A program made the position numbers and the translations under genes. A stretch of 64,000 nt of DNA from Mucilaginibacter arboris (lineage in GTDB: Bacteria; Bacteroidota; Bacteroidia; Sphingobacteriales; Sphingobacteriaceae). Positions within the stretch are counted from its first letter, which is position 1. Every line of letters begins with the position of its first letter. The stretch lies in contig NZ_WPIK01000009.1 in NCBI RefSeq assembly GCF_009754915.1, forward strand, positions 62,001-126,000, in the 5' to 3' direction. Positions 1-64,000 of this stretch are shown here, one piece after another. The notes below the pieces were generated by a model. It ran no database searches and was not told where the DNA came from. It worked only from the letters and a program-made list of their open reading frames with translations.

Positions 1-1
1 C

Positions 2-343
2 CGTCCTTCAGGAAATTTCGATATAAACAGAAACCGTACCGATAACCAGTTGCAGCAAAATCAGGTAAATCCGCGGCAAAACCAACCTCAGCAAAACCAG
101 GCGCAACAACAATGGCAGCAGCGTAACCAGCAGCAAAATCAGGTAAATCCGCAGCAAATGCAGCAACATCAGCAAGAAATGCAACAGCGCCAGCAACAGA
201 TGCAACAACGCCAGCAGCAGATGCAGCAGCAACGCCAGCAACAGCAAAACCAACAACAAAGGCCACAACAGCAGGAGCGGCCTGCGCGCCAAAATCCGCC
301 GGAAAGACAAAACCCGCCAGAACGACAAAACAACAGAGGTTAA
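2..343 (+). CDS. C-terminal part of a Gln-rich protein (5' end outside window)
   Basis: The reading frame is open from the first complete codon, so this is the 3' end of a gene that starts upstream of the window. The visible 113 residues begin with an Asn/Arg-containing stretch. From about residue 17 they become a low-complexity tract dominated by Gln with Asn, Met and Arg, ending in two RQNPPE repeats. The DNA under it is an imperfect CAG/CAA tandem array. No catalytic motif is visible and the family cannot be named from this fragment. A strong terminator follows 19 bases after the stop, so it is the last gene of its transcript. Confidence 0.6.
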   Translation, partial: RPSGNFDINRNRTDNQLQQNQVNPRQNQPQQNQAQQQWQQRNQQQNQVNPQQMQQHQQEMQQRQQQMQQRQQQMQQQRQQQQNQQQRPQQQERPARQNPPERQNPPERQNNRG

Positions 344-361
344 ATCTTCTCAGTATGATTA

Positions 362-400
362 CTAAAAAAGCTTCCCGAGGTAACCGGGAAGCTTTTTTAG
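362..400 (+). terminator. Rho-independent terminator after the Gln-rich gene
   Basis: Inverted repeat with arms around AAAAAAGCTTCCCG and CGGGAAGCTTTTTT and a 6-base loop. It has T tracts on both strands, so it could act bidirectionally. Confidence 0.85.
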
Positions 401-445
401 GTTGAAGCAGGTTTGTGTAAACGAGAAGCAATCAACACACATTTG

Positions 446-476
446 ATGCTTCTTTTATCGGTAAAAAAAATTGGTG
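446..476 (-). repeat. Dispersed AAGCAT-word repeat, single copy
   Basis: Reads ATGCTTCTTTTA, then TCGG, then an A-rich run and TTGGTG. On the minus strand this is the extended form ATTTTTTTTA, CCGA, TAAAAGAAGCAT. It lies between the Gln-rich gene and the histidine kinase. Confidence 0.8.
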
Positions 477-540
477 TAGTGGCAGCAAAAGCCTGAATAT
501 TTATGCTGATTAAATTACTGGTATATTTATAAATTAACCT

Positions 541-566
541 CAATTTTTAACCGATAAAAACAGTAT
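541..566 (+). repeat. Dispersed repeat, ACAGTAT variant
   Basis: CAATTTTTA, spacer ACCGA, then TAAAAACAGTAT. Same architecture as the AAGCAT form but with the second core type. It lies 40 bases beyond the stop of the histidine kinase. Confidence 0.75.
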
Positions 567-606
567 TAGCTTTACTGGTTTATTGGTTGGAGTAATCATT
601 TGCTTT

Positions 607-3369
607 TTAATCGCTTGTTACTAACTGTTTTTTTAAATAGGGCTTAATTTTATTGTAAAGGCCTTCGGGCGTGTAAGGTTTTAAAAAGTGGTCGGTGAGG
701 CCGTCTTTATACATCACTTCTAAATCTATCCCAAAAACACTTCCGGTTAAAGCAATAATAGGCAGCGTTTGGTATTTTTCTTCAGGTAACTCGCGTATTT
801 TTTTAGTCGCTTCCAAGCCATCCATTACGGGCATTTGCATATCCATCAAAATTAAATCATAATCTTTTTGCATGGCCATTTCAAGCGCCACCAGTCCGTT
901 TTCTGCAATATCTGCCTGGATATTTAGTTTAGAAAGCACTTTTTTTGCCAGCGTTCGGTTAATCATGTCATCATCAGCAACCAGTACCAGTGATGGCCCG
1001 TTTTCTTGTTCTTGATTTGGGATGATTGCTTGCATATTATCAGTTGTGCGGTTAAAATTAATGGTAAAGCTAAATTTAGAACCAAAGCCAAATGTGCTTG
1101 TAACTTGTATAGTTGACTGATGAAGTTCTATTAACTTTTTAGTGATGGTTAAGCCTAAACCAGTGCCGCCATATTTTCGGGCAGTATCCGTGCTGGCCTG
1201 GGTATAAGCTTCAAAAATAGAATCTAATTTATCCGGAGGAATGCCAATTCCGGTATCGGAAATACAGAATTTAATAGTAACGGTTTCCTGGTCTTCTTTT
1301 TCGAGTGTTAAAACAAGCTTTACTTCTCCTTCACTTGTAAATTTAACCGCATTTCCTAACAGGTTGATCATGATCTGGTACAATCTGGTACTATCAGCCA
1401 GAACAAACTCAGGAATTTTAGCATCTGTAGCTAAATTTAAATTTATTTTTTTCCCATCCAGTTTAAACGTTAAAGTGTGCAAGGTACGTCGGGCAAGTTC
1501 TTCCAGGTTAACTGGTATTGCTTCCAGCGCCATGTTACCTGTTTCTATCTTGGTAAAATCTAAAATATCGTTAACCAGTTTTAATAAATTTTCGGACGAG
1601 AACTGTAATGTGTTCAGGTTATCAAGTTGATGCGGAGCAGGATGTTCATCAAGCAAAAACCGACTCATGCCGATAATGGCATTAATAGGCGTACGGATTT
1701 CGTGGCTCATTACAGAAAGAAAAGTTTGTTTTGCCCGGCTTAGTTGTAAAGCTTCTTCCCGGGTACGCACCAGTTCCTGTTCTGCCTTTTTACGGATAGT
1801 TATATCGGTAATAATACTTAGCTGGCGGATTACATTTCCTTCGTGGTCGAACAAAGGGTTGTTGTAGATGGAAAGCCAAACAAGCGTTCCGTCTTTTCTA
1901 TAAAGTGCAATTTCTATATCATAAGGTTTTTTGTGCAGTACAGCTTTTCTGGCTTTCTGGTATTCTGCAATGTTCGTTTCTTTACCTGTAAACTGGTGTT
2001 CTATGGTTAAGCCCTGAAGTTCGCTCAGCTTCCATCCCCAAATTTTTTCCAGCGCTTCGTTCATCCAAATTACCTGCTCTTTTCCGTTTCTGATTAACAC
2101 GCCTGCTTCTGATTTTTTTACGGCAAAAGAAAGCGTTTGCAGTTCCAGTTCTGTCTTTTTCTGCTCGGTAATATCTGTAATAATCTCAACGCTTCTGTTC
2201 ATTTCACCCTGTTCATCTAAAATAACAGAGTTCATGATAGAAAGCCAGATTGGTTTTTGTTCCTGATGATAAGCAAGGATTTCGATAGAAAAAGAATTTT
2301 TACTGGCTGTTTGTGCTATTGCATATTCCAGGATTTGTTTATCGCTGTCTTTTCCAATAATAATATTTCTTAGTTTGCGGCCTTTTATATCTTTTAATTC
2401 ATAACCTGTAATTTTTTCAAATGCTTTGTTTACCCATAAAATGTTGTTGTCGGCATCGTTAATTGCTACGCCGTTATTTACATGGCTGGCAACCAGTGAT
2501 AGCTGCTGCAACTCCTGCTGAATTGCCATTTGGCTGGTTACATCACGGCCGTTAATCAACCATTTACCGTTTGCAGTTACATTGCTCCACGAAAACCATT
2601 TGCTTTCGCCGTTTTTGGCAATCATTCGGGTATCAACAATAATCTGCTTTTCGCCACGGTTTAGGGTTTGTTTGAGTTTTTGCAGAACGTTTGCACGGTC
2701 TTCAGGATTACAAAAGTCCCAGATATTTCGTCCGGTTATTTCTTCTTTAGTATAGCCAAGCTGTTTTTCTACAGATTCATTAACAAATTCGATCTTACCA
2801 TTTTGGTTTAATACAAAATGAAGTTCTATAGAATTATTAAACAACGCCTGAAATTTCTGTTGTTCTTTTAACAAAAGCTGTAGCTCATGATTTTTTTTTG
2901 CTGCTTCAAAATGCAAAACCACCTCGTTGGCCAAAAACTTTAAGGCTTCTTTTTGTTTTTCATCTAATTCGCGTGTTACTGTATCAAATACACATAAGGC
3001 ACCTAAAATATAACCATCGGGGTCAATAAGCGGAATGCCGGCATAATACCGGATACCAGCATCACCGGTAACAAAAGGATTGTTTTTAAAACGGCTATCC
3101 AGCGTAGTATCTTTTATTTCCAGGATAGCTTCTGATTGGATGGTGTATTTGCAAAAAGAAATCTCTTGGGCAACTTCGCATACATCAATTCCAACCTTTG
3201 ATTTAATCCATAAACGGTTATCACCAATCAGGTTGATGGCCGCCATAGAAGTTTTGCAGATGTAGGTAGCAAGCTTAGTAATTGAATCGTAATGCTTTTC
3301 GGCATCCGTATCCATTATATTATAGCTGAATAATGCTTTTAACCTCTCTTTTTCATTGGTTATTACCAT
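607..3369 (-). CDS. Hybrid sensor histidine kinase (GAF-PAS-PAS-PAS-HisKA-HATPase-REC)
   Basis: A 920-residue cytoplasmic hybrid kinase with no membrane segment. Order: GAF about residues 20-160; three PAS domains about 170-290, 292-410 and 413-530; HisKA with H-box SHEIRTP (His about 556); a HATPase domain with N-box NLLGNAVKF, DTGIGIP and GGTGLGLTI; and a C-terminal receiver from about 794 with acidic pair DDD and phospho-acceptor Asp about 843 in LMDMQMP. It should autophosphorylate and pass phosphate to its own receiver in response to soluble or redox cues sensed by GAF/PAS. No partner regulator is adjacent and the ligand is unknown. ATG at 3369 is used because GAF homology begins soon after. 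Confidence 0.93.
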   Translation of the reverse strand: MVITNEKERLKALFSYNIMDTDAEKHYDSITKLATYICKTSMAAINLIGDNRLWIKSKVGIDVCEVAQEISFCKYTIQSEAILEIKDTTLDSRFKNNPFVTGDAGIRYYAGIPLIDPDGYILGALCVFDTVTRELDEKQKEALKFLANEVVLHFEAAKKNHELQLLLKEQQKFQALFNNSIELHFVLNQNGKIEFVNESVEKQLGYTKEEITGRNIWDFCNPEDRANVLQKLKQTLNRGEKQIIVDTRMIAKNGESKWFSWSNVTANGKWLINGRDVTSQMAIQQELQQLSLVASHVNNGVAINDADNNILWVNKAFEKITGYELKDIKGRKLRNIIIGKDSDKQILEYAIAQTASKNSFSIEILAYHQEQKPIWLSIMNSVILDEQGEMNRSVEIITDITEQKKTELELQTLSFAVKKSEAGVLIRNGKEQVIWMNEALEKIWGWKLSELQGLTIEHQFTGKETNIAEYQKARKAVLHKKPYDIEIALYRKDGTLVWLSIYNNPLFDHEGNVIRQLSIITDITIRKKAEQELVRTREEALQLSRAKQTFLSVMSHEIRTPINAIIGMSRFLLDEHPAPHQLDNLNTLQFSSENLLKLVNDILDFTKIETGNMALEAIPVNLEELARRTLHTLTFKLDGKKINLNLATDAKIPEFVLADSTRLYQIMINLLGNAVKFTSEGEVKLVLTLEKEDQETVTIKFCISDTGIGIPPDKLDSIFEAYTQASTDTARKYGGTGLGLTITKKLIELHQSTIQVTSTFGFGSKFSFTINFNRTTDNMQAIIPNQEQENGPSLVLVADDDMINRTLAKKVLSKLNIQADIAENGLVALEMAMQKDYDLILMDMQMPVMDGLEATKKIRELPEEKYQTLPIIALTGSVFGIDLEVMYKDGLTDHFLKPYTPEGLYNKIKPYLKKQLVTSD

Positions 3370-3515
3370 TGCACCAGGACCTGATTTACCAACATAATTG
3401 TAATAGTAACTTTATAAGTTAAACTATTACGTATTGCATAAGCTAAGGTTATTAAAATAGAGCCTGTAAAAACAATTTCATGCTGAGGGGTTTCTTGCTT
3501 AATTTAAAAAGCACG

Positions 3516-3539
3516 ATACTTCTTTTACCAGGTAAAATA
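3516..3539 (-). repeat. Dispersed repeat, AAGTAT variant
   Basis: ATACTTCTTTTACC, then AGGTAAAATA. The inner part TTTTACC-A-GGTAAAA is a perfect 7-bp inverted repeat around one base, so this copy is nearly palindromic apart from the core. Confidence 0.75.
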
Positions 3540-3671
3540 TTATATTAAAACCTGGTTTAGTAATTTCAGGTTTTAGTTCCCCCTGATTATAATGCCTGTA
3601 AAGCAAGCTTATGATTTTTATTTAAATAAAGTTGCAACTTCTGCCCTTGAAATGTAAAAGGCGAATAACAG

Positions 3672-3770
3672 TTTTTAGGTGATAAAAGAAGCATTTATAA
3701 AATACCAGTAGAAAAATTTTAAACAGTTTTCTTACAAATATTCACCCTGATACTTCTTTTACATAAAAAG
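3672..3770. repeat. Inward-facing pair of dispersed repeats
   Basis: Left copy 3672-3694 (TTTTTA, GGTGA, TAAAAGAAGCAT) on the plus strand. Right copy 3750-3770 (ATACTTCTTTTA, CA, TAAAAAG) on the minus strand. The cores face each other across about 55 bases. Confidence 0.7.
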
Positions 3771-3840
3771 AGGGCTGATAATTAAACCAGCCATCTTTGA
3801 ATTTTTTTAATAATAAAAGCCTTAATAAAAGGCTTTTATG

Positions 3841-3913
3841 TGACCCCGCAGGGGATCGAACCCTGGACCCAGTGATTAAGAGTCACTTGCTCTACCAGCT
3901 GAGCTACGAAGTC
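3841..3913 (-). tRNA. tRNA-Lys (anticodon CTT)
   Basis: The 73-nt minus-strand sequence folds as a full cloverleaf. Acceptor GACTTCG pairs with CGGGGTC with two G-U pairs; D-stem is GCTC/GAGC; anticodon stem AGTGA/TCACT holds loop CTCTTAA with anticodon CTT; T-stem is CAGGG/CCCTG with TTCGATC loop; discriminator is A. CCA is not encoded. No other tRNA is adjacent. Confidence 0.95.
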
Positions 3914-3980
3914 GGAATAATAATGCAATAATAAGCATTTATGTATTGTACTGCTTCAAAATAAAAAGCTTTTTTAACGA

Positions 3981-4003
3981 TTTTTACCTGATAAAAACAG
4001 TAT
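3981..4003 (+). repeat. Dispersed repeat, ACAGTAT variant
   Basis: TTTTTA, spacer CCTGA, TAAAAACAGTAT. Located between tRNA-Lys and the MBL-fold gene. Confidence 0.75.
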
Positions 4004-4165
4004 CTGCAAACGCGGCACCCAAACCTTGGCCTTATAGTAAAAGTGTTTAATAAAAACTATTTTCAGTACCTTAGTTAATCTAGTTATTACCTGTAATAAT
4101 GCAGCCGCCACTATAGAAGTATAAACCAAAAACCCTGCAGAATGTTAACCACAAAAAAAATTACC

Positions 4166-4912
4166 ATGAAATACTTTTTCCTGATACTGTTTTTACTGCC
4201 TTTTTCTTTGGCTTTTGCGCAAGCTGATGTTTTTCCAACTAAAAAAGGCAATCTCGAAATTACGCCCATTTTTCATGCGGCTTTGGTAATGCAATGGAAT
4301 GGCGTTACGGTTTATGCTGATCCTTATGGCGGTGCAGAAAGATATAAAGGAATGAAAGCGCCTGATGTTGTTTTAATCACTCATGAACATGGAGACCATT
4401 TAGATGAAGCTACTTTAAGCGGCCTCGATCTAACTAAAACAGAATTGATTGCACCGCAAAAAGTGGTTGATCAGCTTAAAAATAAAACGTTTGCAAAAAT
4501 TACAGTTTTAGGCAACGGACAAAATACAACTTTTAAAAACATCAAAATAGAAGCAGTTGGCGCTTACAATATTCCCGAAGAAACCGCAAGGCACAAAAAA
4601 GGGGTGGGCAACGGTTATGTGTTAAATTTTGGCGGGAAAAGGGTTTACATTTCCGGGGATACAGACGGAACACCAGAAATGCGTGCTTTAAAAAATATTG
4701 ATGTTGCTTTTGTTTGCATGAACCCGCCTTATACTATGGATGTAACGCCTGCTGCCGATGCCGTTTTAGCTTTTAAACCCGCAGTAATTTATCCTTACCA
4801 TTATCGCCAGCCGGGAAATAAGCTGAGTGATATTGAATTGTTTAAAAAATTAGTGAACGATAAAGACCCGAAAATTGATGTACGTTTGCGCAACTGGTAC
4901 AGGCAAATGTAG
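4166..4912 (+). CDS. Exported MBL-fold metal-dependent hydrolase (UlaG-like)
   Basis: About 248 residues. The chosen start at 4166 begins directly with a signal peptide (MKYFFLILFLLPFSLAFA, cleavage before QADVF). An in-frame ATG 24 bases upstream would put hydrophilic residues before it. The metallo-beta-lactamase signature THEHGDHLD is near residue 75. Further metal-ligand candidates are the SGDTDGT segment and a late HY pair, as in the UlaG/L-ascorbate-6-phosphate lactonase-like branch. Substrate cannot be predicted. Action is expected in the periplasm. The SYLF gene follows after 53 bases. Confidence 0.85.
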   Translation: MKYFFLILFLLPFSLAFAQADVFPTKKGNLEITPIFHAALVMQWNGVTVYADPYGGAERYKGMKAPDVVLITHEHGDHLDEATLSGLDLTKTELIAPQKVVDQLKNKTFAKITVLGNGQNTTFKNIKIEAVGAYNIPEETARHKKGVGNGYVLNFGGKRVYISGDTDGTPEMRALKNIDVAFVCMNPPYTMDVTPAADAVLAFKPAVIYPYHYRQPGNKLSDIELFKKLVNDKDPKIDVRLRNWYRQM

Positions 4913-4926
4913 TTAATGCAATAAAG

Positions 4927-4934
4927 TAGGTTTG
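4927..4934 (+). promoter_or_regulatory. Candidate Bacteroidota -7 box upstream of the SYLF gene
   Basis: TAGGTTTG matches TAnnTTTG exactly and lies 32 bases before the ATG at 4966. No convincing upstream TTTG element was seen at the expected spacing, so this is tentative. Confidence 0.35.
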
Positions 4935-4965
4935 CATCGGTTATCTATTTATTTAAACTTAAACC

Positions 4966-5649
4966 ATGAAATTAATAACTTCATTAAAACACGTACTTCT
5001 TTTACCGTTAATTTTATTTGTAACGACTATTCAGGCGCAGGACAAGCAGCAGCAAAAGCTCGATGCTTCTACAAAAGTGATCCAGGAATTTGGAAAACTT
5101 CGCGAAAGTATCCCGAAACAATTGATGCAAAAAACAGAAGGAATCATCATTATCCCGGGATTGATCAATGCCGGATTTGTAGTTGGCGGTAAACGGGGAA
5201 AAGGTATTGCAATGATAAAAAACGCAGATGGGACCTGGAGCAATCCTGTTTTTTTAACCATGACTGGCGGAAGTTTAGGTTTTCAGGCAGGAATTCAATC
5301 AGTTGATCTGGTGCTGGTTTTCCTTGATAAAACTTCCCTGCAAAATATCGGTAAAAGCAGCTTTACTTTAGGCGGGGATATTTCTGTTGCCGCTGGTCCG
5401 GTTGGCCGTAATTCTTCTGCCGGAACAGATTACAAAATGGAATCAGAAGTTTATTCTTATTCGCGCAGCAAAGGGCTTTTTGCGGGCATTAGTTTAAGCG
5501 GTTCTTCGCTGGATATTGACCAAAAAGCCAACAGTTCTTTTTATGGCGATGAAGATGGTGCGGCTGCTTTGTTTGCTAATAAAAAAGCCTCGACAGTGCC
5601 GGCAGTTAAAACCCTTAAACAAACTTTAACTAATTTGTACCGGAAGTAA
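4966..5649 (+). CDS. SYLF/Ysc84 lipid-binding domain protein
   Basis: 227 residues with an N-terminal signal peptide ending near TIQAQ (about residue 25). The rest matches the SYLF (Ysc84) fold: the KTEGIIIIPGLINAGFVVGG segment, a GTWSNPVFLTMTGGS segment and a GGDISVAAGPVGR segment. Bacterial SYLF proteins are exported and thought to bind lipids or envelope. No enzyme motif is seen. A copy of the dispersed repeat (4993-5016) overlaps the signal-peptide codons, encoding the LLLPLIL stretch. Confidence 0.85.
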   Translation: MKLITSLKHVLLLPLILFVTTIQAQDKQQQKLDASTKVIQEFGKLRESIPKQLMQKTEGIIIIPGLINAGFVVGGKRGKGIAMIKNADGTWSNPVFLTMTGGSLGFQAGIQSVDLVLVFLDKTSLQNIGKSSFTLGGDISVAAGPVGRNSSAGTDYKMESEVYSYSRSKGLFAGISLSGSSLDIDQKANSSFYGDEDGAAALFANKKASTVPAVKTLKQTLTNLYRK

Positions 5650-5662
5650 TTAGGGTACAGCA

Positions 5663-5691
5663 CACCAATTTTATACCGATAAAAACAGCAT
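5663..5691 (+). repeat. Dispersed repeat, ACAGCAT variant, directly upstream of a start codon
   Basis: CACCAATTTTA, spacer TACCGA, TAAAAACAGCAT. The repeat ends 4 bases before the ATG at 5696 and therefore occupies the ribosome-binding position of that gene. Confidence 0.75.
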
Positions 5692-5695
5692 TGCC

Positions 5696-5938
5696 ATGAA
5701 CGAAACTACCGGAAAAAACCATCAGGATACAAGCGCTGCCAGCGAGTTTGATATTAATACGATCCTGATTAAAGAATTAGGGATCAACAGTGCCAAGGTT
5801 GAAATGATCTTCCGGATGCAGGTAGAAATCCTTGCATTGCTCCAGGATAAAACCACCGAAGAAATTTTGGGCGAAAAGAATGAACGCATCAAAGAACTGG
5901 CGCTGGAGTTTTATATTGCCAACAGCAAAAAAATGTAA
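5696..5938 (+). CDS. Small hypothetical protein (80 aa)
   Basis: An acidic, helical 80-residue protein without signal peptide or membrane segment. I do not recognise the family. It opens with a polar Thr/Asn/Ser tail, then about 60 residues likely forming helices (ILIKELGINSAKVEMIFRM and following). Its ATG lies immediately after a dispersed repeat and no separate Shine-Dalgarno is visible. It is probably cotranscribed with or read after the SYLF gene 46 bases upstream. Function unknown. Confidence 0.6.
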   Translation: MNETTGKNHQDTSAASEFDINTILIKELGINSAKVEMIFRMQVEILALLQDKTTEEILGEKNERIKELALEFYIANSKKM

Positions 5939-6060
5939 GTAGAAAGGCATTGGTTTGATGATGGGTTTTGATAAAAAAATTACCTTGTAAAATAGATATG
6001 GGGTAAGTACCAGAACAAAATCTAACTTTAAAGTAATGAACCAACAACATAATAGGGCCG

Positions 6061-6153
6061 ATGCTTCTTTTATCGCCTAAAAATGCCGGTCATCGGGTTT
6101 TTGATTTACTTAAACGGATGCCAACACCAATTTTTACCTGGTAAAAGAAGCAT
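6061..6153. repeat. TIR-like pair of dispersed repeats
   Basis: Left copy 6061-6084 (ATGCTTCTTTTA, TCGCC, TAAAAAT). Right copy 6125-6153 (CACCAATTTTTA, CCTGG, TAAAAGAAGCAT). The GCAT ends point outward, so the pair forms terminal inverted repeats of a 93-bp unit. It is followed by AAGTTTAAACAGCTT, resembling the terminal repeat of the large elements at 31641 and 40789. Confidence 0.75.
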
Positions 6154-6206
6154 GGCATCAAGTTTAAACAGCTTTAAAGGCAGAAGTTGTTACGGATAAT
6201 TTTTTG

Positions 6207-6704
6207 TCAGTTTGTTATCGGTTTTACCGCTTTAACCGGCCTAAGCAATGTTGAGAAGGTGAGTGAACCCATTTTCCATTTGCCGTTATCTTTAAGATAT
6301 ACCTCAGTCACCATAAAAGCATGTGTAACTTCGTTTCCGCCGACTACTGCTAACAAATCGATATCATTCAGTAGGATGGCCGTGTTACCGAAAATATTTA
6401 CGGATGCAGCATAGACTGCTGCTTTCTTATACCAAATTCCGCCGCTTTTAATGGTATTTAGCTCCTGGGTCTTGCCCCAGCTTCCGCCCATATGAACAAA
6501 GACACATTTTTCATCAAATAGTCCGTTTAAGGTTTCTACGTTTTTGTCTGCCATCCATGCCCATTTTGTTCTGGAAAGATCAAGTATTTCCTGTTCTTCT
6601 TTCGTAACTATTGTAGTTGCTGAGTTTGGCAGTTTAGCCTGAGCATTTGATAGCTGCACAGTGACTATACACAGGAACATTCCGATAATAGCTTTTTTCA
6701 TCAT
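6207..6704 (-). CDS. Exported NTF2-like (DUF4440-type) protein
   Basis: 165 residues starting with a signal peptide (MMKKAIIGMFLCIVTVQLSNAQA). The mature part fits the SnoaL/DUF4440 cone fold: an N-terminal helix with LSRTKWAWMADKNVETLNG, then a FDEKCVFVHMGGSWGK strand pair and a C-terminal TEVYLKDNGKWKMGSLTFS strand typical of this family. Such proteins are often small-ligand binders or isomerase-like, but no catalytic residues can be assigned. It stands alone between repeats and the aldo/keto reductase, on the same strand. Confidence 0.75.
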   Translation of the reverse strand: MMKKAIIGMFLCIVTVQLSNAQAKLPNSATTIVTKEEQEILDLSRTKWAWMADKNVETLNGLFDEKCVFVHMGGSWGKTQELNTIKSGGIWYKKAAVYAASVNIFGNTAILLNDIDLLAVVGGNEVTHAFMVTEVYLKDNGKWKMGSLTFSTLLRPVKAVKPITN

Positions 6705-6820
6705 CTTAGGTTTAAGTATTTATGTTGGTTTGATTTTTAGCGATCTTGGACATAGATAAAAACTGCTATTTGGCGTTATGCCAGTGTAGCACGCCGAAGC
6801 ACATTAATTACGTTGCCTTA

Positions 6821-7741
<921 letters not shown>

Positions 7742-7796
7742 TTATACCATTATTACTGATTAACGAATTTATATGGTTAAGAACTGAATAAAGCGG

Positions 7797-7804
7797 TAAT
7801 TTTG
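7797..7804 (+). promoter_or_regulatory. Candidate -7 box of the AraC-type regulator
   Basis: TAATTTTG fits TAnnTTTG and lies 22 bases before the ATG at 7827, in the intergenic space shared with the divergent aldo/keto reductase. The -33 element is not clear. Confidence 0.4.
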
Positions 7805-7826
7805 AATGAGATAAAACGATAGTGAT

Positions 7827-8723
7827 ATGGATAACAGGAGACGATTTGAGACAATCAGCGATTACAACGCCTTTAACAATACTAAAACCTTGCACCCGCT
7901 TGTAAGTGTGATCGATTTCTCAAAGGCAGCCCCCAGGGAAGGCTCCCGCATGTATTTTGGCTTTTACACCATTTTTCTAAAAGATGTGAAGTGCGGTGAT
8001 CTGGTGTATGGAAGAAACACGTACGATTACCAGGAAGGTACCTTAGTTTTTCTTGCGCCGGGCCAGGTAGCAGGTGTTAACAGCAATGGAGAAACTTACC
8101 AACCGAAAGGGCATGGTTTGGTATTTCATCCTGATCTGATACATGGTACTTCGCTTGGGCGGCATATTCAAGATTATACGTTTTTTGGCTATCAATCCAA
8201 CGAAGCGCTTCATTTATCAGAAAGTGAAAGGAAAATTGTACTGGATTATTTTTCAAAAATTGAGTATGAACTGGAACATGCCATCGACAAGCATAGTAAA
8301 AGGCTGATTGTGTCCAATATCGAACTGTTTTTGGACTACTGTGTCCGTTTTTACGACCGGCAGTTCATCACCCGGGATACTGTACACGCCGGCATTTTAG
8401 AGAGGTTTGAAAATCTGTTGAATGATTATTTGAGGTCTGAAAAACCGCAAACTATCGGATTGCCTTCTGTAGCTTACTGCGCTGATGAACTCAATTTATC
8501 TCCAAACTATTTCGGTGACTTGGTTAAAAAAGAAACAGGCAAAACAGCCCAGGATTATATACAAGCCAAACTGATTGATATTGCTAAGGAAAAGATGTTC
8601 GATACGAGTAAAACAGTTAGTCAGGTTTCGTCTGAACTGGGCTTCAAATATCCCCAGCATTTCGCCCGGCTATTTAAGCAACGCGTGGGTTACTCACCTT
8701 TAGAATTCCGGTCGCTCAATTGA
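7827..8723 (+). CDS. AraC-family transcriptional regulator
   Basis: 298 residues. The N-terminal about 180 residues form a cupin-like sensor region (EGTLVFLAPGQVAGVNS, HGLVFHPDLIHGT). The C-terminal about 100 residues hold the double helix-turn-helix (PSVAYCADELNLSPNYFGDL and VSQVSSELGFKYPQHFARLF) with the terminal GYSPLEFR signature. Bacteroidota regulators of this type commonly control adjacent oxidoreductases. The divergent aldo/keto reductase is the obvious candidate target, though no operator could be identified. Confidence 0.92.
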   Translation: MDNRRRFETISDYNAFNNTKTLHPLVSVIDFSKAAPREGSRMYFGFYTIFLKDVKCGDLVYGRNTYDYQEGTLVFLAPGQVAGVNSNGETYQPKGHGLVFHPDLIHGTSLGRHIQDYTFFGYQSNEALHLSESERKIVLDYFSKIEYELEHAIDKHSKRLIVSNIELFLDYCVRFYDRQFITRDTVHAGILERFENLLNDYLRSEKPQTIGLPSVAYCADELNLSPNYFGDLVKKETGKTAQDYIQAKLIDIAKEKMFDTSKTVSQVSSELGFKYPQHFARLFKQRVGYSPLEFRSLN

Positions 8724-9033
8724 ATATAATAAAAAAAGGCTTTTGCGGGAATTGTCTCAGAAATTAGCAGTTGTTCTGCAATTGTCTTAATAAACCGGTT
8801 GTGATTTCAAATGGATGATGGTGCTTCTTTTAGCACTATAAAATTGCATTTACCACTTTCTGCTGATACAGAAAATTATTGTCTTGCAGATTTTTAGGTG
8901 GTAAAAGAAGCATCCCAAATAATTAGAACAAAATTTAAAAAGGTTCTTTAAAAAAGCTTTTGATAAGCATAATGGTTAAGAAAAAACTTTTTTATACCTT
9001 GCTTTCTTATGTATCTAATCATACCTTTAGTGA
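8724..9033. other. Gene-free stretch with one repeat pair
   Basis: No ORF is supported. It contains the outward-ended repeat pair at 8821-8913 and, beyond it, the presumed promoter region of the PadR gene. No clean promoter element was recognised. Confidence 0.5.
8821..8913. repeat. TIR-like pair of dispersed repeats
   Basis: Left copy 8821-8845 (GTGCTTCTTTTA, GCACTA, TAAAATT). Right copy 8891-8913 (TTTTTA, GGTGG, TAAAAGAAGCAT). Same outward-ended geometry and same 93-bp overall length as the 6061-6153 pair. Confidence 0.75.
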
Positions 9034-9372
9034 ATGAGTTCTAATTCGTTTTTAAAAGGAACACTTCAAACGATTATCCTCAAACTATTGGAGGATAATG
9101 ACAGAATGTACGGTTATGAAATCTCTCAAAAGGTGAAGGAGATAACAGCAGGTGAGATAAAACTGACAGAAGGTGCGCTCTACCCTGCCTTACATAAACT
9201 GGAAGCAGATGGTTTACTTGAAACGAGCACGGAGATTGTTGATGGCCGGGGGCGAAAATACTACCGATTAACCGAACAGGGAGGTAAGGAAGTTATCGGT
9301 AAACTGGATGAGGCTCGACTTTTTATGGAACAGTTGCAGGCATTGTTAAACATTAAACCAGCTGTAAGATGA
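9034..9372 (+). CDS. PadR-family transcriptional regulator
   Basis: 112 residues, the usual length of the short PadR class. The winged helix is visible: KGTLQTIILKLLEDNDRMYGYEI, then the recognition segment LTEGALYPALHKLEADGLL, and the wing RGRKYYRLTEQG. PadR proteins repress nearby membrane or efflux genes. Its stop overlaps the start of the next gene by 4 bases, so the two are translationally coupled, which suggests the membrane protein acts together with or is controlled by PadR. Confidence 0.93.
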   Translation: MSSNSFLKGTLQTIILKLLEDNDRMYGYEISQKVKEITAGEIKLTEGALYPALHKLEADGLLETSTEIVDGRGRKYYRLTEQGGKEVIGKLDEARLFMEQLQALLNIKPAVR

Positions 9373-9950
9373 TTTTAAATGAAGAACAAAAATCAATCAT
9401 AAGAACGCTTGTTAGTAACGAGGTTTGCTACCAGGAAACTTACCTGGAAGTGTACGACCACATCATGAGCACTTTGGAGACAAGGGATTCGATAAATGAT
9501 TTCCAAAAGGCGTATGCTGAGGTATTAGAGGAAGATTTTGGAGGCCACAGCGGTATCGAAAAACTCGAGGAAATCCGTGAAAGGCTAATCAGGAAAGAGA
9601 TCACGCAAAGAAAATGGAATTTTTTCCGTGAATTTTTTAAAGGCCCTGGAATTATTGTTTCCCTTTCAGCAGGCGTTTTTTGTTATTATGGTTTTCACAT
9701 CAAACACTTTGCCTACTGGTTATTCTGTATTACTGGCCTCATGACCGTTTTGCCTTTCTTCTTTCTAAGTATCGGTAATTTTTTTATAGGATTAAAGAAG
9801 AAAGAGAAGGAAAACAAGAAATCGATAAATGATGATGCCTTATACTCGGCGGCAGTTATGATATTTAGATTTATCGTTAGATTACAGATCATTAGTTTTT
9901 TATTAAACGCCATTAGTTTTTTTAATCGGATTAACACCACTAAAGTTTAA
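9369..9950 (+). CDS. PadR-associated membrane protein, probably frameshifted
   Basis: 193 residues as read. A soluble N-terminal region of about 95 residues (helical, acidic) is followed by hydrophobic segments at about 98-112 and 117-140 and another near 160-180. PadR genes are often coupled to membrane proteins of this layout. The frame ends at TAA after AAAGTT, but the +1 frame continues without a break from 9949 to 10089 with another membrane helix (separate entry). The natural product was therefore probably longer by about 47 residues. Function unknown. Confidence 0.6.
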   Translation: MILNEEQKSIIRTLVSNEVCYQETYLEVYDHIMSTLETRDSINDFQKAYAEVLEEDFGGHSGIEKLEEIRERLIRKEITQRKWNFFREFFKGPGIIVSLSAGVFCYYGFHIKHFAYWLFCITGLMTVLPFFFLSIGNFFIGLKKKEKENKKSINDDALYSAAVMIFRFIVRLQIISFLLNAISFFNRINTTKV

Positions 9951-10089
9951 TTTTACTCATTTTATTATTCCAGTAGAAATTGCACATTTAATTGGAAGTG
10001 CCATCTTTCTGTTTGTGACGTTTTATGCCATCGCTGTTTTACGTCTCTATAAAAATGAATTTAAGAAAAGGATTGCTGGAAGAAGTTAA
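9949..10089 (+). pseudogene. Out-of-frame C-terminal part of the PadR-associated membrane protein
   Basis: Codons beginning at 9949 read NFTHFIIPVEIAHLIGSA, then a membrane helix (IFLFVTFYAIAVLRLY) and a basic tail ending GRS before TAA. It has no start codon of its own and joins directly to the upstream gene with a one-base shift next to an AAAGTTTAATTTT run. Either a real frameshift mutation or a sequencing error would explain it. Confidence 0.5.
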
Positions 10090-10262
10090 AAACGCATTTG
10101 TAACTTCCGGGAAAGAGATCTTCCGTATCAGCTTGCTTTTTAAAAAGGTATTTCTTAAAAAACGAGGATTTGATAAAGGAATGATTTGTTAAGAACCTTC
10201 CAGGTACTCCACTAACGGCATCGTAATAAATTTTATTTTAATTTTTTTTATTCGAATATAAA

Positions 10263-10278
10263 AGTATAAATTTATACT
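10263..10278. promoter_or_regulatory. Perfect 16-bp palindrome upstream of the Xre-RES pair (candidate operator)
   Basis: AGTATAAATTTATACT is self-complementary and ends 22 bases before the antitoxin start. Toxin-antitoxin operons are normally repressed by their antitoxin at palindromes in this position. Confidence 0.5.
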
Positions 10279-10300
10279 CATAATCGTAAAAAATTACACT

Positions 10301-10885
10301 GTGAAACCAAGCCAAAAATATAGTAAAAAAGCAGAGGCAAAAGCCGGGCAAAATATCGTTTCAGAAAAAACCGAAGCATATACACGCTCGCAAATAGCTG
10401 CATTAGAAGTTCAGGAAGTTGGTGAAGAACGTATTGCCGAGATAAAAAACGATGATAGTTATCTGCATACTACTTCAATAATTGTAGGAAAAACAGACAA
10501 AGCCGAATGGCAAATGACCGCTGTGGAAAAAATGAATATGGCACGCAATGGTTTGAGCAAAAGAGACCTGGAGAGCCTTAAAAGTAAAACCAATCTTGAT
10601 TATGATAAACTCTCCACTTTACTTTCTACAACCAGGGCAACCTTGATTAACAAGAAAGGAACAGAACATTTCAGCGTTGCCCTTAGCGAACGGATTGTAA
10701 GTATAGCAGATATATACTCTTATGGCTTTGAAGTGTTTGAAGATGTAACCAAGTTTAATGAATGGGTTTTTAAGCCGAACCGGGCATTAGGAGGAAAACA
10801 GCCTTTTGAACTGTTGGACAACCAATTTGGGAGAGAAGAAATAAAAAATTTGATCGGTAGAATAGATTATGGTGTTTACTCTTAA
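10301..10885 (+). CDS. Xre/MbcA/ParS-type antitoxin of a RES toxin pair
   Basis: 194 residues starting at GTG. The C-terminal half matches the antitoxin toxin-binding region (DUF2384): SIADIYSYGFEVFEDVTKFNEW, then a PNRALGGKQPFELLDNQFGREEI segment interrupted only by family-variable residues, ending with a RIDYGVYS tail. The middle part (MNMARNGLSKRDLESLKSKT and LDYDKLSTLLSTTRATLINKK) is the helix-turn-helix DNA-binding part. It should neutralise the downstream RES protein and repress its own promoter, probably at the palindrome at 10263. Confidence 0.9.
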   Translation: MKPSQKYSKKAEAKAGQNIVSEKTEAYTRSQIAALEVQEVGEERIAEIKNDDSYLHTTSIIVGKTDKAEWQMTAVEKMNMARNGLSKRDLESLKSKTNLDYDKLSTLLSTTRATLINKKGTEHFSVALSERIVSIADIYSYGFEVFEDVTKFNEWVFKPNRALGGKQPFELLDNQFGREEIKNLIGRIDYGVYS

Positions 10886-10894
10886 AACACTTGC

Positions 10895-11353
10895 ATGATA
10901 GTTTACCGGCTTGGAAGAACAAGATATGCGAACGATTTAACAGGAGAAGGTGCTAAGCTTTTTGGCGGGAGGTGGAATAACAAAATGATCGGCTGCCTTT
11001 ATACTTCAGAAAGCAGGGCTTTAGCTTTACTGGAATATACCGTTAATGTTAATATAGATGATATTCCGCGGGCTTTAAGCATTACCATAATAGAAATCCC
11101 GGATCATTCTATCCGTATTTTGAAAGAAGCAGATTTACCTGGAAATTGGAAACATTCGCCGGCTCCATCTTCAACCAAACAATTTGGATCTAGCTTATTG
11201 CTGGCCGCAGTAGAACCTGTTATCAGAGTTCCGTCAATAGTAATCCCTGATGAATATAATTATTTATTAAACCCTCTACATCCGGAAAGCAAGAAATTCA
11301 GGATTATTGATCTAAGTGATTTTATATACGATGTCAGGATAAAAACTGTTTAA
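10895..11353 (+). CDS. RES-domain toxin (NAD+-degrading)
   Basis: 152 residues, usual family length. RES signature residues are visible: Arg in the YRLGRTRYA start, LFGGRWNNKMIGCLYTSES with the conserved Arg and Ser, and Glu in ALALLEY. Characterised RES toxins consume NAD+ by phosphorolysis or hydrolysis and halt growth. The gene starts 9 bases after its antitoxin. The reading frame is intact and looks functional. Confidence 0.92.
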   Translation: MIVYRLGRTRYANDLTGEGAKLFGGRWNNKMIGCLYTSESRALALLEYTVNVNIDDIPRALSITIIEIPDHSIRILKEADLPGNWKHSPAPSSTKQFGSSLLLAAVEPVIRVPSIVIPDEYNYLLNPLHPESKKFRIIDLSDFIYDVRIKTV

Positions 11354-11452
11354 ATATTGGGGTTGGCCAGGTGATGGAATTAATTTCTTTTATAGAAAAC
11401 CGGCAGAACCCGAAAAAACATAAGCAGTAACAGTATGAATAATTAAAATGCT

Positions 11453-12007
11453 TTAAGGCGTCTCATCCTTCAAAGCAGAAATTGCATACGCCTGTTTAAT
11501 AATTGCTGCCTGGTTGCTGCCTACAAACATTTTTAAAGGTATGCATTGAATATTTTTTGCAGCATTGTATTCGCGGATCATGGCGTTATGCTGTTTCAGG
11601 GTTTGCAGCAGGTAAGCATGATCGAAAGATGCTCCTTTTACTGCACTTAATTTTTGCAGGCTTTCTGTAATAGCAGGTGTTGCTGCTGCAGGTAATTTTA
11701 CAGCATAATCTTCCGAAACATGGTTTAAGTTTTTGTTTAAGCCGTTGTATAATTCTATCGCTTGTTTCGCAAATTCCTTTACTTTTTGGGTTGAGGCTTT
11801 GGTTGTGGCTAACTGTGCTTCGTTAACCTGGTTGGTGCAAAACAAGGAAAGATCATTGGCCAACCTTGTATCTGCTGTGTCCATCGGTTGTTTTGTTGAT
11901 GCGTTTTGTGCAGTACTATCAGCAGAAGCATTTTTTCCGGAACCGGAGCAGGCATAAAAACCAATTGAAATAAGGAAAGCCGAAAATAGATGGAGTTTGT
12001 ATTTCAT
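11453..12007 (-). CDS. DUF4142 lipoprotein
   Basis: 184 residues with a lipoprotein signal peptide (lipobox FYAC, Cys about residue 20) followed by a Ser/Ala/Thr-rich linker. The remaining region is a helical bundle of the DUF4142 (ferritin-like fold) type: LSLFCTNQVNEAQLATTKAS and VKEFAKQAIELYNGLNKNL helices. A second, better-conserved DUF4142 protein is at 62364. Function is unknown; the family is common in Bacteroidota and linked with stress. It faces the RES gene convergently. Confidence 0.75.
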   Translation of the reverse strand: MKYKLHLFSAFLISIGFYACSGSGKNASADSTAQNASTKQPMDTADTRLANDLSLFCTNQVNEAQLATTKASTQKVKEFAKQAIELYNGLNKNLNHVSEDYAVKLPAAATPAITESLQKLSAVKGASFDHAYLLQTLKQHNAMIREYNAAKNIQCIPLKMFVGSNQAAIIKQAYAISALKDETP

Positions 12008-12152
12008 TTTGTGTTGTTGATGGATTAATAAAGTAAAATTATCGATTTTTATCAGCTTTTAACTGGTCAAATTTAATTGCTTTAATTAATCAGACTAATC
12101 CCAAATTACAACATTTTTGTGCATCTTCTTTAAACGTTCTTAATTTTAGCAG

Positions 12153-12842
12153 ATGCACCACGAACACCATTTACGCAGCTCTGATACCATTCGCGATATT
12201 GTTATTGGCATGTCTGATGGTTTAACCGTACCTTTTGCCCTGGCTGCCGGTTTAAGCGGAGCCGTTAATTCATCTTCTATCATCATCACTGCCGGAATTG
12301 CCGAAATTGTTGCCGGTTCTATTGCGATGGGTTTAGGCGGATTTTTAGCCGGAAAAACAGAAGCCGACCATTATGCATCAGAACTAAAACGTGAATATGA
12401 TGAAGTAGCGCGCGTGCCCGAACAGGAAAAAGCAGAGGTAAAAGAAGTATTTGCAGGTTTCGGATTATCAACACAATTACAAAACCAGGTGGCTGATGAA
12501 ATGGCAAAAGATACCGATAAATGGGTCGATTTTATGATGCGCTATGAACTCGGCTTAGAAAAACCTGAAGCAAACCGGGCAACACAAAGCGCTTTAACCA
12601 TCGGGTTTTCTTATATTATTGGCGGTATAATTCCTTTATCGCCTTATTTTTTTATTGCTGAGTCTGGTACAGCTTTATATTATTCCTGTGCCATAACCCT
12701 AATTTGCCTGTTTGTTTTTGGTTATTTTAAAAGTAAAGTTACCGGCCAGGCTCCTGTTTCTGATGCCTTAAAAGTAGTAGTTATTGGTGCATTGGCTGCT
12801 GCTGCTGCATTTGCAGTGGCCAAATTAATTAACGGCAAATGA
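12153..12842 (+). CDS. VIT1/CCC1-family membrane transporter
   Basis: 229 residues with about five membrane segments. The N-terminus HHEHHLRSSDTIRDIVIGMSDGLTVPFALAAGLS matches the VIT1/CCC1 (DUF125) first helix, split here between the IRDIVIGMSDGL motif and the AAGLSGAV motif. A cytosolic acidic/His loop (about 75-125) and paired C-terminal helices (SYIIGGIIPLSPYFF) follow. Relatives move Fe2+ or Mn2+ out of the cytosol. Substrate is not provable from sequence. Confidence 0.9.
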   Translation: MHHEHHLRSSDTIRDIVIGMSDGLTVPFALAAGLSGAVNSSSIIITAGIAEIVAGSIAMGLGGFLAGKTEADHYASELKREYDEVARVPEQEKAEVKEVFAGFGLSTQLQNQVADEMAKDTDKWVDFMMRYELGLEKPEANRATQSALTIGFSYIIGGIIPLSPYFFIAESGTALYYSCAITLICLFVFGYFKSKVTGQAPVSDALKVVVIGALAAAAAFAVAKLINGK

Positions 12843-12863
12843 TATTATTCTGAAATCTTTCGT

Positions 12864-13385
12864 TTAAAATTTAATAAACCTGTCCATTTGCTCATTGGTA
12901 AACCCAATTGTATCTGTTTCTGTTAGATTTCCGTTTGTATCTATTTCTTTTCTAATGAAAGGAATATGCAATTTGAGCGAAAGAACGTGCATGTTTACAT
13001 AATTGCAAACTCCGGTAAAATGATCAACGCCACGAATGTTTCCATACTTTCCTGAAGAAATGCCAACCAAAGCTGCTTTTTTATCATAAAAACTTCCGGG
13101 AAAATCACAGGCATCCACAAAGGCTTTTAAAACGCCTGGAAAACTGCCGTTGTATTCAGGAATAATAAAAATGAATTTTTCTGAAGCATTGACCAATTTC
13201 TGCAATGGCTTAAACCCTTCGCTGCGTTTTCCGTAAAGATCAGTTTTAAGCAGGTTGTCAGGCAATTCTTCCAAAGATAAAACCTTTGCTTCAACGCCTT
13301 TTTCGTTTAGTTTTTTCTGATAATAAACAGCTAATTTTAAAGTGCTGCTGCCAGGCCTGTTGGTGCCGGCAATTATGGTAAGCAT
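12864..13385 (-). CDS. NAD(P)H-dependent FMN reductase
   Basis: 173 residues with flavodoxin-like fold. The N-terminal phosphate loop is ITTGTNRPGS-like (IIAGTNRPGSSTLKLA). The IIPEYNGSFPGVLKAFVD segment binds flavin and is the hallmark of the NADPH-dependent FMN reductase family. The KAALVGISSGKYGNIRG segment follows. Probably soluble, reducing FMN, quinones or azo compounds. It converges on the transporter gene and is followed upstream by two small genes. Confidence 0.9.
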   Translation of the reverse strand: MLTIIAGTNRPGSSTLKLAVYYQKKLNEKGVEAKVLSLEELPDNLLKTDLYGKRSEGFKPLQKLVNASEKFIFIIPEYNGSFPGVLKAFVDACDFPGSFYDKKAALVGISSGKYGNIRGVDHFTGVCNYVNMHVLSLKLHIPFIRKEIDTNGNLTETDTIGFTNEQMDRFIKF

Positions 13386-13474
13386 GTGTAAGGCTTTATT
13401 TTAAGATGAATGGATAAAAATGCGAAACAAATTTTTCAAATCTAACCTTAAATCGGCTTTCGGTTAAAATTAAA

Positions 13475-13651
13475 TTACTTTTTACGCTGATCTAATTGCT
13501 GCAACACTCTATCCTTCCGTTCATCAGTCCTGTTTGCGCCACGTTTTTTTACCAGCCAGCAACCTACAGCTAAAACCAGCAGGATAATAACCAGCGTAAT
13601 TAAAAGCCGGTAACGTTTTAAAAAGGCTGGGTTATCGTTATCACCGTTCAT
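13475..13651 (-). CDS. Small single-pass membrane protein (58 aa)
   Basis: A clean 58-codon frame starting with ATG at 13651. A short polar N-terminus (MNGDNDNPAFLKRYR) leads into one hydrophobic helix (LLITLVIILLVLAVGCWLV), then a very basic tail KKRGANRTDERKDRVLQQLD. This layout suggests an inner-membrane microprotein with a cytosolic tail. It lies 9 bases from the next small gene on the same strand, so the two are probably cotranscribed. Function unknown. Confidence 0.55.
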   Translation of the reverse strand: MNGDNDNPAFLKRYRLLITLVIILLVLAVGCWLVKKRGANRTDERKDRVLQQLDQRKK

Positions 13652-13660
13652 TTTTTGTAA

Positions 13661-13831
13661 TTAACCTGCATCAGAATCATCCGAAACTTCTGTAGGTGCG
13701 TAAGTTTTAATTTCGCCGGTATTGAGTTTTACTTCAATCTGATCTTGTTTTTTCTCCTGATTTTTGTTCACTACACCTTCACCATCTTTGGTAATTACTC
13801 TTTCGCCTGCTTCAAATACGCCGTTAGTCAT
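13661..13831 (-). CDS. Small hypothetical protein (56 aa)
   Basis: 56 residues from ATG at 13831 (MTNGVFEAGERVITKDGEGV); an upstream in-frame ATG at 13864 would add 11 basic residues. The GERVITKDGEGVVN and KLNTGEIKTYAPTEV segments look like a small SH3-like or KOW-like beta barrel, an inference from hydrophobic pattern only. Upstream of the 58-aa membrane protein in a two-gene unit. Confidence 0.55.
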   Translation of the reverse strand: MTNGVFEAGERVITKDGEGVVNKNQEKKQDQIEVKLNTGEIKTYAPTEVSDDSDAG

Positions 13832-14065
13832 AATCTTTAGATTTTTATTTTGTTTAGGTAACATTGCTTTTAATCAATAGTTTAAAAGAATGTGATTTTA
13901 AAGTTCAGAAAAAACAATCGTTAAAAATAGAACCCGCAGAAATTACGTTAGTATTTATAAAGGTTTTAAGAGGAATTGTGTTGTTGATATTAATATAAAC
14001 TTGTGGAAAATCTGGTTGAATACTTATTGTAAAAATGTAGGTATCTTGCACCTTTAAAAACTAAG

Positions 14066-14130
14066 TAAAAATTAGGTGTAAAAGAAGCATGAGGTTGTTA
14101 ATTGATACTTCTTTTACCGCATAAAAATTT
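14066..14130. repeat. Inward-facing repeat pair upstream of parA
   Basis: Left copy 14066-14090 (TAAAAATTA, GGTG, TAAAAGAAGCAT). Right copy 14105-14130 (ATACTTCTTTTA, CCGCA, TAAAAATTT). The cores are 14 bases apart and the right end is 28 bases before the parA ATG, so the pair lies in the parA leader. Confidence 0.75.
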
Positions 14131-14158
14131 ACTTTCAAAATTATACTGAGGATTAATA

Positions 14159-14968
14159 ATGAGTAAAATAATCGCGTTAGCTAACCAGAAAGGTGGCGTG
14201 GGCAAAACCACTTCTTCTATTAACCTGGCAGCAAGTTTAGCGGTGTTAGAATATAAAACCCTGCTGGTAGATGCAGATCCGCAGGCAAATGCAACATCAG
14301 GTATTGGTTTTGATCCGAGAACGATTAAAGACAGTATTTACGAGTGTATCATCAACAATGTAGAACCGGCAGATGCCATCCAGAAAACGGAAACACCAAA
14401 CCTGGATTTATTGCCGGCACATATTGATCTGGTTGGAGCGGAGATCGAGATGATCAACCTCACCAACCGGGAATACAAAATGAAAGCGGTGCTGGACAAG
14501 ATCAAAGACCAGTACGATTTTATTATTGTGGATTGCTCGCCGTCCCTGGGTTTAATTACTATTAATGCTTTAACGGCTGCTAATTCTGTCATCATTCCGG
14601 TTCAGTGCGAGTATTTTGCGTTGGAAGGTTTGGGGAAATTGCTCAATACCATCAAAATTGTACAAAACCGTTTAAACCCAGCATTGGATATTGAAGGTAT
14701 TTTGCTGACGATGTATGATGTCCGGTTACGTTTATCAAACCAGGTGGTAGAAGAAGTGCGTACCCATTTTGAGAATCTGGTTTTTAATACCATCATCCAA
14801 AGAAACACAAGGTTAAGCGAGGCGCCAAGTTTTGGTATGTCGGTAATTATGCACGACGCAACTTGTAAAGGCGCCATTAATTACCTGAACCTTGCGCGCG
14901 AAATTTTGCGTAACAACGGCATGGTAAAAGAGGAAGACAATAACCAGAAAAAAGTAAGCATAAAATAG
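14159..14968 (+). CDS. parA: Chromosome partitioning ATPase ParA (Soj)
   Basis: 269 residues. Deviant Walker A KGGVGKTTSS at about 11-20, then LLVDADPQANATSG (Walker A' and sensor), and FIIVDCSPSLGLITINAL (Walker B region). It binds ATP, coats DNA and moves ParB-bound origins. parB starts immediately after the stop codon. Linkage to dapB and lepB marks it as the chromosomal, not plasmid, system. Confidence 0.96.
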   Translation: MSKIIALANQKGGVGKTTSSINLAASLAVLEYKTLLVDADPQANATSGIGFDPRTIKDSIYECIINNVEPADAIQKTETPNLDLLPAHIDLVGAEIEMINLTNREYKMKAVLDKIKDQYDFIIVDCSPSLGLITINALTAANSVIIPVQCEYFALEGLGKLLNTIKIVQNRLNPALDIEGILLTMYDVRLRLSNQVVEEVRTHFENLVFNTIIQRNTRLSEAPSFGMSVIMHDATCKGAINYLNLAREILRNNGMVKEEDNNQKKVSIK

Positions 14969-15886
14969 ATGAGTGGCGATAAAAGAAATGCTTTAGGAAG
15001 AGGCCTGGGTGCGTTATTAGATGATTCTGTACATGTAAATGCAGCCACAAAAAAGGCCTCGGAAGGAAATGTAGATAAATTAGAAACAGAAGGGTTAAAG
15101 GCAGTAAATGCGGTAAAAATCAGTGAGATTGAAGTAAACCCTTTTCAGCCGCGAACAGAATTTGATGAACAGGCTTTGCGCGAACTGGCAGATTCTATCC
15201 TTTTGCAAGGCTTGATCCAGCCGGTTACTGTTCGTAAAACTGGTTCGCGTTCTTACCAGTTAATTTCTGGTGAACGCCGTTTGCGCGCTTCTAAATTAGC
15301 TGGTTTAACAGAAATTCCGGCTTACGTTCGTACTGCCAACGATCAGCAAATGCTGGAAATGGCGTTGATAGAAAATATCCAGCGGGAAAATCTGAACGCT
15401 ATAGAAATGGCTTTAAGTTTTCAGCGGATGATTGATGAATGCAACCTGAAGCAGGAAGAGTTAGGCGACCGCGTTAGTAAAAACCGTTCTACCGTAACCA
15501 ATTACCTTCGTTTGTTAAAATTGCCGCCCGTTGTTCAGTCTTCTATCCGCGACGGACAAATATCAATGGGCCATGCACGTGCTTTGGTAAATGTAGAAGA
15601 TGCAGCAAAACTGTTGTATATCCATCATCAGATTATAGAAAAAGGTTTGTCGGTACGTAAAGTGGAAGAACTGGTGCGCGAACTGCAAAAAAAGCCTGCT
15701 AAAAAAAGCATTGATACGAAACCTGCTCCAGCTTCTTTTCATGCACAAAAAATCCAGGCCGATTTAACTTCTAAATTTAATTCGCAGGTAAAAGTTAAAG
15801 TCGGACAAAACGGAAAAGGCAGCATCGAAATTCCATTTATATCAGAAGATGATTTGGGACGGATACTGGAAATGCTCGACTGGTAA
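14969..15886 (+). CDS. parB: Chromosome partitioning protein ParB (Spo0J)
   Basis: 305 residues. N-terminal GRGLGALLDD motif (ParA-contact region), then the ParB/Srx core with NPFQPRTEFDEQALRELADS and the CTP-binding GERRLRASKLAG and ENIQRENLN boxes. The HTH follows (KQEELGDRVSKNRSTVTNYLRLL), then the C-terminal dimerisation part. It should bind parS sites, none of which I could place with confidence in the window. Start abuts the parA stop. Confidence 0.96.
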   Translation: MSGDKRNALGRGLGALLDDSVHVNAATKKASEGNVDKLETEGLKAVNAVKISEIEVNPFQPRTEFDEQALRELADSILLQGLIQPVTVRKTGSRSYQLISGERRLRASKLAGLTEIPAYVRTANDQQMLEMALIENIQRENLNAIEMALSFQRMIDECNLKQEELGDRVSKNRSTVTNYLRLLKLPPVVQSSIRDGQISMGHARALVNVEDAAKLLYIHHQIIEKGLSVRKVEELVRELQKKPAKKSIDTKPAPASFHAQKIQADLTSKFNSQVKVKVGQNGKGSIEIPFISEDDLGRILEMLDW

Positions 15887-15887
15887 T

Positions 15888-16535
15888 ATGCGTATCTCAG
15901 CCATACTTCTTTTATTAGTATTTTTTTGTGCAGCATCGGTTCAGGCACAGAAAAGGATTAACAATAAAAAGGATATTATAAACAGCAGAGGCGATACCAC
16001 TTCGGTTTTGGTCCCGTTTAAACCAAAATCAGAACAGCCTAAAGAAAAAGTTTATCATCCGGATAGTACACATAGTCCACATAAAGCCGTATTAAAATCC
16101 TTAGCCTTACCGGGATTGGGGCAAATCTACAACCATCATTATTGGAAATTACCTTTAGTTTATGGTGGTTTTGCTGGTTTAGGTTATTCGTATTATGTGG
16201 CGCAAACCAATTATAAAGCATTTTTAAAGCAGGCCACAGCCCTTTCGCGTAACGATAAAGCTAATATAGATACAGTAAAATTTGGAAATTTACAACTTGC
16301 CCAGATTACCCCTTATGTAGATTTTTATAATCGTAACCGGAGTTTAACCATTATTATTACCGTTGCTTTTTGGGGGATTCAGGCTATTGATGCTTATATT
16401 GATGCCAAGTTTCAGCATTCTTATACTATGGATAACAATTTAGGTTTTAAAGTTACCCCAACTATTATCAATGCACCAAGTTTAGCTTATAGTGGCTATA
16501 TTCCCGGCTTAAAAGTAACTTTAAGAATGAAGTGA
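15888..16535 (+). CDS. DUF5683 exported/membrane protein
   Basis: 215 residues from ATG at 15888, one base after the parB stop; this start gives a proper signal peptide (MRISAILLLLVFFCAASVQA). The mature region begins with a polar linker, then KAVLKSLALPGLGQIYNHHY, the signature of DUF5683 proteins found between parB and dapB in Bacteroidota. A hydrophobic stretch near 160-175 (TIIITVAFWGIQAIDAY) follows. Envelope function is unknown. The signal-peptide codons contain the ATACTTCTTTTA word. Confidence 0.82.
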   Translation: MRISAILLLLVFFCAASVQAQKRINNKKDIINSRGDTTSVLVPFKPKSEQPKEKVYHPDSTHSPHKAVLKSLALPGLGQIYNHHYWKLPLVYGGFAGLGYSYYVAQTNYKAFLKQATALSRNDKANIDTVKFGNLQLAQITPYVDFYNRNRSLTIIITVAFWGIQAIDAYIDAKFQHSYTMDNNLGFKVTPTIINAPSLAYSGYIPGLKVTLRMK

Positions 16536-16549
16536 GAAGAAGTTATGGG

Positions 16550-16641
16550 ATATCAGGTAAGAGGTATCAGCTCTAAACCGATAAAAATAACAGATACAAT
16601 AAATGTGCATAAGCTGACAGCTGATACCTGATTGCTGACAC
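16550..16641. repeat. Imperfect intergenic inverted repeat between DUF5683 and dapB
   Basis: The left arm carries ATCAGGTAAGAGGTATCAGC. The right arm carries its near complement GCTGATACCTGATTGCTGAC. The arms flank about 45 bases that include a degenerate ACCGATAAAAATAACAG form of the dispersed word. It resembles the CAG/GTTG hairpins at 27357, 27627, 50722 and 58095 in placement. Confidence 0.6.
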
Positions 16642-16650
16642 CTAAAAATA

Positions 16651-17403
16651 ATGAAAATAGCTTTATTAGGATACGGAAAAATGGGCAAGATAATCGAGCA
16701 GGTTGCCCTGGAACGGAAACACGAAATCGTTTTAAAAATAGATCACGATAACTTGCATGAACTAACTGCAGAAAACCTGCAACAAGCAGATGCAGCAATA
16801 GAATTTAGTACGCCGCATACTGTTTTAGCAAACATTAAGCATTGTTTTGATGCCGGTGTTCCGGTTGTAGTTGGCGCAACAGGCTGGTATAACCAGTTGC
16901 AGGATGTGAAAAACGAATGTTTAGCACTCAATGCTGCCTTAATTTATGCTTCTAACTTTAGCGTTGGCGTTAACATTTTCTTCCATATTAATAAAATGTT
17001 GGCCAAAGTAATGGGCCGGTTTTCGAATTACGAAGTTCAGGTAGAAGAAATCCACCACACCCAAAAATTGGATGCACCAAGCGGAACGGCGATTACGATA
17101 GCAGAAGGAATTATAGAAAATATACCGGTAAAAGAAGCATGGGTAAATGCAGTTTCAGGACAATTAAATGATGATTCGCCGGCGGTAATAGCACCACAAC
17201 AATTGCTGATCGAATCGCACAGGATAGAAAACGTACCGGGAACGCACACCGTTATTTACGGTTCTGATGTAGATACCATCGAATTTAAACATACTGCGCA
17301 TAACCGTTCCGGTTTTGCTTTAGGCGCTGTGCTTGCTGCCGAATGGATTAAAGACCGTAAAGGTTTCTTTACAGCCGCCGATCTGTTTAATTTTAACGCT
17401 TAA
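16651..17403 (+). CDS. dapB: 4-hydroxy-tetrahydrodipicolinate reductase
   Basis: 250 residues. Rossmann start [16 protein letters not shown], then the catalytic/substrate motif [16 protein letters not shown] (His-His-x-x-K) at about 131-147. It reduces the dihydrodipicolinate precursor with NAD(P)H for lysine and meso-diaminopimelate synthesis. The C-terminal [16 protein letters not shown] segment completes the family pattern. A dispersed-word copy lies inside the gene at 17123-17140, read as PVKEA. Confidence 0.96.
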
Positions 17404-17435
17404 AAACACTACTTTCACGCCTTCAAAATAAAACA

Positions 17436-18548
17436 ATGAGTTGGAAATTCTGGAATAAATCTGCTGCTGATCCAAAAAAGAAAAAGAAAAGTGCCTCGCG
17501 CGAATGGTTCGATGCCATCATATTTGCTGTTGTTGCCGCCACCTTAATCCGTGGTTTGTTTATCGAAGCGTTTACCATTCCAACGCCTTCTATGGAATGT
17601 TCGCTGCTGGTTGGCGATTTCCTGTTTGTAAGCAAGGTAAACTATGGCGCGCGTACGCCCATGACGCCAATTTCTTTTCCGTTCGCCCATCATACCATGC
17701 CTTTGTTTGATGTAAAATCTTATTGGGATGGTATCAAACTGCCTTATTACCGTTTGCCGGGATTAAGCCATGTTAAAAAAGGCGATGTCGTAGTTTTTAA
17801 TTATCCGATGGATGCGGATTCTCCTTTATATCGCCCGGTTGATAAACGTGAGAATTACATTAAACGTTGTCAGGGAACTCCGGGAGATACACTAAAACTA
17901 ATTAATACGCAGGTTTACATCAATGGAAAACCCGAGGCAACGCCGCCAAACAGCCAAACTTCTTACCTGGTTCGTACAAATGGGCAGGAACTGAACCCGC
18001 AGGTTTTGTACGATCTGCATATCGATCCTTCGCATGGACAAGTAAATGCAACAGACCTGGAATGGATTATGCCGCACGAAAGTGTGCCTACTTTAAAAGG
18101 TTATTCTAACATCACTTATATTGCGCCTTATATTCAGCCAGCCGGACAAGCAGATTTGCAGGTTTTCCCGCACGATCCAAAGCTGAAATGGAACGTCGAT
18201 AATTACGGTCCGGTTATCATCCCTAAAAAAGGCTGGACGGTAACGTTGGATTCTACCAATTTTATGATTTACGAACGCGCCATTAAATTGTACGAAAACA
18301 ACAAGCTGGAAAAACGCGGAAACGATATTTACATCAACGGTACCAAAACCAATCAATATACCTTTAAAATGGATTATTACTGGATGATGGGCGATAACCG
18401 CCACAACTCGTTAGATAGCCGTTTCTGGGGTTTCGTTCCCGAAGACCACATTGTAGGCAAAGCTTTATTTGTTTGGATGAGCTGGGATGAAAATGCTTCT
18501 TTTATGCACAAAATTAGGTGGGAGAGGTTGTTTATGGGGATAAAGTAA
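17436..18548 (+). CDS. lepB: Signal peptidase I
   Basis: 370 residues, longer than the enterobacterial form as is usual in Bacteroidota. N-terminal membrane helix about 27-45 ([20 protein letters not shown]). Catalytic Ser in [11 protein letters not shown]; Lys in the [11 protein letters not shown] box; box [18 protein letters not shown] near the C-terminus. It cleaves signal peptides of exported proteins. Last gene of the parA-parB-DUF5683-dapB-lepB group. The 3' end carries a dispersed-repeat copy (18493-18515) as NASFMHKI. Confidence 0.96.
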
Positions 18549-18555
18549 GGAAGCG

Positions 18556-18580
18556 ATGCTTCTTTTATCAGGGTAAAATA
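18556..18580 (-). repeat. Dispersed repeat after lepB
   Basis: ATGCTTCTTTTA, TCAGGG, TAAAATA, starting 7 bases after the lepB stop and about 60 bases after another copy inside lepB in the same orientation. Confidence 0.75.
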
Positions 18581-18622
18581 GTATTTAAAAAGCGTAAAAT
18601 TGATTGTAGAAAAGGTTGAAAT

Positions 18623-19744
18623 ATGAACGCAAATATCAGTGATGATGAGGCACTTTTTTTAAATGCTGAATTATTTAGGGACGCAGCTCAAGTAATTTTT
18701 TTAAGAGCTAGGGCTACAAATGTACACCCTGTTGCTGCATTAAAGTTTTTTAATGTAGGGATAATGAATGAAGCTATAGCTATCGAGTTATATTTAAAAT
18801 GCCTGATTTACATGAATTCTAATACTCATTACGGGAAGCATGAGTATCCAAAACTTTTCAAACGTTTATCTGAAGAGCATCAGCATAAGGTCACACTATA
18901 TTATGAACAGTTTCTTAATGAGAATCCGATAATTCCTATAATAAAAAAAGATCACCCTACTATTGATTTCTCGCTACCAGCAATTTTAAATGACTGTAAA
19001 GACGCATTCCAAAAACATCGATATGAACATGAATATGGCTCAAGTAATTATACGCTTTCAGATTTTGCTAGAGCACTTCATAAATTGATATTAGAATTAA
19101 AGACACATTTTAGTAAAATCCTTTCACCAGAAACATGTACAGTAACCCCAGACGCTGTTTTTCTAAGACACTTAGCAAATGGTCAACTTGTTGTTAGCGA
19201 CCTAACAGAAACAGCCCCCATTTTCTATAATGCAATGTGCTTTAGCTACACATCAGACCTTTTATTAGGCCGACAGAAATTTTCCGATTCCCCTGATGAA
19301 GTTAAATGGCATTTATGTTTACCTGTAATATGTAATCATGCATTTGCTATCGAGTTATTTCTTAAAATGATAATAACACTTGAAGGAAACGGTCCAGGTC
19401 TAGGACACGATTTAGAATTTCTATTCAATTTGTTAAATGAAAATACTCGATTGAAGATTACCGAATATTACGACGAACTAATTAAAGCTAATCCAAGGAC
19501 TTTGAAAATAGGGTCAACAACAAGCATTCCTTTGTCTGATTATAAACTTCCAACTGTACTACATGCTGCAAGAGGTTCAGTTGTTAGTTATCGATATGTG
19601 CATGAAAATCGTATGCAAATTTATGCGTTATTAGATTTTTTGTTTGCTATCAAACGCATTCTTTGGGAAATGAAGCATGATTTACCTGGATTTTTAGGCT
19701 TTAATGCCATTGAATTCTATCCACATGCCGCTATCATTAAATGA
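18623..19744 (+). CDS. Tandem HEPN-like protein
   Basis: 373 residues made of two related halves. Half 1 (about 10-150) has NEAIAIELYLKCLIYM, GKHEYPKLFKRL and HRYEHEYG. Half 2 (about 185-360) has NHAFAIELFLKMIITL, GHDLEFLFNLL and YRYVHENR at matching spacings. The pattern AIELxLK, then GHxLxxLF, then RYxHE is that of HEPN-superfamily helical domains, many of which are RNases or nucleotide-modifying toxins in defence and toxin systems. Assignment is by pattern, not search. The DNA is more AT-rich, with different codon use from lepB, suggesting acquisition. Confidence 0.55.
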   Translation: MNANISDDEALFLNAELFRDAAQVIFLRARATNVHPVAALKFFNVGIMNEAIAIELYLKCLIYMNSNTHYGKHEYPKLFKRLSEEHQHKVTLYYEQFLNENPIIPIIKKDHPTIDFSLPAILNDCKDAFQKHRYEHEYGSSNYTLSDFARALHKLILELKTHFSKILSPETCTVTPDAVFLRHLANGQLVVSDLTETAPIFYNAMCFSYTSDLLLGRQKFSDSPDEVKWHLCLPVICNHAFAIELFLKMIITLEGNGPGLGHDLEFLFNLLNENTRLKITEYYDELIKANPRTLKIGSTTSIPLSDYKLPTVLHAARGSVVSYRYVHENRMQIYALLDFLFAIKRILWEMKHDLPGFLGFNAIEFYPHAAIIK

Positions 19745-19957
19745 CAAAATAAGTCGCCAAATGTCATTGCTTCCAGTTTTTTTATAATCTATTACCAATC
19801 CTCCACCTTCAAATAATTCAGGCTCTTCCGTCGTACCAAAATTTATAATTTCAGCTCCTATTAAACCCTCTGGAACAGATTCAGATCTGGTAGGATCGAA
19901 GTAATGAGGCAACTTCGATATTACTTTTAAGAATTTGGGTTCTATTTCTACTGACAT
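19694..19957 (-). CDS. Small hypothetical protein (87 aa), antisense-overlapping
   Basis: 87 residues, acidic, no signal or membrane segment. Its 3' end overlaps the 3' end of the HEPN-like gene by 51 bases on the opposite strand. It reads as a plausible small globular protein (VISKLPHYFDP, GAEIINFGTTEEPELFEGGG, DIWRLILSFNDSGMWIEFN). The alternating hydrophobic pattern suggests a beta-rich immunity-like fold, which is only an impression. Family not recognised. Confidence 0.5.
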   Translation of the reverse strand: MSVEIEPKFLKVISKLPHYFDPTRSESVPEGLIGAEIINFGTTEEPELFEGGGLVIDYKKTGSNDIWRLILSFNDSGMWIEFNGIKA

Positions 19958-20067
19958 TCTTATATATCGGAAAAGTAACTATCCGCTAATGTAACATTAC
20001 GATTTAATAAACAATGGTTTCAACGTACTTAAGTAATTAAAGTTTCGTTTTCAATTTTTCGTTAGAA

Positions 20068-20496
20068 CTATCTAAACTCTACTAAAAATCCTTCTTTTTT
20101 AAAAATTGCCGTTATCTTCTTTTTACTACAAGTCATTTGTTTGGTAAAAATATAAACTTGCTTAGAAAAAGTTATTTTCTTTCTAGGTGCAAAGAATGAT
20201 TTTAATTGATCAAATAACGGTTTGTTTGTCGAATTTGATAGAGCTGTTCTATTATATCTACTTTGTTTAACGTAAGCAATCACACTTGACGTATAGTCTT
20301 TACTAAAGTTATTGAACAAAAAAGCAAAATGGAATTTATAGTCAGTGTTTACTCCCATAATCACTGGGATGATTAGATTAATTTCGTCGAAATCGTAACT
20401 CAAGGCATCTATTCTAAAATAGTAACCTGGGAAGTTGCTTTTCCAAACATCCAATAAATTGGTCACATTATTATTGTCGCTTTCGTAAAGATTCAA
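20068..20496 (-). CDS. Hypothetical protein (142 aa)
   Basis: 142 residues with a polar, Asn-rich start (MNLYESDNNNVTNLLDVWKS) and a Lys/Phe-rich C-terminal half. No signal peptide, membrane helix or known motif. Strongly AT-rich codon use (many AAA, TTT, ATT), like the neighbouring HEPN-like gene and unlike the flanking housekeeping genes. Probably part of the same acquired island. Function unknown. Confidence 0.45.
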   Translation of the reverse strand: MNLYESDNNNVTNLLDVWKSNFPGYYFRIDALSYDFDEINLIIPVIMGVNTDYKFHFAFLFNNFSKDYTSSVIAYVKQSRYNRTALSNSTNKPLFDQLKSFFAPRKKITFSKQVYIFTKQMTCSKKKITAIFKKEGFLVEFR

Positions 20497-20628
20497 TGAT
20501 TAGTTCCGTTTTTTAAATTTGGTTATAAATATAATTACTATAAGTATAAGCTCAACTCTAATCTCACCAACTCCCAATTGATAACGTTGCATAACTGTAG
20601 AATTGTTGCACAGGAAAGATAATCTACT

Positions 20629-20677
20629 GGTCGGGGTTTGTAACTCCAACCTTTGAGCTACGGATTTTTAATCCAAC
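20629..20677. repeat. Two small intergenic hairpins
   Basis: GGTCGGGGTTTG / TAACTCCAACC forms one imperfect hairpin and CGGATTTTTAATCC a second small one, in otherwise gene-free sequence (20497-20747) upstream of the toxin-antitoxin pair. Similar GGGGTT-type hairpins are common between genes in Bacteroidota. Confidence 0.35.
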
Positions 20678-20747
20678 GATACCAAATTTATTTTTAAATT
20701 TCACTTAAATTTTCTAAACCTTTAACAACAAAAAAATAAATTTCTTC

Positions 20748-20960
20748 ATGAGCACAACAGAAATCATTAAAGAAATACAAGCCTTGCCTGTCGAAAGCAG
20801 GTGGACTATTATTGAACAAACCTTACGTTCAATTAAAGAAGCAGGAAACCAGAACCTGTTGCAGGAAGCTGCAGAAAGCCTTTATCAAGATTATCGCACT
20901 GATAAAGAATTAACGGCTTTTACCGATTTAGATTTGGAAGGATTTTATGAAACAAGGTGA
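20748..20960 (+). CDS. Antitoxin of a MazF-type pair
   Basis: 70 residues, acidic and helical (TEIIKEIQALPVESRWTIIE, LQEAAESLYQDY). It matches the DUF2281-like or short helix antitoxins that precede MazF/PemK genes. Its 3' end overlaps the toxin start by 14 bases, the normal translational coupling for such pairs. Its C-terminal acidic tail (DKELTAFTDLDLEGFYE) would occupy the toxin groove. The toxin is frameshifted, so the antitoxin may be left without a partner. Confidence 0.72.
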   Translation: MSTTEIIKEIQALPVESRWTIIEQTLRSIKEAGNQNLLQEAAESLYQDYRTDKELTAFTDLDLEGFYETR

Positions 20961-21289
20961 AATCTGGTTAATCAGCCTTGATCCAACTATTGGTTCTGAA
21001 ATCAGGAAAACACGCCCTGCCATCATTGTAAATGATAACCAATTGAGCAAACTTCCTTTAAAAATAATTGTGCCTTTAACGGATTGGAAAGACCGTTATG
21101 CAATTGCTCCCTGGATGGTAAAGATTGATCCTGACAAGCAACAATTTGTCTAAAACTTCTGCTGCTGATTGTTTTCAGGTAAGATGTGTAGCAGAAGAAC
21201 GGTTTATTAAAAGCATAGGAAATGTTACTGATAAGCAGTTAGCAGAAATTCAGTTAGCTTTTACAAAAGTTTTTTCTATTAGAATTTAG
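20947..21289 (+). pseudogene. MazF/PemK-type mRNA interferase, frameshifted
   Basis: The first frame gives 68 residues with the MazF start KQGEIWLISLDPTIGSEIRK, TRPAIIVNDNQ and the PLTDW segment, then stops at 21151. The +1 frame continues from about 21140 with NLSKTSAADCFQVRCVAEER, exactly the expected MazF continuation, through to a stop at 21287. One extra base in the GACAAGCAACAATTT region explains this. The conserved Arg and the later Thr/Ser-rich catalytic strand are thereby split between frames. Probably an inactive toxin, unless a sequencing error. Confidence 0.75.
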
Positions 21290-21298
21290 CAGGATAAT

Positions 21299-22381
21299 TT
21301 AATTTTCATTCAACTTTTCAACACCCAACTTCTCCGCCAACTCATTTAAATCCTGAGCAACAGCATCAACCAAAGGAATACCATTTACTTTACGATCCCG
21401 TTCAGCTTCCAGTTCAGGTTCGCCGGGAATAATTACTTTTTGATTTGGATGAATAGGATTGGCTGATTTAAAACGTTTAATCCAGTTATCCAAATGATGT
21501 TTAAAATCATTAACCGGACGGAAACCATCTATACGCATCGCACCTAAAAAATGACCAATGCCAGTACCAACCGGATTTGGGGCAGGATCCAAATAAGCCA
21601 CAAAAGGCGGAACCCAAGGCCCATAATTAGCGCCGGAAAGCACGGCAGAAAGTATATCAACCGTAGCACTCAAACCAAAACCTTTATGGCTGCCATGTTC
21701 GCGGTCGCTGCCTAAAGGAAGCAAAGAACCGCCGGACTTTAAAGCATGAGGATCAGTTGTAAAATCGCCGTTTTCATCCTGGATCCAGCCTTCCGGTACC
21801 GATTTGCCGGCACGTTGTGCTATTTCTAATTTGCCGTTTGCTGCTGCTGAAGTTGCCATATCTACAATTAGCGGTGGGTATTTTCCTGCGGGAAAAGCAT
21901 AACACATCGGATTGGTTCCAAGCATTCTTTCATTAGAAAAAGTTGGCGCAACCAGCGGACTTGCGTTAGTCATGGCAAAACCAATCATGTCTTTTTCAAC
22001 TGCCATTAAAGCATGATAACCGGCAATACCAAAATGATTAGAATTACGAACAGAAACCCAGCCTGAACCATATTTTTCTGCTTTTTCGATTGCAACTTGC
22101 ATGGCAAAAGGGGCAACAACCAAACCCAAACCGGCATCACCATCTACGGTTGCTGTTGTTGGTGTTTCATGGACAATCTGGATATTTGGTGTTGGGTTGA
22201 TACGTTTTTTCTCCCATAAACGCACGTAACCACTTAAACGGGCAACACCATGCGAATCAATTCCGCGCAAATCAGATTTTAATAAAATATCAGCAGCCAG
22301 CTTTGCATGTTGTTTGCTGCAACCTATTTTTAGAAAAATCTGTTCCGTAAAAGTTCGGAGGGATGCTTCTTTTATCAGCAT
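21299..22381 (-). CDS. Ldh-family NAD(P)-dependent dehydrogenase (malate/L-lactate type)
   Basis: 360 residues of the Ldh/YlbC-type malate/L-lactate/ureidoglycolate dehydrogenase family. Visible motifs are LRGIDSHGVARLSGY (catalytic His region), VRNSNHFGIAGYHAL, ATSAAANGK and GSHKGFGLSATVDILSAVLSG. It reduces a 2-oxoacid with NAD(P)H or does the reverse; substrate is uncertain. The ATG and first seven codons (MLIKEAS) coincide with a dispersed-repeat copy. Homology to the family begins just after, so this start is plausible. Confidence 0.88.
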   Translation of the reverse strand: MLIKEASLRTFTEQIFLKIGCSKQHAKLAADILLKSDLRGIDSHGVARLSGYVRLWEKKRINPTPNIQIVHETPTTATVDGDAGLGLVVAPFAMQVAIEKAEKYGSGWVSVRNSNHFGIAGYHALMAVEKDMIGFAMTNASPLVAPTFSNERMLGTNPMCYAFPAGKYPPLIVDMATSAAANGKLEIAQRAGKSVPEGWIQDENGDFTTDPHALKSGGSLLPLGSDREHGSHKGFGLSATVDILSAVLSGANYGPWVPPFVAYLDPAPNPVGTGIGHFLGAMRIDGFRPVNDFKHHLDNWIKRFKSANPIHPNQKVIIPGEPELEAERDRKVNGIPLVDAVAQDLNELAEKLGVEKLNEN

Positions 22382-22390
22382 AAAATTGGT
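22363..22390 (-). repeat. Dispersed repeat spanning the Ldh start codon
   Basis: On the minus strand: CCAATTTTA, then TGCTGA, then TAAAAGAAGCAT. The ATG of the Ldh gene is formed by the spacer and its left flank (TTTATGCTGA). Confidence 0.8.
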
Positions 22391-22404
22391 GTTATAATTA
22401 TGCT

Positions 22405-22518
22405 GTCATTTCTAAGCTTGTTTTGTCATCCCGACGATAGGAGGGATCTTCATCAAAGCGTTAAATTTATAATTCGATGAAGATTTCTCCCGTTGGTCGA
22501 AATGACAGGGCAACGAAA
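22405..22518. repeat. GTCATCCCGACG-type palindromic repeat
   Basis: The left arm has GTCATCCCGACGATAGGAGG followed by GATCTTCATC. The right arm, read in reverse, has GTCATTTCGACCAACGGGAG followed by AAATCTTCATC. The arms form an imperfect hairpin of about 100 bases. From memory, this kind of sequence recurs in many Bacteroidota intergenic regions. Confidence 0.7.
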
Positions 22519-22527
22519 TGACAATAC

Positions 22528-24123
22528 TTATTCTGTTAAAATGGTAAATTTAAAATCCAACGGTTTGAAATGCTTCACAAGTTGATTAATTAATTCCGGT
22601 CCTTGCTTTACGTAAAACAAGCCAAAATTTTCATTCCGTTCCTGCAAATTTCCTCCCGGAAATAATTCATTTTTAACCTGATCGATTTGGTTTAAACGTG
22701 TTTCGTAATTGCGTTTCTCGGCTTTAACCAGCTTTTTTTCCAGGTTAAAAACAGCATGCTCTAATCTTTTTTGAATGGCTTCTGTGGACGGGACTAATGT
22801 CGGGTCGATCTTGCTGTTCTGCAGTTTCATCCGTTCAAAAACCTGGCTTAATTCCTGCCATTCCTGTTTTAGTTGCAGTTGGTTCTGGCTGTTTGCCTTG
22901 ATCCAATCAGTTTTTAAAATATCTGTACCCTGAAAAAAATCTGGAAGTGTTAAACCCATTTTTTCCACTTTTTCCACCGCTCTTTTGCTCACAATCAAAC
23001 CTGAATTCCGTAAAATCAAAATCGGGAAATCAATTCCGTAAAACTCAAAATTTGCTTTCAGTTCCAGCCAGTAAACCACTTCTGCACCGCCGCCAATGTA
23101 AGCGATATTTGGTAAAATTACTTCCTGATAAAGCGGCCGCATCACTACATTCGGACTAAATCTTTCTGGAAAACTTGCAATTTCCGCTTTCAGTTCTTCT
23201 TCCGAAAAAGCAGTTTCTGTATTTAAAACTTTATATTGATTATCTTCAAAAACGATACGCTCACGTACTTCGTTTAACAGGTAAAAAAAGTTAATTTCCC
23301 GTGGATTTACCTGGATGTGTATGCCCAGTTCTTCCAGTTTTTTATTTGTTGCCGAAATGTTTTTGAAGCTATTTTGGTTAATTATATCTTCCTCAATAAT
23401 CGGCGCAAATTCCTGTTTCAAACGTGAGTCATCAGCATCTAAAATCACCAATCCAAATTTGCTGAACAATGAATTAACCAAATAACGCGTTGCATCAGCT
23501 AATTTTTCAAATTTGGTATAAGCTGTTTCGACTAATTTTGAAAGTTCTTCTGCATGATTTTCGATACCTAAAACACCTTTATATTGATTTAAAGCTTCAC
23601 GGATTCCTTTGGTTAAAATCCTTCCGGTTGCGCCAGAAACTTCTTCGTTCCAGGCAACTTTTTTGCCGCCGATCTGCGTATGGTTGATCTCCGCAAAATC
23701 ATGATCTTCCGAGGCCATCCAGTAAACCGGAACGAAGTTTTTATCGGGAAATTCAGATTTTAAATCTTTTGCGAGGTTAATTGCCGTAACAATCTTGAAA
23801 ATAAAGTATAGCGGACCGGTAAAAATATTGAGCTGATGCCCGGTTGTAACGGTAAAAGTGTTTTCCTGTTTGAGCAGCGAAAGGTTGTTAAGCGTTAATT
23901 CTGATACTTCTTTTACCGGTAGTTTTTCGTATTGTGCATTTAAAGCTTCCGTCAAAATGCTTCTTTTACAGGTGTTTTTTTTATGTTGAAGCAATTGCCG
24001 GAAGCCATCAAAATCAGGACAGTAACTATAAAAAGGTTTTAAGGCTGCATCGTTTTTTAGGTAAAGGATAACGGTTGGAGAAAAACTATTGGTTGACTGA
24101 TAATCGATATAAGTTGCATCCAT
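22528..24123 (-). CDS. bshC: Bacillithiol biosynthesis cysteine-adding enzyme BshC
   Basis: About 531 residues from ATG at 24123 (MDATYIDYQSTNSFSPTV), the standard BshC opening; an in-frame ATG 24 bases earlier lies inside the rimO 3' end. It adds cysteine to glucosaminyl-malate in the last step of bacillithiol synthesis. Motifs: VTTGHQLNIFTGPLYFIFK near residue 95, VYWMASEDHDFAEIN, and a C-terminal coiled coil (about 430-480, LEHAVFNLEKKLVKAEK). It starts one base downstream of the rimO stop. Two dispersed-word copies lie inside (23904, 23957). Confidence 0.95.
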   Translation of the reverse strand: MDATYIDYQSTNSFSPTVILYLKNDAALKPFYSYCPDFDGFRQLLQHKKNTCKRSILTEALNAQYEKLPVKEVSELTLNNLSLLKQENTFTVTTGHQLNIFTGPLYFIFKIVTAINLAKDLKSEFPDKNFVPVYWMASEDHDFAEINHTQIGGKKVAWNEEVSGATGRILTKGIREALNQYKGVLGIENHAEELSKLVETAYTKFEKLADATRYLVNSLFSKFGLVILDADDSRLKQEFAPIIEEDIINQNSFKNISATNKKLEELGIHIQVNPREINFFYLLNEVRERIVFEDNQYKVLNTETAFSEEELKAEIASFPERFSPNVVMRPLYQEVILPNIAYIGGGAEVVYWLELKANFEFYGIDFPILILRNSGLIVSKRAVEKVEKMGLTLPDFFQGTDILKTDWIKANSQNQLQLKQEWQELSQVFERMKLQNSKIDPTLVPSTEAIQKRLEHAVFNLEKKLVKAEKRNYETRLNQIDQVKNELFPGGNLQERNENFGLFYVKQGPELINQLVKHFKPLDFKFTILTE

Positions 24124-24124
24124 T

Positions 24125-25495
24125 TTACAGATAGTTGGGCCCGGCAAAGCTTAAGCTGGCTTCCTGCTGAACGATTTTTCCATATAAGTCAAAATCTTCT
24201 GCCGAATCAATTTTTACCTGTACAAAACTTCCCGGAGTGGCATATTGTTCGCGTGCATCGATCAAAACCTCGTTATCTACTTCCGGCGAATCGAATTCTG
24301 TCCGTCCAACTAAGAACTCACCTTCAATTTTATCGATCAAAACTTTAAAAGTTTCTCCAACTTTCTGATGATTTTTTTCGTGGGAAATTAACTGCTGCAC
24401 TTCCATGATCGCTTCAGAACGTTCCTGTTTTATTGCTTCCGGAACATCGTCAACCAAATCATAAGCATGTGTTTTTTCTTCATGCGAATATGTAAAACAA
24501 CCTAAGCGGTCAAATTTGGTATCCATCACCCATTGCTGCATTTCTTCAAAATCCTGCTGCGTTTCGCCCGGATAACCGGTAATTAAAGTCGTTCGCAAAG
24601 CAATTCCTGGAACTTTATCACGGATTTGATTGACTACATCAATTGTTTTTTGTTTAGTGATGCCGCGGCGCATCGAACGCAGCATATTATCGGTAATATG
24701 TTGTAACGGCATATCGAGGTAATTGCAAATATTGCTGCGCTCGTTCATTACATCCAGAATTTCCATCGGGAAACCAGAAGGATAAGCGTATTGCAAACGG
24801 ATCCATTCGATACCTTCTACATCAGAAATTCTTCGTAATAATTCATTGAGGTTACGTTTTCCGTACAAGTCCAAACCGTAATAGGTTAAATCCTGTGCAA
24901 TCATAATCAGTTCTTTCGTTCCGTTTGCAGCCAATTTTTTTGCCTGTAAAACAAGCTCTTCCATTGGTGTAGAAACATGTTTGCCACGCATTAACGGAAT
25001 GGCACAAAAGGAGCATGGACGGTTACAACCTTCAGCAATTTTAAAATAAGCAAAGTGGGAAGGCGTGGTTAACAAGCGCTCGCCCAATAATTCGTATTTA
25101 TAATCTGCGCCAATATTTTGCAAAATATCCTGCAGATTATTGGTGCCAAAAAAAGCATCAACATTTGGCAGTTCTGCTTCCAGTTCAGGTTTGTAGCGCT
25201 CGGAAAGGCAGCCCGTAACAATCACTTTTCCAACTTTTCCCTGTTCTTTCAGTTCACTAAATTGGAGGATCGTATCAATGGATTCCTGCTTGGCATTATC
25301 AATAAAACCGCAGGTATTGATCACCACAATATCATTGCGGCCAACTTTTTCACTCTCATGCACTACATCAAAATAATTGCCTTTCAGCTGGCCCATTAAG
25401 AGTTCGGAATCGTATATGTTTTTAGAACAACCTAAAGTAACTACGTTTACACGTGGTTTTTTAATATTGGTTATAGTGGATATTTTCGTTTTCAA
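24125..25495 (-). CDS. rimO: Ribosomal protein S12 methylthiotransferase RimO
   Basis: About 456 residues. Radical-SAM methylthiotransferase: N-terminal UPF0004 domain with VVTLGCSKNIYDSELLM, a second Cys at NTCGFI and a third at VTGCLSER; radical SAM Cys motif CNRPCSFCAIP; C-terminal TRAM domain. It modifies Asp of ribosomal protein S12. No ATG lies at the expected N-terminus. TTG at 25495 gives (M)KTKIST before KPRVNVVTLGC, fitting relatives, whereas ATG at 25552 would overlap the RelE-like gene by 47 bases. Confidence 0.93.
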   Translation of the reverse strand: MKTKISTITNIKKPRVNVVTLGCSKNIYDSELLMGQLKGNYFDVVHESEKVGRNDIVVINTCGFIDNAKQESIDTILQFSELKEQGKVGKVIVTGCLSERYKPELEAELPNVDAFFGTNNLQDILQNIGADYKYELLGERLLTTPSHFAYFKIAEGCNRPCSFCAIPLMRGKHVSTPMEELVLQAKKLAANGTKELIMIAQDLTYYGLDLYGKRNLNELLRRISDVEGIEWIRLQYAYPSGFPMEILDVMNERSNICNYLDMPLQHITDNMLRSMRRGITKQKTIDVVNQIRDKVPGIALRTTLITGYPGETQQDFEEMQQWVMDTKFDRLGCFTYSHEEKTHAYDLVDDVPEAIKQERSEAIMEVQQLISHEKNHQKVGETFKVLIDKIEGEFLVGRTEFDSPEVDNEVLIDAREQYATPGSFVQVKIDSAEDFDLYGKIVQQEASLSFAGPNYL

Positions 25496-25505
25496 AAATC
25501 TGTAA

Positions 25506-25778
25506 TTAAGGAAATAAATTGTAAATGTCTTTGCGATGAAGAATCCGTTCAAAAACTAAATTTTGGTTTTCAATTTTTAAACCAATTCTGTAATCGCCAA
25601 CCCTGATCCGGAAATATAATTCGTAGCCCTGAAGTTTCTTTAAGTTTTTTATTTCTGATAAATGCTCGTAAGCAGGAATTTCCTGAAACACTAATTTTTC
25701 AACTTTAATTCGTTGTTTGGAAGGAAGCAAAGCTAAATCTTTCAGAAATTTCTTGTTATAAATTACATTTACCGGCAC
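25506..25778 (-). CDS. RelE/ParE-type toxin
   Basis: 90 residues, the normal length. VIYNKKFLKDLALLPSKQRI, then LSEIKNLKKLQGYELYFRIR, VGDYRIGLKIENQNLVFERI and LHRKDIYNLFP match the RelE/ParE fold with its late Arg, Arg and Tyr candidates (YRIG, HRKDIY). RelE-type members cut ribosome-bound mRNA and ParE-type members poison gyrase; I cannot tell which this is. It follows its antitoxin by one base. Confidence 0.88.
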   Translation of the reverse strand: MPVNVIYNKKFLKDLALLPSKQRIKVEKLVFQEIPAYEHLSEIKNLKKLQGYELYFRIRVGDYRIGLKIENQNLVFERILHRKDIYNLFP

Positions 25779-25779
25779 T

Positions 25780-25998
25780 TTATTTTGCTTTTTCTAAAGT
25801 TTGGTAATAAGCAGTTGCATCTTCCAGACTTAAATTTTCTGCCGGATCATTTTCTTGCATAGCTTTCATCAAGGCAAAATCTTCTTTCTCTGATTCAGTC
25901 AAAATATGCGTTTCAAGACCCATCTTTTGAGCCAGGTATTGCAATAAATCCAGGTCTTTTTTATTGTTAGGATGAATAACGATACTTTCCATAATCAT
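25780..25998 (-). CDS. Antitoxin of the RelE/ParE-type pair
   Basis: 72 residues (or 70 from the internal Met). It begins with a strand IVIHPNNKKDLDLLQYLAQK, then an acidic region SEKEDFALMKAMQENDP and an AYYQTLEKAK end. DUF2683-like short antitoxins have this form. It sits directly upstream of the RelE-like toxin on the same strand, so the pair forms a two-gene unit inserted between ftsY and rimO. Confidence 0.75.
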   Translation of the reverse strand: MIMESIVIHPNNKKDLDLLQYLAQKMGLETHILTESEKEDFALMKAMQENDPAENLSLEDATAYYQTLEKAK

Positions 25999-26079
25999 AA
26001 AATTACGATTAATTATGATAGAACTTATAGTTGAAGCGCCATATAAGCCATAAACAGGAACTCTTTAAAATTTGATGAC

Positions 26080-27048
26080 TTAACTATCCTTAAACAATGA
26101 ATCTACAAATGCTTTCCGATCAAATAACTGTAATTGATCTGCAGCTTCGCCAACACCAATATATTTTACCGGTATTTTAAACTGATCTGAAATTCCGATG
26201 ACCACGCCGCCTTTTGCTGTTCCGTCGAGTTTGGTTAAAGCTAAAGCATTTACATCTGTTGCCTGTGTAAACTGTTTGCATTGCTCGATGGCGTTTTGTC
26301 CGGTTGATGCATCCAGCACTAACAAAATTTCATGTGGTGCATTTGGGATAACCTTTTGCATCACATTTTTAATCTTGGTCAGCTCGTTCATCAAGCCAAC
26401 TTTATTATGCAATCGCCCGGCGGTATCAATAATTACGACATCATCTCCGTTGGAAACAGCAGATTTAACGGTATCATAAGCAACGGAAGCCGGATCAGAA
26501 CCCATGGCCTGTGCAACAACACGAACACCAACACGTTCTCCCCAAAGCTGTATTTGCGAAACTGCAGCCGCACGAAAAGTATCGGCTGCGCCTATAACTA
26601 CTTTACTGCCAGCTTGTTTTAATTTATGTGCCAGTTTGCCAATGGTGGTTGTTTTGCCCACGCCGTTTACACCAACCACCATTATTACATAAGGCTTGTG
26701 GTTGCCGTATTCAAAATTGTGGAAATCGTTGCTGTTGTTTTCGGCTAATAATCCCTGAATTTCTTCCTTTAAAATCCCATTCAGTTCGGTTGTGTTCAGG
26801 TATTTGTCCTTTGCAACCCGTTCTTCAATCCGTTTAATAATTTTTAAGGTCGTGTTTACCCCTACATCAGAAGTAACCAGTATTTCTTCCAGGTCATCCA
26901 GCACCTCGTCATCAACAGTTGATTTACCGGCAACGGCTTTGGTAATTTTAGAAAAAAAACTGTCCTTGGTTTTCTCCAGGCCCTTTTCCAGGTCCTGTTG
27001 CTCTGTAACTGTGTTTTCTTTCTTCTTAAAAAAGTCAAATAATCCCAT
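26080..27048 (-). CDS. ftsY: Signal recognition particle receptor FtsY
   Basis: 322 residues with a short acidic A domain and complete NG domain: GVNGVGKTTTIGKLA (G1), ADTFRAAAVSQ, VVIIDTAGRLHNK (G3), and ALTKLDGTAKGG (G4). The GTPase docks SRP-ribosome complexes at the membrane for Sec insertion. In this order (DUF4295, then ftsY, then rimO) it matches other Bacteroidota. A terminator at 27119 separates it from the ribosomal-protein genes upstream, so it has its own promoter. Confidence 0.97.
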   Translation of the reverse strand: MGLFDFFKKKENTVTEQQDLEKGLEKTKDSFFSKITKAVAGKSTVDDEVLDDLEEILVTSDVGVNTTLKIIKRIEERVAKDKYLNTTELNGILKEEIQGLLAENNSNDFHNFEYGNHKPYVIMVVGVNGVGKTTTIGKLAHKLKQAGSKVVIGAADTFRAAAVSQIQLWGERVGVRVVAQAMGSDPASVAYDTVKSAVSNGDDVVIIDTAGRLHNKVGLMNELTKIKNVMQKVIPNAPHEILLVLDASTGQNAIEQCKQFTQATDVNALALTKLDGTAKGGVVIGISDQFKIPVKYIGVGEAADQLQLFDRKAFVDSLFKDS

Positions 27049-27081
27049 AAGTTTATTCTAAGGGCCTGGCTGTAAAAGCAA

Positions 27082-27108
27082 ATGCTTCTTTTACGGCAAC
27101 AAAATTTA
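27082..27108 (-). repeat. Dispersed repeat upstream of ftsY
   Basis: ATGCTTCTTTTA, CGGCAA, CAAAATTTA. Lies in the ftsY leader, between the terminator at 27119 and the start codon at 27048. Confidence 0.75.
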
Positions 27109-27118
27109 TATGATAACA

Positions 27119-27155
27119 AAAAAAGCCCTTCCGGTAAAATCGGAACGGCTTTCTT
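27119..27155 (-). terminator. Terminator after the rpmB-rpmG-DUF4295 genes
   Basis: Arms AAAGCCCTTCCG and CGGAACGGCTTT with one mismatch around a 7-base loop. The minus-strand side ends in a run of T, fitting the direction of the ribosomal-protein genes. Confidence 0.8.
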
Positions 27156-27172
27156 ATTTTAAAAAGAAAAAA

Positions 27173-27343
27173 TTACTGATTAGCAGCTTTTGCTACAGCA
27201 ATTGCATCTTTAACGTGGTCGTTATGTGCAATAATTTCTTTGAAAGAATAAGCACCGGTTTTAGGAGATTTCACCATTGTAATTACTTTGGAGTATTCTT
27301 TGCCTTTTCCGGTTTTCAGGGTTGCAACTACTTTCTTTGCCAT
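27173..27343 (-). CDS. DUF4295 small protein
   Basis: 56 residues: MAKKVVATLKTGKGKEYSKV, then a SPKTGAYSFKEIIAHNDHV segment and an Ala-rich end. This very short basic protein sits next to rpmG and ftsY across Bacteroidota and is annotated as DUF4295. Its position with L33 and L28 suggests a ribosome-associated role, which is inference from context. It is followed by a terminator. Confidence 0.85.
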   Translation of the reverse strand: MAKKVVATLKTGKGKEYSKVITMVKSPKTGAYSFKEIIAHNDHVKDAIAVAKAANQ

Positions 27344-27356
27344 TGTGTGTTTTAGA

Positions 27357-27431
27357 GTTGTCAGTTTCCGGTTGTCAGTTGCGGGTTTAAACAGCCTAAA
27401 CAGGCAACTCGCAACTCACAACCGGCAACCG
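27357..27431. repeat. GTTG/CAAC-type intergenic hairpin between rpmG and the DUF4295 gene
   Basis: The left arm repeats GTTGTCAGTT and CCGGTTG. The right arm repeats CAACTC and CAACCGGCAACC. An imperfect long hairpin of AGTTG/CCGGTTG units. The same type recurs at 27627 and 58095. Confidence 0.65.
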
Positions 27432-27435
27432 AATA

Positions 27436-27618
27436 CTATTTAATTTCTTTATGAACCGTTACTTTTCTCAATACCGGGTTAAATTTCTTTAATTCCAGTC
27501 TTTCTGTTGTATTTCTTTTGTTCTTGGTGGTGATGTAACGAGACATGCCCGGCATTCCGCTGGTTTTATGCTCTGTACATTCTAAGATCACCTGAACCCT
27601 GTTACCTTTTTTTGCCAT
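27436..27618 (-). CDS. rpmG: 50S ribosomal protein L33
   Basis: 60 residues: [39 protein letters not shown] and [17 protein letters not shown], the full L33 pattern. Only the first of the zinc-type Cys positions is present, so it looks like a zinc-independent form. Second in the rpmB-rpmG-DUF4295 group. Confidence 0.97.
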
Positions 27619-27626
27619 GATATTTG

Positions 27627-27700
27627 GAGTTGTAAGTTGTGGGTTGTAAGTTGTAAGTTAAGCGCCGCGAAGAGGCAACTCACAACAGGCAACCGGTAAC
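27627..27700. repeat. GTTG/CAAC-type intergenic hairpin between rpmB and rpmG
   Basis: The left arm has GTTGTAAGTTGTGGGTTG. The right arm has GGCAACTCACAACAGGCAAC. A sister of the hairpin at 27357, with a different central segment (GCGCCGCG). Confidence 0.65.
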
Positions 27701-27705
27701 TTTAT

Positions 27706-27939
27706 TTAAATGTACCCTTTTTTTACAAATTTATTGATACAAGCGGAAATACCGTTTTTGTTAATTGTTTTAATTGCTGAAGTGGAAACTTTTAAAGTAA
27801 TCCATTTATCTTCTTCCGGAATGAAGAACTTTTTCAGTTTCAAGTTAGGGTGAAACTTACGTTTGGTTTTAGCATTCGAGTTAGAAACGCTGAATCCGTT
27901 CATAGAAGTTTTACCAGTTAAATCGCAAATTCTAGACAT
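27706..27939 (-). CDS. rpmB: 50S ribosomal protein L28
   Basis: 77 residues. MSRICDLTGKTSMNGFSVS, then NAKTKRKFHPNLKLKKFFIP and WITLKVSTSAIKTINKNGI fit Bacteroidota L28. First gene of the small ribosomal group. A good Shine-Dalgarno-like AAGGAGAAG lies just upstream on the minus strand, and a promoter-like stretch is at 27981-28012. Confidence 0.97.
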   Translation of the reverse strand: MSRICDLTGKTSMNGFSVSNSNAKTKRKFHPNLKLKKFFIPEEDKWITLKVSTSAIKTINKNGISACINKFVKKGYI

Positions 27940-27980
27940 GATGAAATGTTTTGTTATTTCTTCTCCTTAAAAAAGAGTTT

Positions 27981-28012
27981 GCAAATATCAGCATTTGTTA
28001 CAAAATACACAA
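27981..28012 (-). promoter_or_regulatory. Candidate promoter of rpmB
   Basis: Minus strand reads TTG, about 22 bases, then TATTTGC; AAGGAGAAG follows before the ATG. This resembles the Bacteroidota TTTG...TAnnTTTG form but the -7 box is imperfect. Confidence 0.4.
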
Positions 28013-28037
28013 TAGATTTTTAAAATTAGTTTTGATG

Positions 28038-28061
28038 ATTTTTAGGCGGTAAAAGAAGCAT
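28038..28061 (+). repeat. Dispersed repeat upstream of rpmB
   Basis: ATTTTTA, GGCGG, TAAAAGAAGCAT, in the divergent space between rpmB and the SatP-like gene. Confidence 0.75.
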
Positions 28062-28207
28062 TTGTAATGAATGTAAAAGCAACTTAACAATTCTTTTTGC
28101 CCAGCATAAAATTTTAATAAAAATTGTAGATAGTTAACTGGATTCCTTAATTTAACCTGCTCAATCATACGATTGTTAAACCAATTATCAACCTAAAAAT
28201 TATTGTA

Positions 28208-28798
28208 ATGAAAGAAATTAACGAATTCGTAATGAAGGATTCTTCTGCCAATCCAGGCCCGCTTGGTTTGTTAGGCTTCGGCATGACCACTGTTTTACTA
28301 AACCTGCACAATGCTGGTTTTTTCGAAATTAATTCTATGGTCCTGGCAATGGGGGTTTTTTACGGAGGGACAGCACAAGTTATCGCTGGCATTTTAGAAT
28401 CTAAAAAGAACAATACCTTCGGCATGACGGCCTTTATTTCTTACGGGTTTTTCTGGTTAACATTGGTTGGGTTGATCGTGATGCCAAAGTTAGGCTGGAT
28501 TGCACCGGCTTCAGAAACAGCAATGGCTTCGTATTTAGTAATGTGGGGAATTTTTACGGGATTATTGTTTATTGGTACTTTACGGCTAAACCGCGCTTTA
28601 CAAATCGTTTTTGCAACCCTAACCATTTTGTTCTTTTTATTGGCCGCAGGCGATGCAACAGGCAATAAATCTATTACCCATTTTGCCGGATATGAAGGAT
28701 TACTTTGCGGCTTTTCTGCTATTTATACCGGTGCCGCAATTTTATTAAATGATGTTTATGGCAAAAGTTTCTGGCCTTTAGGTACGTTAACAAAATAA
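28208..28798 (+). CDS. Acetate/succinate transporter, GPR1/FUN34/YaaH (SatP) family
   Basis: 196 residues with six predicted membrane helices. The signature SSANPGPLGLLGFGMTTVLL at the first helix is the family NPAPLGL motif; GVFYGGTAQVIAGILESKK is the second conserved block. It imports acetate (and succinate) with protons. Acetyl-CoA synthetase starts 75 bases downstream on the same strand, so uptake and activation appear coupled. Confidence 0.93.
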   Translation: MKEINEFVMKDSSANPGPLGLLGFGMTTVLLNLHNAGFFEINSMVLAMGVFYGGTAQVIAGILESKKNNTFGMTAFISYGFFWLTLVGLIVMPKLGWIAPASETAMASYLVMWGIFTGLLFIGTLRLNRALQIVFATLTILFFLLAAGDATGNKSITHFAGYEGLLCGFSAIYTGAAILLNDVYGKSFWPLGTLTK

Positions 28799-28838
28799 TT
28801 ATGATTTTGAATAGTTCTTGTCTAAACAGAATTTTTAG

Positions 28839-28860
28839 TTTTACCGGCAAAAACAGTAAT
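28839..28860 (+). repeat. Dispersed repeat, ACAGTAAT variant upstream of acs
   Basis: TTTTA, CCGG, CAAAAACAGTAAT, ending 13 bases before the acs ATG. A less conserved copy in the leader. Confidence 0.55.
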
Positions 28861-28873
28861 ATAATTTCTACCC

Positions 28874-30781
28874 ATGAACCTGCAAGTAAAATCTTTTGAA
28901 GAATACCAAGATGTTTATAATTATAGCTTAAGCGAACCGGAAAAATTCTGGGCAGAAATTGCTGAGAATTTTTTATGGCGAAAAAAATGGGACCAGGTCT
29001 TGGAGTGGAATTTTAAAGAACCCCAAATTAAATGGTTTTTAGGTGCCAAGCTTAATATTACCGAAAACTGTATCGACAGGCATTTGGATACTTTAGGTGA
29101 TAAACCTGCTATTATTTGGGAACCGAATGATCCGGAAGAAGATCACCGGATATTATCCTATAAACAATTGCACCAAAAGGTCTGCCAGTTTTCGCATGTA
29201 CTGCAAAATAACGGGGTTAAAAAAGGCGACCGTATTTGTATTTACATGCCCATGGTGCCCGAACTGGCTATTGCCGTTTTAGCTTGTGCCCGTGTTGGCG
29301 CTATTCATTCGGTTGTTTTTGGTGGATTTTCGGCACAATCTATTGCCGACCGGATTGTTGATGCAGAATGTTCTTTAGTAATTACATCAGATGGTGGTTT
29401 CCGCGGAAACAAAGAAACACCTATGAAATCTGTGATCGATGATGCACTGGTACAATGCAGATCGGTAAAAAAAGTAATAGTTTTAACCCGGAGCCGTACA
29501 CCGGTTTCTATGCTAAAAGGCCGCGATGTTTGGTGGGAAGATGAAGTGCGTAAAGTAGAAACCAATGGCTTAACAGATTTTCCGGCGGTAGAAATGGACG
29601 CAGAAGATATGTTGTTCATTCTCTACACTTCCGGCTCAACCGGAAAACCAAAAGGTGTAGTGCATACTTGCGGCGGCTACATGGTTTATACCGGTTATAC
29701 TTTTGCCAATGTTTTTCAGTACCAAACCGGCGAAGTGCATTTTTGTACGGCGGATATTGGCTGGATAACCGGCCATTCTTACATTGTTTACGGCCCGCTT
29801 TCTCAAGGTGCCACAGCACTAATGTTTGAAGGTATCCCAACATGGCCGGATGCTGGCCGGTTATGGAACATTGTACAGAAGTTTAAGGTCAACATTTTAT
29901 ATACTGCGCCAACTGCTATCCGCTCTTTAATGGGTTACGGTGATGGACCGGTGGCAGGAAAAGATTTGAGTTCGCTTACCAAATTAGGTTCTGTAGGCGA
30001 ACCGATAAACGAAGAAGCCTGGCATTGGTTTGACGACAAGATTGGCCATAATAAATGCCCTATTGTTGATACCTGGTGGCAAACAGAAAACGGCGGGCTA
30101 ATGATTTCTCCAATCGCAAACGTTACACCTACTAAACCTGGCTATGCAACTTTACCGCTTCCAGGCGTCCAGCCGGTTTTGGTTGATGAGAACGGAAAGG
30201 AAATTGAAGGAAATGGGGTAAGCGGAAACCTCTGCATCAAGTTTCCATGGCCTGGAATGCTGCGTACTACTTATGGCGACCATGAACGTTGCCGCACTAC
30301 TTATTTTGCCACTTACCAAAACATGTATTTTACCGGTGATGGCTGCCTGCGCGATGAAGATGGTTATTACCGGATCACTGGCAGGGTAGATGATGTGTTA
30401 AACGTTTCCGGGCACCGCATTGGTACGGCCGAAGTAGAAAATGCCATTAATATGCACTCGGATGTGGTAGAATCAGCCGTAGTGGGTTACCCGCATGATA
30501 TTAAAGGCCAGGGCGTTTATGCTTTTGTAGTTTGTCCGAATATGCATGGCAATGATAACCTCACCCGTAAAGATATTACCATGACTGTTTCCCGGATTAT
30601 CGGCCCGATTGCCAAACCTGATAAAATTCAGTTTGTAAGCGGACTGCCAAAAACGCGATCAGGCAAAATTATGCGCCGTATTTTAAGAAAAATAGCGGAA
30701 GGTGATACCGAAAATTTAGGCGATACTTCTACTTTGCTTGATCCTGCTGTTGTTGAAGAGATTAAGGCTGGAGCATTGTAG
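28874..30781 (+). CDS. acs: Acetyl-CoA synthetase
   Basis: 635 residues. AMP-forming ligase: P-loop-like LYTSGSTGKPKGVVHT about 255-270, ADIGWITGHSYIVYGPL, DTWWQTENGG and the GRVDDVLNVSGHRIGTAEVE hinge. The C-terminal KTRSGKIMRRILR contains the catalytic Lys that is normally acetylated for control. It makes acetyl-CoA from acetate, ATP and CoA. Preceded by the SatP-like transporter; followed by a terminator. Confidence 0.95.
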   Translation: MNLQVKSFEEYQDVYNYSLSEPEKFWAEIAENFLWRKKWDQVLEWNFKEPQIKWFLGAKLNITENCIDRHLDTLGDKPAIIWEPNDPEEDHRILSYKQLHQKVCQFSHVLQNNGVKKGDRICIYMPMVPELAIAVLACARVGAIHSVVFGGFSAQSIADRIVDAECSLVITSDGGFRGNKETPMKSVIDDALVQCRSVKKVIVLTRSRTPVSMLKGRDVWWEDEVRKVETNGLTDFPAVEMDAEDMLFILYTSGSTGKPKGVVHTCGGYMVYTGYTFANVFQYQTGEVHFCTADIGWITGHSYIVYGPLSQGATALMFEGIPTWPDAGRLWNIVQKFKVNILYTAPTAIRSLMGYGDGPVAGKDLSSLTKLGSVGEPINEEAWHWFDDKIGHNKCPIVDTWWQTENGGLMISPIANVTPTKPGYATLPLPGVQPVLVDENGKEIEGNGVSGNLCIKFPWPGMLRTTYGDHERCRTTYFATYQNMYFTGDGCLRDEDGYYRITGRVDDVLNVSGHRIGTAEVENAINMHSDVVESAVVGYPHDIKGQGVYAFVVCPNMHGNDNLTRKDITMTVSRIIGPIAKPDKIQFVSGLPKTRSGKIMRRILRKIAEGDTENLGDTSTLLDPAVVEEIKAGAL

Positions 30782-30818
30782 ATGATTTGATCAAAATTAA
30801 AGTTCTTAATTTTTTAAA

Positions 30819-30860
30819 CATAAAATGCCTTTCTGTTTAAGAAGGGCATTTTATGTTTTT
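30819..30860 (+). terminator. Terminator after acs
   Basis: Arms CATAAAATGCCTTTCT and AGAAGGGCATTTTATG (one G-U pair) with a short loop, followed by a T run. Confidence 0.85.
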
Positions 30861-30869
30861 TAATTCACC

Positions 30870-30893
30870 ATACTTCTTTTATCGACAAAAAAT
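30870..30893 (-). repeat. Dispersed repeat, AAGTAT variant, abutting a stop codon
   Basis: ATACTTCTTTTA, TCGAC, AAAAAAT. It ends at the base before the stop codon of the minus-strand gene at 30894. Confidence 0.7.
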
Positions 30894-31508
30894 CTACTTC
30901 CTCACAGTATTCTCCTCATTCAACTTTTTCAAAGACTTATACAAAATCTCCGTTTGCTCCATTTGCAAAGCATGGATCTGCTTGGTTTGCTCGGTCAATT
31001 GTTGCCGTAATTGTTCTTTCGATCTATCCGAATAAATATTATAACCAGAGATTGTGAGATTTACCAGGGTAAAAACAGCAGTTGCAATTAAAAGGTAAGT
31101 TTGCCGGGAGCTGGCTTTAGTTTGTAAAACCGTATTTTTAGAAATAATGCGGTTACTTTCGGCAATGGAATGGTTAACTTCAATAACAGAATTATTTAAA
31201 ATCCTTTGATGCAGGTATTCTGCCCCTTTAATGGTAATGCTTGCTAAAACTTTTTTCTGGTCGAACCATTCAAACGTGTTTGTCTTGGATAGTTCCGGCC
31301 AGAAATGTGTACTTCCAAATTCTAAATGTTTCTGCTCTTTTACATCTTTTATAAAATTGTTCAGGTCTTTCATTTGCGATGTAAATGCATAAGGCGTATG
31401 GGCAGTAGGTTTTTTAAAATGATCGGTTAAAAAAGGCGAAATAGATTTTTGTGTGCCAATGGGTACATCATTAAAATAATTTAAAAGCTTCAGGTATAGG
31501 TCAACCAT
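30894..31508 (-). CDS. Hypothetical single-pass membrane protein (204 aa)
   Basis: 204 residues. The N-terminal about 125 residues are soluble and mixed, followed by one hydrophobic segment about 135-155 (TYLLIATAVFTLVNLTISGY) and a C-terminal Gln/Glu-rich coiled coil (KEQLRQQLTEQTKQIHALQ). No family recognised. The layout would place the sensor-like part and coiled coil on opposite sides of the membrane. It converges on acs. Confidence 0.65.
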   Translation of the reverse strand: MVDLYLKLLNYFNDVPIGTQKSISPFLTDHFKKPTAHTPYAFTSQMKDLNNFIKDVKEQKHLEFGSTHFWPELSKTNTFEWFDQKKVLASITIKGAEYLHQRILNNSVIEVNHSIAESNRIISKNTVLQTKASSRQTYLLIATAVFTLVNLTISGYNIYSDRSKEQLRQQLTEQTKQIHALQMEQTEILYKSLKKLNEENTVRK

Positions 31509-31640
31509 AGCATTAAAAGGTTTATAAAAATGAATGGGACAAAAAGGTTAAGCATAAAAACATGGCTTGCTTGGCCGCTCTGTTTCCATCGCCCTAATAC
31601 AATTGATTGCTAAAATTAATGATAAAGTTGTTTAAATATA

Positions 31641-31865
31641 GAAGTTGTTTAAACTTTCAAGGCCTGTTTAAGTTTGTACAGACCCTTCGGATATGCTTAG
31701 GATTGATGTGCCCGGGCTTGGTGCGCATGCTTCTTTTACGGGGTAAAAATTGGTATTTACATTTAATCACTAAAGACCTATAAGGTTTTGAAAACCTTAT
31801 AGGTCTTTAGTGATTTTTTAGCTGATAAAAGAAGCATCGGCCAGAAAAAAAGTTTAAACAACTTC
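31641..31865 (-). mobile_element. MITE-like element A (225 bp, no coding capacity)
   Basis: Bounded by a 17-bp perfect terminal inverted repeat GAAGTTGTTTAAACTTT. Inside, from left: a dispersed word at 31727-31752, a perfect palindrome with 25-base arms at 31765-31815, and an inverted dispersed word at 31814-31837. Its reverse complement aligns along its length with element B at 40789-40998, with best identity in the terminal repeat, the GGCCGATGCTTC region and the palindrome. No transposase is present, so it would need one in trans. No clear target-site duplication. Confidence 0.75.
31765..31815. repeat. Perfect 25-base-arm palindrome inside element A
   Basis: Arms AATCACTAAAGACCTATAAGG plus TTTT and the exact complement, around one central G. 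The same palindrome is in element B with central C, as expected for an inverted copy. Confidence 0.9.
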
Positions 31866-32008
31866 ATAATTACTAAAGCTTCTTTAAAAATTAAAACTCA
31901 GTTTTCATTTCTGCTGATGGAATGAATATGCCAGCATTTAATTAATCCGAAAAAGAAGTTTATCAGGTAGTATTAGTCTGGACTAATCATAATTCTGCCA
32001 GCGCAGAT

Positions 32009-32053
32009 CAAACAAAAGCCCCAACAATTATTTATTGCCGGGGCTTTTGTTTG
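32009..32053 (-). terminator. Terminator of the small exported protein gene
   Basis: Arms CAAACAAAAGCCCC and GGGGCTTTTGTTTG around a 17-base AT-rich loop, 17 bases past the stop codon at 32070 on the minus strand. Confidence 0.75.
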
Positions 32054-32069
32054 ATAAAATTGAGGTTAA

Positions 32070-32231
32070 TTACATACTTGGTGTAGTTTTTTTAACCACT
32101 TTGTGATGTTTAACTACTTTATGAGTAGTAGTTTTAGTGGCTTTAGCGCTGTGTTTTACAGTATCCTGAGCAAAGGAAGTGCTTAATAAAGTTGCCGCTA
32201 AGGCGAATAGGCATAAGGCTGTTTTTTTCAT
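32070..32231 (-). CDS. Small exported His/Lys-rich protein (53 aa)
   Basis: A 53-residue frame: signal peptide MKKTALCLFALAATLLSTSF, cleavage near AQD, then a short mature peptide rich in Lys, His and Thr (KHSAKATKTTTHKVV, KHHKVVKKTT). It is followed by a good terminator, which supports a real gene. It may be a metal- or envelope-binding microprotein by composition only. Missed by length filters. Confidence 0.6.
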   Translation of the reverse strand: MKKTALCLFALAATLLSTSFAQDTVKHSAKATKTTTHKVVKHHKVVKKTTPSM

Positions 32232-32305
32232 TTTTAAGATTTAAGTTACTGGTCAATATTGATTGTAATAATAGGCAATTAAAATAATTGTTTTTGAAAA
32301 TGCTT

Positions 32306-32488
32306 TTACCAAACCGTTTTGGTTAAGCTGGCTTTCAAAAAATAAGCAACAATTAAAGTAATTCCCAAGCCTTTAAAAAAACCGTTCAGTGGTTCAGAAA
32401 TTTTGGTAAAATGTCCGATAAACAACGAGCAGATCAGCAATAATAACCCAACGGGCAATAGTAATTTTAATAAATTCGGTTTTCTCAT
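32306..32488 (-). CDS. Small two-helix membrane protein (60 aa)
   Basis: 60 residues: a basic start MRKPNLLKLL, helix LLPVGLLLLICSLFIGHF, short loop, then helix LNGFFKGLGITLIVAYFLK. Looks like a hairpin inner-membrane protein. Same strand as the small exported protein gene, 74 bases upstream of it. Family not recognised. Confidence 0.5.
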   Translation of the reverse strand: MRKPNLLKLLLPVGLLLLICSLFIGHFTKISEPLNGFFKGLGITLIVAYFLKASLTKTVW

Positions 32489-32627
32489 TTTTAGTAGTTT
32501 TTTTAATTAGGTCTTTTTCTGATTGGTTAAGCAGAACGGCTAAAAGTAGTATTATTAATAATATTCAACCTAACTTTATTTGAAATTTTTTTATTGCGTG
32601 GTTTATAAAATTTATTTCTCTTTAAGC

Positions 32628-32651
32628 ATGCTTCTTTTAAAGAGGGAAAAT
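32628..32651 (-). repeat. Dispersed repeat before the DUF1080 gene
   Basis: ATGCTTCTTTTA, AAGAGG, GAAAAT. It reaches the first possible upstream ATG at 32650 but the better start is at 32680. Confidence 0.6.
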
Positions 32652-32679
32652 GATGTTTACACCTTCTAAATTAACCTGT

Positions 32680-33429
32680 ATGAAACCCAATACTTCTTTT
32701 ACCGCACTTTTATTAACGTCTGTTTTTCTGTTGTTTTTTTCGGAGGAAATTGCCTTCGCCCAAAAAAGAAATTTACCAGAAAGAGGATTTGTGCCGATTT
32801 TTGATGGCAAAACTTTAAAAGGCTGGGAAGGCGACACCACTTACTGGCAGGCAAAAGATGGGGTTTTAACAGGCGAAGTAACACCAAAAACAATCCTCAA
32901 ACAGAACACTTTCCTGATTTGGAAAGGCGGCGGACCCGGAGATTTTGAATTGAAGGTGCAGTACCGAATTTCGGCAAAAGGCAACAGCGGCGTAAATTAC
33001 CGTAGTGTCCGTGTAGATAGTTTGCCCTATGCTTTAAAAGGCTATCAGGCTGATCTCGACGGGAAAGATAAATACAATTTAGGCTATCCGCGCCATACCG
33101 GACAAAATTATGAGGAAAGAGGAAGGCAGTTTTTAGCCGTACGCGGACAAAAAACGGTTATCGAAACCGGAAAAGCACCCATATTAATTGATTCTTTAGG
33201 ATCAAAAGCGCAATTGTTAAAAAGTATCAATTACGATGGCTGGAATGAATTGCACATTGTTGCAAAAGGCAATAATTTGAAACATTATATCAACGGTACT
33301 TTAATGTCGGAAGTAACAGATAACGATACCGTAAACCGAAAAATGAAAGGTTTAATTGGCGTACAAGTGCATGTTGGCCCGCCAATGAAAATTGAATTTA
33401 AAGATTTTATGCTGAAGCAATTAAACTGA
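32680..33429 (+). CDS. DUF1080 (3-keto-disaccharide hydrolase-type) exported protein
   Basis: 249 residues from ATG at 32680 (MKPNTSFTALLLTSVFLLFF, cleavage near AFAQK), chosen because it leads straight into the signal peptide. The mature part is a concanavalin-like beta sandwich: FVPIFDGKTLKGWEGDTTYW, GDFELKVQYRISAKGNSGVN, and FMLKQL. DUF1080 proteins act on keto-sugars or bind glycans. The signal-peptide codons carry an ATACTTCTTTTA word (32690). Confidence 0.88.
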   Translation: MKPNTSFTALLLTSVFLLFFSEEIAFAQKRNLPERGFVPIFDGKTLKGWEGDTTYWQAKDGVLTGEVTPKTILKQNTFLIWKGGGPGDFELKVQYRISAKGNSGVNYRSVRVDSLPYALKGYQADLDGKDKYNLGYPRHTGQNYEERGRQFLAVRGQKTVIETGKAPILIDSLGSKAQLLKSINYDGWNELHIVAKGNNLKHYINGTLMSEVTDNDTVNRKMKGLIGVQVHVGPPMKIEFKDFMLKQLN

Positions 33430-33454
33430 TGCTTCTTTTATGGCATAAAAATTA
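33429..33454 (-). repeat. Dispersed repeat after the DUF1080 gene
   Basis: ATGCTTCTTTTA, TGGCA, TAAAAATTA. Its first base is the last base of the TGA stop of DUF1080. Confidence 0.75.
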
Positions 33455-33516
33455 TAATTGCTTAGCTTACTTTTACAGCCGTTAACACAAAGCTTACCAG
33501 TTACTTTTATATCAAC

Positions 33517-34101
33517 ATGTTCACCGGAATTATAGAAACTTTAGGGACCGTTACAGATTTGTTTGCAGATCAGGGTAACCTCCATTTAACCATCGGCTCC
33601 AATATTGCACACGAATTAAAGATCGACCAATCCATCGCCCATAACGGTATTTGTTTAACCGTTGTTGCCATTGCTGATGGTTTGCATACCGTAACCGCAA
33701 TTGAAGAAACTTTAAATAAAACTAACTTGCGTAACCTGCAAAAGGGCGATTTAGTTAACCTGGAACGTTGCATGCAAATGAACGGCAGGCTGGACGGGCA
33801 TATTGTACAGGGACATGTTGATCAAACTGCTGTTTGTACCATTTACCGCGAACTGGAAGGAAGCTGGGAATATACTTTTGAACATGATGCAACGCAAGGA
33901 AATGTAACAGTAGAAAAAGGTTCTATCTGTATTAACGGTGTTAGTTTAACCGTTGTAAATTCTCATGCAAACAGTTTTTCTGTTGCCATTATTCCTTACA
34001 CTTACGAACATACCAATTTACAGCAGGTAAAAGAAGGTTCAATTGTGAACTTGGAATTTGATATTATTGGTAAATATGTTGCAAGGCTGATGCAGCGGTA
34101 A
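33517..34101 (+). CDS. ribE: Riboflavin synthase (alpha type)
   Basis: 194 residues, two lumazine-binding repeats. MFTGIIETLGTVT opens the first barrel with GICLTVVA; the second repeat has MNGRLDGHIVQGHVDQ and GVSLTVV. It converts two 6,7-dimethyl-8-ribityllumazine molecules to riboflavin. Stand-alone here, with no other rib genes and no FMN riboswitch-like sequence upstream. Confidence 0.96.
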   Translation: MFTGIIETLGTVTDLFADQGNLHLTIGSNIAHELKIDQSIAHNGICLTVVAIADGLHTVTAIEETLNKTNLRNLQKGDLVNLERCMQMNGRLDGHIVQGHVDQTAVCTIYRELEGSWEYTFEHDATQGNVTVEKGSICINGVSLTVVNSHANSFSVAIIPYTYEHTNLQQVKEGSIVNLEFDIIGKYVARLMQR

Positions 34102-34104
34102 GTG

Positions 34105-34196
34105 AAATTTATGCCGATAAAAGAAGCATAGGTTGCAAATTTGTTTGTTTTTGATTCGGGAAGTAAAAAACAAATGCTTCTTTTACCACCCTTTTA
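34105..34196. repeat. Inward-facing repeat pair between ribE and the GT2 gene
   Basis: Left copy 34105-34129 (AAATTTA, TGCCGA, TAAAAGAAGCAT). Right copy 34174-34196 (ATGCTTCTTTTA, CCACC, CTTTTA), the latter covering the stop codon end of the GT2 gene. Both genes converge here. Confidence 0.7.
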
Positions 34197-35223
34197 ATTG
34201 CGAGAACTTATGAATCTTCCGCACAAAAAAATCCCAAGCTAGGCAACCCGGATAAAAACCCGCGGTTGATTGTAAATTATAATCGGCATGGCGTTCGCTT
34301 TTTACTTTTTGCCGCTGACCGGAATTTTTAAATATATGCCGGAGAAAATTTCGATGTGCTTTACTGATGGCTGCGGCATCTTTGCGTTTACCTTCACTAA
34401 TAAACCTAAGTATCGTTACAAAATCAAGCACAAAACGCATCGGAATAATAAATAAGCTTTTGCGCAGCCACAAATTCTTTTGTAACAGTAAAAGGTTATT
34501 ACGAAAGTTGAGGAACGTTTTAAAAGGGTCTTCCACATCTAAAGTGCCTCCGCCCAAATGATAAACTTCTGATTCGGCACAATACATCACCTTTAAGCCC
34601 ATATTTTTTAAGCGCCAGCACAAATCTATTTCTTCCATGTGTGCAAAAAAACGTTCGTCAAAACCGCCCGAAAGTTCCCAGTATTTTTGCTTGATAAACA
34701 AAGCAGCGCCCGAAGCCCAAAGCACTTCGCTGGTTTGGTTATACTGGCCGTTGTCTTCTTCAATCTCGTAAAAAATCCTTCCGCGGCAAAAAGGATAACC
34801 AAACGCATCAATAAAACCACCGGCCGCACCAGCGTGTTCAAACTTGTTTTTTTCCTGCCATGATAAAATTTTGGGTGCCGCAGCCGCAATTAAATCATCG
34901 CTTTCCATTAAACTAATTACCGGTCCAATCCAGTTTGGCGGAACTTCTACATCAGAATTTAGCAAAACAAAATAATCAGCTTCAACACGGTTTAAAACCT
35001 TGTTATAACCGCCGGTAAAACCGTAGTTCTGATTGTTTAAAAGGATTTTTACCTGCGGATAATTCTCCGTTACAAATTCTACAGAACAATCTGTAGAACC
35101 GTTATCACCTAAAATGATTTCCAGATTTGGGTAGATGGAAGCAATAACCGAAGGCAAATACGTTTCTAAATACTTTAAACCGTTCCAGTTCAGGATCACA
35201 ACGGCAACTTTTGGCAGGCTCAT
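34183..35223 (-). CDS. Family 2 glycosyltransferase
   Basis: 346 residues. GT-A fold: VAVVILNWNGLKYLETYLPS, DNGSTDCSVEF, FVLLNSDVEVPPNW (DxD-like DSDVE) and the FDERFFAHMEEIDLCWRLKN acceptor region typical of rhamnosyl/glycosyl GT2 enzymes of cell-surface polymers. C-terminal basic amphipathic part (about 250-346) may contact the membrane. It overlaps the acyltransferase by 4 bases, giving an envelope-biogenesis pair. Acceptor unknown. Confidence 0.9.
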   Translation of the reverse strand: MSLPKVAVVILNWNGLKYLETYLPSVIASIYPNLEIILGDNGSTDCSVEFVTENYPQVKILLNNQNYGFTGGYNKVLNRVEADYFVLLNSDVEVPPNWIGPVISLMESDDLIAAAAPKILSWQEKNKFEHAGAAGGFIDAFGYPFCRGRIFYEIEEDNGQYNQTSEVLWASGAALFIKQKYWELSGGFDERFFAHMEEIDLCWRLKNMGLKVMYCAESEVYHLGGGTLDVEDPFKTFLNFRNNLLLLQKNLWLRKSLFIIPMRFVLDFVTILRFISEGKRKDAAAISKAHRNFLRHIFKNSGQRQKVKSERHADYNLQSTAGFYPGCLAWDFFVRKIHKFSQLKGW

Positions 35224-36104
35224 CTATGAATATCTTCCGGTTTAAATTTCCATCTTTTATGCGACCAGAGCCAGTAAGCCGGCTCTTCCCGAATTACCTT
35301 TTCCAGATATTGAACATGCGTATCTGTAATTTCATGTTCGGCGCTAAGTCTCGGCTCGGTTATTAAAGGCACAAATGTACAGCAATAATAACCTCTTTTT
35401 ACTACACGTATATCACAAAAAATTACCGGGCTGTTTGTCATTTTCGCCATCTTTTCAATCCCCAAAAAAACAGCAGTAGGCTGGTTTAAAAATGATGTAA
35501 AATATTGCGTTTCTTCGCGTACCGGTGTTTGGTCGCTTACAAAAACGGTAAAAGTAGGTTCATTTTTTAAAGTAACCAATGTTCTGAGTGTGGCTTTCAT
35601 GGCAACCGGAATAGAACCAAAACGCGAACGCATTTTTTTGATAAAAGTATCAACAGCTACATTTTCAAGTGGTTTATAAATAAACAGTTTCTTTTTTGTG
35701 GTAGAAAAACCTAAAATCTGGGCAGACATTTCCCAGTTGCCATAATGGCCTAAAGCGCCTAATACACTTTTTTGTGCGTTAAAAAAAGCATCTAACAATT
35801 CAGGATTATTTAGGGTGAAATGCTTTTTCAAATCCCGTTCAGAAATACTGATTAATTTGATCGCTTCTGCCATTAAATCAGCAAGGTAACTGTAAAACTT
35901 TCGTTCAATCTGTGCGCGTTCTTTATCGGTTTTTTCGGGAAAAGCATTTAGCAGGTTTTGCTGTACTACTTTGCGGCGGTAATGCGTTAGGTAAAAAAGG
36001 ATGATAAAAACAGCATCAGCAAACAGGTACAAAACCCAAAAGGGCAGCAGCGAGAGCAGGTACAAAAAGAAAATGGCTACTTTCGTAAGCGCCTTAATTA
36101 TCAT
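35220..36104 (-). CDS. LpxL/HtrB-like lysophospholipid/lipid A acyltransferase
   Basis: 294 residues. N-terminal membrane helix (FFLYLLSLLPFWVLYLF, about 12-28), catalytic His motif GALGHYGNWEMSAQ (HxxxxE), and FVSDQTPVREETQYFTSFLN matching LpxL/HtrB members. It transfers an acyl chain to lipid A precursor. 4-base overlap with the GT2 gene and divergent orientation to WbqC. Confidence 0.92.
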   Translation of the reverse strand: MIIKALTKVAIFFLYLLSLLPFWVLYLFADAVFIILFYLTHYRRKVVQQNLLNAFPEKTDKERAQIERKFYSYLADLMAEAIKLISISERDLKKHFTLNNPELLDAFFNAQKSVLGALGHYGNWEMSAQILGFSTTKKKLFIYKPLENVAVDTFIKKMRSRFGSIPVAMKATLRTLVTLKNEPTFTVFVSDQTPVREETQYFTSFLNQPTAVFLGIEKMAKMTNSPVIFCDIRVVKRGYYCCTFVPLITEPRLSAEHEITDTHVQYLEKVIREEPAYWLWSHKRWKFKPEDIHR

Positions 36105-36140
36105 TATTTTCGCTGAATTTTGAATACAAACATATCATTT

Positions 36141-36752
36141 ATGGCCGATAACGGTGCAATTTTTCCTTTGTTTTACTTGCCTCCGGTTTCTTTTTTTACA
36201 GAATTCCTTCAACATAAAAACAATTTTTTAATCGAGCAAAAAGAGTATTTCCCGAAACAAACTTATCGTAACCGGGCGCAAATTTATTCGCCGGATGGTG
36301 CTTTAACTTTGGTTGTGCCGGTAGAAAAAGGCTCTAAAAACCATCGCGTAGTAAAAGATGTTAAAATAAGTTACGATTTTAACTGGCAACGGCTGCACTG
36401 GTTAAGCCTGGAATGCTGTTACCGCAGTTCGGCTTATTTTGAATATTACGAAGCCGATTTCGCCCCGTTTTACCAGGAAAAAAAATACATGTTTTTGTTT
36501 GATTACAATGAGGCTTTGCTGCGTTTGCTTTTAAAGTTGATGAAGCTGAAGGTAGAATTGAATTTTACAGAAGCTTACGAAGCCAGCACAAAAGGTTTGG
36601 ATTTTCGAAAAAGCATCCACCCAAAACTGGATTATGATTTTCAGCAAAAAACCTATTTCCAGGTATTTGATGACCGGAAAGGGTTTTTAAAAAACCTGAG
36701 CATAGTTGACCTGTTGTTTAACCAGGGCCCGAACACGTTAAACTATTTGTAA
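36141..36752 (+). CDS. WbqC-family protein
   Basis: About 203 residues from ATG at 36141 (MADNGAIFPLFYLPPVSFF); an upstream in-frame ATG at 36120 would add seven polar residues. Family motifs YFPKQTYRNRAQIYSPDGAL and LTLVVPVEKGSKNHRVVKDV are intact. WbqC proteins are linked to surface polysaccharide synthesis; mechanism unknown. It overlaps corA by one base. Confidence 0.88.
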   Translation: MADNGAIFPLFYLPPVSFFTEFLQHKNNFLIEQKEYFPKQTYRNRAQIYSPDGALTLVVPVEKGSKNHRVVKDVKISYDFNWQRLHWLSLECCYRSSAYFEYYEADFAPFYQEKKYMFLFDYNEALLRLLLKLMKLKVELNFTEAYEASTKGLDFRKSIHPKLDYDFQQKTYFQVFDDRKGFLKNLSIVDLLFNQGPNTLNYL

Positions 36753-37879
36753 TGGCAAAAAAAAACAAACGTTTCCGGGTAAAAGCGAGCAGTCATGATG
36801 CTGTAGTTGGCGAAATGCCAGGTTCGGTTACCATATCTAAAGATGCGTTAAAACCTATAATTGAAATTTATTCCTACAACCAGGCAGAAGTAAAAGAAGA
36901 TAAAGGCACCAATATTTCTGTTGTGCTGGACCAGATGAAAGCCTGCGACCAGCATACGCACTGGATTTTGATAAAAGGCCTGGGCGATCAGGATTTGATC
37001 GAAGCAATTGGCAGTAAATTAGAAATAAACAGTTTGGTGCTGGAAGATATTGTACACACAAGGCAACGGCCTAAGTTTGACGAATACGATAAGTATGTAT
37101 TTATGACAAGCAGGCTGTTGCATTACCATAAAGAGGAAGCCATTGAGGATTATCAGCTTTCTATCCTGGTAAAAGAAAACATCGTTATTAGTTTTCAGGA
37201 AACGCATGAGGAGTATTTCGAGGGCGTAAAAAAACGTTTGGCAGCAGGAAAAGGCTTTATCCGGACTGCAGGGCCGGGTTATCTGGCCTATGCACTTACC
37301 GATACGGTAATCGACCGTTATTTTGACCTGCTAAACAAAGTAGGCGATTCATTGGATTTGCTGGAAGACCGTTTGTATCAAAACCCCGACAGAAGCATTA
37401 TGTATGAATCGCAGCAGCTTAAACGGGGAATGATTTTACTGCGCCGTGCTGTATGGCCGGAACGTGACAAAATTAATGACATGATACGGACGGAAAGCCC
37501 GCTCCTTACCCAAACAGATAAATTATATTTGCGTGATGCTTACGATCATTGTATTCAGGTTATTGATCTGATTGAAAGTTATAAAGAAGTTACTGCCAGT
37601 ATTTTAGATATGTACCTTTCGATCATCAGCAACCGTATGAACGAGATCATGAAAGTGCTCACGATCATCTCTTCCATATTTATTCCTTTAACCTTTATTG
37701 CAGGTATTTATGGTATGAATTTCGCCCGGTTGGACCCGGTAACAAATAAAGTAATGCCCGATAATTTGCCGGAACTCTACCAGCCGCATGGTTACATTTA
37801 TACACTGATCGTGATGTTAATTATTGCGGTTATACAATTTGTGTTTTTCTGGCGAAAAGGCTGGTTTAACAAAATGTAA
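36752..37879 (+). CDS. corA: CorA-family magnesium/cobalt channel
   Basis: 375 residues. Large cytosolic alpha/beta region, long coiled helix about 200-310, then two C-terminal membrane helices with the signature YGMNF (about residue 325). Forms a pentamer passing Mg2+ or Co2+. Start ATG at 36752 uses the last base of the WbqC stop. Confidence 0.96.
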   Translation: MAKKNKRFRVKASSHDAVVGEMPGSVTISKDALKPIIEIYSYNQAEVKEDKGTNISVVLDQMKACDQHTHWILIKGLGDQDLIEAIGSKLEINSLVLEDIVHTRQRPKFDEYDKYVFMTSRLLHYHKEEAIEDYQLSILVKENIVISFQETHEEYFEGVKKRLAAGKGFIRTAGPGYLAYALTDTVIDRYFDLLNKVGDSLDLLEDRLYQNPDRSIMYESQQLKRGMILLRRAVWPERDKINDMIRTESPLLTQTDKLYLRDAYDHCIQVIDLIESYKEVTASILDMYLSIISNRMNEIMKVLTIISSIFIPLTFIAGIYGMNFARLDPVTNKVMPDNLPELYQPHGYIYTLIVMLIIAVIQFVFFWRKGWFNKM

Positions 37880-37886
37880 GTTAAAA

Positions 37887-38771
37887 ATGATATTGAAACA
37901 AAAAAAAATAAATTTAATAGCTGCTGCAGTTATCATTCTGTTTACCGTTAGGATGGTAATTGCCCAAAATCAAAATACGTTAAAAGATCCTGCCTTAAAA
38001 GAAATTTCAGGTATCGCTGCTTCCCATATCAATAAAAATATACTTTATGTGCATAACGATAGCGGCGATACCAGTCGTTTTTTTGCCATTACACCAACCG
38101 GCCAGTTAAAAGAAACTTTTTATTTTAAAGCGGATGAAGCTAATAAAAACGTAGTTGATTGTGAAGATATTGCAGTGAGTGTTGGGCCGGAAAAAGGTAA
38201 AAGTTATGTTTACCTGGGTGATATTGGCGATAATGGTGCACAAAGGCAATCCATTACCATTTACCGCTTTAATGAACCTGTTGTTACCGGAACTCCGCCG
38301 GTATCCTCTATCAAAACCAACGCAATCCATTTAAAATATCCCGATGGAGCACATGATGCAGAAACGTTAATGGTTGATCCTGTTGACCGGTTATTTTACA
38401 TCATTACAAAACGGGAAGATTCGGTTGGCGTTTATACAGCGCCGCTAAATGCTCCTTTAGACGAAACTACCGTTTTACAAAAAAAAGCTAAGCTGTATTT
38501 TCCCGGCCTGCCTTTATTTAGATGGATTACTGCCGGAGACATTTCTGCAGACGGCAGTAAAATATTGGTAAGAAGCTACCAAAAAGTGTTTTACTGGAAA
38601 CGCCAGCCCGGAGAACCAATTTGGAAAACGCTGGAACGTAAACCTGCCCAATTGCCCTACAAAGCAGAAAAACAAGGCGAAGCCATCGGTTTTACTTTAA
38701 ATGGAAAAGGTTATTATACAACCAGCGAAGGTAAAAATGCCCCGATTTACTATTATCAAACGCCAAAATAA
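37887..38771 (+). CDS. Exported beta-propeller-like protein, unknown function
   Basis: 294 residues from ATG at 37887, which gives a signal peptide (MILKQKKINLIAAAVIILFT, then VIAQNQ). The body has repeated strand-turn units such as NILYVHNDSGDTSRFFAITP, DCEDIAVSVGPEKGKSYVYL and AGDISADGSKILVRSY, consistent with a six-bladed propeller. No catalytic residue can be assigned. It starts 7 bases after corA. Confidence 0.7.
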   Translation: MILKQKKINLIAAAVIILFTVRMVIAQNQNTLKDPALKEISGIAASHINKNILYVHNDSGDTSRFFAITPTGQLKETFYFKADEANKNVVDCEDIAVSVGPEKGKSYVYLGDIGDNGAQRQSITIYRFNEPVVTGTPPVSSIKTNAIHLKYPDGAHDAETLMVDPVDRLFYIITKREDSVGVYTAPLNAPLDETTVLQKKAKLYFPGLPLFRWITAGDISADGSKILVRSYQKVFYWKRQPGEPIWKTLERKPAQLPYKAEKQGEAIGFTLNGKGYYTTSEGKNAPIYYYQTPK

Positions 38772-38780
38772 ACCTGCAGG

Positions 38781-38847
38781 TTTTAGGCTGGTAAAAACAG
38801 TATTTAACCATAACAATGCCCCAATTTTAGTGTGCTAAAAGAAGCAT
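38781..38847 (+). repeat. Two dispersed repeats in direct orientation
   Basis: First 38781-38803 (TTTTA, GGCTGG, TAAAAACAGTAT). Second 38821-38847 (CCAATTTTA, GTGTGC, TAAAAGAAGCAT). Direct copies 17 bases apart, one of each core type. Confidence 0.75.
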
Positions 38848-38994
38848 TAACCGCAGGAAGGAAATCCCAACATCCATTTTTGTAATTGTAACTTTTTAGT
38901 GAAGCCAGCTAAAAATTCATGCTCTTTGTATGCCAGGCCAAACTAAAATGCTAAATGCCGCTTTTAAGTCTTTAACTTTCTTTCAAAATTAATT

Positions 38995-40746
38995 ATGCTT
39001 ACTTCGGCTCAAGAAAAATCCGGTTCCCAACATTCAAATATTTATGCTGCTGTTCCAGGTCCTAAATGGTGGAAAGAAGCCGTAGTTTATCAAATTTATC
39101 CACGTAGTTTTAAAGACAGTAATGGCGATGGCATCGGCGATTTGCAGGGCATTATTTCAAAATTGGATTATATTCAAAGTTTAGGTGTAGATGTGGTTTG
39201 GCTGAACCCGATTTATCCTTCGCCTAATTGTGATAATGGTTATGATGTTAGCGATTATGAAGCAATCAACCCAGAATTTGGTACGATGCAGGATTTTAAC
39301 GAATTGCTGCAAGGTTTGCACCAGCGGAACCTCAAACTTGTGATGGACCTGGTGGTTAACCACACCAGCGATGAACATAAGTGGTTTAAAGAGGCCAGAA
39401 GTTCCAGGCAAAACCCTTACCGCAATTATTACCACTGGTGGCCTGCCGAGAATGGAAAACCGCCCTATCGCGATAGTTTTTTCGATGTAGAAGATGGTGC
39501 CTGGAAGTATGATGGACAAACGGATAGTTATTATCTGCATTATTTCTCTGTAAAACAACCGGATCTAAACTGGGAAAACCCGGTTGTACGGAAGGAGATT
39601 TTTAAAATGATGCACTTTTGGTTTGATAAAGGTGTGGATGGTTTTCGAATGGATGTGATTTCCTATATCTCTAAAGACACTAACTTTCCGGTAATTACCC
39701 AGGAATATCTGGACAAGAACGACAAAGGAAAGTGGGGCCTTTACTATGCAAAAGGGCCAAAGCTGCATGATTATTTACAGCAGATGAACCGCGAAGTTTT
39801 AAGCCAATACGAAATCATGACTGTAGGCGAAGGTTCTGGTGTTACCATTAACGAAGCCATGAATTTTGTTGATCCTGACCGTAAAGAGCTGGATATGTTT
39901 TTTCATTTTGATGGAATGAATTTAGGCTTAACGGAAAGCAGATACAAACAACCTGACCCTGCTGGCTGGAAACTTACCGATTTTAAAAAATTGTACAGCA
40001 GCTGGAGCGATATTTTTAAAGAAAAAGGCTGGGGCAGTATTTATCTTGGCAATCATGACCAGCCAAGGATGTTAAGCCGTTGGGGAAATGATACCATAGC
40101 ATTTCGTGAAGCATCGGCAAAGTTGCTGCTTACTTTTTTGTTAACTATGCGTGCTACACCTTATGTTTTTGCAGGAGATGAAATTGGTATGAGCAATATT
40201 AAGTTTGATGATATTGGAGATTACAGAGACATCGAAACCTTAAACTGGTACAAAAAATTGCAACAGGACGGCGAAGACACGCAAAAATATCTGGAAGGTT
40301 GGAAACTTACAGCACGGGATAACAGTCGTACACCTTTCCAGTGGAATAGTGAAACCAACTCAGGTTTTAGCAGCGCAAAACCCTGGATCAAGGTCAACCC
40401 CAATTTTAGTGCAGTAAACGAAGCATTGCAACAGGCTGATCCTGATTCTATCCTTAATTATTTCCGCAAGGTAATCCAGTTAAGAAAGGCAAACCCCGGT
40501 TTAATTTATGGCAAATATGAATTATTAGACAAAGATCATGAGCAGGTTTACGCTTACATCAGAAGTTTAGATAAGCAGCAATTATTAGTGATGTTTAATT
40601 TTTCAACAAAAGAGGCTGAATTTAATTTGCCTTTCAACATAAGTCATGATGCTGTTTTGATCAACAATTATCAGGTGTTGAAATTGGATCGGCAGAAAGC
40701 TTATTTAAGGCCATATCAGTCGGTTATTATTTCTATAACTAATTAG
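38995..40746 (+). CDS. GH13 alpha-glucosidase (oligo-1,6-glucosidase type)
   Basis: 583 residues, no signal peptide, so cytosolic. GH13 blocks: VVYQIYPRSFKDSNGDGIGD, DVVWLNPIYPSPNCDNGYDV, LVMDLVVNHTSDEHKWF, GVDGFRMDVISY (nucleophile Asp), MTVGEGSG (acid Glu) and IYLGNHDQPR (third Asp). The oligo-1,6-glucosidase/trehalose-6-P hydrolase subfamily fits best. Hydrolyses small alpha-glucosides. Confidence 0.94.
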   Translation: MLTSAQEKSGSQHSNIYAAVPGPKWWKEAVVYQIYPRSFKDSNGDGIGDLQGIISKLDYIQSLGVDVVWLNPIYPSPNCDNGYDVSDYEAINPEFGTMQDFNELLQGLHQRNLKLVMDLVVNHTSDEHKWFKEARSSRQNPYRNYYHWWPAENGKPPYRDSFFDVEDGAWKYDGQTDSYYLHYFSVKQPDLNWENPVVRKEIFKMMHFWFDKGVDGFRMDVISYISKDTNFPVITQEYLDKNDKGKWGLYYAKGPKLHDYLQQMNREVLSQYEIMTVGEGSGVTINEAMNFVDPDRKELDMFFHFDGMNLGLTESRYKQPDPAGWKLTDFKKLYSSWSDIFKEKGWGSIYLGNHDQPRMLSRWGNDTIAFREASAKLLLTFLLTMRATPYVFAGDEIGMSNIKFDDIGDYRDIETLNWYKKLQQDGEDTQKYLEGWKLTARDNSRTPFQWNSETNSGFSSAKPWIKVNPNFSAVNEALQQADPDSILNYFRKVIQLRKANPGLIYGKYELLDKDHEQVYAYIRSLDKQQLLVMFNFSTKEAEFNLPFNISHDAVLINNYQVLKLDRQKAYLRPYQSVIISITN

Positions 40747-40788
40747 CTTATAAATATTTATAAAGATATTTTAATGTTTCCTTATACA

Positions 40789-40998
40789 GAAGTTGTTTAA
40801 ACTTTTTTTTCTGGCCGATGCTTCTTTTATCATCTAAAAAATCACTAAAGACCTATAAGGTTTTCAAAACCTTATAGGTCTTTAGTGATTAAATGTAAAC
40901 ACCAATTTTTATACAGTAAAAGAAGCATGGGCACGATCCTGAACATATCGAAGGGCCTTGTACCTATTTAAACGGAGCCTAAAAGTTTAAACAACTTC
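40789..40998 (+). mobile_element. MITE-like element B (210 bp, no coding capacity)
   Basis: Same 17-bp terminal repeat GAAGTTGTTTAAACTTT and its complement at the ends. Inside: a dispersed word at 40818-40842, the palindrome with 25-base arms at 40840-40890, and a dispersed word at 40901-40928. It matches the reverse complement of element A, so the two are inverted copies of one family. The 4-6-base spacers inside the words differ between the copies. Confidence 0.75.
40840..40890. repeat. Perfect 25-base-arm palindrome inside element B
   Basis: The same arms as in element A around a central C (A has G). ACCTATAAGGTTTT / AAAACCTTATAGGT is, from memory, a familiar palindrome type in Bacteroidota intergenic DNA. 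Confidence 0.9.
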
Positions 40999-41047
40999 CT
41001 AGTTTAAAATTATTTCTAAATATTAATATTTGTAATATTTTTGTTGC

Positions 41048-42250
41048 ATGACAATAAAATTACGCTCTATTACAAATTACCAGTGGGTTTGTTTACTCTA
41101 TATTGCTGTAGCTGCTTTTTGTTTCTTTTATAAATTCAGGCCAGAACATTACAATAATTATTTAATTTTTAAAGGTGTTTATTATCATACCAAGGCCCAA
41201 ACAAACCTTTATGCTTATTATCCAAAGGAATATGGCGATTCTAATCATTATGGACCGGTTTTTAGTTTAATTGTTGCGCCTTTTGCTGTTCTACCTGATA
41301 GTTGGGGCTTTTTTTTGTGGAGCATTGTTAACGCAATTGTATTGGTTTGGGTAATTCATCTTTTACCATTGGCAGAAAATCGAAAGATGCTAATCCTTTT
41401 GTTTTGTGTTATGGAGTTTGCCAATGCAGAACATTATATACAATTTAACCCGATTATTACTGCATTTATTTTACTAAGTTTTATCCTCATAGAAAAAAAG
41501 CAGGACGGCTGGGCAACGCTTTTTATTGTACTTGGCACTTTGGTAAAACTGTATCCGATAGCAGGGTTAACCTTTTATCTTTTTTCTAAGAATAAACCAA
41601 AATTTATTCTTTCAACTGTTTTTTGGACGGTAATATTTTTAACACTGCCCATGCTCATTTCCAGCAGTGGTTTTATTATGCAGAGTTATAAAGACTGGTA
41701 TATCTCATTGCATGAGAAGAACCAGATGAATGAGGTTTTAAATTCTGCTCAGGATATGTCTGTAATGGGCGTATTCAGGGCATTGTTTCATAATCCCGAT
41801 CTTCCCAATCTTCCTTTTTTAGGCGGGGCTGTATTGATCTTTGGCGCTGCTTTGTTACGCAAAAACCAGTATGTTTCCTTAAAATTCAGGATGCAGGTTT
41901 TATGTTCTGCGCTGCTAATGGTGGTGCTGTTTAGTACAGGTTCAGAACATCCAACCTACATTATTGCTGTAACCGGGGCAGTAATCTGGGTATTTATGCA
42001 ACCGCAGCCTTTTACAAATGCAAATGTCATTTACCTTGTTTTACTGGTTTTAATTACAGGTTTAGGCTTAACGGACGCTTGCCCTAAATATTTAAGAGAA
42101 GAATGGGTAGTAAAGTATGTAATGAAAGCATGGCCTTGTATTTTTGTTTGGGCGAGGATCTCCTATGAATTAATATTAAAGGATTTTACTACAGAAGAAC
42201 TTCAGGATGAAAAATATTTCCAGGACCCGCTTCCGGTATTAGTAAGCTAA
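41048..42250 (+). CDS. GT87/DUF2029-type membrane glycosyltransferase
   Basis: 400 residues with about nine membrane helices. GVYYHTKAQTNLYAYYPKEY fits the GT87 outer loop, and the helix-loop pattern with LIEKKQDGWATLFIVLGTLVKLYPIAG is typical of polyprenyl-phosphate-dependent mannosyl- and arabinosyl-type transferases. Donor and acceptor unknown. TATTTTTG just upstream (41036-41043), if a -7 box, would make the message nearly leaderless. Confidence 0.8.
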   Translation: MTIKLRSITNYQWVCLLYIAVAAFCFFYKFRPEHYNNYLIFKGVYYHTKAQTNLYAYYPKEYGDSNHYGPVFSLIVAPFAVLPDSWGFFLWSIVNAIVLVWVIHLLPLAENRKMLILLFCVMEFANAEHYIQFNPIITAFILLSFILIEKKQDGWATLFIVLGTLVKLYPIAGLTFYLFSKNKPKFILSTVFWTVIFLTLPMLISSSGFIMQSYKDWYISLHEKNQMNEVLNSAQDMSVMGVFRALFHNPDLPNLPFLGGAVLIFGAALLRKNQYVSLKFRMQVLCSALLMVVLFSTGSEHPTYIIAVTGAVIWVFMQPQPFTNANVIYLVLLVLITGLGLTDACPKYLREEWVVKYVMKAWPCIFVWARISYELILKDFTTEELQDEKYFQDPLPVLVS

Positions 42251-42306
42251 CCAGGCATTTTCTAACTCATGCTGATAAGGCTAATCCTTCCACTAAAATG
42301 ATGTTG

Positions 42307-42330
42307 TTTTTTAAGTGGTAAAAGAAGTAT
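42307..42330 (+). repeat. Dispersed repeat, AAGTAT variant
   Basis: TTTTTTA, AGTGG, TAAAAGAAGTAT, in the intergenic space between the GT87 gene and the sorbosone-type gene. Confidence 0.75.
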
Positions 42331-42420
42331 CGTAATAATCCGGTTTTGTAAGCTCATTATTTACAAACAAAGCAATTAGAAAAGCTGTTTATTTTTTGAT
42401 GATGAAACCTAATTTCCCTC

Positions 42421-43746
42421 ATGAAAAATAAACTTTTAACTATTGCTGCCCTTGCAGTTGCCTTTGCCGGATGTCAGTCCCAAGAAAAAAAGAAAGAAGA
42501 AAATAAAGATAAAGCTGATGTAATTGCTACAACAGATAGCCAGCAGGTTAATTTACCGGCACCTTATGCTACCAAATCGGTAAAAAAATTTAGTAAAATA
42601 ATTGGCTGGCCAAATGGTAAAAAGCCAGTTGCACCAGCAGGTTTTACCGTGCAAATGTATGCTACCAACTTAAAAAGCCCGCGTAATATTTACATCGGCC
42701 CTAATGGCGATATTTTTATTTCTGAAGCTAATACAGAAGCAAAAGGTGTTAAAAAGGTTGCAAATGAAGTTAGTGGAAAATCACAATCCGGATACGACGG
42801 GCCAAGCGCCAACCGGATTACAATATTGAGAGATGCAAACCATGATGGTAAACCGGAACTGCAAAAGATATTTTTAAGCGGGTTAAAAGAGCCGTATGGA
42901 ATGCTGGTTTTAAACAACTATTTTTATGTTGCCAATACAGACGGCATTTGGCGTTATCCTTATAAAACCGGACAAACGGCTATTACCGAAAAAGGACAAA
43001 AGATTTTAGACTTGCCAGCAGGAGGTTATAATAACCATTGGACACGTAAAATTATTGCCAGTACGGATGGTTCTAAAATATATGTTTCCGTAGGTTCGGG
43101 CAGTAATGATGGCGAGCATGGGAAAGACAATGAAAAAAGGCGCGCCGATATATTGCAAATCAATCCTGATGGTTCAGGCGAAAAAATTTATGCAAGCGGT
43201 TTGCGTAACCCTGCCGGAATTGCTTTTGCGCCGGATCATAAAACTTTGTGGGCAGCAGTAAACGAACGCGATGAATTGGGCGATAATTTAGTTCCTGATT
43301 ACTTGACCAGTGTAAAAGAAGGCGGTTTTTACGGCTGGCCTTACGCTTATTTTGGTCAGCATGAAGATCCGAACCATAAAGGTGAAAACCCTGAAATGGT
43401 TAAAAAAACGATCACGCCAGATGTTGCGTTAGGGCCGCATACTGCTTCTCTCGGACTTACTTTTTATACTAAAAATGCTTTTCCGGCAAAATATCATAAT
43501 GGCGCTTTTGTTGGCCAGCATGGTTCCTGGAACCGCTCTGTTTTCTCCGGTTATAAAGTTGTTTTTGTTCCTTTTGATAATGGCAAACCTGGTAAAATAG
43601 AAGATTTTTTAACCGGGTTTATTGCAGATGAAAGTAAAAATGAGGTTTACGGGCGGCCGGTTGCGGTAGAAGAAATGCCGGATGGATCATTACTGGTTGC
43701 AGATGATGGCGCCAGTAAAATCTGGAGGGTAAGTGCATCAAAATAA
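42421..43746 (+). CDS. Sorbosone/glucose dehydrogenase-type PQQ-fold lipoprotein
   Basis: 441 residues. Lipobox FAGC at about residue 18. Then a six-bladed propeller as in the GSDH/sorbosone dehydrogenase family: GFTVQMYATNLKSPRNIYIG, SGLRNPAGIAFAPDHKTLWA, GHHDE-type NERDELGDNLVPDYL, and GASKIWRVS at the end. Relatives are soluble PQQ sugar dehydrogenases, but PQQ dependence is not shown here. Terminated by 43772-43797. Confidence 0.87.
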   Translation: MKNKLLTIAALAVAFAGCQSQEKKKEENKDKADVIATTDSQQVNLPAPYATKSVKKFSKIIGWPNGKKPVAPAGFTVQMYATNLKSPRNIYIGPNGDIFISEANTEAKGVKKVANEVSGKSQSGYDGPSANRITILRDANHDGKPELQKIFLSGLKEPYGMLVLNNYFYVANTDGIWRYPYKTGQTAITEKGQKILDLPAGGYNNHWTRKIIASTDGSKIYVSVGSGSNDGEHGKDNEKRRADILQINPDGSGEKIYASGLRNPAGIAFAPDHKTLWAAVNERDELGDNLVPDYLTSVKEGGFYGWPYAYFGQHEDPNHKGENPEMVKKTITPDVALGPHTASLGLTFYTKNAFPAKYHNGAFVGQHGSWNRSVFSGYKVVFVPFDNGKPGKIEDFLTGFIADESKNEVYGRPVAVEEMPDGSLLVADDGASKIWRVSASK

Positions 43747-43771
43747 AATCAACGATAACTATTTTGTAAGT

Positions 43772-43797
43772 AGCGGCAATAACATGCCGCTTTTTTT
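43772..43797 (+). terminator. Terminator after the sorbosone-type gene
   Basis: Arms AGCGGCA and TGCCGCT around a 6-base loop, followed by seven T residues. Confidence 0.85.
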
Positions 43798-43815
43798 ATG
43801 CCATAAAAGAAGCAT
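43791..43815 (+). repeat. Dispersed repeat fused to a terminator tail
   Basis: The T run of the terminator at 43772 serves as the left side of TTTTTTTA, TGCCA, TAAAAGAAGCAT. Confidence 0.7.
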
Positions 43816-43860
43816 CTTTAAATATTACATCTTATATTGCTTGTTCAAGTACTTACCCCC

Positions 43861-45864
43861 ATGAACAAGTTTTATACTTCTTTTGCCGCTGCCGTAGCTT
43901 TAACCATGTTGTTGGCCGCTTCCCTATTTGCACAAAGGCGGCGCGCAAGCAATCCAAACGATACTATTGCTTCCAATTACAATCCGGCAGAACTTTTTTC
44001 TCCGGCTTTTTATACCGAAAAAGGAAACGAATTTCATGCAGCAAACGGAGCGCCCGGGCCAAAATACTGGCAAAACAAAGTAGATTACCAGTTAAACGCT
44101 AAAATTGATACGGTTAGCAAAACTTTATCTGCTACAGAAAATATTACTTACACCAATAACAGTCCTGATGCTTTGCCTTATCTCTGGTTGCAGTTAGACC
44201 AGAATACGTATAAAAAAGAAGCACGTTCCAACTTTGTAACTGGCCGCGCTGCTGCCGAACATACCAAAGGATACGAGTTTGAATCGGTAGAAATAGTTGT
44301 AAATGGTAAAGCTCAAACAGTAAACTATTTGGTGAATGATACGCGGATGCAAATCCGGCTACCAAAAGCTTTGTCAGCAAACGGTGGAAAAATTAATGTA
44401 TTCATCAAATATCATTATCAAATTCCAGGTGATTTTGGCGGAAGAACAGATTATACGCAAACCAAGAACGGCAAGATCTATGAAATTGCGCAATGGTTTC
44501 CGCGCCTTTGTGTTTATGATGATTCTACCGGCTGGGATACTTTGCCTTTTTTAGGTGCAGGTGAGTTTTATTTGGAATACGGAGATATAGATTATAAAGT
44601 AAATGTTCCATGGGATATGATCGTTGCTGGTTCCGGCGAATTGCAAAATCCTAAAGAAGTTTTAACGGCTAAACAAATCAGTTTGCTGGAAAAAGCGAGG
44701 AATAGTGATCAAACAATCATGGTCCGTTCAGCAGCAGAACTCAAAGATCCATCTTCCCGTCCGGTTCAAAAAGGAACTTTAACCTGGCATTTTTTGATGA
44801 AAAATACACGTGATGTTGCTTTTGGTGCTTCCAATGCTTATATCTGGGATGCGGCGCGTGTTAATCTCCCCGAAGGAAAAAAATGCATGTCGATGTCGGT
44901 CTATCCAATAGAAAGTGCAGGAAATGAAGCTTGGGGGCGGGCAACAGAATATTTAAAAGGTTCCATCGAATACTTCTCCAAGCAATGGTTTGTTTATCCG
45001 TGGCCGGTTGCCATAAACGAAGCTGGAACAGCAGGCGGAATGGAATATCCGGGAATTGTATTTGATGGGATTACCGATAAAGGCAAGGAACTGTTTTGGG
45101 TTACGGCGCATGAAATTGGCCACAACTGGTTCCCGATGATTGTAGGCAGCAACGAACGCCGTTTTGCCTGGATGGACGAAGGTTTTAACACTTTTATTGA
45201 TGTTTACGCTTCGGATGTTTTTAACAAAGGAGAGTTTGCACCAAAACGGGATGGCGAATATGCGCCGGGCGGAGGCAATCCGGCAGATGAAATTGTGCCT
45301 ACCATTCTCGATCCTAATGCGCCAGTCATCATGACTGCTGCGGATGCGATTAAAGAAAAATATCGGCATCCGATTGCTTATTTTAAACCTGCTTTCGGGA
45401 TGATTTTACTACGCGAGCAGATTTTAGGGAAAGACCGTTTTGATTATGCTTTCCGTCAGTACATTCATAACTGGGCTTACAAACATCCGCGGCCTGATGA
45501 TTTTTTCCGTTCGATGGAAAACGGCGCAGGAGAGGATTTATCTTGGTTTTGGAAAGGCTGGTTTTACAACAACTGGAGATTAGATTTAGCCGTTCATGAT
45601 GCACAATACATAAAAACAGGTGATAAAAGAAGCATCAGGATTACAGTTGTCAACCTGGAAAAAATGGCTATGCCTTTTGCAGTAGAAATTAAGTTGAAAG
45701 ATGGCAGCAAACAACGCCAAAGTTTCCCGGTAGAAACCTGGTTGCAAAACAAAGCGATTACTTTTGATATGCAAGTTACGCAGGATGTGGTACAAGTTCA
45801 GGTTGATCCTGATGGTGCTTTGCCGGATATGGATCGGGGGAATAATTTGTTTAAGGTGAGGTAA
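43861..45864 (+). CDS. M1-family zinc metallopeptidase (paralog 1)
   Basis: 667 residues from ATG at 43861, which starts a signal peptide ([20 protein letters not shown]); an upstream in-frame ATG is not preferred. Gluzincin motif HEIGHNWF with [15 protein letters not shown] (HExxH-18-E), and GGMEYPG in place of the classical GAMEN exopeptidase loop. Probably a periplasmic aminopeptidase-like enzyme. A paralog lies at 54844. A dispersed-word copy at 45620 encodes DKRSIR. Confidence 0.92.
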
Positions 45865-45876
45865 ACAAAGATTAAA

Positions 45877-46020
45877 ATGGAACCGATCTTTAATAAATTC
45901 GAGATACAATATTTTTTTACAGATAATTTACCTACGATTGATGCGTATGTAAGAAATAAATGTGAAGCAGAAGCCTGGCTCAAAGAAATCTTACTTGCAT
46001 TTGAAAGCAAAAGAAGCTGA
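45877..46020 (+). CDS. Short ORF (47 aa), possibly a truncated gene
   Basis: ATG at 45877 to TGA at 46020, 12 bases after the peptidase. It reads MEPIFNKFEIQYFFTDNLPT, then IDAYVRNKCEAEAWLKEIL and a short basic end. The coding pattern (DAYVRNKCEAE) looks like the beginning of a longer protein whose remainder is missing. It may be a remnant of an inserted gene. No family assigned. Confidence 0.35.
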   Translation: MEPIFNKFEIQYFFTDNLPTIDAYVRNKCEAEAWLKEILLAFESKRS

Positions 46021-46173
46021 AAGGTTACAATTTAAATTTTTAATAATACCCATTTATCAAACACATCTCATGCTAAACTCTAATAGCAGCATTTATCAAC
46101 GAAACTATTAATAGATAATATTCAAAAACCATTATTACCGTTGGTGACCTTATTTATAGAAGCTGTAAAACGT

Positions 46174-46881
46174 ATGAAAATAATTACAACAAGTTGGGAT
46201 GATGGTTACCCGCAGGATTTAAAGCTTGCAGACTTATTAGACAAATACAATTTGCCAGCCACATTTTATATCCCGAAAACAAACCAGGAACATGTTGTAA
46301 TGGATGAAAAAACAATTGTTGCACTATCAAAAAGATTTGAACTTGGCGGGCATACATTAAACCATGTACGGCTTTACAGCAACATGCAGGCAGGGCTTTT
46401 AGAAAATGAAATCCAAGGTTGTTACAATTGGATAAAAGACTTACAAGGTTACAATCCAACATCTTTCTGTTTCCCGGGAGGCGTTTTAAACAAAGCTTCC
46501 ATCAATGCAGTTTACAATTCAGGGTTTAAAATGATCCGAACAACAGAGCTTCTTTCTACCGCCGTTGCTTCAACTTATAATTTATCGCCCACAACTTTAC
46601 AAGTTTTCGAGCATCCAAGAGTAGCTTATTTAAAAAATACAATTAAAAGAAGTCAATATAAAAATTTGATTGCCTGGCTAACAACTTCTTGTACTACTGA
46701 TATTTTAAAATTAACTGATATTTATATAAACAGAGTGATGAAAAACGATGGTTGTTTTCATCTCTGGGGGCATTCCTGGGAAATTGAAAAATATAATTTA
46801 TGGCAAAAGCTTGAAATGGTTTTTAACCGTATATCTAACATCAGCAAATTTAAATACCTGCAAAACAAAGACCTGATCTGA
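46174..46881 (+). CDS. Polysaccharide deacetylase (NodB-type)
   Basis: 235 residues from ATG at 46174 (MKIITTSWDDGYPQDLKL); an upstream ATG at 46141 is less likely. The catalytic Asp pair WDDGYPQD, the metal motif GGHTLNHVRLY and a late HLWGHSWEIE segment match NodB-like carbohydrate esterases. Removes N-acetyl groups from glycans. No signal peptide. A GT4 gene follows after 14 bases, so the pair may build or edit a surface polymer. Confidence 0.88.
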   Translation: MKIITTSWDDGYPQDLKLADLLDKYNLPATFYIPKTNQEHVVMDEKTIVALSKRFELGGHTLNHVRLYSNMQAGLLENEIQGCYNWIKDLQGYNPTSFCFPGGVLNKASINAVYNSGFKMIRTTELLSTAVASTYNLSPTTLQVFEHPRVAYLKNTIKRSQYKNLIAWLTTSCTTDILKLTDIYINRVMKNDGCFHLWGHSWEIEKYNLWQKLEMVFNRISNISKFKYLQNKDLI

Positions 46882-46895
46882 CTTAAACTTTACGA

Positions 46896-48044
46896 ATGAA
46901 AGTTTTATACATACATACTTATTATACTGAAAAAGGCGGCGAGGATGTAGTATTTGAGACAGAAAAAGTTAAAATGCAGTTAAATGGCATAACGGTAGCA
47001 TCAGTTTTGTTTAATAATGCCCGGTATTCTTTGTTTAAAATTATCCTCCAGCCCTTCAACCTGTTATCCTACTATCGTATCATTAGAAAAATTAAGCTTT
47101 TTAAACCGGATTTAATTCATATCCACAATTTACATTTTGCGGCTTCTCCCGCTGTTGTCTGGGCTGCAGTTTTCTGCAAAGTTCCGGTTGTAATGACCTT
47201 ACATAATTACCGGTTAATTTGTCCCTCGGCAATTTTGTACCATAATGGAGAATTGTTTTTAGATAGTTTAAAAGGTGGGTTTCCATGGAAAGCAGTCATA
47301 AAAAAAGTATATAAAGATTCTTTTTTATTATCATTCTGGCTTGCATGCAGCATTCGTTTGCATAAAGCATTAGGGACCTGGAAAAAAGTAGAAAAATTTA
47401 TTTTGTTAACCGAGTTTTCAAAAAAAATATTCCTTCAGTCCGATATTGGCATTTTGGAAAAACAAATGATTGTAAAAGCAAACTTTGTTAATAACCATGA
47501 AAGTAATGCCGCCATAAAAAAGAATAATTTTATTTATGTTGGCCGTTTAAGCGAGGAAAAAGGTATCGATACCATTATTCAGGCGTTTGAAAAATTTTCT
47601 TTTAATCTGATTATTATTGGCAGCGGGCCCTTGCAAAAAGAAGTGGATGATTTTACTGCCCGTAATAACTGCGTAAAATATTTAGGCTTTCAAGACCGGC
47701 TTGTGGTTCAGGAAGCTTTAAAATCTTCCAGTGCTTTGTTGTTTCCGTCTAAATCTTTTGAAGGAATGCCAATGACAATTTTAGAAGCCCTGGCTAATGG
47801 CACGCCGGTTATTGCATCTTCGTTAGGAAGTATTCCTTCCATCATCCAGGATCAATATAATGGCATGCTTTTTTCACCAGGCAATTCTCATGATCTGGTA
47901 ACAAAAATTAAACTTTGGATAACCATGGACGAAGAAGATAAAAACCACTATTACAAGAACGCATACAATACTTATCAGAAAAAGTATTCATCTGAAATTA
48001 GTGCCGATAAAATGCTCAAAATATATCAGAAGGTAATTTTATAA
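46896..48044 (+). CDS. Family 4 glycosyltransferase
   Basis: 382 residues, GT-B fold. N-domain opening VLYIHTYYTEKGGEDVVFET and the TLHNYRLICPSAIL loop. C-domain FIYVGRLSEEKGIDTIIQAF and nucleotide-sugar site PSKSFEGMPMTILEALANGT. Coupled with the deacetylase upstream. Sugar donor unknown. Confidence 0.92.
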   Translation: MKVLYIHTYYTEKGGEDVVFETEKVKMQLNGITVASVLFNNARYSLFKIILQPFNLLSYYRIIRKIKLFKPDLIHIHNLHFAASPAVVWAAVFCKVPVVMTLHNYRLICPSAILYHNGELFLDSLKGGFPWKAVIKKVYKDSFLLSFWLACSIRLHKALGTWKKVEKFILLTEFSKKIFLQSDIGILEKQMIVKANFVNNHESNAAIKKNNFIYVGRLSEEKGIDTIIQAFEKFSFNLIIIGSGPLQKEVDDFTARNNCVKYLGFQDRLVVQEALKSSSALLFPSKSFEGMPMTILEALANGTPVIASSLGSIPSIIQDQYNGMLFSPGNSHDLVTKIKLWITMDEEDKNHYYKNAYNTYQKKYSSEISADKMLKIYQKVIL

Positions 48045-48200
48045 TAGAGTATTTAAGTAAGAGTGGTTAGTATTTTAACTAAATACTTGATTTTGAAACG
48101 GGAATTAAAAAAATTATTGGTTTAATTTCTTCTATAACCGGTTATAAAAATTGCTGTAAATAAAATATAACTTCGTTTTAGAAATAACAACAGCTGTTTA

Positions 48201-49064
48201 ATGCAACCTATCCCTGAAACCGATCTCATCCTAAATCCCGATAATAGTATTTATCACCTAAACCTGCTGCCAGAAGATATAGCTGAAACCATCATTACAG
48301 TTGGTGATCCTGATCGGGTAGGAGAAGTAAGCAAATACTTTGACCGCATCGATTTAAAAAAAGGCAAACGGGAATTTATTACGCATGCAGGTTGGATTGG
48401 CAATAAAAGGGTTACCGTAATTTCAACAGGTATCGGCACAGATAATATTGATATAGTTTTGAATGAATTGGATGCCTTGGTCAATATTGATTTTGAAACA
48501 CGTTTAATCAAAGAAAAACTAACCAGTTTAAATATTATCCGCATTGGAACTTCTGGTTCGTTGCACGCTGATATTCCGATGGATTCCATTTTGGTTTCTG
48601 ATTATGCTTTGGGTTTCGATGCTTTGATGAATTACTATACGCATCACCCTGATCCAATTGAACAGGAATTGAAAACAATTGTGGGCACACATTTTTCTGC
48701 CATAAAAACAGTATCACCGTATTTAACTGCCGGGAGTAAGGCTTTAATTGCAAAGATTGGTTATGGTTTGCCTCATGGGATTACTGCTACCGCTCCGGGT
48801 TTTTATGCGCCGCAAGGCCGACAAGTCCGGGCAAAAAATGCAATCCCTGATTTCTTAAATCTGCTGCAAACTTTTGAATATCAGGATCAAAGGATTACAA
48901 ACCTGGAAATGGAAACTGCCGGAATTTATGCTTTGGCAAAAGTATTAGGACACGAAGCTTTATCTGTCAATGCAATTTTAGCCAGCCGGGCAGCATTAAA
49001 GTTTAGTAAAAATCCGCAGAAAACAGTGGATGCTGCCATTCAATTGGTTTTAGAACGATTGTAA
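48201..49064 (+). CDS. Nucleoside phosphorylase (uridine phosphorylase-like)
   Basis: 287 residues. Motifs TVGDPDRVGEVSKYFD, GTGIGTDNIDIVLNELDALV, RIGTSGSLHADIP (phosphate site) and NLEMETAGIYALAKVLGHEA (sugar-binding Met-Glu). This is the NP-I family in its uridine/purine phosphorylase branch. It cleaves nucleosides with phosphate for salvage. A terminator at 49094 follows. Confidence 0.92.
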   Translation: MQPIPETDLILNPDNSIYHLNLLPEDIAETIITVGDPDRVGEVSKYFDRIDLKKGKREFITHAGWIGNKRVTVISTGIGTDNIDIVLNELDALVNIDFETRLIKEKLTSLNIIRIGTSGSLHADIPMDSILVSDYALGFDALMNYYTHHPDPIEQELKTIVGTHFSAIKTVSPYLTAGSKALIAKIGYGLPHGITATAPGFYAPQGRQVRAKNAIPDFLNLLQTFEYQDQRITNLEMETAGIYALAKVLGHEALSVNAILASRAALKFSKNPQKTVDAAIQLVLERL

Positions 49065-49093
49065 ATTGGATTTGTAAACAATCCAAGTAAAAT

Positions 49094-49123
49094 AAAAAAA
49101 CCTGCAATTTCAGCAGGTTTTTT
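49094..49123. terminator. Bidirectional terminator
   Basis: Arms AAAAAAACCTGC and GCAGGTTTTTTT around AATTTCA, between converging genes. Confidence 0.9.
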
Positions 49124-49135
49124 TATTGGATAAAA

Positions 49136-49342
49136 TTAGTATCCTCCGCGATAATCCCGGTAGTGATAATCTCTCGGGCCATGATCTCTGTAAAAATGAT
49201 CGCGGTGATGGCGTCTTTCCCAACGTTCGTGGCGGCGTCTTTCACGGTCGCGCCTGTCAAAGTTGCGGAAAGAAGCCGCATTCGCGGCATCAAAAGTAAT
49301 TACGGTTAGCAATACAAGCAGGGTTACTCTAAGCATTTTCAT
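49136..49342 (-). CDS. Small exported Arg/His/Asp-rich protein (68 aa)
   Basis: Signal peptide MKMLRVTLLVLLTVITFDAA with cleavage near NAASF, then a mature peptide almost entirely Arg, His, Asp and Tyr (RRDRERRRHERWERRHHRDH) ending DYRGGY. Low-complexity, charged and exported, as in many Bacteroidota small RH-rich envelope proteins. No enzymatic motif. Confidence 0.65.
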   Translation of the reverse strand: MKMLRVTLLVLLTVITFDAANAASFRNFDRRDRERRRHERWERRHHRDHFYRDHGPRDYHYRDYRGGY

Positions 49343-49473
49343 AATCTGTATTTTTAATTGAATTATGATTTTTAGAGTAGGTGTTTTACAAGTTAGTTTA
49401 AATAAAAAATATATACTTTTTTTGATTAAACCTTTTGTTTTAAAAAGAGTAACGGATTGAAAAGTTGGTATAG

Positions 49474-49497
49474 ATTTTTAGGTGCTAAAAGAAGCAT
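49474..49497 (+). repeat. Dispersed repeat
   Basis: ATTTTTA, GGTGC, TAAAAGAAGCAT, 6 bases beyond the stop of the gene at 49504. Confidence 0.75.
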
Positions 49498-49503
49498 CAG
49501 CTT

Positions 49504-50022
49504 TTATTGCAACTTTAGTGAGTTTGCAATTTTAAAAAAAACAGGGTTGTATTTTTCAAAACTTTCGGGCAAAGCAGTGCAGGTTAACAATATTGCTTTT
49601 TGCTTGTAATAATATACAAATACAATTGTTTGCAAGGTTAGGTTATTTTGCAGGTCTTTGTGTGTATTTACATACCATTTGTAACGGCCATCTGCTGCTG
49701 TACCTTTTTTGGTAACGGCTATAAACCCGTCTAAAGCACTGTTAGATTCTATCGACATGGCGTAAGCAGCATCCAGGTTAACATCAGGCGCTTCGATAAA
49801 ATTAAGGTTGATGTTTTCCGGGACTGAAGTATATTCTTCTGTTTGCGGGCGGATAGCAATAAACTTTAAACGAGGGTTAGATTTTGTGACCGACCAATTG
49901 GCAGGAATACTGATTTCAAAATGATTAGTGGCATCTTTATACGTTTTAAGTGTTTGGGCTATGCTGTTTTTACCGGCAAAAAAAAGGAATAGTAACAAAC
50001 CCAGGAAGCGGAAAGTAGTCAT
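49504..50022 (-). CDS. Exported hypothetical protein (172 aa)
   Basis: Signal peptide MTTFRFLGLLLFLFFAGKNS with cleavage near IAQT. Mature body is a PsbP/Mog1-like fold by pattern (HFEISIPANWSVTKSNPRLK, GRYKWYVNTHKDLQNNLTLQ, ESFEKYNPVFFKIANSLKL). Not an assigned enzyme. A degenerate repeat (50031-50045) lies just upstream of the start. Confidence 0.6.
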   Translation of the reverse strand: MTTFRFLGLLLFLFFAGKNSIAQTLKTYKDATNHFEISIPANWSVTKSNPRLKFIAIRPQTEEYTSVPENINLNFIEAPDVNLDAAYAMSIESNSALDGFIAVTKKGTAADGRYKWYVNTHKDLQNNLTLQTIVFVYYYKQKAILLTCTALPESFEKYNPVFFKIANSLKLQ

Positions 50023-50160
50023 AACTAAAATGGTAAAAACAGCGTTTAGTGGCCAAAATTAAATCAGTATCAAAATAAAGCTTCTATAGGTTTAAAACAC
50101 TATTTGCAGCAGCACTTTAACACAATTTAACAAGTAAAGACTAATTGTACTGCCATTGGT

Positions 50161-50685
50161 TTAATGCGATCCAACGCCATAAAAAAAATCTTTTAATTCT
50201 GTTGCGTCGTGTATTTTCATTTTTCCGCTTAAAATTAAACGCAGTTGCCGGCGTTGCATAGCGCCCTCATATAGCGCAATCTCTTCTTCTGTTTCGGCTA
50301 TCAGTTCTGGTACTTGCTGTGGCTTGTTATTGGCATCAATGGCTACAAAAGTGTAAAAAGCTTCGTTACTTTTAATAGTAGTGCCCGAAGGGATGTTTTG
50401 TGCCGATACCACCAGCCGTACTTCTACAGAAGTATTAAAAGCACGTGTAACCTGGGCTTCAATGCTAATTACATCGCCCAGTTTTACAGCGTGTTTAAAA
50501 GAAACACTATCCACAGAAGCGGTAACAGCCAGACAATTGCAATGCTTTTGTGCAGATATTGCCGCCGCAATATCCATCCAGTGCAGCATCCGGCCGCCCA
50601 TCAGGTTATTTAACATATTGGTATCGTTCGGCAGGATCAGCTCGTTCATAATCGTGTGCGATTCGCAGGCTCTTTTGGCTTTCAT
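50161..50685 (-). CDS. Acyl-CoA thioesterase (hot-dog fold)
   Basis: 174 residues. NELILPNDTNMLNNLMGGRM is the start of the BACH/YciA-like hot-dog domain, followed by HWMDIAAAISAQKHCNCLAV with the conserved Asp, and VSFKHAVKLGDVISIEAQVT. Hydrolyses acyl-CoA thioesters. Soluble, stand-alone gene. Confidence 0.9.
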   Translation of the reverse strand: MKAKRACESHTIMNELILPNDTNMLNNLMGGRMLHWMDIAAAISAQKHCNCLAVTASVDSVSFKHAVKLGDVISIEAQVTRAFNTSVEVRLVVSAQNIPSGTTIKSNEAFYTFVAIDANNKPQQVPELIAETEEEIALYEGAMQRRQLRLILSGKMKIHDATELKDFFYGVGSH

Positions 50686-50721
50686 ATCGCAAAGATAAGA
50701 TTCATTTAGGATAGGTGTTTA

Positions 50722-50805
50722 GGGTTGATAGATATTGGTTGATGGTTGATAGCAGCAATGAACCAACAGCAAAGAACTATAAACCATCAACTATTAACCA
50801 TCAGC
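50722..50805. repeat. GGTTGATGGTTGA / CCATCAACTATTAACC intergenic hairpin
   Basis: The left arm contains GGTTGATGGTTGATAG. The right arm contains CCATCAACTATTAACCATCA. A long imperfect hairpin of GTTGA units, between the thioesterase and the ABC ATPase. Confidence 0.6.
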
Positions 50806-52296
50806 TACATTTCCTTTCTCCAGCCTTAAAACCTTTGTAACTACATCAGGGATTTCCTGCTGATAATGCGTAACGTAAATCAAGGTGGTGTTGCTGTTTT
50901 CGCAAATCAGTTCCAGCAGATGCTTAAAATGGTTTTGCTGCTGTTCGTCTAAACCCTGGCAAGGCTCATCAAAAATTAACAAAGGCGGATTTTTAACTAA
51001 GGCTCGAGCCAGTAAGCATAAACGTTGCGTACTTGCAGTTACATTTTTAAGCAAAGTTTGGGCGATATTTTCTATCTGCAACAGCTTCATCCAACGTAAA
51101 GCAATGGCAGCTTTTTGCGGATTGGATGGCCGGAACAAACCCAATGTATCATAAAACCCAGACTCAATAACTTGCAGGCAAAAACTTTCTGCCGGGAAAT
51201 ACTGGTGCAATTCTGGCGAAACAAAACCGATCTTCTTTTTAATATCCCAGATACTTTCGCCGGTGCCTCTTTTACGGTCAAAAAGTATGATGTGGTTGGC
51301 ATAAGCTTGCGGGTTATCGCCATTGACCAAACTTAGCAAAGTCGATTTTCCGGCCCCGTTTGGCCCTAACAAAGCCCATCTTTCTCCAGGTAAAACCTTC
51401 CAGTTAATGTTGTTTAAAACCTGTTTATCACCATAACGAATGTTTACATTTTCCATCGAAATAATACTGCTAAAAGAAGCATTTGGCGTTAAGTGCAGCA
51501 ATGCTTTCAGTTCATCTAAATCAACCGGAACTTGCTGCTGCTTAATTTCATCCGGTTTAAATGCTTCTTTTAGCACTGTTTTTTCTATTTTTTGCTGATG
51601 CAGAATGGCAACATGCGTAATAGCGTCCGGAATTTCGTGCGGGGAAGTTGCCATAACAACCGTAATTCCGCTTTCGGTAATTGCTGTTAGCAGTTGGTTA
51701 AATGCTGCCCTGGCTTGTACATCTAAACCTGTAAGCGGGTTATCCAACAGTAATAAAGCCGGATGTTTGAGCAAGGCAGCGGCAATTAAAAGCCTTTTGG
51801 TTTCGCCGTTAGAAAGTTTAATCAATTGTTTATCCAACAACGGTTCTAATTTCAGCTCATTAATTGTTTTCTCATAAGTCCAAATTGGATTTTCAATTGC
51901 ATTAAGATTGATTTTATGAAGATAACTTTCAACGGTTGGCGCATCTTCACTATCCGAGGAGTTGTAACGCTGCTGGTAGTAAAAATCTTTAGTGTTGGAT
52001 AAATTACGGAAATGATGTTTGGATGCCACCATCGCCATCAATTTTTGTGCGGTAAAAGAAGCATCGCCGGTATGTTGCTGCTTAACTTCTTCGTAAAAAT
52101 GGTAAATAATTTTGCCAGCCGAAATTGGAAGATGCCCGGTAATGGTTTGCAGCAAAGCGCTTTTACCAGAACCGCTTTCGCCTACAAGCGCCCAGTTTTC
52201 GCCCTGATTAATATTAAAACTTAGATTTTGAAATAACGTATGAGTGGTTTGACGGACCTGAACATGATCAAGTGTTAAAATAGCTTTTATCGGCAT
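50794..52296 (-). CDS. Double ABC ATPase, ModF/PhrA-like
   Basis: 500 residues holding two fused ABC ATPase halves, no membrane part. Half 1: Walker A GESGSGKSALL, signature LSNGETKRL, Walker B LLLLDNPLTGLD. Half 2: Walker A GPNGAGKSTLL, a signature position that reads VTASTQRL (degenerate), Walker B LLIFDEPCQGLD. The fused, soluble type matches ModF, linked to molybdate metabolism, but no mod genes are nearby. Three dispersed words lie inside (51468, 51561, 52039). Confidence 0.85.
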   Translation of the reverse strand: MPIKAILTLDHVQVRQTTHTLFQNLSFNINQGENWALVGESGSGKSALLQTITGHLPISAGKIIYHFYEEVKQQHTGDASFTAQKLMAMVASKHHFRNLSNTKDFYYQQRYNSSDSEDAPTVESYLHKINLNAIENPIWTYEKTINELKLEPLLDKQLIKLSNGETKRLLIAAALLKHPALLLLDNPLTGLDVQARAAFNQLLTAITESGITVVMATSPHEIPDAITHVAILHQQKIEKTVLKEAFKPDEIKQQQVPVDLDELKALLHLTPNASFSSIISMENVNIRYGDKQVLNNINWKVLPGERWALLGPNGAGKSTLLSLVNGDNPQAYANHIILFDRKRGTGESIWDIKKKIGFVSPELHQYFPAESFCLQVIESGFYDTLGLFRPSNPQKAAIALRWMKLLQIENIAQTLLKNVTASTQRLCLLARALVKNPPLLIFDEPCQGLDEQQQNHFKHLLELICENSNTTLIYVTHYQQEIPDVVTKVLRLEKGNVADG

Positions 52297-52440
52297 TATG
52301 ATGTAATAATTATTAGTGCCAAAGTTCTTTAAATAATACTTATATCAACCTAAAACAATTGAATAAAATGACCAGACAAAGCTTTTTAACAGAAGACTAT
52401 TTTTTTATCAGCCAGAGCAAAAGCTAAAAAAGGACTTGAA

Positions 52441-54780
52441 ATGAAGTTGAACGCTTTTAAAATTATTGCATGTTATATGTTGTTCTGGATAATCTGGTTT
52501 TTGCTGAATACTGGTTTTGGGATATTCTTAGAAGATCAGTTAAGCGCAGAAGCTAAAGTGCCATGGGTTTTAATTAAAACGCTTTGCTTTGTTTTAATTA
52601 ACTGCATAATCATTATTAAATTAGTTAAACTCAACAATAAAATAATAGCGCAAAAAGAAGAAGATGCTTTAAGGTTATATCATGCCAACCCAAACCCTTT
52701 TTGGATTTATGAACCGGAAACCTTAAAATTTCTAACGGTAAACGAAGCAGCTATTAAAGCTTACGGTTACAGCAGAGAGGAATTTTTAAGCATGACGATT
52801 AAAGATATCCGCAAGCAGGAAGATCATGAAAAAATTGTAAATTATGTAAAAAGCGTTAAAAAAGAGCAAAATGTATCAAGTGTCTGGCAGCACTTAAAAA
52901 AGGATGGTTCGTTAATTTATGTAAATATTACTTCGGAAAAAATACGTTATCAAAAAAAAGAGTGCGCAATTGTATTTGCTACCGATACAACAGAAAGAAT
53001 AGAATATGAACAGGAACTGAAGCTGATTAACCAACGCTTAAATGAAGAAAAGCAAAAGCTGCAGGAAACAGAAAAACTGGCCAAAGTATCTGGCTGGGAA
53101 TATTATGTTGAAGACGGCACATTGATATGGGCAGATGAGTTGTACCGGATTTTTGATATTGAACGCGAAGGAGAAAAAGTAGATTACAGTTTAATTTTAA
53201 AAGCAATACATTTTGAAGACTTGCAGCTTTATAACGAAGCTATAGAAAACATATTAAAACACGGAAAAGATTTAGATACCGGGTTTCGTTTTGTTACCAA
53301 AACGGGCAGTATTAAATATGTTAAAGTTTTGGGCAAGATGCTGTACCTCGGCCAAAAAAAGTATAAAGTGCAAGGTACTATGCAGGATGTTACGGAGCTG
53401 CGGCTGATGCAGCTGGAAAAAAACAACTACCAGCAACGCCTAACAAGTACCTTAAATAACATTACAGATGGTTATTTTATGCTTAACCGCAACTGGGTTT
53501 TTACTGCTGTAAATACGAATGCTGAAAAGATGTTAGGTTTTAAACAGCACGACATTCTTAACCATCGTTACCTCGATTTATTCCCTGATACCAGTAACAT
53601 GCAGTTCTACAACCACTTTAAAAAAGTTCTCGAAAACGGCATACCGGTTAATTTTGAAGCATTAAGTACATACACTAAAAAATGGTTTTGTATAAATGTT
53701 TATCCTACGGATGAAGGTGCGGCTGTTTTTTTCTCGGATATTACCCAGGCCAAAGAAAAAGATTTGCAGTTAAAAGAAGCATTTGAACGTTACGATTTAA
53801 TTGCTAAAGCAACAAAGGATGTAATTTACGATCATGATGCCGTAAACAATAAAATTGTTTACAGTAACAGTATAGCCGATTTATTAAATATATCTCTTGA
53901 TGACATCGGAAGTAATATCAATTGGTGGAAAAGCCGTATCCATACCGATGACCTGGCACGTGTAATAGCAAAATATAAATTTGCTATTCATAATAAGAAA
54001 GAAAATTGTGGCCTGGAATATAGGATGAGAACAAGTGATAACCAGTATAAATATGTTTACGATCAGGGTTATCTGCAGTACGATGCAAATGGCAAATTCA
54101 TCAGGATGATTGGTGCCATTAAGGATATTGACCAGTTAAAACGTTTTGATGACGAAAATAAAAGGCTGGCCGAAATTATTACCAAAGTAAACAACATGAT
54201 TGTGATACAAGATGCAACCAATGGAATTACCTGGGTAAACAAAGCATTTGAAAATTTTACCGGTTATACTTTGTGCGAAGTAAAAGGCAAATTACCACAT
54301 CATGTATTAAGCGGGCCAGAAACAGATTTAAAAACTACCCAAAGCATTCTTGCTGCCAAGAAGAGCCTAAAGCAATGCTCTTACGAAATTATCAATTACA
54401 CCCAGGAAAAATGCAAGTATTGGGTTAATATAGAGTTTACACCTCTTTTTACCGCAGATGGTAAACCTGATGGTTATATTTGTATTCATACAGATATAAC
54501 AGCAAGGAAAGAAAAAGAAGAACAAATAAGCAGGCAAAACGAAATATTAAGAAATATTGCCTGGATGGGTTCTCATGAATTAAGACGGCCTGTTGCATCA
54601 ATTTTGGGTTTAATAGAATTGATTACCGAAACGGAGGATGAAACCGAAAAAAGCGAATCCATTTTAATGATGAAAACCTGCACCAAACATCTCGACGAAA
54701 TTATCCGTAAAATAAACAACCGTATTGAGCAGGAAATTTCGGAAGAACAAGAAGCAACTAATGTAAAAGTTGTACTATAA
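52441..54780 (+). CDS. Multi-PAS membrane sensor with HisKA but no ATPase domain
   Basis: 779 residues. Two N-terminal membrane helices (about 8-30, 40-62), then five PAS repeats (starting about 78, 210, 340, 450, 570), then an H-box SHELRRPVASILG near residue 705. The protein ends about 75 residues later with no N-, G1- or G2-box, so it cannot phosphorylate itself alone. It may be cut short, or be a phosphotransfer or scaffold partner of another kinase. Confidence 0.85.
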   Translation: MKLNAFKIIACYMLFWIIWFLLNTGFGIFLEDQLSAEAKVPWVLIKTLCFVLINCIIIIKLVKLNNKIIAQKEEDALRLYHANPNPFWIYEPETLKFLTVNEAAIKAYGYSREEFLSMTIKDIRKQEDHEKIVNYVKSVKKEQNVSSVWQHLKKDGSLIYVNITSEKIRYQKKECAIVFATDTTERIEYEQELKLINQRLNEEKQKLQETEKLAKVSGWEYYVEDGTLIWADELYRIFDIEREGEKVDYSLILKAIHFEDLQLYNEAIENILKHGKDLDTGFRFVTKTGSIKYVKVLGKMLYLGQKKYKVQGTMQDVTELRLMQLEKNNYQQRLTSTLNNITDGYFMLNRNWVFTAVNTNAEKMLGFKQHDILNHRYLDLFPDTSNMQFYNHFKKVLENGIPVNFEALSTYTKKWFCINVYPTDEGAAVFFSDITQAKEKDLQLKEAFERYDLIAKATKDVIYDHDAVNNKIVYSNSIADLLNISLDDIGSNINWWKSRIHTDDLARVIAKYKFAIHNKKENCGLEYRMRTSDNQYKYVYDQGYLQYDANGKFIRMIGAIKDIDQLKRFDDENKRLAEIITKVNNMIVIQDATNGITWVNKAFENFTGYTLCEVKGKLPHHVLSGPETDLKTTQSILAAKKSLKQCSYEIINYTQEKCKYWVNIEFTPLFTADGKPDGYICIHTDITARKEKEEQISRQNEILRNIAWMGSHELRRPVASILGLIELITETEDETEKSESILMMKTCTKHLDEIIRKINNRIEQEISEEQEATNVKVVL

Positions 54781-54843
54781 AAGCAGTAAGTGGTAATTTA
54801 CTACCATAAAATTGTTTTCTTTACTGCCTTCTATTTAAATACG

Positions 54844-56829
54844 ATGCCGAAGTTAAACAGTAAATTTTTATCCGTTCTGCTAAGTTCTGTTGTTTTTTTA
54901 GTTTTTGGCTGTAAAGCCCAAAAACTTGCAGATACAATTAAATACAATCATCAGGATTTATTTGGCCCTATCAATTGGCCTGTTCCTGCTAACCAGGTCC
55001 GTTCTGCAAACGGTAGCCCCGGCCCGCAATACTGGCAGAACAAGGTTGATTATAACATTCATGCTATACTTAGCGAAAAGGATACTTCCATTAACAGTAA
55101 AGTGGTGATTACTTATACCAATAACAGCCCAGACAAGCTCGATTATTTATGGTTGCAGTTAGACCAGAACTTGTTTAAACCCGATTCGCGCGGCGCCGCA
55201 GCCACGCCTATTGCCGGTGATAGGTTTGATGTAAAAGGTTTTAGCAGAGGTGGTTATCATATAGCTTCCGTTACAATTACTTACAAAAACAAAAGTTATA
55301 CTGTAAAGCCGGTAATTACGGATGCCCGGATGCAACTTCGGTTAAATGAACCTGTAAATGCAAATGGCGATAAAATTCAGATCGAAATTAATTATGATTT
55401 TGCTATCCCGCTTTACGGCGCAGACCGTATGGGAAGGTTAAAAACCCGGAACGGTTATATTTACGAAGTAGCACAATGGTATCCGCGGATGTGTGTTTAT
55501 GATGATGTGGAAGGATGGAACACGTTGCCTTATATGGGTTTAGGCGAGTTTTATTGTGAGTATGGCAATTTTGATTATTTCATTACCGCACCTGCTGATA
55601 TGCTGGTTTTTGGATCGGGGGATTTGCAAAATCCGGCAGAAGTTTTAACTAAAACCCAAATCAGCCGGTTGGAAACAGCGCGCAAAAGCGATCAAACCGT
55701 AATGATTGTTGATAAAGATGAAATTGGCAAACCCGAAACTCACTTAAAACAAAATGGAACTTTAATCTGGCATTTCAACATGAAAAATAGTCGTGATGTT
55801 GCCTGGGCAGCTTCCAAAGCTTTTATGTGGGATGCAGCAAAAGTTAATTTACCTTCTGGCCGTAAAGCTATTTCCCAGTCTGCTTATCCCGTTGAAAGTT
55901 CGGGTAACAATTCCTGGGGACGGTCAACAGAATATTTAAAAAACAGTATCGAAATTTATTCTAAAGCTTATATCGAATATCCCTGGAATTCTGCCGTAAG
56001 TATTTCCGGCGTTGCTTTGGGAATGGAATATCCGGGCATTATTTTTTGTTTGAACAACTTAAAAAATGAGAATTTGTGGGGAGATGTTACGCACGAGATC
56101 GGGCATAACTGGTTCCCTATGATTGTAGGTTCAAACGAACGTAAGTTTATGTGGCAGGATGAAGGTTTTAATACTTTTATCAACCAATATGCCAGTGAAC
56201 AATTTAACAACGGCGAATATTATCATCCTGCTAACCGTCCCTCAAAAGTTATTACCCGTGCCATGCAGAATAACCAGGACCCGTTAATGACGCCGCCGGA
56301 AGCCATGAATATGAATGATTATGGTTTGTACTACATCAAAACTTCTTTGTGTTTGGATATGCTCCGAAACGTAGTTTTAGGCCCGGACCGGTTTGATTAT
56401 GCTTTTCATACTTATATTAACCGTTGGGCACTTAAACATCCGCAGCCTTATGATTTTTTCAGGACGATGAATGATGCTTCAGGAGAAGATTTAAACTGGT
56501 TCTGGAAAGAGTGGTTTTTTACAACCTGGAAACTCGATCAGGTGGTAACAGATGTAAAATATGTATTGGGAACACCGTCAAAAGGATCATTGATCACGAT
56601 TGAAAACCGGGAGAAAATAGCGATGCCTGTCGATCTTCAAATTACACAAGAAAACGGTAAGGTAGAAAACCTGCATTTGCCAGTCGAAATTTGGCAACGA
56701 GGCGGAACGTGGACTTTTAAATATCCTTCTGTTAGCCGGATCCAAAGTGTTGTAATTGATCCTGATTTACAATTGCCGGATATCAACCGAAGCAATAATA
56801 ATTTTAGTGATAAAAGAAGCACTAAATAA
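54844..56829 (+). CDS. M1-family zinc metallopeptidase (paralog 2, lipoprotein)
   Basis: 661 residues from ATG at 54844, chosen because it starts a lipoprotein signal (FLVFGC lipobox). Zinc motif HEIGHNWF with NERKFMWQDEGFNTF, and GMEYPG instead of GAMEN. It aligns along the full length with paralog 1 at 43861. C-terminal residues SDKRSTK are encoded by a dispersed-repeat copy. Cell-envelope location. Confidence 0.92.
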   Translation: MPKLNSKFLSVLLSSVVFLVFGCKAQKLADTIKYNHQDLFGPINWPVPANQVRSANGSPGPQYWQNKVDYNIHAILSEKDTSINSKVVITYTNNSPDKLDYLWLQLDQNLFKPDSRGAAATPIAGDRFDVKGFSRGGYHIASVTITYKNKSYTVKPVITDARMQLRLNEPVNANGDKIQIEINYDFAIPLYGADRMGRLKTRNGYIYEVAQWYPRMCVYDDVEGWNTLPYMGLGEFYCEYGNFDYFITAPADMLVFGSGDLQNPAEVLTKTQISRLETARKSDQTVMIVDKDEIGKPETHLKQNGTLIWHFNMKNSRDVAWAASKAFMWDAAKVNLPSGRKAISQSAYPVESSGNNSWGRSTEYLKNSIEIYSKAYIEYPWNSAVSISGVALGMEYPGIIFCLNNLKNENLWGDVTHEIGHNWFPMIVGSNERKFMWQDEGFNTFINQYASEQFNNGEYYHPANRPSKVITRAMQNNQDPLMTPPEAMNMNDYGLYYIKTSLCLDMLRNVVLGPDRFDYAFHTYINRWALKHPQPYDFFRTMNDASGEDLNWFWKEWFFTTWKLDQVVTDVKYVLGTPSKGSLITIENREKIAMPVDLQITQENGKVENLHLPVEIWQRGGTWTFKYPSVSRIQSVVIDPDLQLPDINRSNNNFSDKRSTK

Positions 56830-56917
56830 TAGGCGATAAAAGAAGCATCAATTAAAAAAGGTGATAGAACAAATGTTCTATCACCTTTTTAATATACTGT
56901 TTTTATCGGTAAAAAAT
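56800..56917. repeat. Three dispersed repeats around a terminator
   Basis: Two same-direction copies at 56800-56821 (reaching the end of the peptidase gene) and 56829-56848. A hairpin follows at 56854-56890, then an opposite copy of the ACAGTAT type at 56894-56917. Confidence 0.75.
56854..56890. terminator. Bidirectional terminator between peptidase and dnaJ
   Basis: AAAAAGGTGATAGAACA and TGTTCTATCACCTTTTT are near-perfect arms; converging genes use it from both sides. Confidence 0.9.
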
Positions 56918-56923
56918 CAGGAT

Positions 56924-58084
56924 TTACTCAAAATATTCCTTCATCCTTTCAAAAAAGCTTTTTTCGTTTTTGCCGGGATTGGGTTTAAAATTAGGCGAAG
57001 TTTGCAGCTTTTCTAAAACATCACGTTCTTCGCGGCTTACTGCTTTTGGTGTCCAGATATTAATGTGCACCAATTGATCTCCACGCTGGTACGAATTAAC
57101 TTCCGGAACACCTTTTGATTTTAGGCGAAGTATTTTTCCGCCCTGTGTGCCAGGTTCAATCTTGATTTTTGCTTTGCCATCTATCGTAGGTACTTCTATA
57201 CTTGTACCTAAAACAGCATCTACAAAATTTACATGCAAATCGTAAATAATGTTATTGCCATCGCGTTTCAAAGTTTCGTGCGGAATTTCTTCAATCAGGA
57301 TAATCAAATCTCCGGGAACACCGCCGCGTGGTGCGGCATTTCCTTTTCCGCTCATGCTTAACTGCATGCCTTCGCTAACACCGGCGGGAATATTGATGCT
57401 GATGGTTTCTTCGCCACGCACCAAACCATCGCCATGGCAAACATTACATTTATTGGTGATAACAGAACCTTCGCCGTTACAGGTAGGGCAGGTGCTGGTT
57501 GTTTGCATCTGTCCTAAAATAGTATTGGTTACCCTACGAACGGCACCAGAACCGCCACAGGTTTTACAGGTTTGAAAAGCAGATTTATCTTTAGCACCGG
57601 TACCATCGCAGGTATCGCAAACTACCTGTTTGTTTACTTTTACTTTCTTTTCAACGCCGTTGGCAATTTCTTCTAAAGTTAATTTAACCTTGATCCTTAA
57701 ATTGGTGCCGCGTGCTACTTTGCGTCCGCCACTTTGCCGGCCTCCGCCAAAAAAGCTGTCAAACGGACTTCCTCCTCCGCCAAAAATATCTCCAAACTGG
57801 CTGAATATATCTTCCATGTTCATGCTGCCGCCGCCATAACCGCCGCCATTGGCAGATTGCGCGTTTGCTGCATGGCCAAACTGGTCATAACGCTGGCGTT
57901 TATCGGGCTTGCTTAAAACCTCGTAAGCTTCGGCTGCTTCTTTAAAATTTTCTTCTGCCTGCTTGTCACCAGGGTTTTTATCAGGGTGATATTTAATGGC
58001 CATTTTGCGGTAGGCCTTCTTAATTTCATCTACATCGGCACCCTTAGAAACGCCCAGTATATCGTAATAATCTCTTTTTGACAT
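56924..58084 (-). CDS. dnaJ: Chaperone DnaJ
   Basis: 386 residues. J domain with YHPDKNPGD (HPD), Gly/Phe-rich linker ([31 protein letters not shown]), and four zinc-binding CxxCxGxG repeats ([32 protein letters not shown]). It stimulates DnaK ATPase. Same strand and order as grpE upstream, with a GTTG-type hairpin between. Confidence 0.98.
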
Positions 58085-58094
58085 CTTCTTATTT

Positions 58095-58172
58095 GTTCAG
58101 TTGTAAGTGATCTGTTACCGGTTGCCGGTTATAAAACCAGAACTGGCAACCGGCAACTGAGAACCGACAACT
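58095..58172. repeat. GTTG/CAAC-type intergenic hairpin between grpE and dnaJ
   Basis: The left arm has CAGTTGTAAG and GTTACCGGTTGCCGGTT. The right arm has AACTGGCAACCGGCAACTG. A sister of the hairpins at 27357 and 27627. Confidence 0.65.
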
Positions 58173-58175
58173 CTT

Positions 58176-58796
58176 CTACGCGCCTACAACTACTTTTGCA
58201 AAGCGGATTACCTTATCGTTCAATAAATATCCTTCTTCCAGTACATCTACAATTTTCCCTTTCAGCGAAGGGTCGGGTGCCGGAATGTTTGTAACCGCTT
58301 CATGTATATCTGCATCAAAAACTTCGCCTTTTGATGCCATTTCTTTCAACCCTTTTTGGGTTAATAAATTTTTAAGTTTATTGTGCACTAAGTTTACACC
58401 TTCTTTTACGGATGCAACATCTGTAGCATTTTCTATGGCGCGGTTTGCACGTTCAAAATCATCTAAAACGGGCAACAAAGATACAATAACATCTTTGCCG
58501 GCAGTTTGCAACAGTTCTACACGTTCTTTAGAAGTGCGGCGTTTGTAGTTATCAAACTCGGCGTATAAACGTAAAAACTTGTCGTTTGCCAAAGCCAATT
58601 CTTCTTTCAGCTTATCATCCGCAGCAACTTCCGGCGTAACAGTTTCAGGTTCTATACCTTCTGTTTCATTTTTATGGTTCTGCCGTGCTTCGTTTACCTG
58701 CTGAAATTCATCAAAAATCTCATCCATATTAGTTGTTTTTTCTTCAGAAGTTGGTTCTTCTTTTTTCATCTTCTTCAGTATATCATTAAAATTCAT
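58176..58796 (-). CDS. grpE: Nucleotide exchange factor GrpE
   Basis: 206 residues from ATG at 58796 (MNFNDILKKMKKEEPTSEEK). Acidic N-terminus, long coiled coil, then FDNYKRRTSKERVELLQTAG and KDVIVSLLPVLDDFERAN, and the C-terminal beta wing VFDADIHEAVTNIPAPDPSL. It releases ADP from DnaK. With dnaJ downstream it forms a chaperone unit. Confidence 0.96.
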   Translation of the reverse strand: MNFNDILKKMKKEEPTSEEKTTNMDEIFDEFQQVNEARQNHKNETEGIEPETVTPEVAADDKLKEELALANDKFLRLYAEFDNYKRRTSKERVELLQTAGKDVIVSLLPVLDDFERANRAIENATDVASVKEGVNLVHNKLKNLLTQKGLKEMASKGEVFDADIHEAVTNIPAPDPSLKGKIVDVLEEGYLLNDKVIRFAKVVVGA

Positions 58797-58930
58797 AATG
58801 TAATTTTTCCTGTTCAAGTTTCCTGCCAATGGTTAAAAACAGTCAGGCTGTCAGGCTGTTGTAAACGCAATATTTTATACTGTCTGCTTTAAATTTAAAG
58901 TTATGCAGCAAAATTGGCAGTATGACAATA

Positions 58931-58953
58931 TTTTATGCTGATAAAAACAGTAT
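58931..58953 (+). repeat. Dispersed repeat, ACAGTAT variant
   Basis: TTTTA, TGCTGA, TAAAAACAGTAT, between grpE and the FtsE-like ATPase gene. Confidence 0.7.
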
Positions 58954-59017
58954 CAAAACTTGAAAAGGTTTTTGCCCGAAAATTATTACAGGTAAAATTT
59001 TACGTTAGAAAAGCGAT

Positions 59018-59701
59018 TTACACAAGTTGAACATTATCCAGGATTTTACCATTCTCGCATTTAATAATACGCGAAGGAAATGTGCGGATAATGTGATAAT
59101 CGTGTGTGGCAACAAGCACCGCGGTCCCGCCCATACTAATCTGTTTCAGCAGCATTACAATTTCTTCGGAAGTATCCGGATCGAGGTTTCCTGTTGGTTC
59201 ATCCGCCAAAATCAATTCCGGTTCGTTTAATAAAGCCCGGGCAATAACCACGCGTTGCTGCTCGCCGCCCGAAAGTTCGTGCGGCATTTTTTTAAGTTTG
59301 GAACGTAAACCTACTTTTTCCAGTACGTCGCGCGTACGTTCGTTAATTTTAGTTTTATCTTTCCAGCCGGTTGCCTTTAACACAAATTCCAGGTTTTTTT
59401 CTACCGTTCTGTCAGAAAGTAATTGAAAATCCTGGAAAACGATGCCTAATTTACGGCGTAAAAAAGGTATATCTTTATTGGCCAATTTTTTCAGATCGTA
59501 ACTTCCGGCATGGCCTTCACCGGTAGTTAAATGTAAATCGCCATAAATTATTTTCAGTAAGCTGCTTTTTCCCGAGCCAGTCTGGCCAATCAGCCAAACA
59601 AACTCGCCTTTGTTAATGGTAAGGTTTACATCAGAAAGTACTAAATGTTTCTGCTGAAAAATATCTGTATTTTGAAGGCTGATTACCGTATTTCCGATCA
59701 T
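59018..59701 (-). CDS. FtsE-like ABC ATPase
   Basis: 227 residues. Walker A GQTGSGKSSLLK, signature LSGGEQQRVVIARAL, Walker B LILADEPTGNLDPDTS, and the D-loop. Length and the PTGNLD pattern match FtsE (cell-division ATPase) or LolD-type enzymes. No ftsX lies nearby, so the partner must be elsewhere. It starts one base after a 67-aa gene. Confidence 0.88.
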   Translation of the reverse strand: MIGNTVISLQNTDIFQQKHLVLSDVNLTINKGEFVWLIGQTGSGKSSLLKIIYGDLHLTTGEGHAGSYDLKKLANKDIPFLRRKLGIVFQDFQLLSDRTVEKNLEFVLKATGWKDKTKINERTRDVLEKVGLRSKLKKMPHELSGGEQQRVVIARALLNEPELILADEPTGNLDPDTSEEIVMLLKQISMGGTAVLVATHDYHIIRTFPSRIIKCENGKILDNVQLV

Positions 59702-59702
59702 T

Positions 59703-59906
59703 TTAAAGTTCCAGTTTTAATATTTGACCAAATGGCAGGTCGTTTACAATGTTCATAATTTGTTCTGCTTTGTCGGCCAAACCCAATTTATCTAAAGATT
59801 TATCCGGCCGGTCCACCCGAAAATAAGCTAATAACGTAAACTGCTCGTCGCGCAATTGCACGTAATCCGGTATTTTGGCTACTCCTTTTACTTTAATAAT
59901 GTACAT
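59703..59906 (-). CDS. Conserved-looking hypothetical protein (67 aa)
   Basis: 67 residues: IIKVKGVAKIPDYVQLRDEQ, FTLLAYFRVDRPDKSLDKLG, then a DLPFGQILKLEL end. A mixed beta/alpha pattern without motif. It ends one base before the FtsE-like gene start on the same strand, so the two are probably translated together. Function unknown. Confidence 0.65.
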   Translation of the reverse strand: MYIIKVKGVAKIPDYVQLRDEQFTLLAYFRVDRPDKSLDKLGLADKAEQIMNIVNDLPFGQILKLEL

Positions 59907-59991
59907 CTGCTGCCAAAGTTAAAATTTCTTACAGCGTTTTCAGGGTAGAATTTGCAATTGCCGGGCAATGCTTTTTTTACCGTTCAAAAAT

Positions 59992-61014
59992 CTATATTGT
60001 TTTTAAAAAAGCCATGGTATCAACGCCATCTGCATAATCCCAAAGGCGCGGTTGCTGGCTTTCGCCAAAATCTACAAATGGCACATCTGCATTAAGTTTC
60101 ATACTGCTTACCACACATTGTATCGCTTCTTTTTGTGTGTTTAGCTTGGTTATCGCATCATTTAAATCAGCATAAAAATCATAATACAAAACAGCAAGCG
60201 GCGATGCTAATTTTTCGTCCTGCTTCAGCAATAAAAATCCGTTGTCTAAATGTTTTGCCTGGTTAACCAGGTAAACAGATTTGTTGTAATCGTAATTGTT
60301 ATTGTATTTATGGTGATTGATGATGGGCTGAAAAGGTTCTATCGCACGAAACAGAATACCGAAATCGTAGCCTTCGGGTACTAAAATTTTAGAAACATTG
60401 CGGCAGCCTAATCCATAGTAATCAAAAATATCGTGCCCCAGCTTTTGCAGTTGTTCTTCGTTTTCAAAACCCGACAGCAAAGCCAAACTGTTCCGGTTTT
60501 TACGTATGATATTTGGCACTTTGCCAAAATAATATTCAAAGTAGCGCGAGGTATTATTGCTTCCCGTTGCCATCACTGCATCAAAATTCGCCAGTCTTTC
60601 TGTAAATTCATAGCGGTTCGCAAATTCCGGCTCCAGGGCAACTAATTTTTGTAAAATATAAGTAATCAGCCGGGCATCGTTGGCAGAAGCTTTAATCATT
60701 GCAAAATGGCCGGATACCAGCACGCAAAGCACATCATGAAAACCAACGACAGGAATATTTCCGGCCAGCACCAATCCAACTTTTTTGCCGGTAAAAACAG
60801 TACTGGCATCTTCTGGGAGCCACTTTTTCAAATCTGCCCGGTTTAACATTTTGCCAATTGCCTGTACTGCTTGTAATACATTTTCTGGTGTAAACCAAGC
60901 GTTATACTGGTGTTCCCGGTTTATAATTTGTAAAAGTTCTTCGGACGGGTTTAATAACTCTTCGCCCAAATTAGCTAAAGTTGAAGTTAAATTAAGTTTA
61001 ATCAATTCTGACAT
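59992..61014 (-). CDS. LuxC-like acyl-CoA reductase
   Basis: 340 residues. KVGLVLAGNIPVVGFHDVLC is the nucleotide site region of the LuxC/acyl-CoA reductase family, with VMATGSNNTSRYFEYYFGKV and RNSLALLSGFENEEQLQKLG also present. NADPH-linked reduction of a fatty acyl-CoA/thioester to aldehyde. It faces a ferredoxin gene, with only about 100 bases between their starts; this neighbour relation is seen in other Bacteroidota. Confidence 0.86.
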   Translation of the reverse strand: MSELIKLNLTSTLANLGEELLNPSEELLQIINREHQYNAWFTPENVLQAVQAIGKMLNRADLKKWLPEDASTVFTGKKVGLVLAGNIPVVGFHDVLCVLVSGHFAMIKASANDARLITYILQKLVALEPEFANRYEFTERLANFDAVMATGSNNTSRYFEYYFGKVPNIIRKNRNSLALLSGFENEEQLQKLGHDIFDYYGLGCRNVSKILVPEGYDFGILFRAIEPFQPIINHHKYNNNYDYNKSVYLVNQAKHLDNGFLLLKQDEKLASPLAVLYYDFYADLNDAITKLNTQKEAIQCVVSSMKLNADVPFVDFGESQQPRLWDYADGVDTMAFLKTI

Positions 61015-61036
61015 ATAAATAGCAAAGCTTTAAAAC

Positions 61037-61063
61037 TTGAAAATGCAAAATTTGTTATCTTTG
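61037..61063 (+). promoter_or_regulatory. Candidate promoter of the ferredoxin gene
   Basis: TTG at 61037-61039, about 16 bases, then TATCTTTG at 61056-61063, which fits TAnnTTTG exactly. It lies about 50 bases before the ATG at 61116. Confidence 0.5.
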
Positions 61064-61115
61064 CAAAACGTTGCTGCAAAGCAAATGTATCATTTAGCTT
61101 TTTAGGATTAGAGTT

Positions 61116-61469
61116 ATGGCAATTAAAATTACTGACGAATGTATAAACTGCGGTGCATGCGAACCGGAGTGCCCGAATAATGCCATTTATGATGCTGGTG
61201 CTGCCTGGAAATTTTCGGAAGGAACGAGCTTAAAAGGAATTATTGATTTTGGCGATGGTTCTACTTTAAATGCAGAAGAACCAAATGCAGCAATTTCTGA
61301 TGAGGTTTATTATATTGTTTCTGATAAATGTACCGAATGTGTAGGTTTTCATGACGAGCCGCAGTGCGCTGCTGTTTGTCCGGTTGATTGTTGTGTAGAT
61401 GATGAAGACGTACGGGAAACCAAAGAAGAACTGATGGCTAAAAAAGCCTGGCTGCACATGGAAGAATAA
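61116..61469 (+). CDS. 4Fe-4S dicluster ferredoxin
   Basis: 117 residues. First cluster CINCGACEPECPNNAIY; second cluster CTECVGFHDEPQCAAVCPVD, where the spacing between Cys is widened as in 2[4Fe-4S] ferredoxins. Transfers low-potential electrons. Divergent from the LuxC-like reductase. Strong terminator follows at 61490. Confidence 0.94.
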   Translation: MAIKITDECINCGACEPECPNNAIYDAGAAWKFSEGTSLKGIIDFGDGSTLNAEEPNAAISDEVYYIVSDKCTECVGFHDEPQCAAVCPVDCCVDDEDVRETKEELMAKKAWLHMEE

Positions 61470-61489
61470 TTAATAAAAAAATAAAATTC

Positions 61490-61522
61490 AAAGGGAATGC
61501 AGTAATGTGTTCCCTTTTTTTA
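61490..61522 (+). terminator. Terminator after the ferredoxin gene
   Basis: Arms AAAGGGAA and TTCCCTTT around a 12-base loop, followed by a T run. Confidence 0.85.
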
Positions 61523-61532
61523 TATTTAAAAA

Positions 61533-62297
61533 ATGCAATACGGCTTAATATATCTGTCTATCGTCCCTTTGCGGGAAGAACCTGCACATCGTTCCCAGCA
61601 AGTATCACAAATGCTTTTTGGTGAAGCTTTTACGGTTTTAGAAACAGAAGACCAATGGTTGAAAATACAAACAGAACATGATGGATACGAAGGCTGGATT
61701 CAGGCGCTGCAATGCGTTTTGCTCGATGCAGCTTCATTCCAACAGCACAAACAAAAACAGGTGCAGTTTACGCATGAACCAGTTACCACTATTCGGAGAA
61801 ATGATAAAAATTCTTTATTGCATTTACCAGCAGGATGCCGTTTAGCAGGCGTTGATGATGATAAATTTATGGTTGGAAACATTCAGTTTGAATTGCTGCA
61901 CTCCATTTACTTAAAAAAGAATAACTTATTCAGGTATGCAAATACTTTTTTAAACACACCTTATTTGTGGGGGGGGCGTACACATTTCGGTATCGATTGT
62001 TCGGGTTTTGTCCAGGCGGTTTATTTGCAAAACGGCATTCAGTTAAAAAGAGATGCCTGGCAGCAGGCGGAGCAGGGTACAGCCGTTGATTTTTTACAAA
62101 GTGCTTTACCCGGGGATCTCGCTTTTTTTGATAACGAAGAAGGACGAATTGTTCATGTAGGGATCATGATCAATAACGGGCAGATTATCCATGCTTCGGG
62201 AAGTGTAAAAATTGACCGGATTGATGACCAGGGGATTTATTCTGCCGAACTAAAAAAATATACCCATAAGCTGCGTATTATCAAACGCTTCTTTTAA
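61533..62297 (+). CDS. NlpC/P60 cell-wall endopeptidase with SH3 domains
   Basis: 254 residues, no clear signal peptide. N-terminal SH3-like parts (LYLSIVPLREEPAHRSQQVS and EDQWLKIQTEHDGYEGWIQA). The catalytic C40 domain has HFGIDCSGFVQAVY (Cys) and GRIVHVGIMI (His). Expected to cleave peptidoglycan stem peptides. The last codons overlap a dispersed repeat (62285). Confidence 0.92.
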   Translation: MQYGLIYLSIVPLREEPAHRSQQVSQMLFGEAFTVLETEDQWLKIQTEHDGYEGWIQALQCVLLDAASFQQHKQKQVQFTHEPVTTIRRNDKNSLLHLPAGCRLAGVDDDKFMVGNIQFELLHSIYLKKNNLFRYANTFLNTPYLWGGRTHFGIDCSGFVQAVYLQNGIQLKRDAWQQAEQGTAVDFLQSALPGDLAFFDNEEGRIVHVGIMINNGQIIHASGSVKIDRIDDQGIYSAELKKYTHKLRIIKRFF

Positions 62298-62360
62298 GGG
62301 CAAAAAATTGGGGCATCAGTTTTGAATTGATGCCCCAGTTTTTATACGATAAAAGAAGTA
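62285..62360. repeat. TIR-like dispersed repeat pair around a hairpin
   Basis: Left copy 62285-62309 (ACGCTTCTTTTA, AGGG, CAAAAAATT). Right copy 62339-62360 (TTTTTA, TACGA, TAAAAGAAGTA). Between them is a strong hairpin, GGGGCATCA with TGATGCCCC. Confidence 0.75.
62302..62344. terminator. Hairpin/terminator between converging genes
   Basis: AAAATTGGGGCATCA and TGATGCCCCAGTTTTT, flanked by A/T runs on both sides. It serves the NlpC and DUF4142 genes from opposite sides. Confidence 0.85.
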
Positions 62361-62363
62361 GGA

Positions 62364-62972
62364 TTACATTTTTTTATCAATCGCTTTGATCATGGTTTGA
62401 TGCATTTTCAATACCGGAAGTGTAGTTGCAGCAAATGCTTTTACGTCGGCATCTTTTCCGTTTTTAGATTCATCTTCAAAAAGCTTTACATCTTTATCGT
62501 GGTCTTTAACCATCTCTTTTACATAAGCTTTATCAAAATCTTTACCTGTTTTTTTGCTTAAATCATCCATTACTTTTTGCTCATCATTTCCTATAGCTGC
62601 CGGTAAAGTAATATTTTTTTGTTTTGCCAATGCCATCATTTTATCATTAGCTTTTGTATGGTCTGTCACCATTTTAGCGCCAAAAGCTTTTACATCAGGG
62701 TTGGTAGCTTTTTGCTGCGCCAGTTGGCCTAAAGCAACTTCTGCCATACCGCCGTTAGCTGCCTTTACTGCAAAATCAGCATCATCTTTATCTACTTTTA
62801 ATACACCGCCTGCTGTTTTTACAGTAGTATCTTTTGATGACATCATACCGGAAGTATCTTTATTTGAGTTTGAATCATTAGCAACCGTTGTGCTGCTCTT
62901 GTTGGAACTGTTACAGGCTTGAAATGCAAGTGCTGTAGCTCCTGCTAAAAATAATACATTTAATTTTTTCAT
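62364..62972 (-). CDS. DUF4142 lipoprotein
   Basis: 202 residues. Lipobox-containing signal peptide (FQAC), Ser/Asn/Thr-rich linker (SNKSSTTVANDSNSNKDTSG), then the complete DUF4142 helical bundle: DADFAVKAANGGMAEVALGQ, AFGAKMVTDHTKANDKMMAL and VKEMVKDHDKDVKLFEDESK. The conserved His/Asp residues of the bundle are present. A relative is at 11453. Family linked with stress; molecular role unknown. Confidence 0.88.
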   Translation of the reverse strand: MKKLNVLFLAGATALAFQACNSSNKSSTTVANDSNSNKDTSGMMSSKDTTVKTAGGVLKVDKDDADFAVKAANGGMAEVALGQLAQQKATNPDVKAFGAKMVTDHTKANDKMMALAKQKNITLPAAIGNDEQKVMDDLSKKTGKDFDKAYVKEMVKDHDKDVKLFEDESKNGKDADVKAFAATTLPVLKMHQTMIKAIDKKM

Positions 62973-63110
62973 TGTTCGTTCTTTTTATGAGATTTAGTTT
63001 GGTTCGTTAATTGATTTTACAACAGAACTTTATATATGTTTGTTTATAATAAAAAAAATAATTGGTAAGGAAGGAAATGAGGACGAAAAAGGTACAAATA
63101 AACTGGAAAT

Positions 63111-64000
63111 TTAGAAAGTAAAATTCCAGATCATTACCAGCTTATCATCGCTTACCGAAGCTAATTTGCTTCCATCCAGGCCCCAGGCAATTTTATTAAT
63201 AGAAAGCCGGTGTGTTGCAAACCCTTTTTCGCGGCTGATGATTTTATAAAGTTTAAAATCATCAGAACCCCAGATTTTAATGCTTTTATCCATACTGGCC
63301 GTAGCAAAATAAGGTTCTGTAGGATGAAAAGCGATGCTGTTTACCGCAAATAAGTGTGCAGGAATATTTTTGATGAGTTCTAATGTTTTGCTGTCCCAAA
63401 CTTTAAGCTGTGCGTCCCGGGAACCGGAAACAAGATAATTGCCGGCAGGAGCGTAGGCAAGCGAAAAAACTGGCAAAGTATGCCCGTTTAAAGTTCTGAC
63501 CTGGGTATAATCCTCTAAATCATAAATACGGACAGTATTATCGCGGCAGCCAAAAGCAACTTGTTTATATTGTTGAGAAATGGCGATACAACGGACAGTA
63601 TCAGCAGAAACCGGAATAGTGTGTACTAATTTGAAATCTTCCAGGCTCCAAACAGAAACAGAACCATCTTCGCTTGCAACCAGCAATTCTTTTTTATCTG
63701 CTACAAATTGGATATCAAAAATAGGTTTTTGATGATGCTTAAGCGGGGCAAGTAATTGCTGTTTCTCAAAATCAAACACCAACACGTCGCCATTACGTAA
63801 ACCAGCAAACAATAAAGGATAACCGGCAGGGCAGTGTACAGCATAAACAGAAGTTGCAACCGGAAACATCACTTTAATAAAAGCGTTGTTTTTGGTGCTC
63901 CATTCTACCACACCTTTATCATTTCCGGCAGTAAAAATAATACCTGGCTTTTGAGAAAATGCTATGGTGAAAATAGGGTTGCCATGCCCGGTTAGTTCTG
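63111..64000 (-). CDS. WD40-repeat protein, 5' end outside window
   Basis: The reading frame continues beyond the right edge: ELTGHGNPIFTIAF and KPGIIFTAGNDKGVVEW are still in frame before the codon at 63911, so the GTG there is internal. The visible about 296 residues contain about seven WD repeats (HHQKPIFDIQFVADKKELLV, GHTLPVFSLAYAPAGNYLVS, SRDAQLKVWDSKTLE, DKSIKIWGSDDFK). Forms a beta propeller that binds partner proteins. Partners unknown; no kinase domain is visible in this part. Confidence 0.9.
   Translation of the reverse strand, partial: ELTGHGNPIFTIAFSQKPGIIFTAGNDKGVVEWSTKNNAFIKVMFPVATSVYAVHCPAGYPLLFAGLRNGDVLVFDFEKQQLLAPLKHHQKPIFDIQFVADKKELLVASEDGSVSVWSLEDFKLVHTIPVSADTVRCIAISQQYKQVAFGCRDNTVRIYDLEDYTQVRTLNGHTLPVFSLAYAPAGNYLVSGSRDAQLKVWDSKTLELIKNIPAHLFAVNSIAFHPTEPYFATASMDKSIKIWGSDDFKLYKIISREKGFATHRLSINKIAWGLDGSKLASVSDDKLVMIWNFTF

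Follow-up and report, generated by a model that had tools for sequence, protein, structure and literature searches.

A probable IS5-type MITE of Mucilaginibacter arboris carrying pairs of a separate, genus-wide uptake-like word

The 225-bp segment at 31641-31865 of the window (the whole 64,000-nucleotide stretch of Mucilaginibacter arboris DNA that we analyzed) carries two copies of a 12-bp word dispersed over the genome, which raises the question of whether a mobile element spread the word or picked it up. A first-pass annotation had described an ORF-less segment with 17-bp inverted ends, two opposed words and a palindrome with 25-base arms, and direct reading confirmed this description. Perfect inverted ends, GAAGTTGTTTAAACTTT, flank the segment on the inside and enclose, in order, the word ATGCTTCTTTTA, the palindrome and the word in the opposite orientation (Table 1). 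No ORF of at least 90 amino acids was found between 31641 and 31865. The single-strand fold of the element is very stable (z = -9.2), as expected from its nested inverted repeats. At 31624-31640, a degenerate element end, AAAGTTGTTTAAATATA, abuts the left end of the element and is perhaps the remnant of another insertion.

Table 1 Positions of the features of the two element copies in the window.
Feature	Coordinates	Strand
Target-site duplication ATA, left, 3 bp	31638..31640	.
IS5-type MITE copy 1, 225 bp, no ORF	31641..31865	+
Terminal inverted repeat, left, GAAGTTGTTTAAACTTT	31641..31657	+
Uptake-signal-like dispersed word ATGCTTCTTTTA, with an A/T tract after it	31727..31738	+
Central palindrome; perfect arms of 25 bases (31765-31789, 31791-31815) separated by one G	31765..31815	.
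Second word, opposite orientation	31826..31837	-
Terminal inverted repeat, right	31849..31865	-
Target-site duplication ATA, right, 3 bp	31866..31868	.
IS5-type MITE copy 2, 210 bp, inverted; ACA/CTA flanks, no 3-bp duplication	40789..40998	-
Word in copy 2	40818..40829	+
Central palindrome in copy 2	40840..40890	.
Word in copy 2, opposite orientation	40917..40928	-

The source genome (G000) is a draft of 4.16 Mb in 83 contigs, of which 464 kb served as the sample for word, palindrome and ORF-context statistics. We compared it with two genomes of the same genus, a Mucilaginibacter MAG (G001; e.g. NZ_CALMAT010000174) and a second congener (G002; 1.01 Mb sampled for words and elements), and with Parapedobacter soli (G004; NZ_JAMXAY010000036). 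Genome-wide, exact 14-bp ends occurred 65 times (30 + 35) against 0 + 0 for a reversed control, and 63 + 62 times against 4 + 4 when one mismatch was allowed. Pairs of ends facing each other in sampled stretches of the M. arboris genome defined at least 41 elements, between 122 and 701 bp long and none with a transposase gene. These elements have the hallmarks of MITEs, being short, bounded by terminal inverted repeats, devoid of a transposase gene and present in many copies. Most of them clearly lie between genes, and in 35 of the 41 no ORF call overlapped the element; in five long copies a weak ORF-like call fell in the center, and in one copy at the edge.

Short elements (122-341 bp) contain one to three exact words each, in most copies paired and facing inward, and the central palindrome is present in 23 of the 41 elements. 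The long elements (type B; 13 copies, 517-701 bp) have a distinct center with CCACGGCC..GGCCGTGG and GGCTAAAGCC/GGCTTTAGCC stems. This center has GGCCTGTTTAAA-type ends (e.g. in the element at C6:126964-127664), similar to sequence adjoining IS5 remnants at C5:18795-19228 and C56:89109-89542, which suggests a second MITE nested within the MITE. At L098:2199-2855 (C10:25198 onward), a unit of left end plus word recurs five times in tandem, at steps of about 91 bp, and the element has two right ends. In G001, L091:1966-2172 has the same ends around one word plus an unrelated long stem, GACACACCCCTTGCCCC..., so that the ends are paired with several unrelated interiors.

The inverted sister copy that the first-pass annotation had placed at 40789 is real, with 138 nt at 93% complementary to copy 1, but another copy is closer: in the aligned part, C45:277623-277863 shares 94% identity with copy 1, compared with 84% for the copy at 40789. 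The latter combines a center of the short type with a right end like that of type B elements, which indicates that the elements are mosaic. Across the window, we counted 8 matches to GAAGTTGTTTAAAC with up to two mismatches, where 1.5 would be expected. One further end pair, 55167/56048, was considered as an element and set aside as probably due to chance.

Identical 3-bp repeats flank 28 of the 41 elements, compared with 3.85 expected from mispaired flanks, and the duplicated triplet is mostly ATT or AAT; the ATA/ATA repeat of copy 1 is among the 28. None of the other duplication lengths from 1 to 8 bp stands out in these 41 elements, and 13 copies, including the one at 40789, lack a clean 3-bp duplication. 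We also found two syntenic intergenic regions of G002 without the element, but the intergenic DNA is too diverged for the junctions to be read base by base. For the two window copies themselves no clean empty site could be read: the G001 contig stops within an acetyl-CoA synthetase-like gene, and the right-hand neighbors of the 40789 copy are absent from G001. The G002 orthologue of the window gene at 28874-30781, also acetyl-CoA synthetase-like, has an IS5 copy with an internal stop about 70 bp downstream (L109; G002:C6:45106-46036), near but not at the site of the window element, and beyond this copy the G002 sequence differs from the window. Insertion showed no clear preference for words: among 82 flanks, 6 word starts (up to two mismatches) lay within 15 bp of element ends, or 0.0049 per bp against an intergenic background of 0.0037.

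Transposases with matching terminal repeats, which the first-pass annotation had proposed as a check, were found in all three relatives. In P. soli, the ends of the element enclose an IS5-family transposase within 924 bp, and in G001 they delimit a 933-bp IS5-family copy with an open transposase frame; in G002, the transposase of a copy with the same ends is broken by an internal stop. The transposase matches the profiles DUF4096, DDE_Tnp_1 and NF033580. Agreement with the 14-bp ends is 13 and 14 of 14 at L095/L101, 13 and 13 at L102 (G001), and 13 and 12 at L103. Across the Bacteroidota, ends resembling GAAGTTGTTTAAA also surround related transposases, among them those of Chryseobacterium, Saprospira, Capnocytophaga, Pontibacter and Dyadobacter, and several of these elements have 3-bp duplications. 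In the M. arboris genome, a search at a threshold of 1e-20 returned no cognate transposase, in an 83-contig assembly that could have lost repeated insertion sequences. The genome does hold fragments of IS5 elements and, at C3:132881-133735, a related IS5 element whose ends, GAAACTGTTTAAAT, differ from those of the MITE. Two overlapping frames in the latter possibly reflect frameshift expression; at L117 (C3:132563-133735) a MITE end adjoins this element, and the two together are flanked on either side by CTTACTTTTATATAAA. In this genome the family thus appears to be a transposase-orphan IS5-type MITE, although repeats can drop out of a draft assembly, and with no cognate transposase its present activity is doubtful.

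The facing ends in many copies, the 3-bp duplications, the relatives' IS5-family transposons with matching ends and the two element-free syntenic sites bear out the earlier proposal of a non-autonomous element that moved as a unit. We put the probability at roughly 0.88 that the segment is an IS5-type MITE moved by an IS5-family transposase and bearing words of a separate, genus-wide uptake-like signal. An IS5-family DDE transposase encoded elsewhere would recognize the 14-17 bp ends and insert the element between genes, presumably by cut-and-paste, and in doing so duplicate a target of three mostly A/T bases. In M. arboris the family may now be stranded, or may rely on a transposase that has been lost or arrives from outside. 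The words in the element belong to the separate dispersed signal, set as inward-facing pairs around the central palindrome, and DNA with an element copy would likely be a favored substrate for natural transformation.

We next consider the word itself. It occurs 1,947 times (982 + 965) in the M. arboris genome, 2,114 times (1055 + 1059) in one congener and 1,118 times (598 + 520) in G002, and in 0-9 copies in each of 57 other genomes of relatives. The window contains 30 exact copies, and no other 12-mer is as frequent as the word in the 464-kb M. arboris sample, where it occurs 200 times (0.43 per kb). A variant, ATACTGTTTTTA, with 332 copies, is likewise restricted to the genus. Past the core, conservation takes in the second base, a C, and an A/T-rich stretch spanning roughly bases 7-13, and then fades; such a tract recalls the Haemophilus uptake signal. 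Among the 200 sampled words, 87 fall within called genes, 17 on the edges of genes and 96 outside, in sequence of which 90% of bases are coding, so words are strongly enriched between genes, where closely spaced inverted pairs occur. Coding words were compared with confident orthologues (at least 54% identity) from part of the relatives' genomes, and 19 of 19 aligned sites had no gaps; the word was kept at 11 of 15 sites in congeners and at 0 of 4 in other genera. The word therefore shares copy number, presence on both strands and clade restriction with uptake sequences, and it is present in coding sequence by substitution rather than insertion.

Of the two origins that the first-pass annotation had offered for the word, acquisition by the element is favored over an inner module of the mobile family. 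If the word were such a module, the dispersed words would be remnants or minimal copies spread by transposition, and their concentration in the elements fits this: the 41 elements hold 96 exact words, mostly as inward-facing pairs, at a density of 6.4 per kb, compared with 0.43 for the genome sample. (Of the 96, 79 point inward from their own half; because the copies share ancestry, the 79 do not count as independent events.) The elements, however, account for only about 5% of the 1,947 words, leaving about 95% outside. Around dispersed words, conservation ends about 13 bases past the core, with no trace of terminal repeats or palindrome, and coding words align without gaps to orthologues in which the word is absent or substituted. 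None of the 282 words in 1.01 Mb of G002 lies within a terminal-repeat element, and three G002 elements (427-472 bp) have no words despite the 1,118 in that genome; G001 elements have one or two. Since words lie mostly outside elements, sit ungapped in genes and are absent from the G002 elements examined, spread by the element is highly improbable, and the MITE probably picked up its inward-facing word pairs. In density, strand symmetry, genus restriction and the shape of a core plus an A/T tract, the words resemble uptake signals, from which we infer a putative uptake function. The genome has comEC and dprA, genes that occur also in species not known for sequence-specific uptake. Chi-like recombination sites and chromosome-organizing sites also reach hundreds to thousands of copies, which would fit a signal of that kind. 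Intergenic enrichment, close inverted pairs and a 12-base core with an A/T tract nevertheless suit uptake signals best, and the two strands are nearly equal genome-wide (982 vs 965), as counted over the draft genome as a whole. We regard such another genome-wide signal as rather unlikely, and see an even chance that the word is the DNA uptake signal of this Sphingobacteriaceae genus and that the MITE rides on transformation as well as transposition.

Two other readings concern the element rather than the word. The strong palindrome, the very stable fold, the varying position of the palindrome within the element and two Y1 transposase matches in the M. arboris genome would fit mobilization of a REP/BIME-type palindrome cluster by a RAYT (Y1) transposase, with the palindrome as the mobile core. 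Against this, IS5-type ends with 3-bp duplications bound the copies, and Y1 transposases are not known to produce such duplications. A search of the 464-kb M. arboris sample found no free-standing palindrome beyond the elements, and several copies without a palindrome keep intact ends. We rejected a REP/BIME origin on the duplications and the IS5-type ends, and consider the chance of it slight. The fold has also to be weighed together with the position of the elements between genes, which would suit copies kept for a role in the cell as terminators, attenuators or structured RNAs, with the inverted words acting as terminators; closely spaced pairs of Neisseria uptake sequences are known terminators (PMC2397512). 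The genes around the elements nevertheless show the same mix of orientations as the background, without over-representation of convergent pairs, and the 3-bp duplications and unrelated flanks show insertion. Retention for such a role is unlikely as the explanation of the elements, although termination could be compatible with mobility.

As an IS5-type MITE, the element is an ordinary kind of object, yet a new family. The significance of the analysis lies in telling the mobile element apart from the word, an independent genus-wide signal shaped like the uptake signals of Neisseria and Haemophilus. The literature that we searched described no uptake sequences in Mucilaginibacter, Flavobacteria or Bacteroidota at large, and our searches found no case of uptake signals inside MITEs. 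Within the Bacteroidota, Riemerella columbina prefers its own DNA; no convincing known motif was found there, and its authors' k-mer candidates were untested (PMC7965970). If the uptake reading is true, uptake signals would extend to a new phylum, so far as the searched literature shows, and a signal-loaded MITE would be a mobile element exploiting an uptake signal. Confirmation of such a signal would open sequence-specific uptake in Bacteroidota to direct testing.

Among known systems, the Bacteroidota IS5 insertion sequences of the NF033580 lineage have the same ends, GARGTTGTTTAAAC, as the window element, and some relatives show 3-bp duplications. These insertion sequences carry the gene for a DDE transposase of about 260-284 amino acids, whereas the window element is non-coding and has little in common with them beyond the ends. 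For the word, as distinct from the element, the nearest parallel is the uptake sequences of Neisseriaceae and Pasteurellaceae (PMC2397512, PMC3630211). Like them, the word occurs at about 0.5 per kb on both strands, with many genic copies and often close inverted intergenic pairs; unlike them, it belongs to another phylum, has another sequence and is a putative uptake signal. Closest to the element itself are the IS5-derived MITEs of Porphyromonas gingivalis, BrickBuilt and MITE464/PgRS, which also belong to the Bacteroidota and have ends matching IS5 and interiors unrelated to the parent insertion sequence (PMC4596501). They differ from the window element in their GAGACC... ends, in their irregular duplications and in having internal tandem repeats instead of dispersed words.
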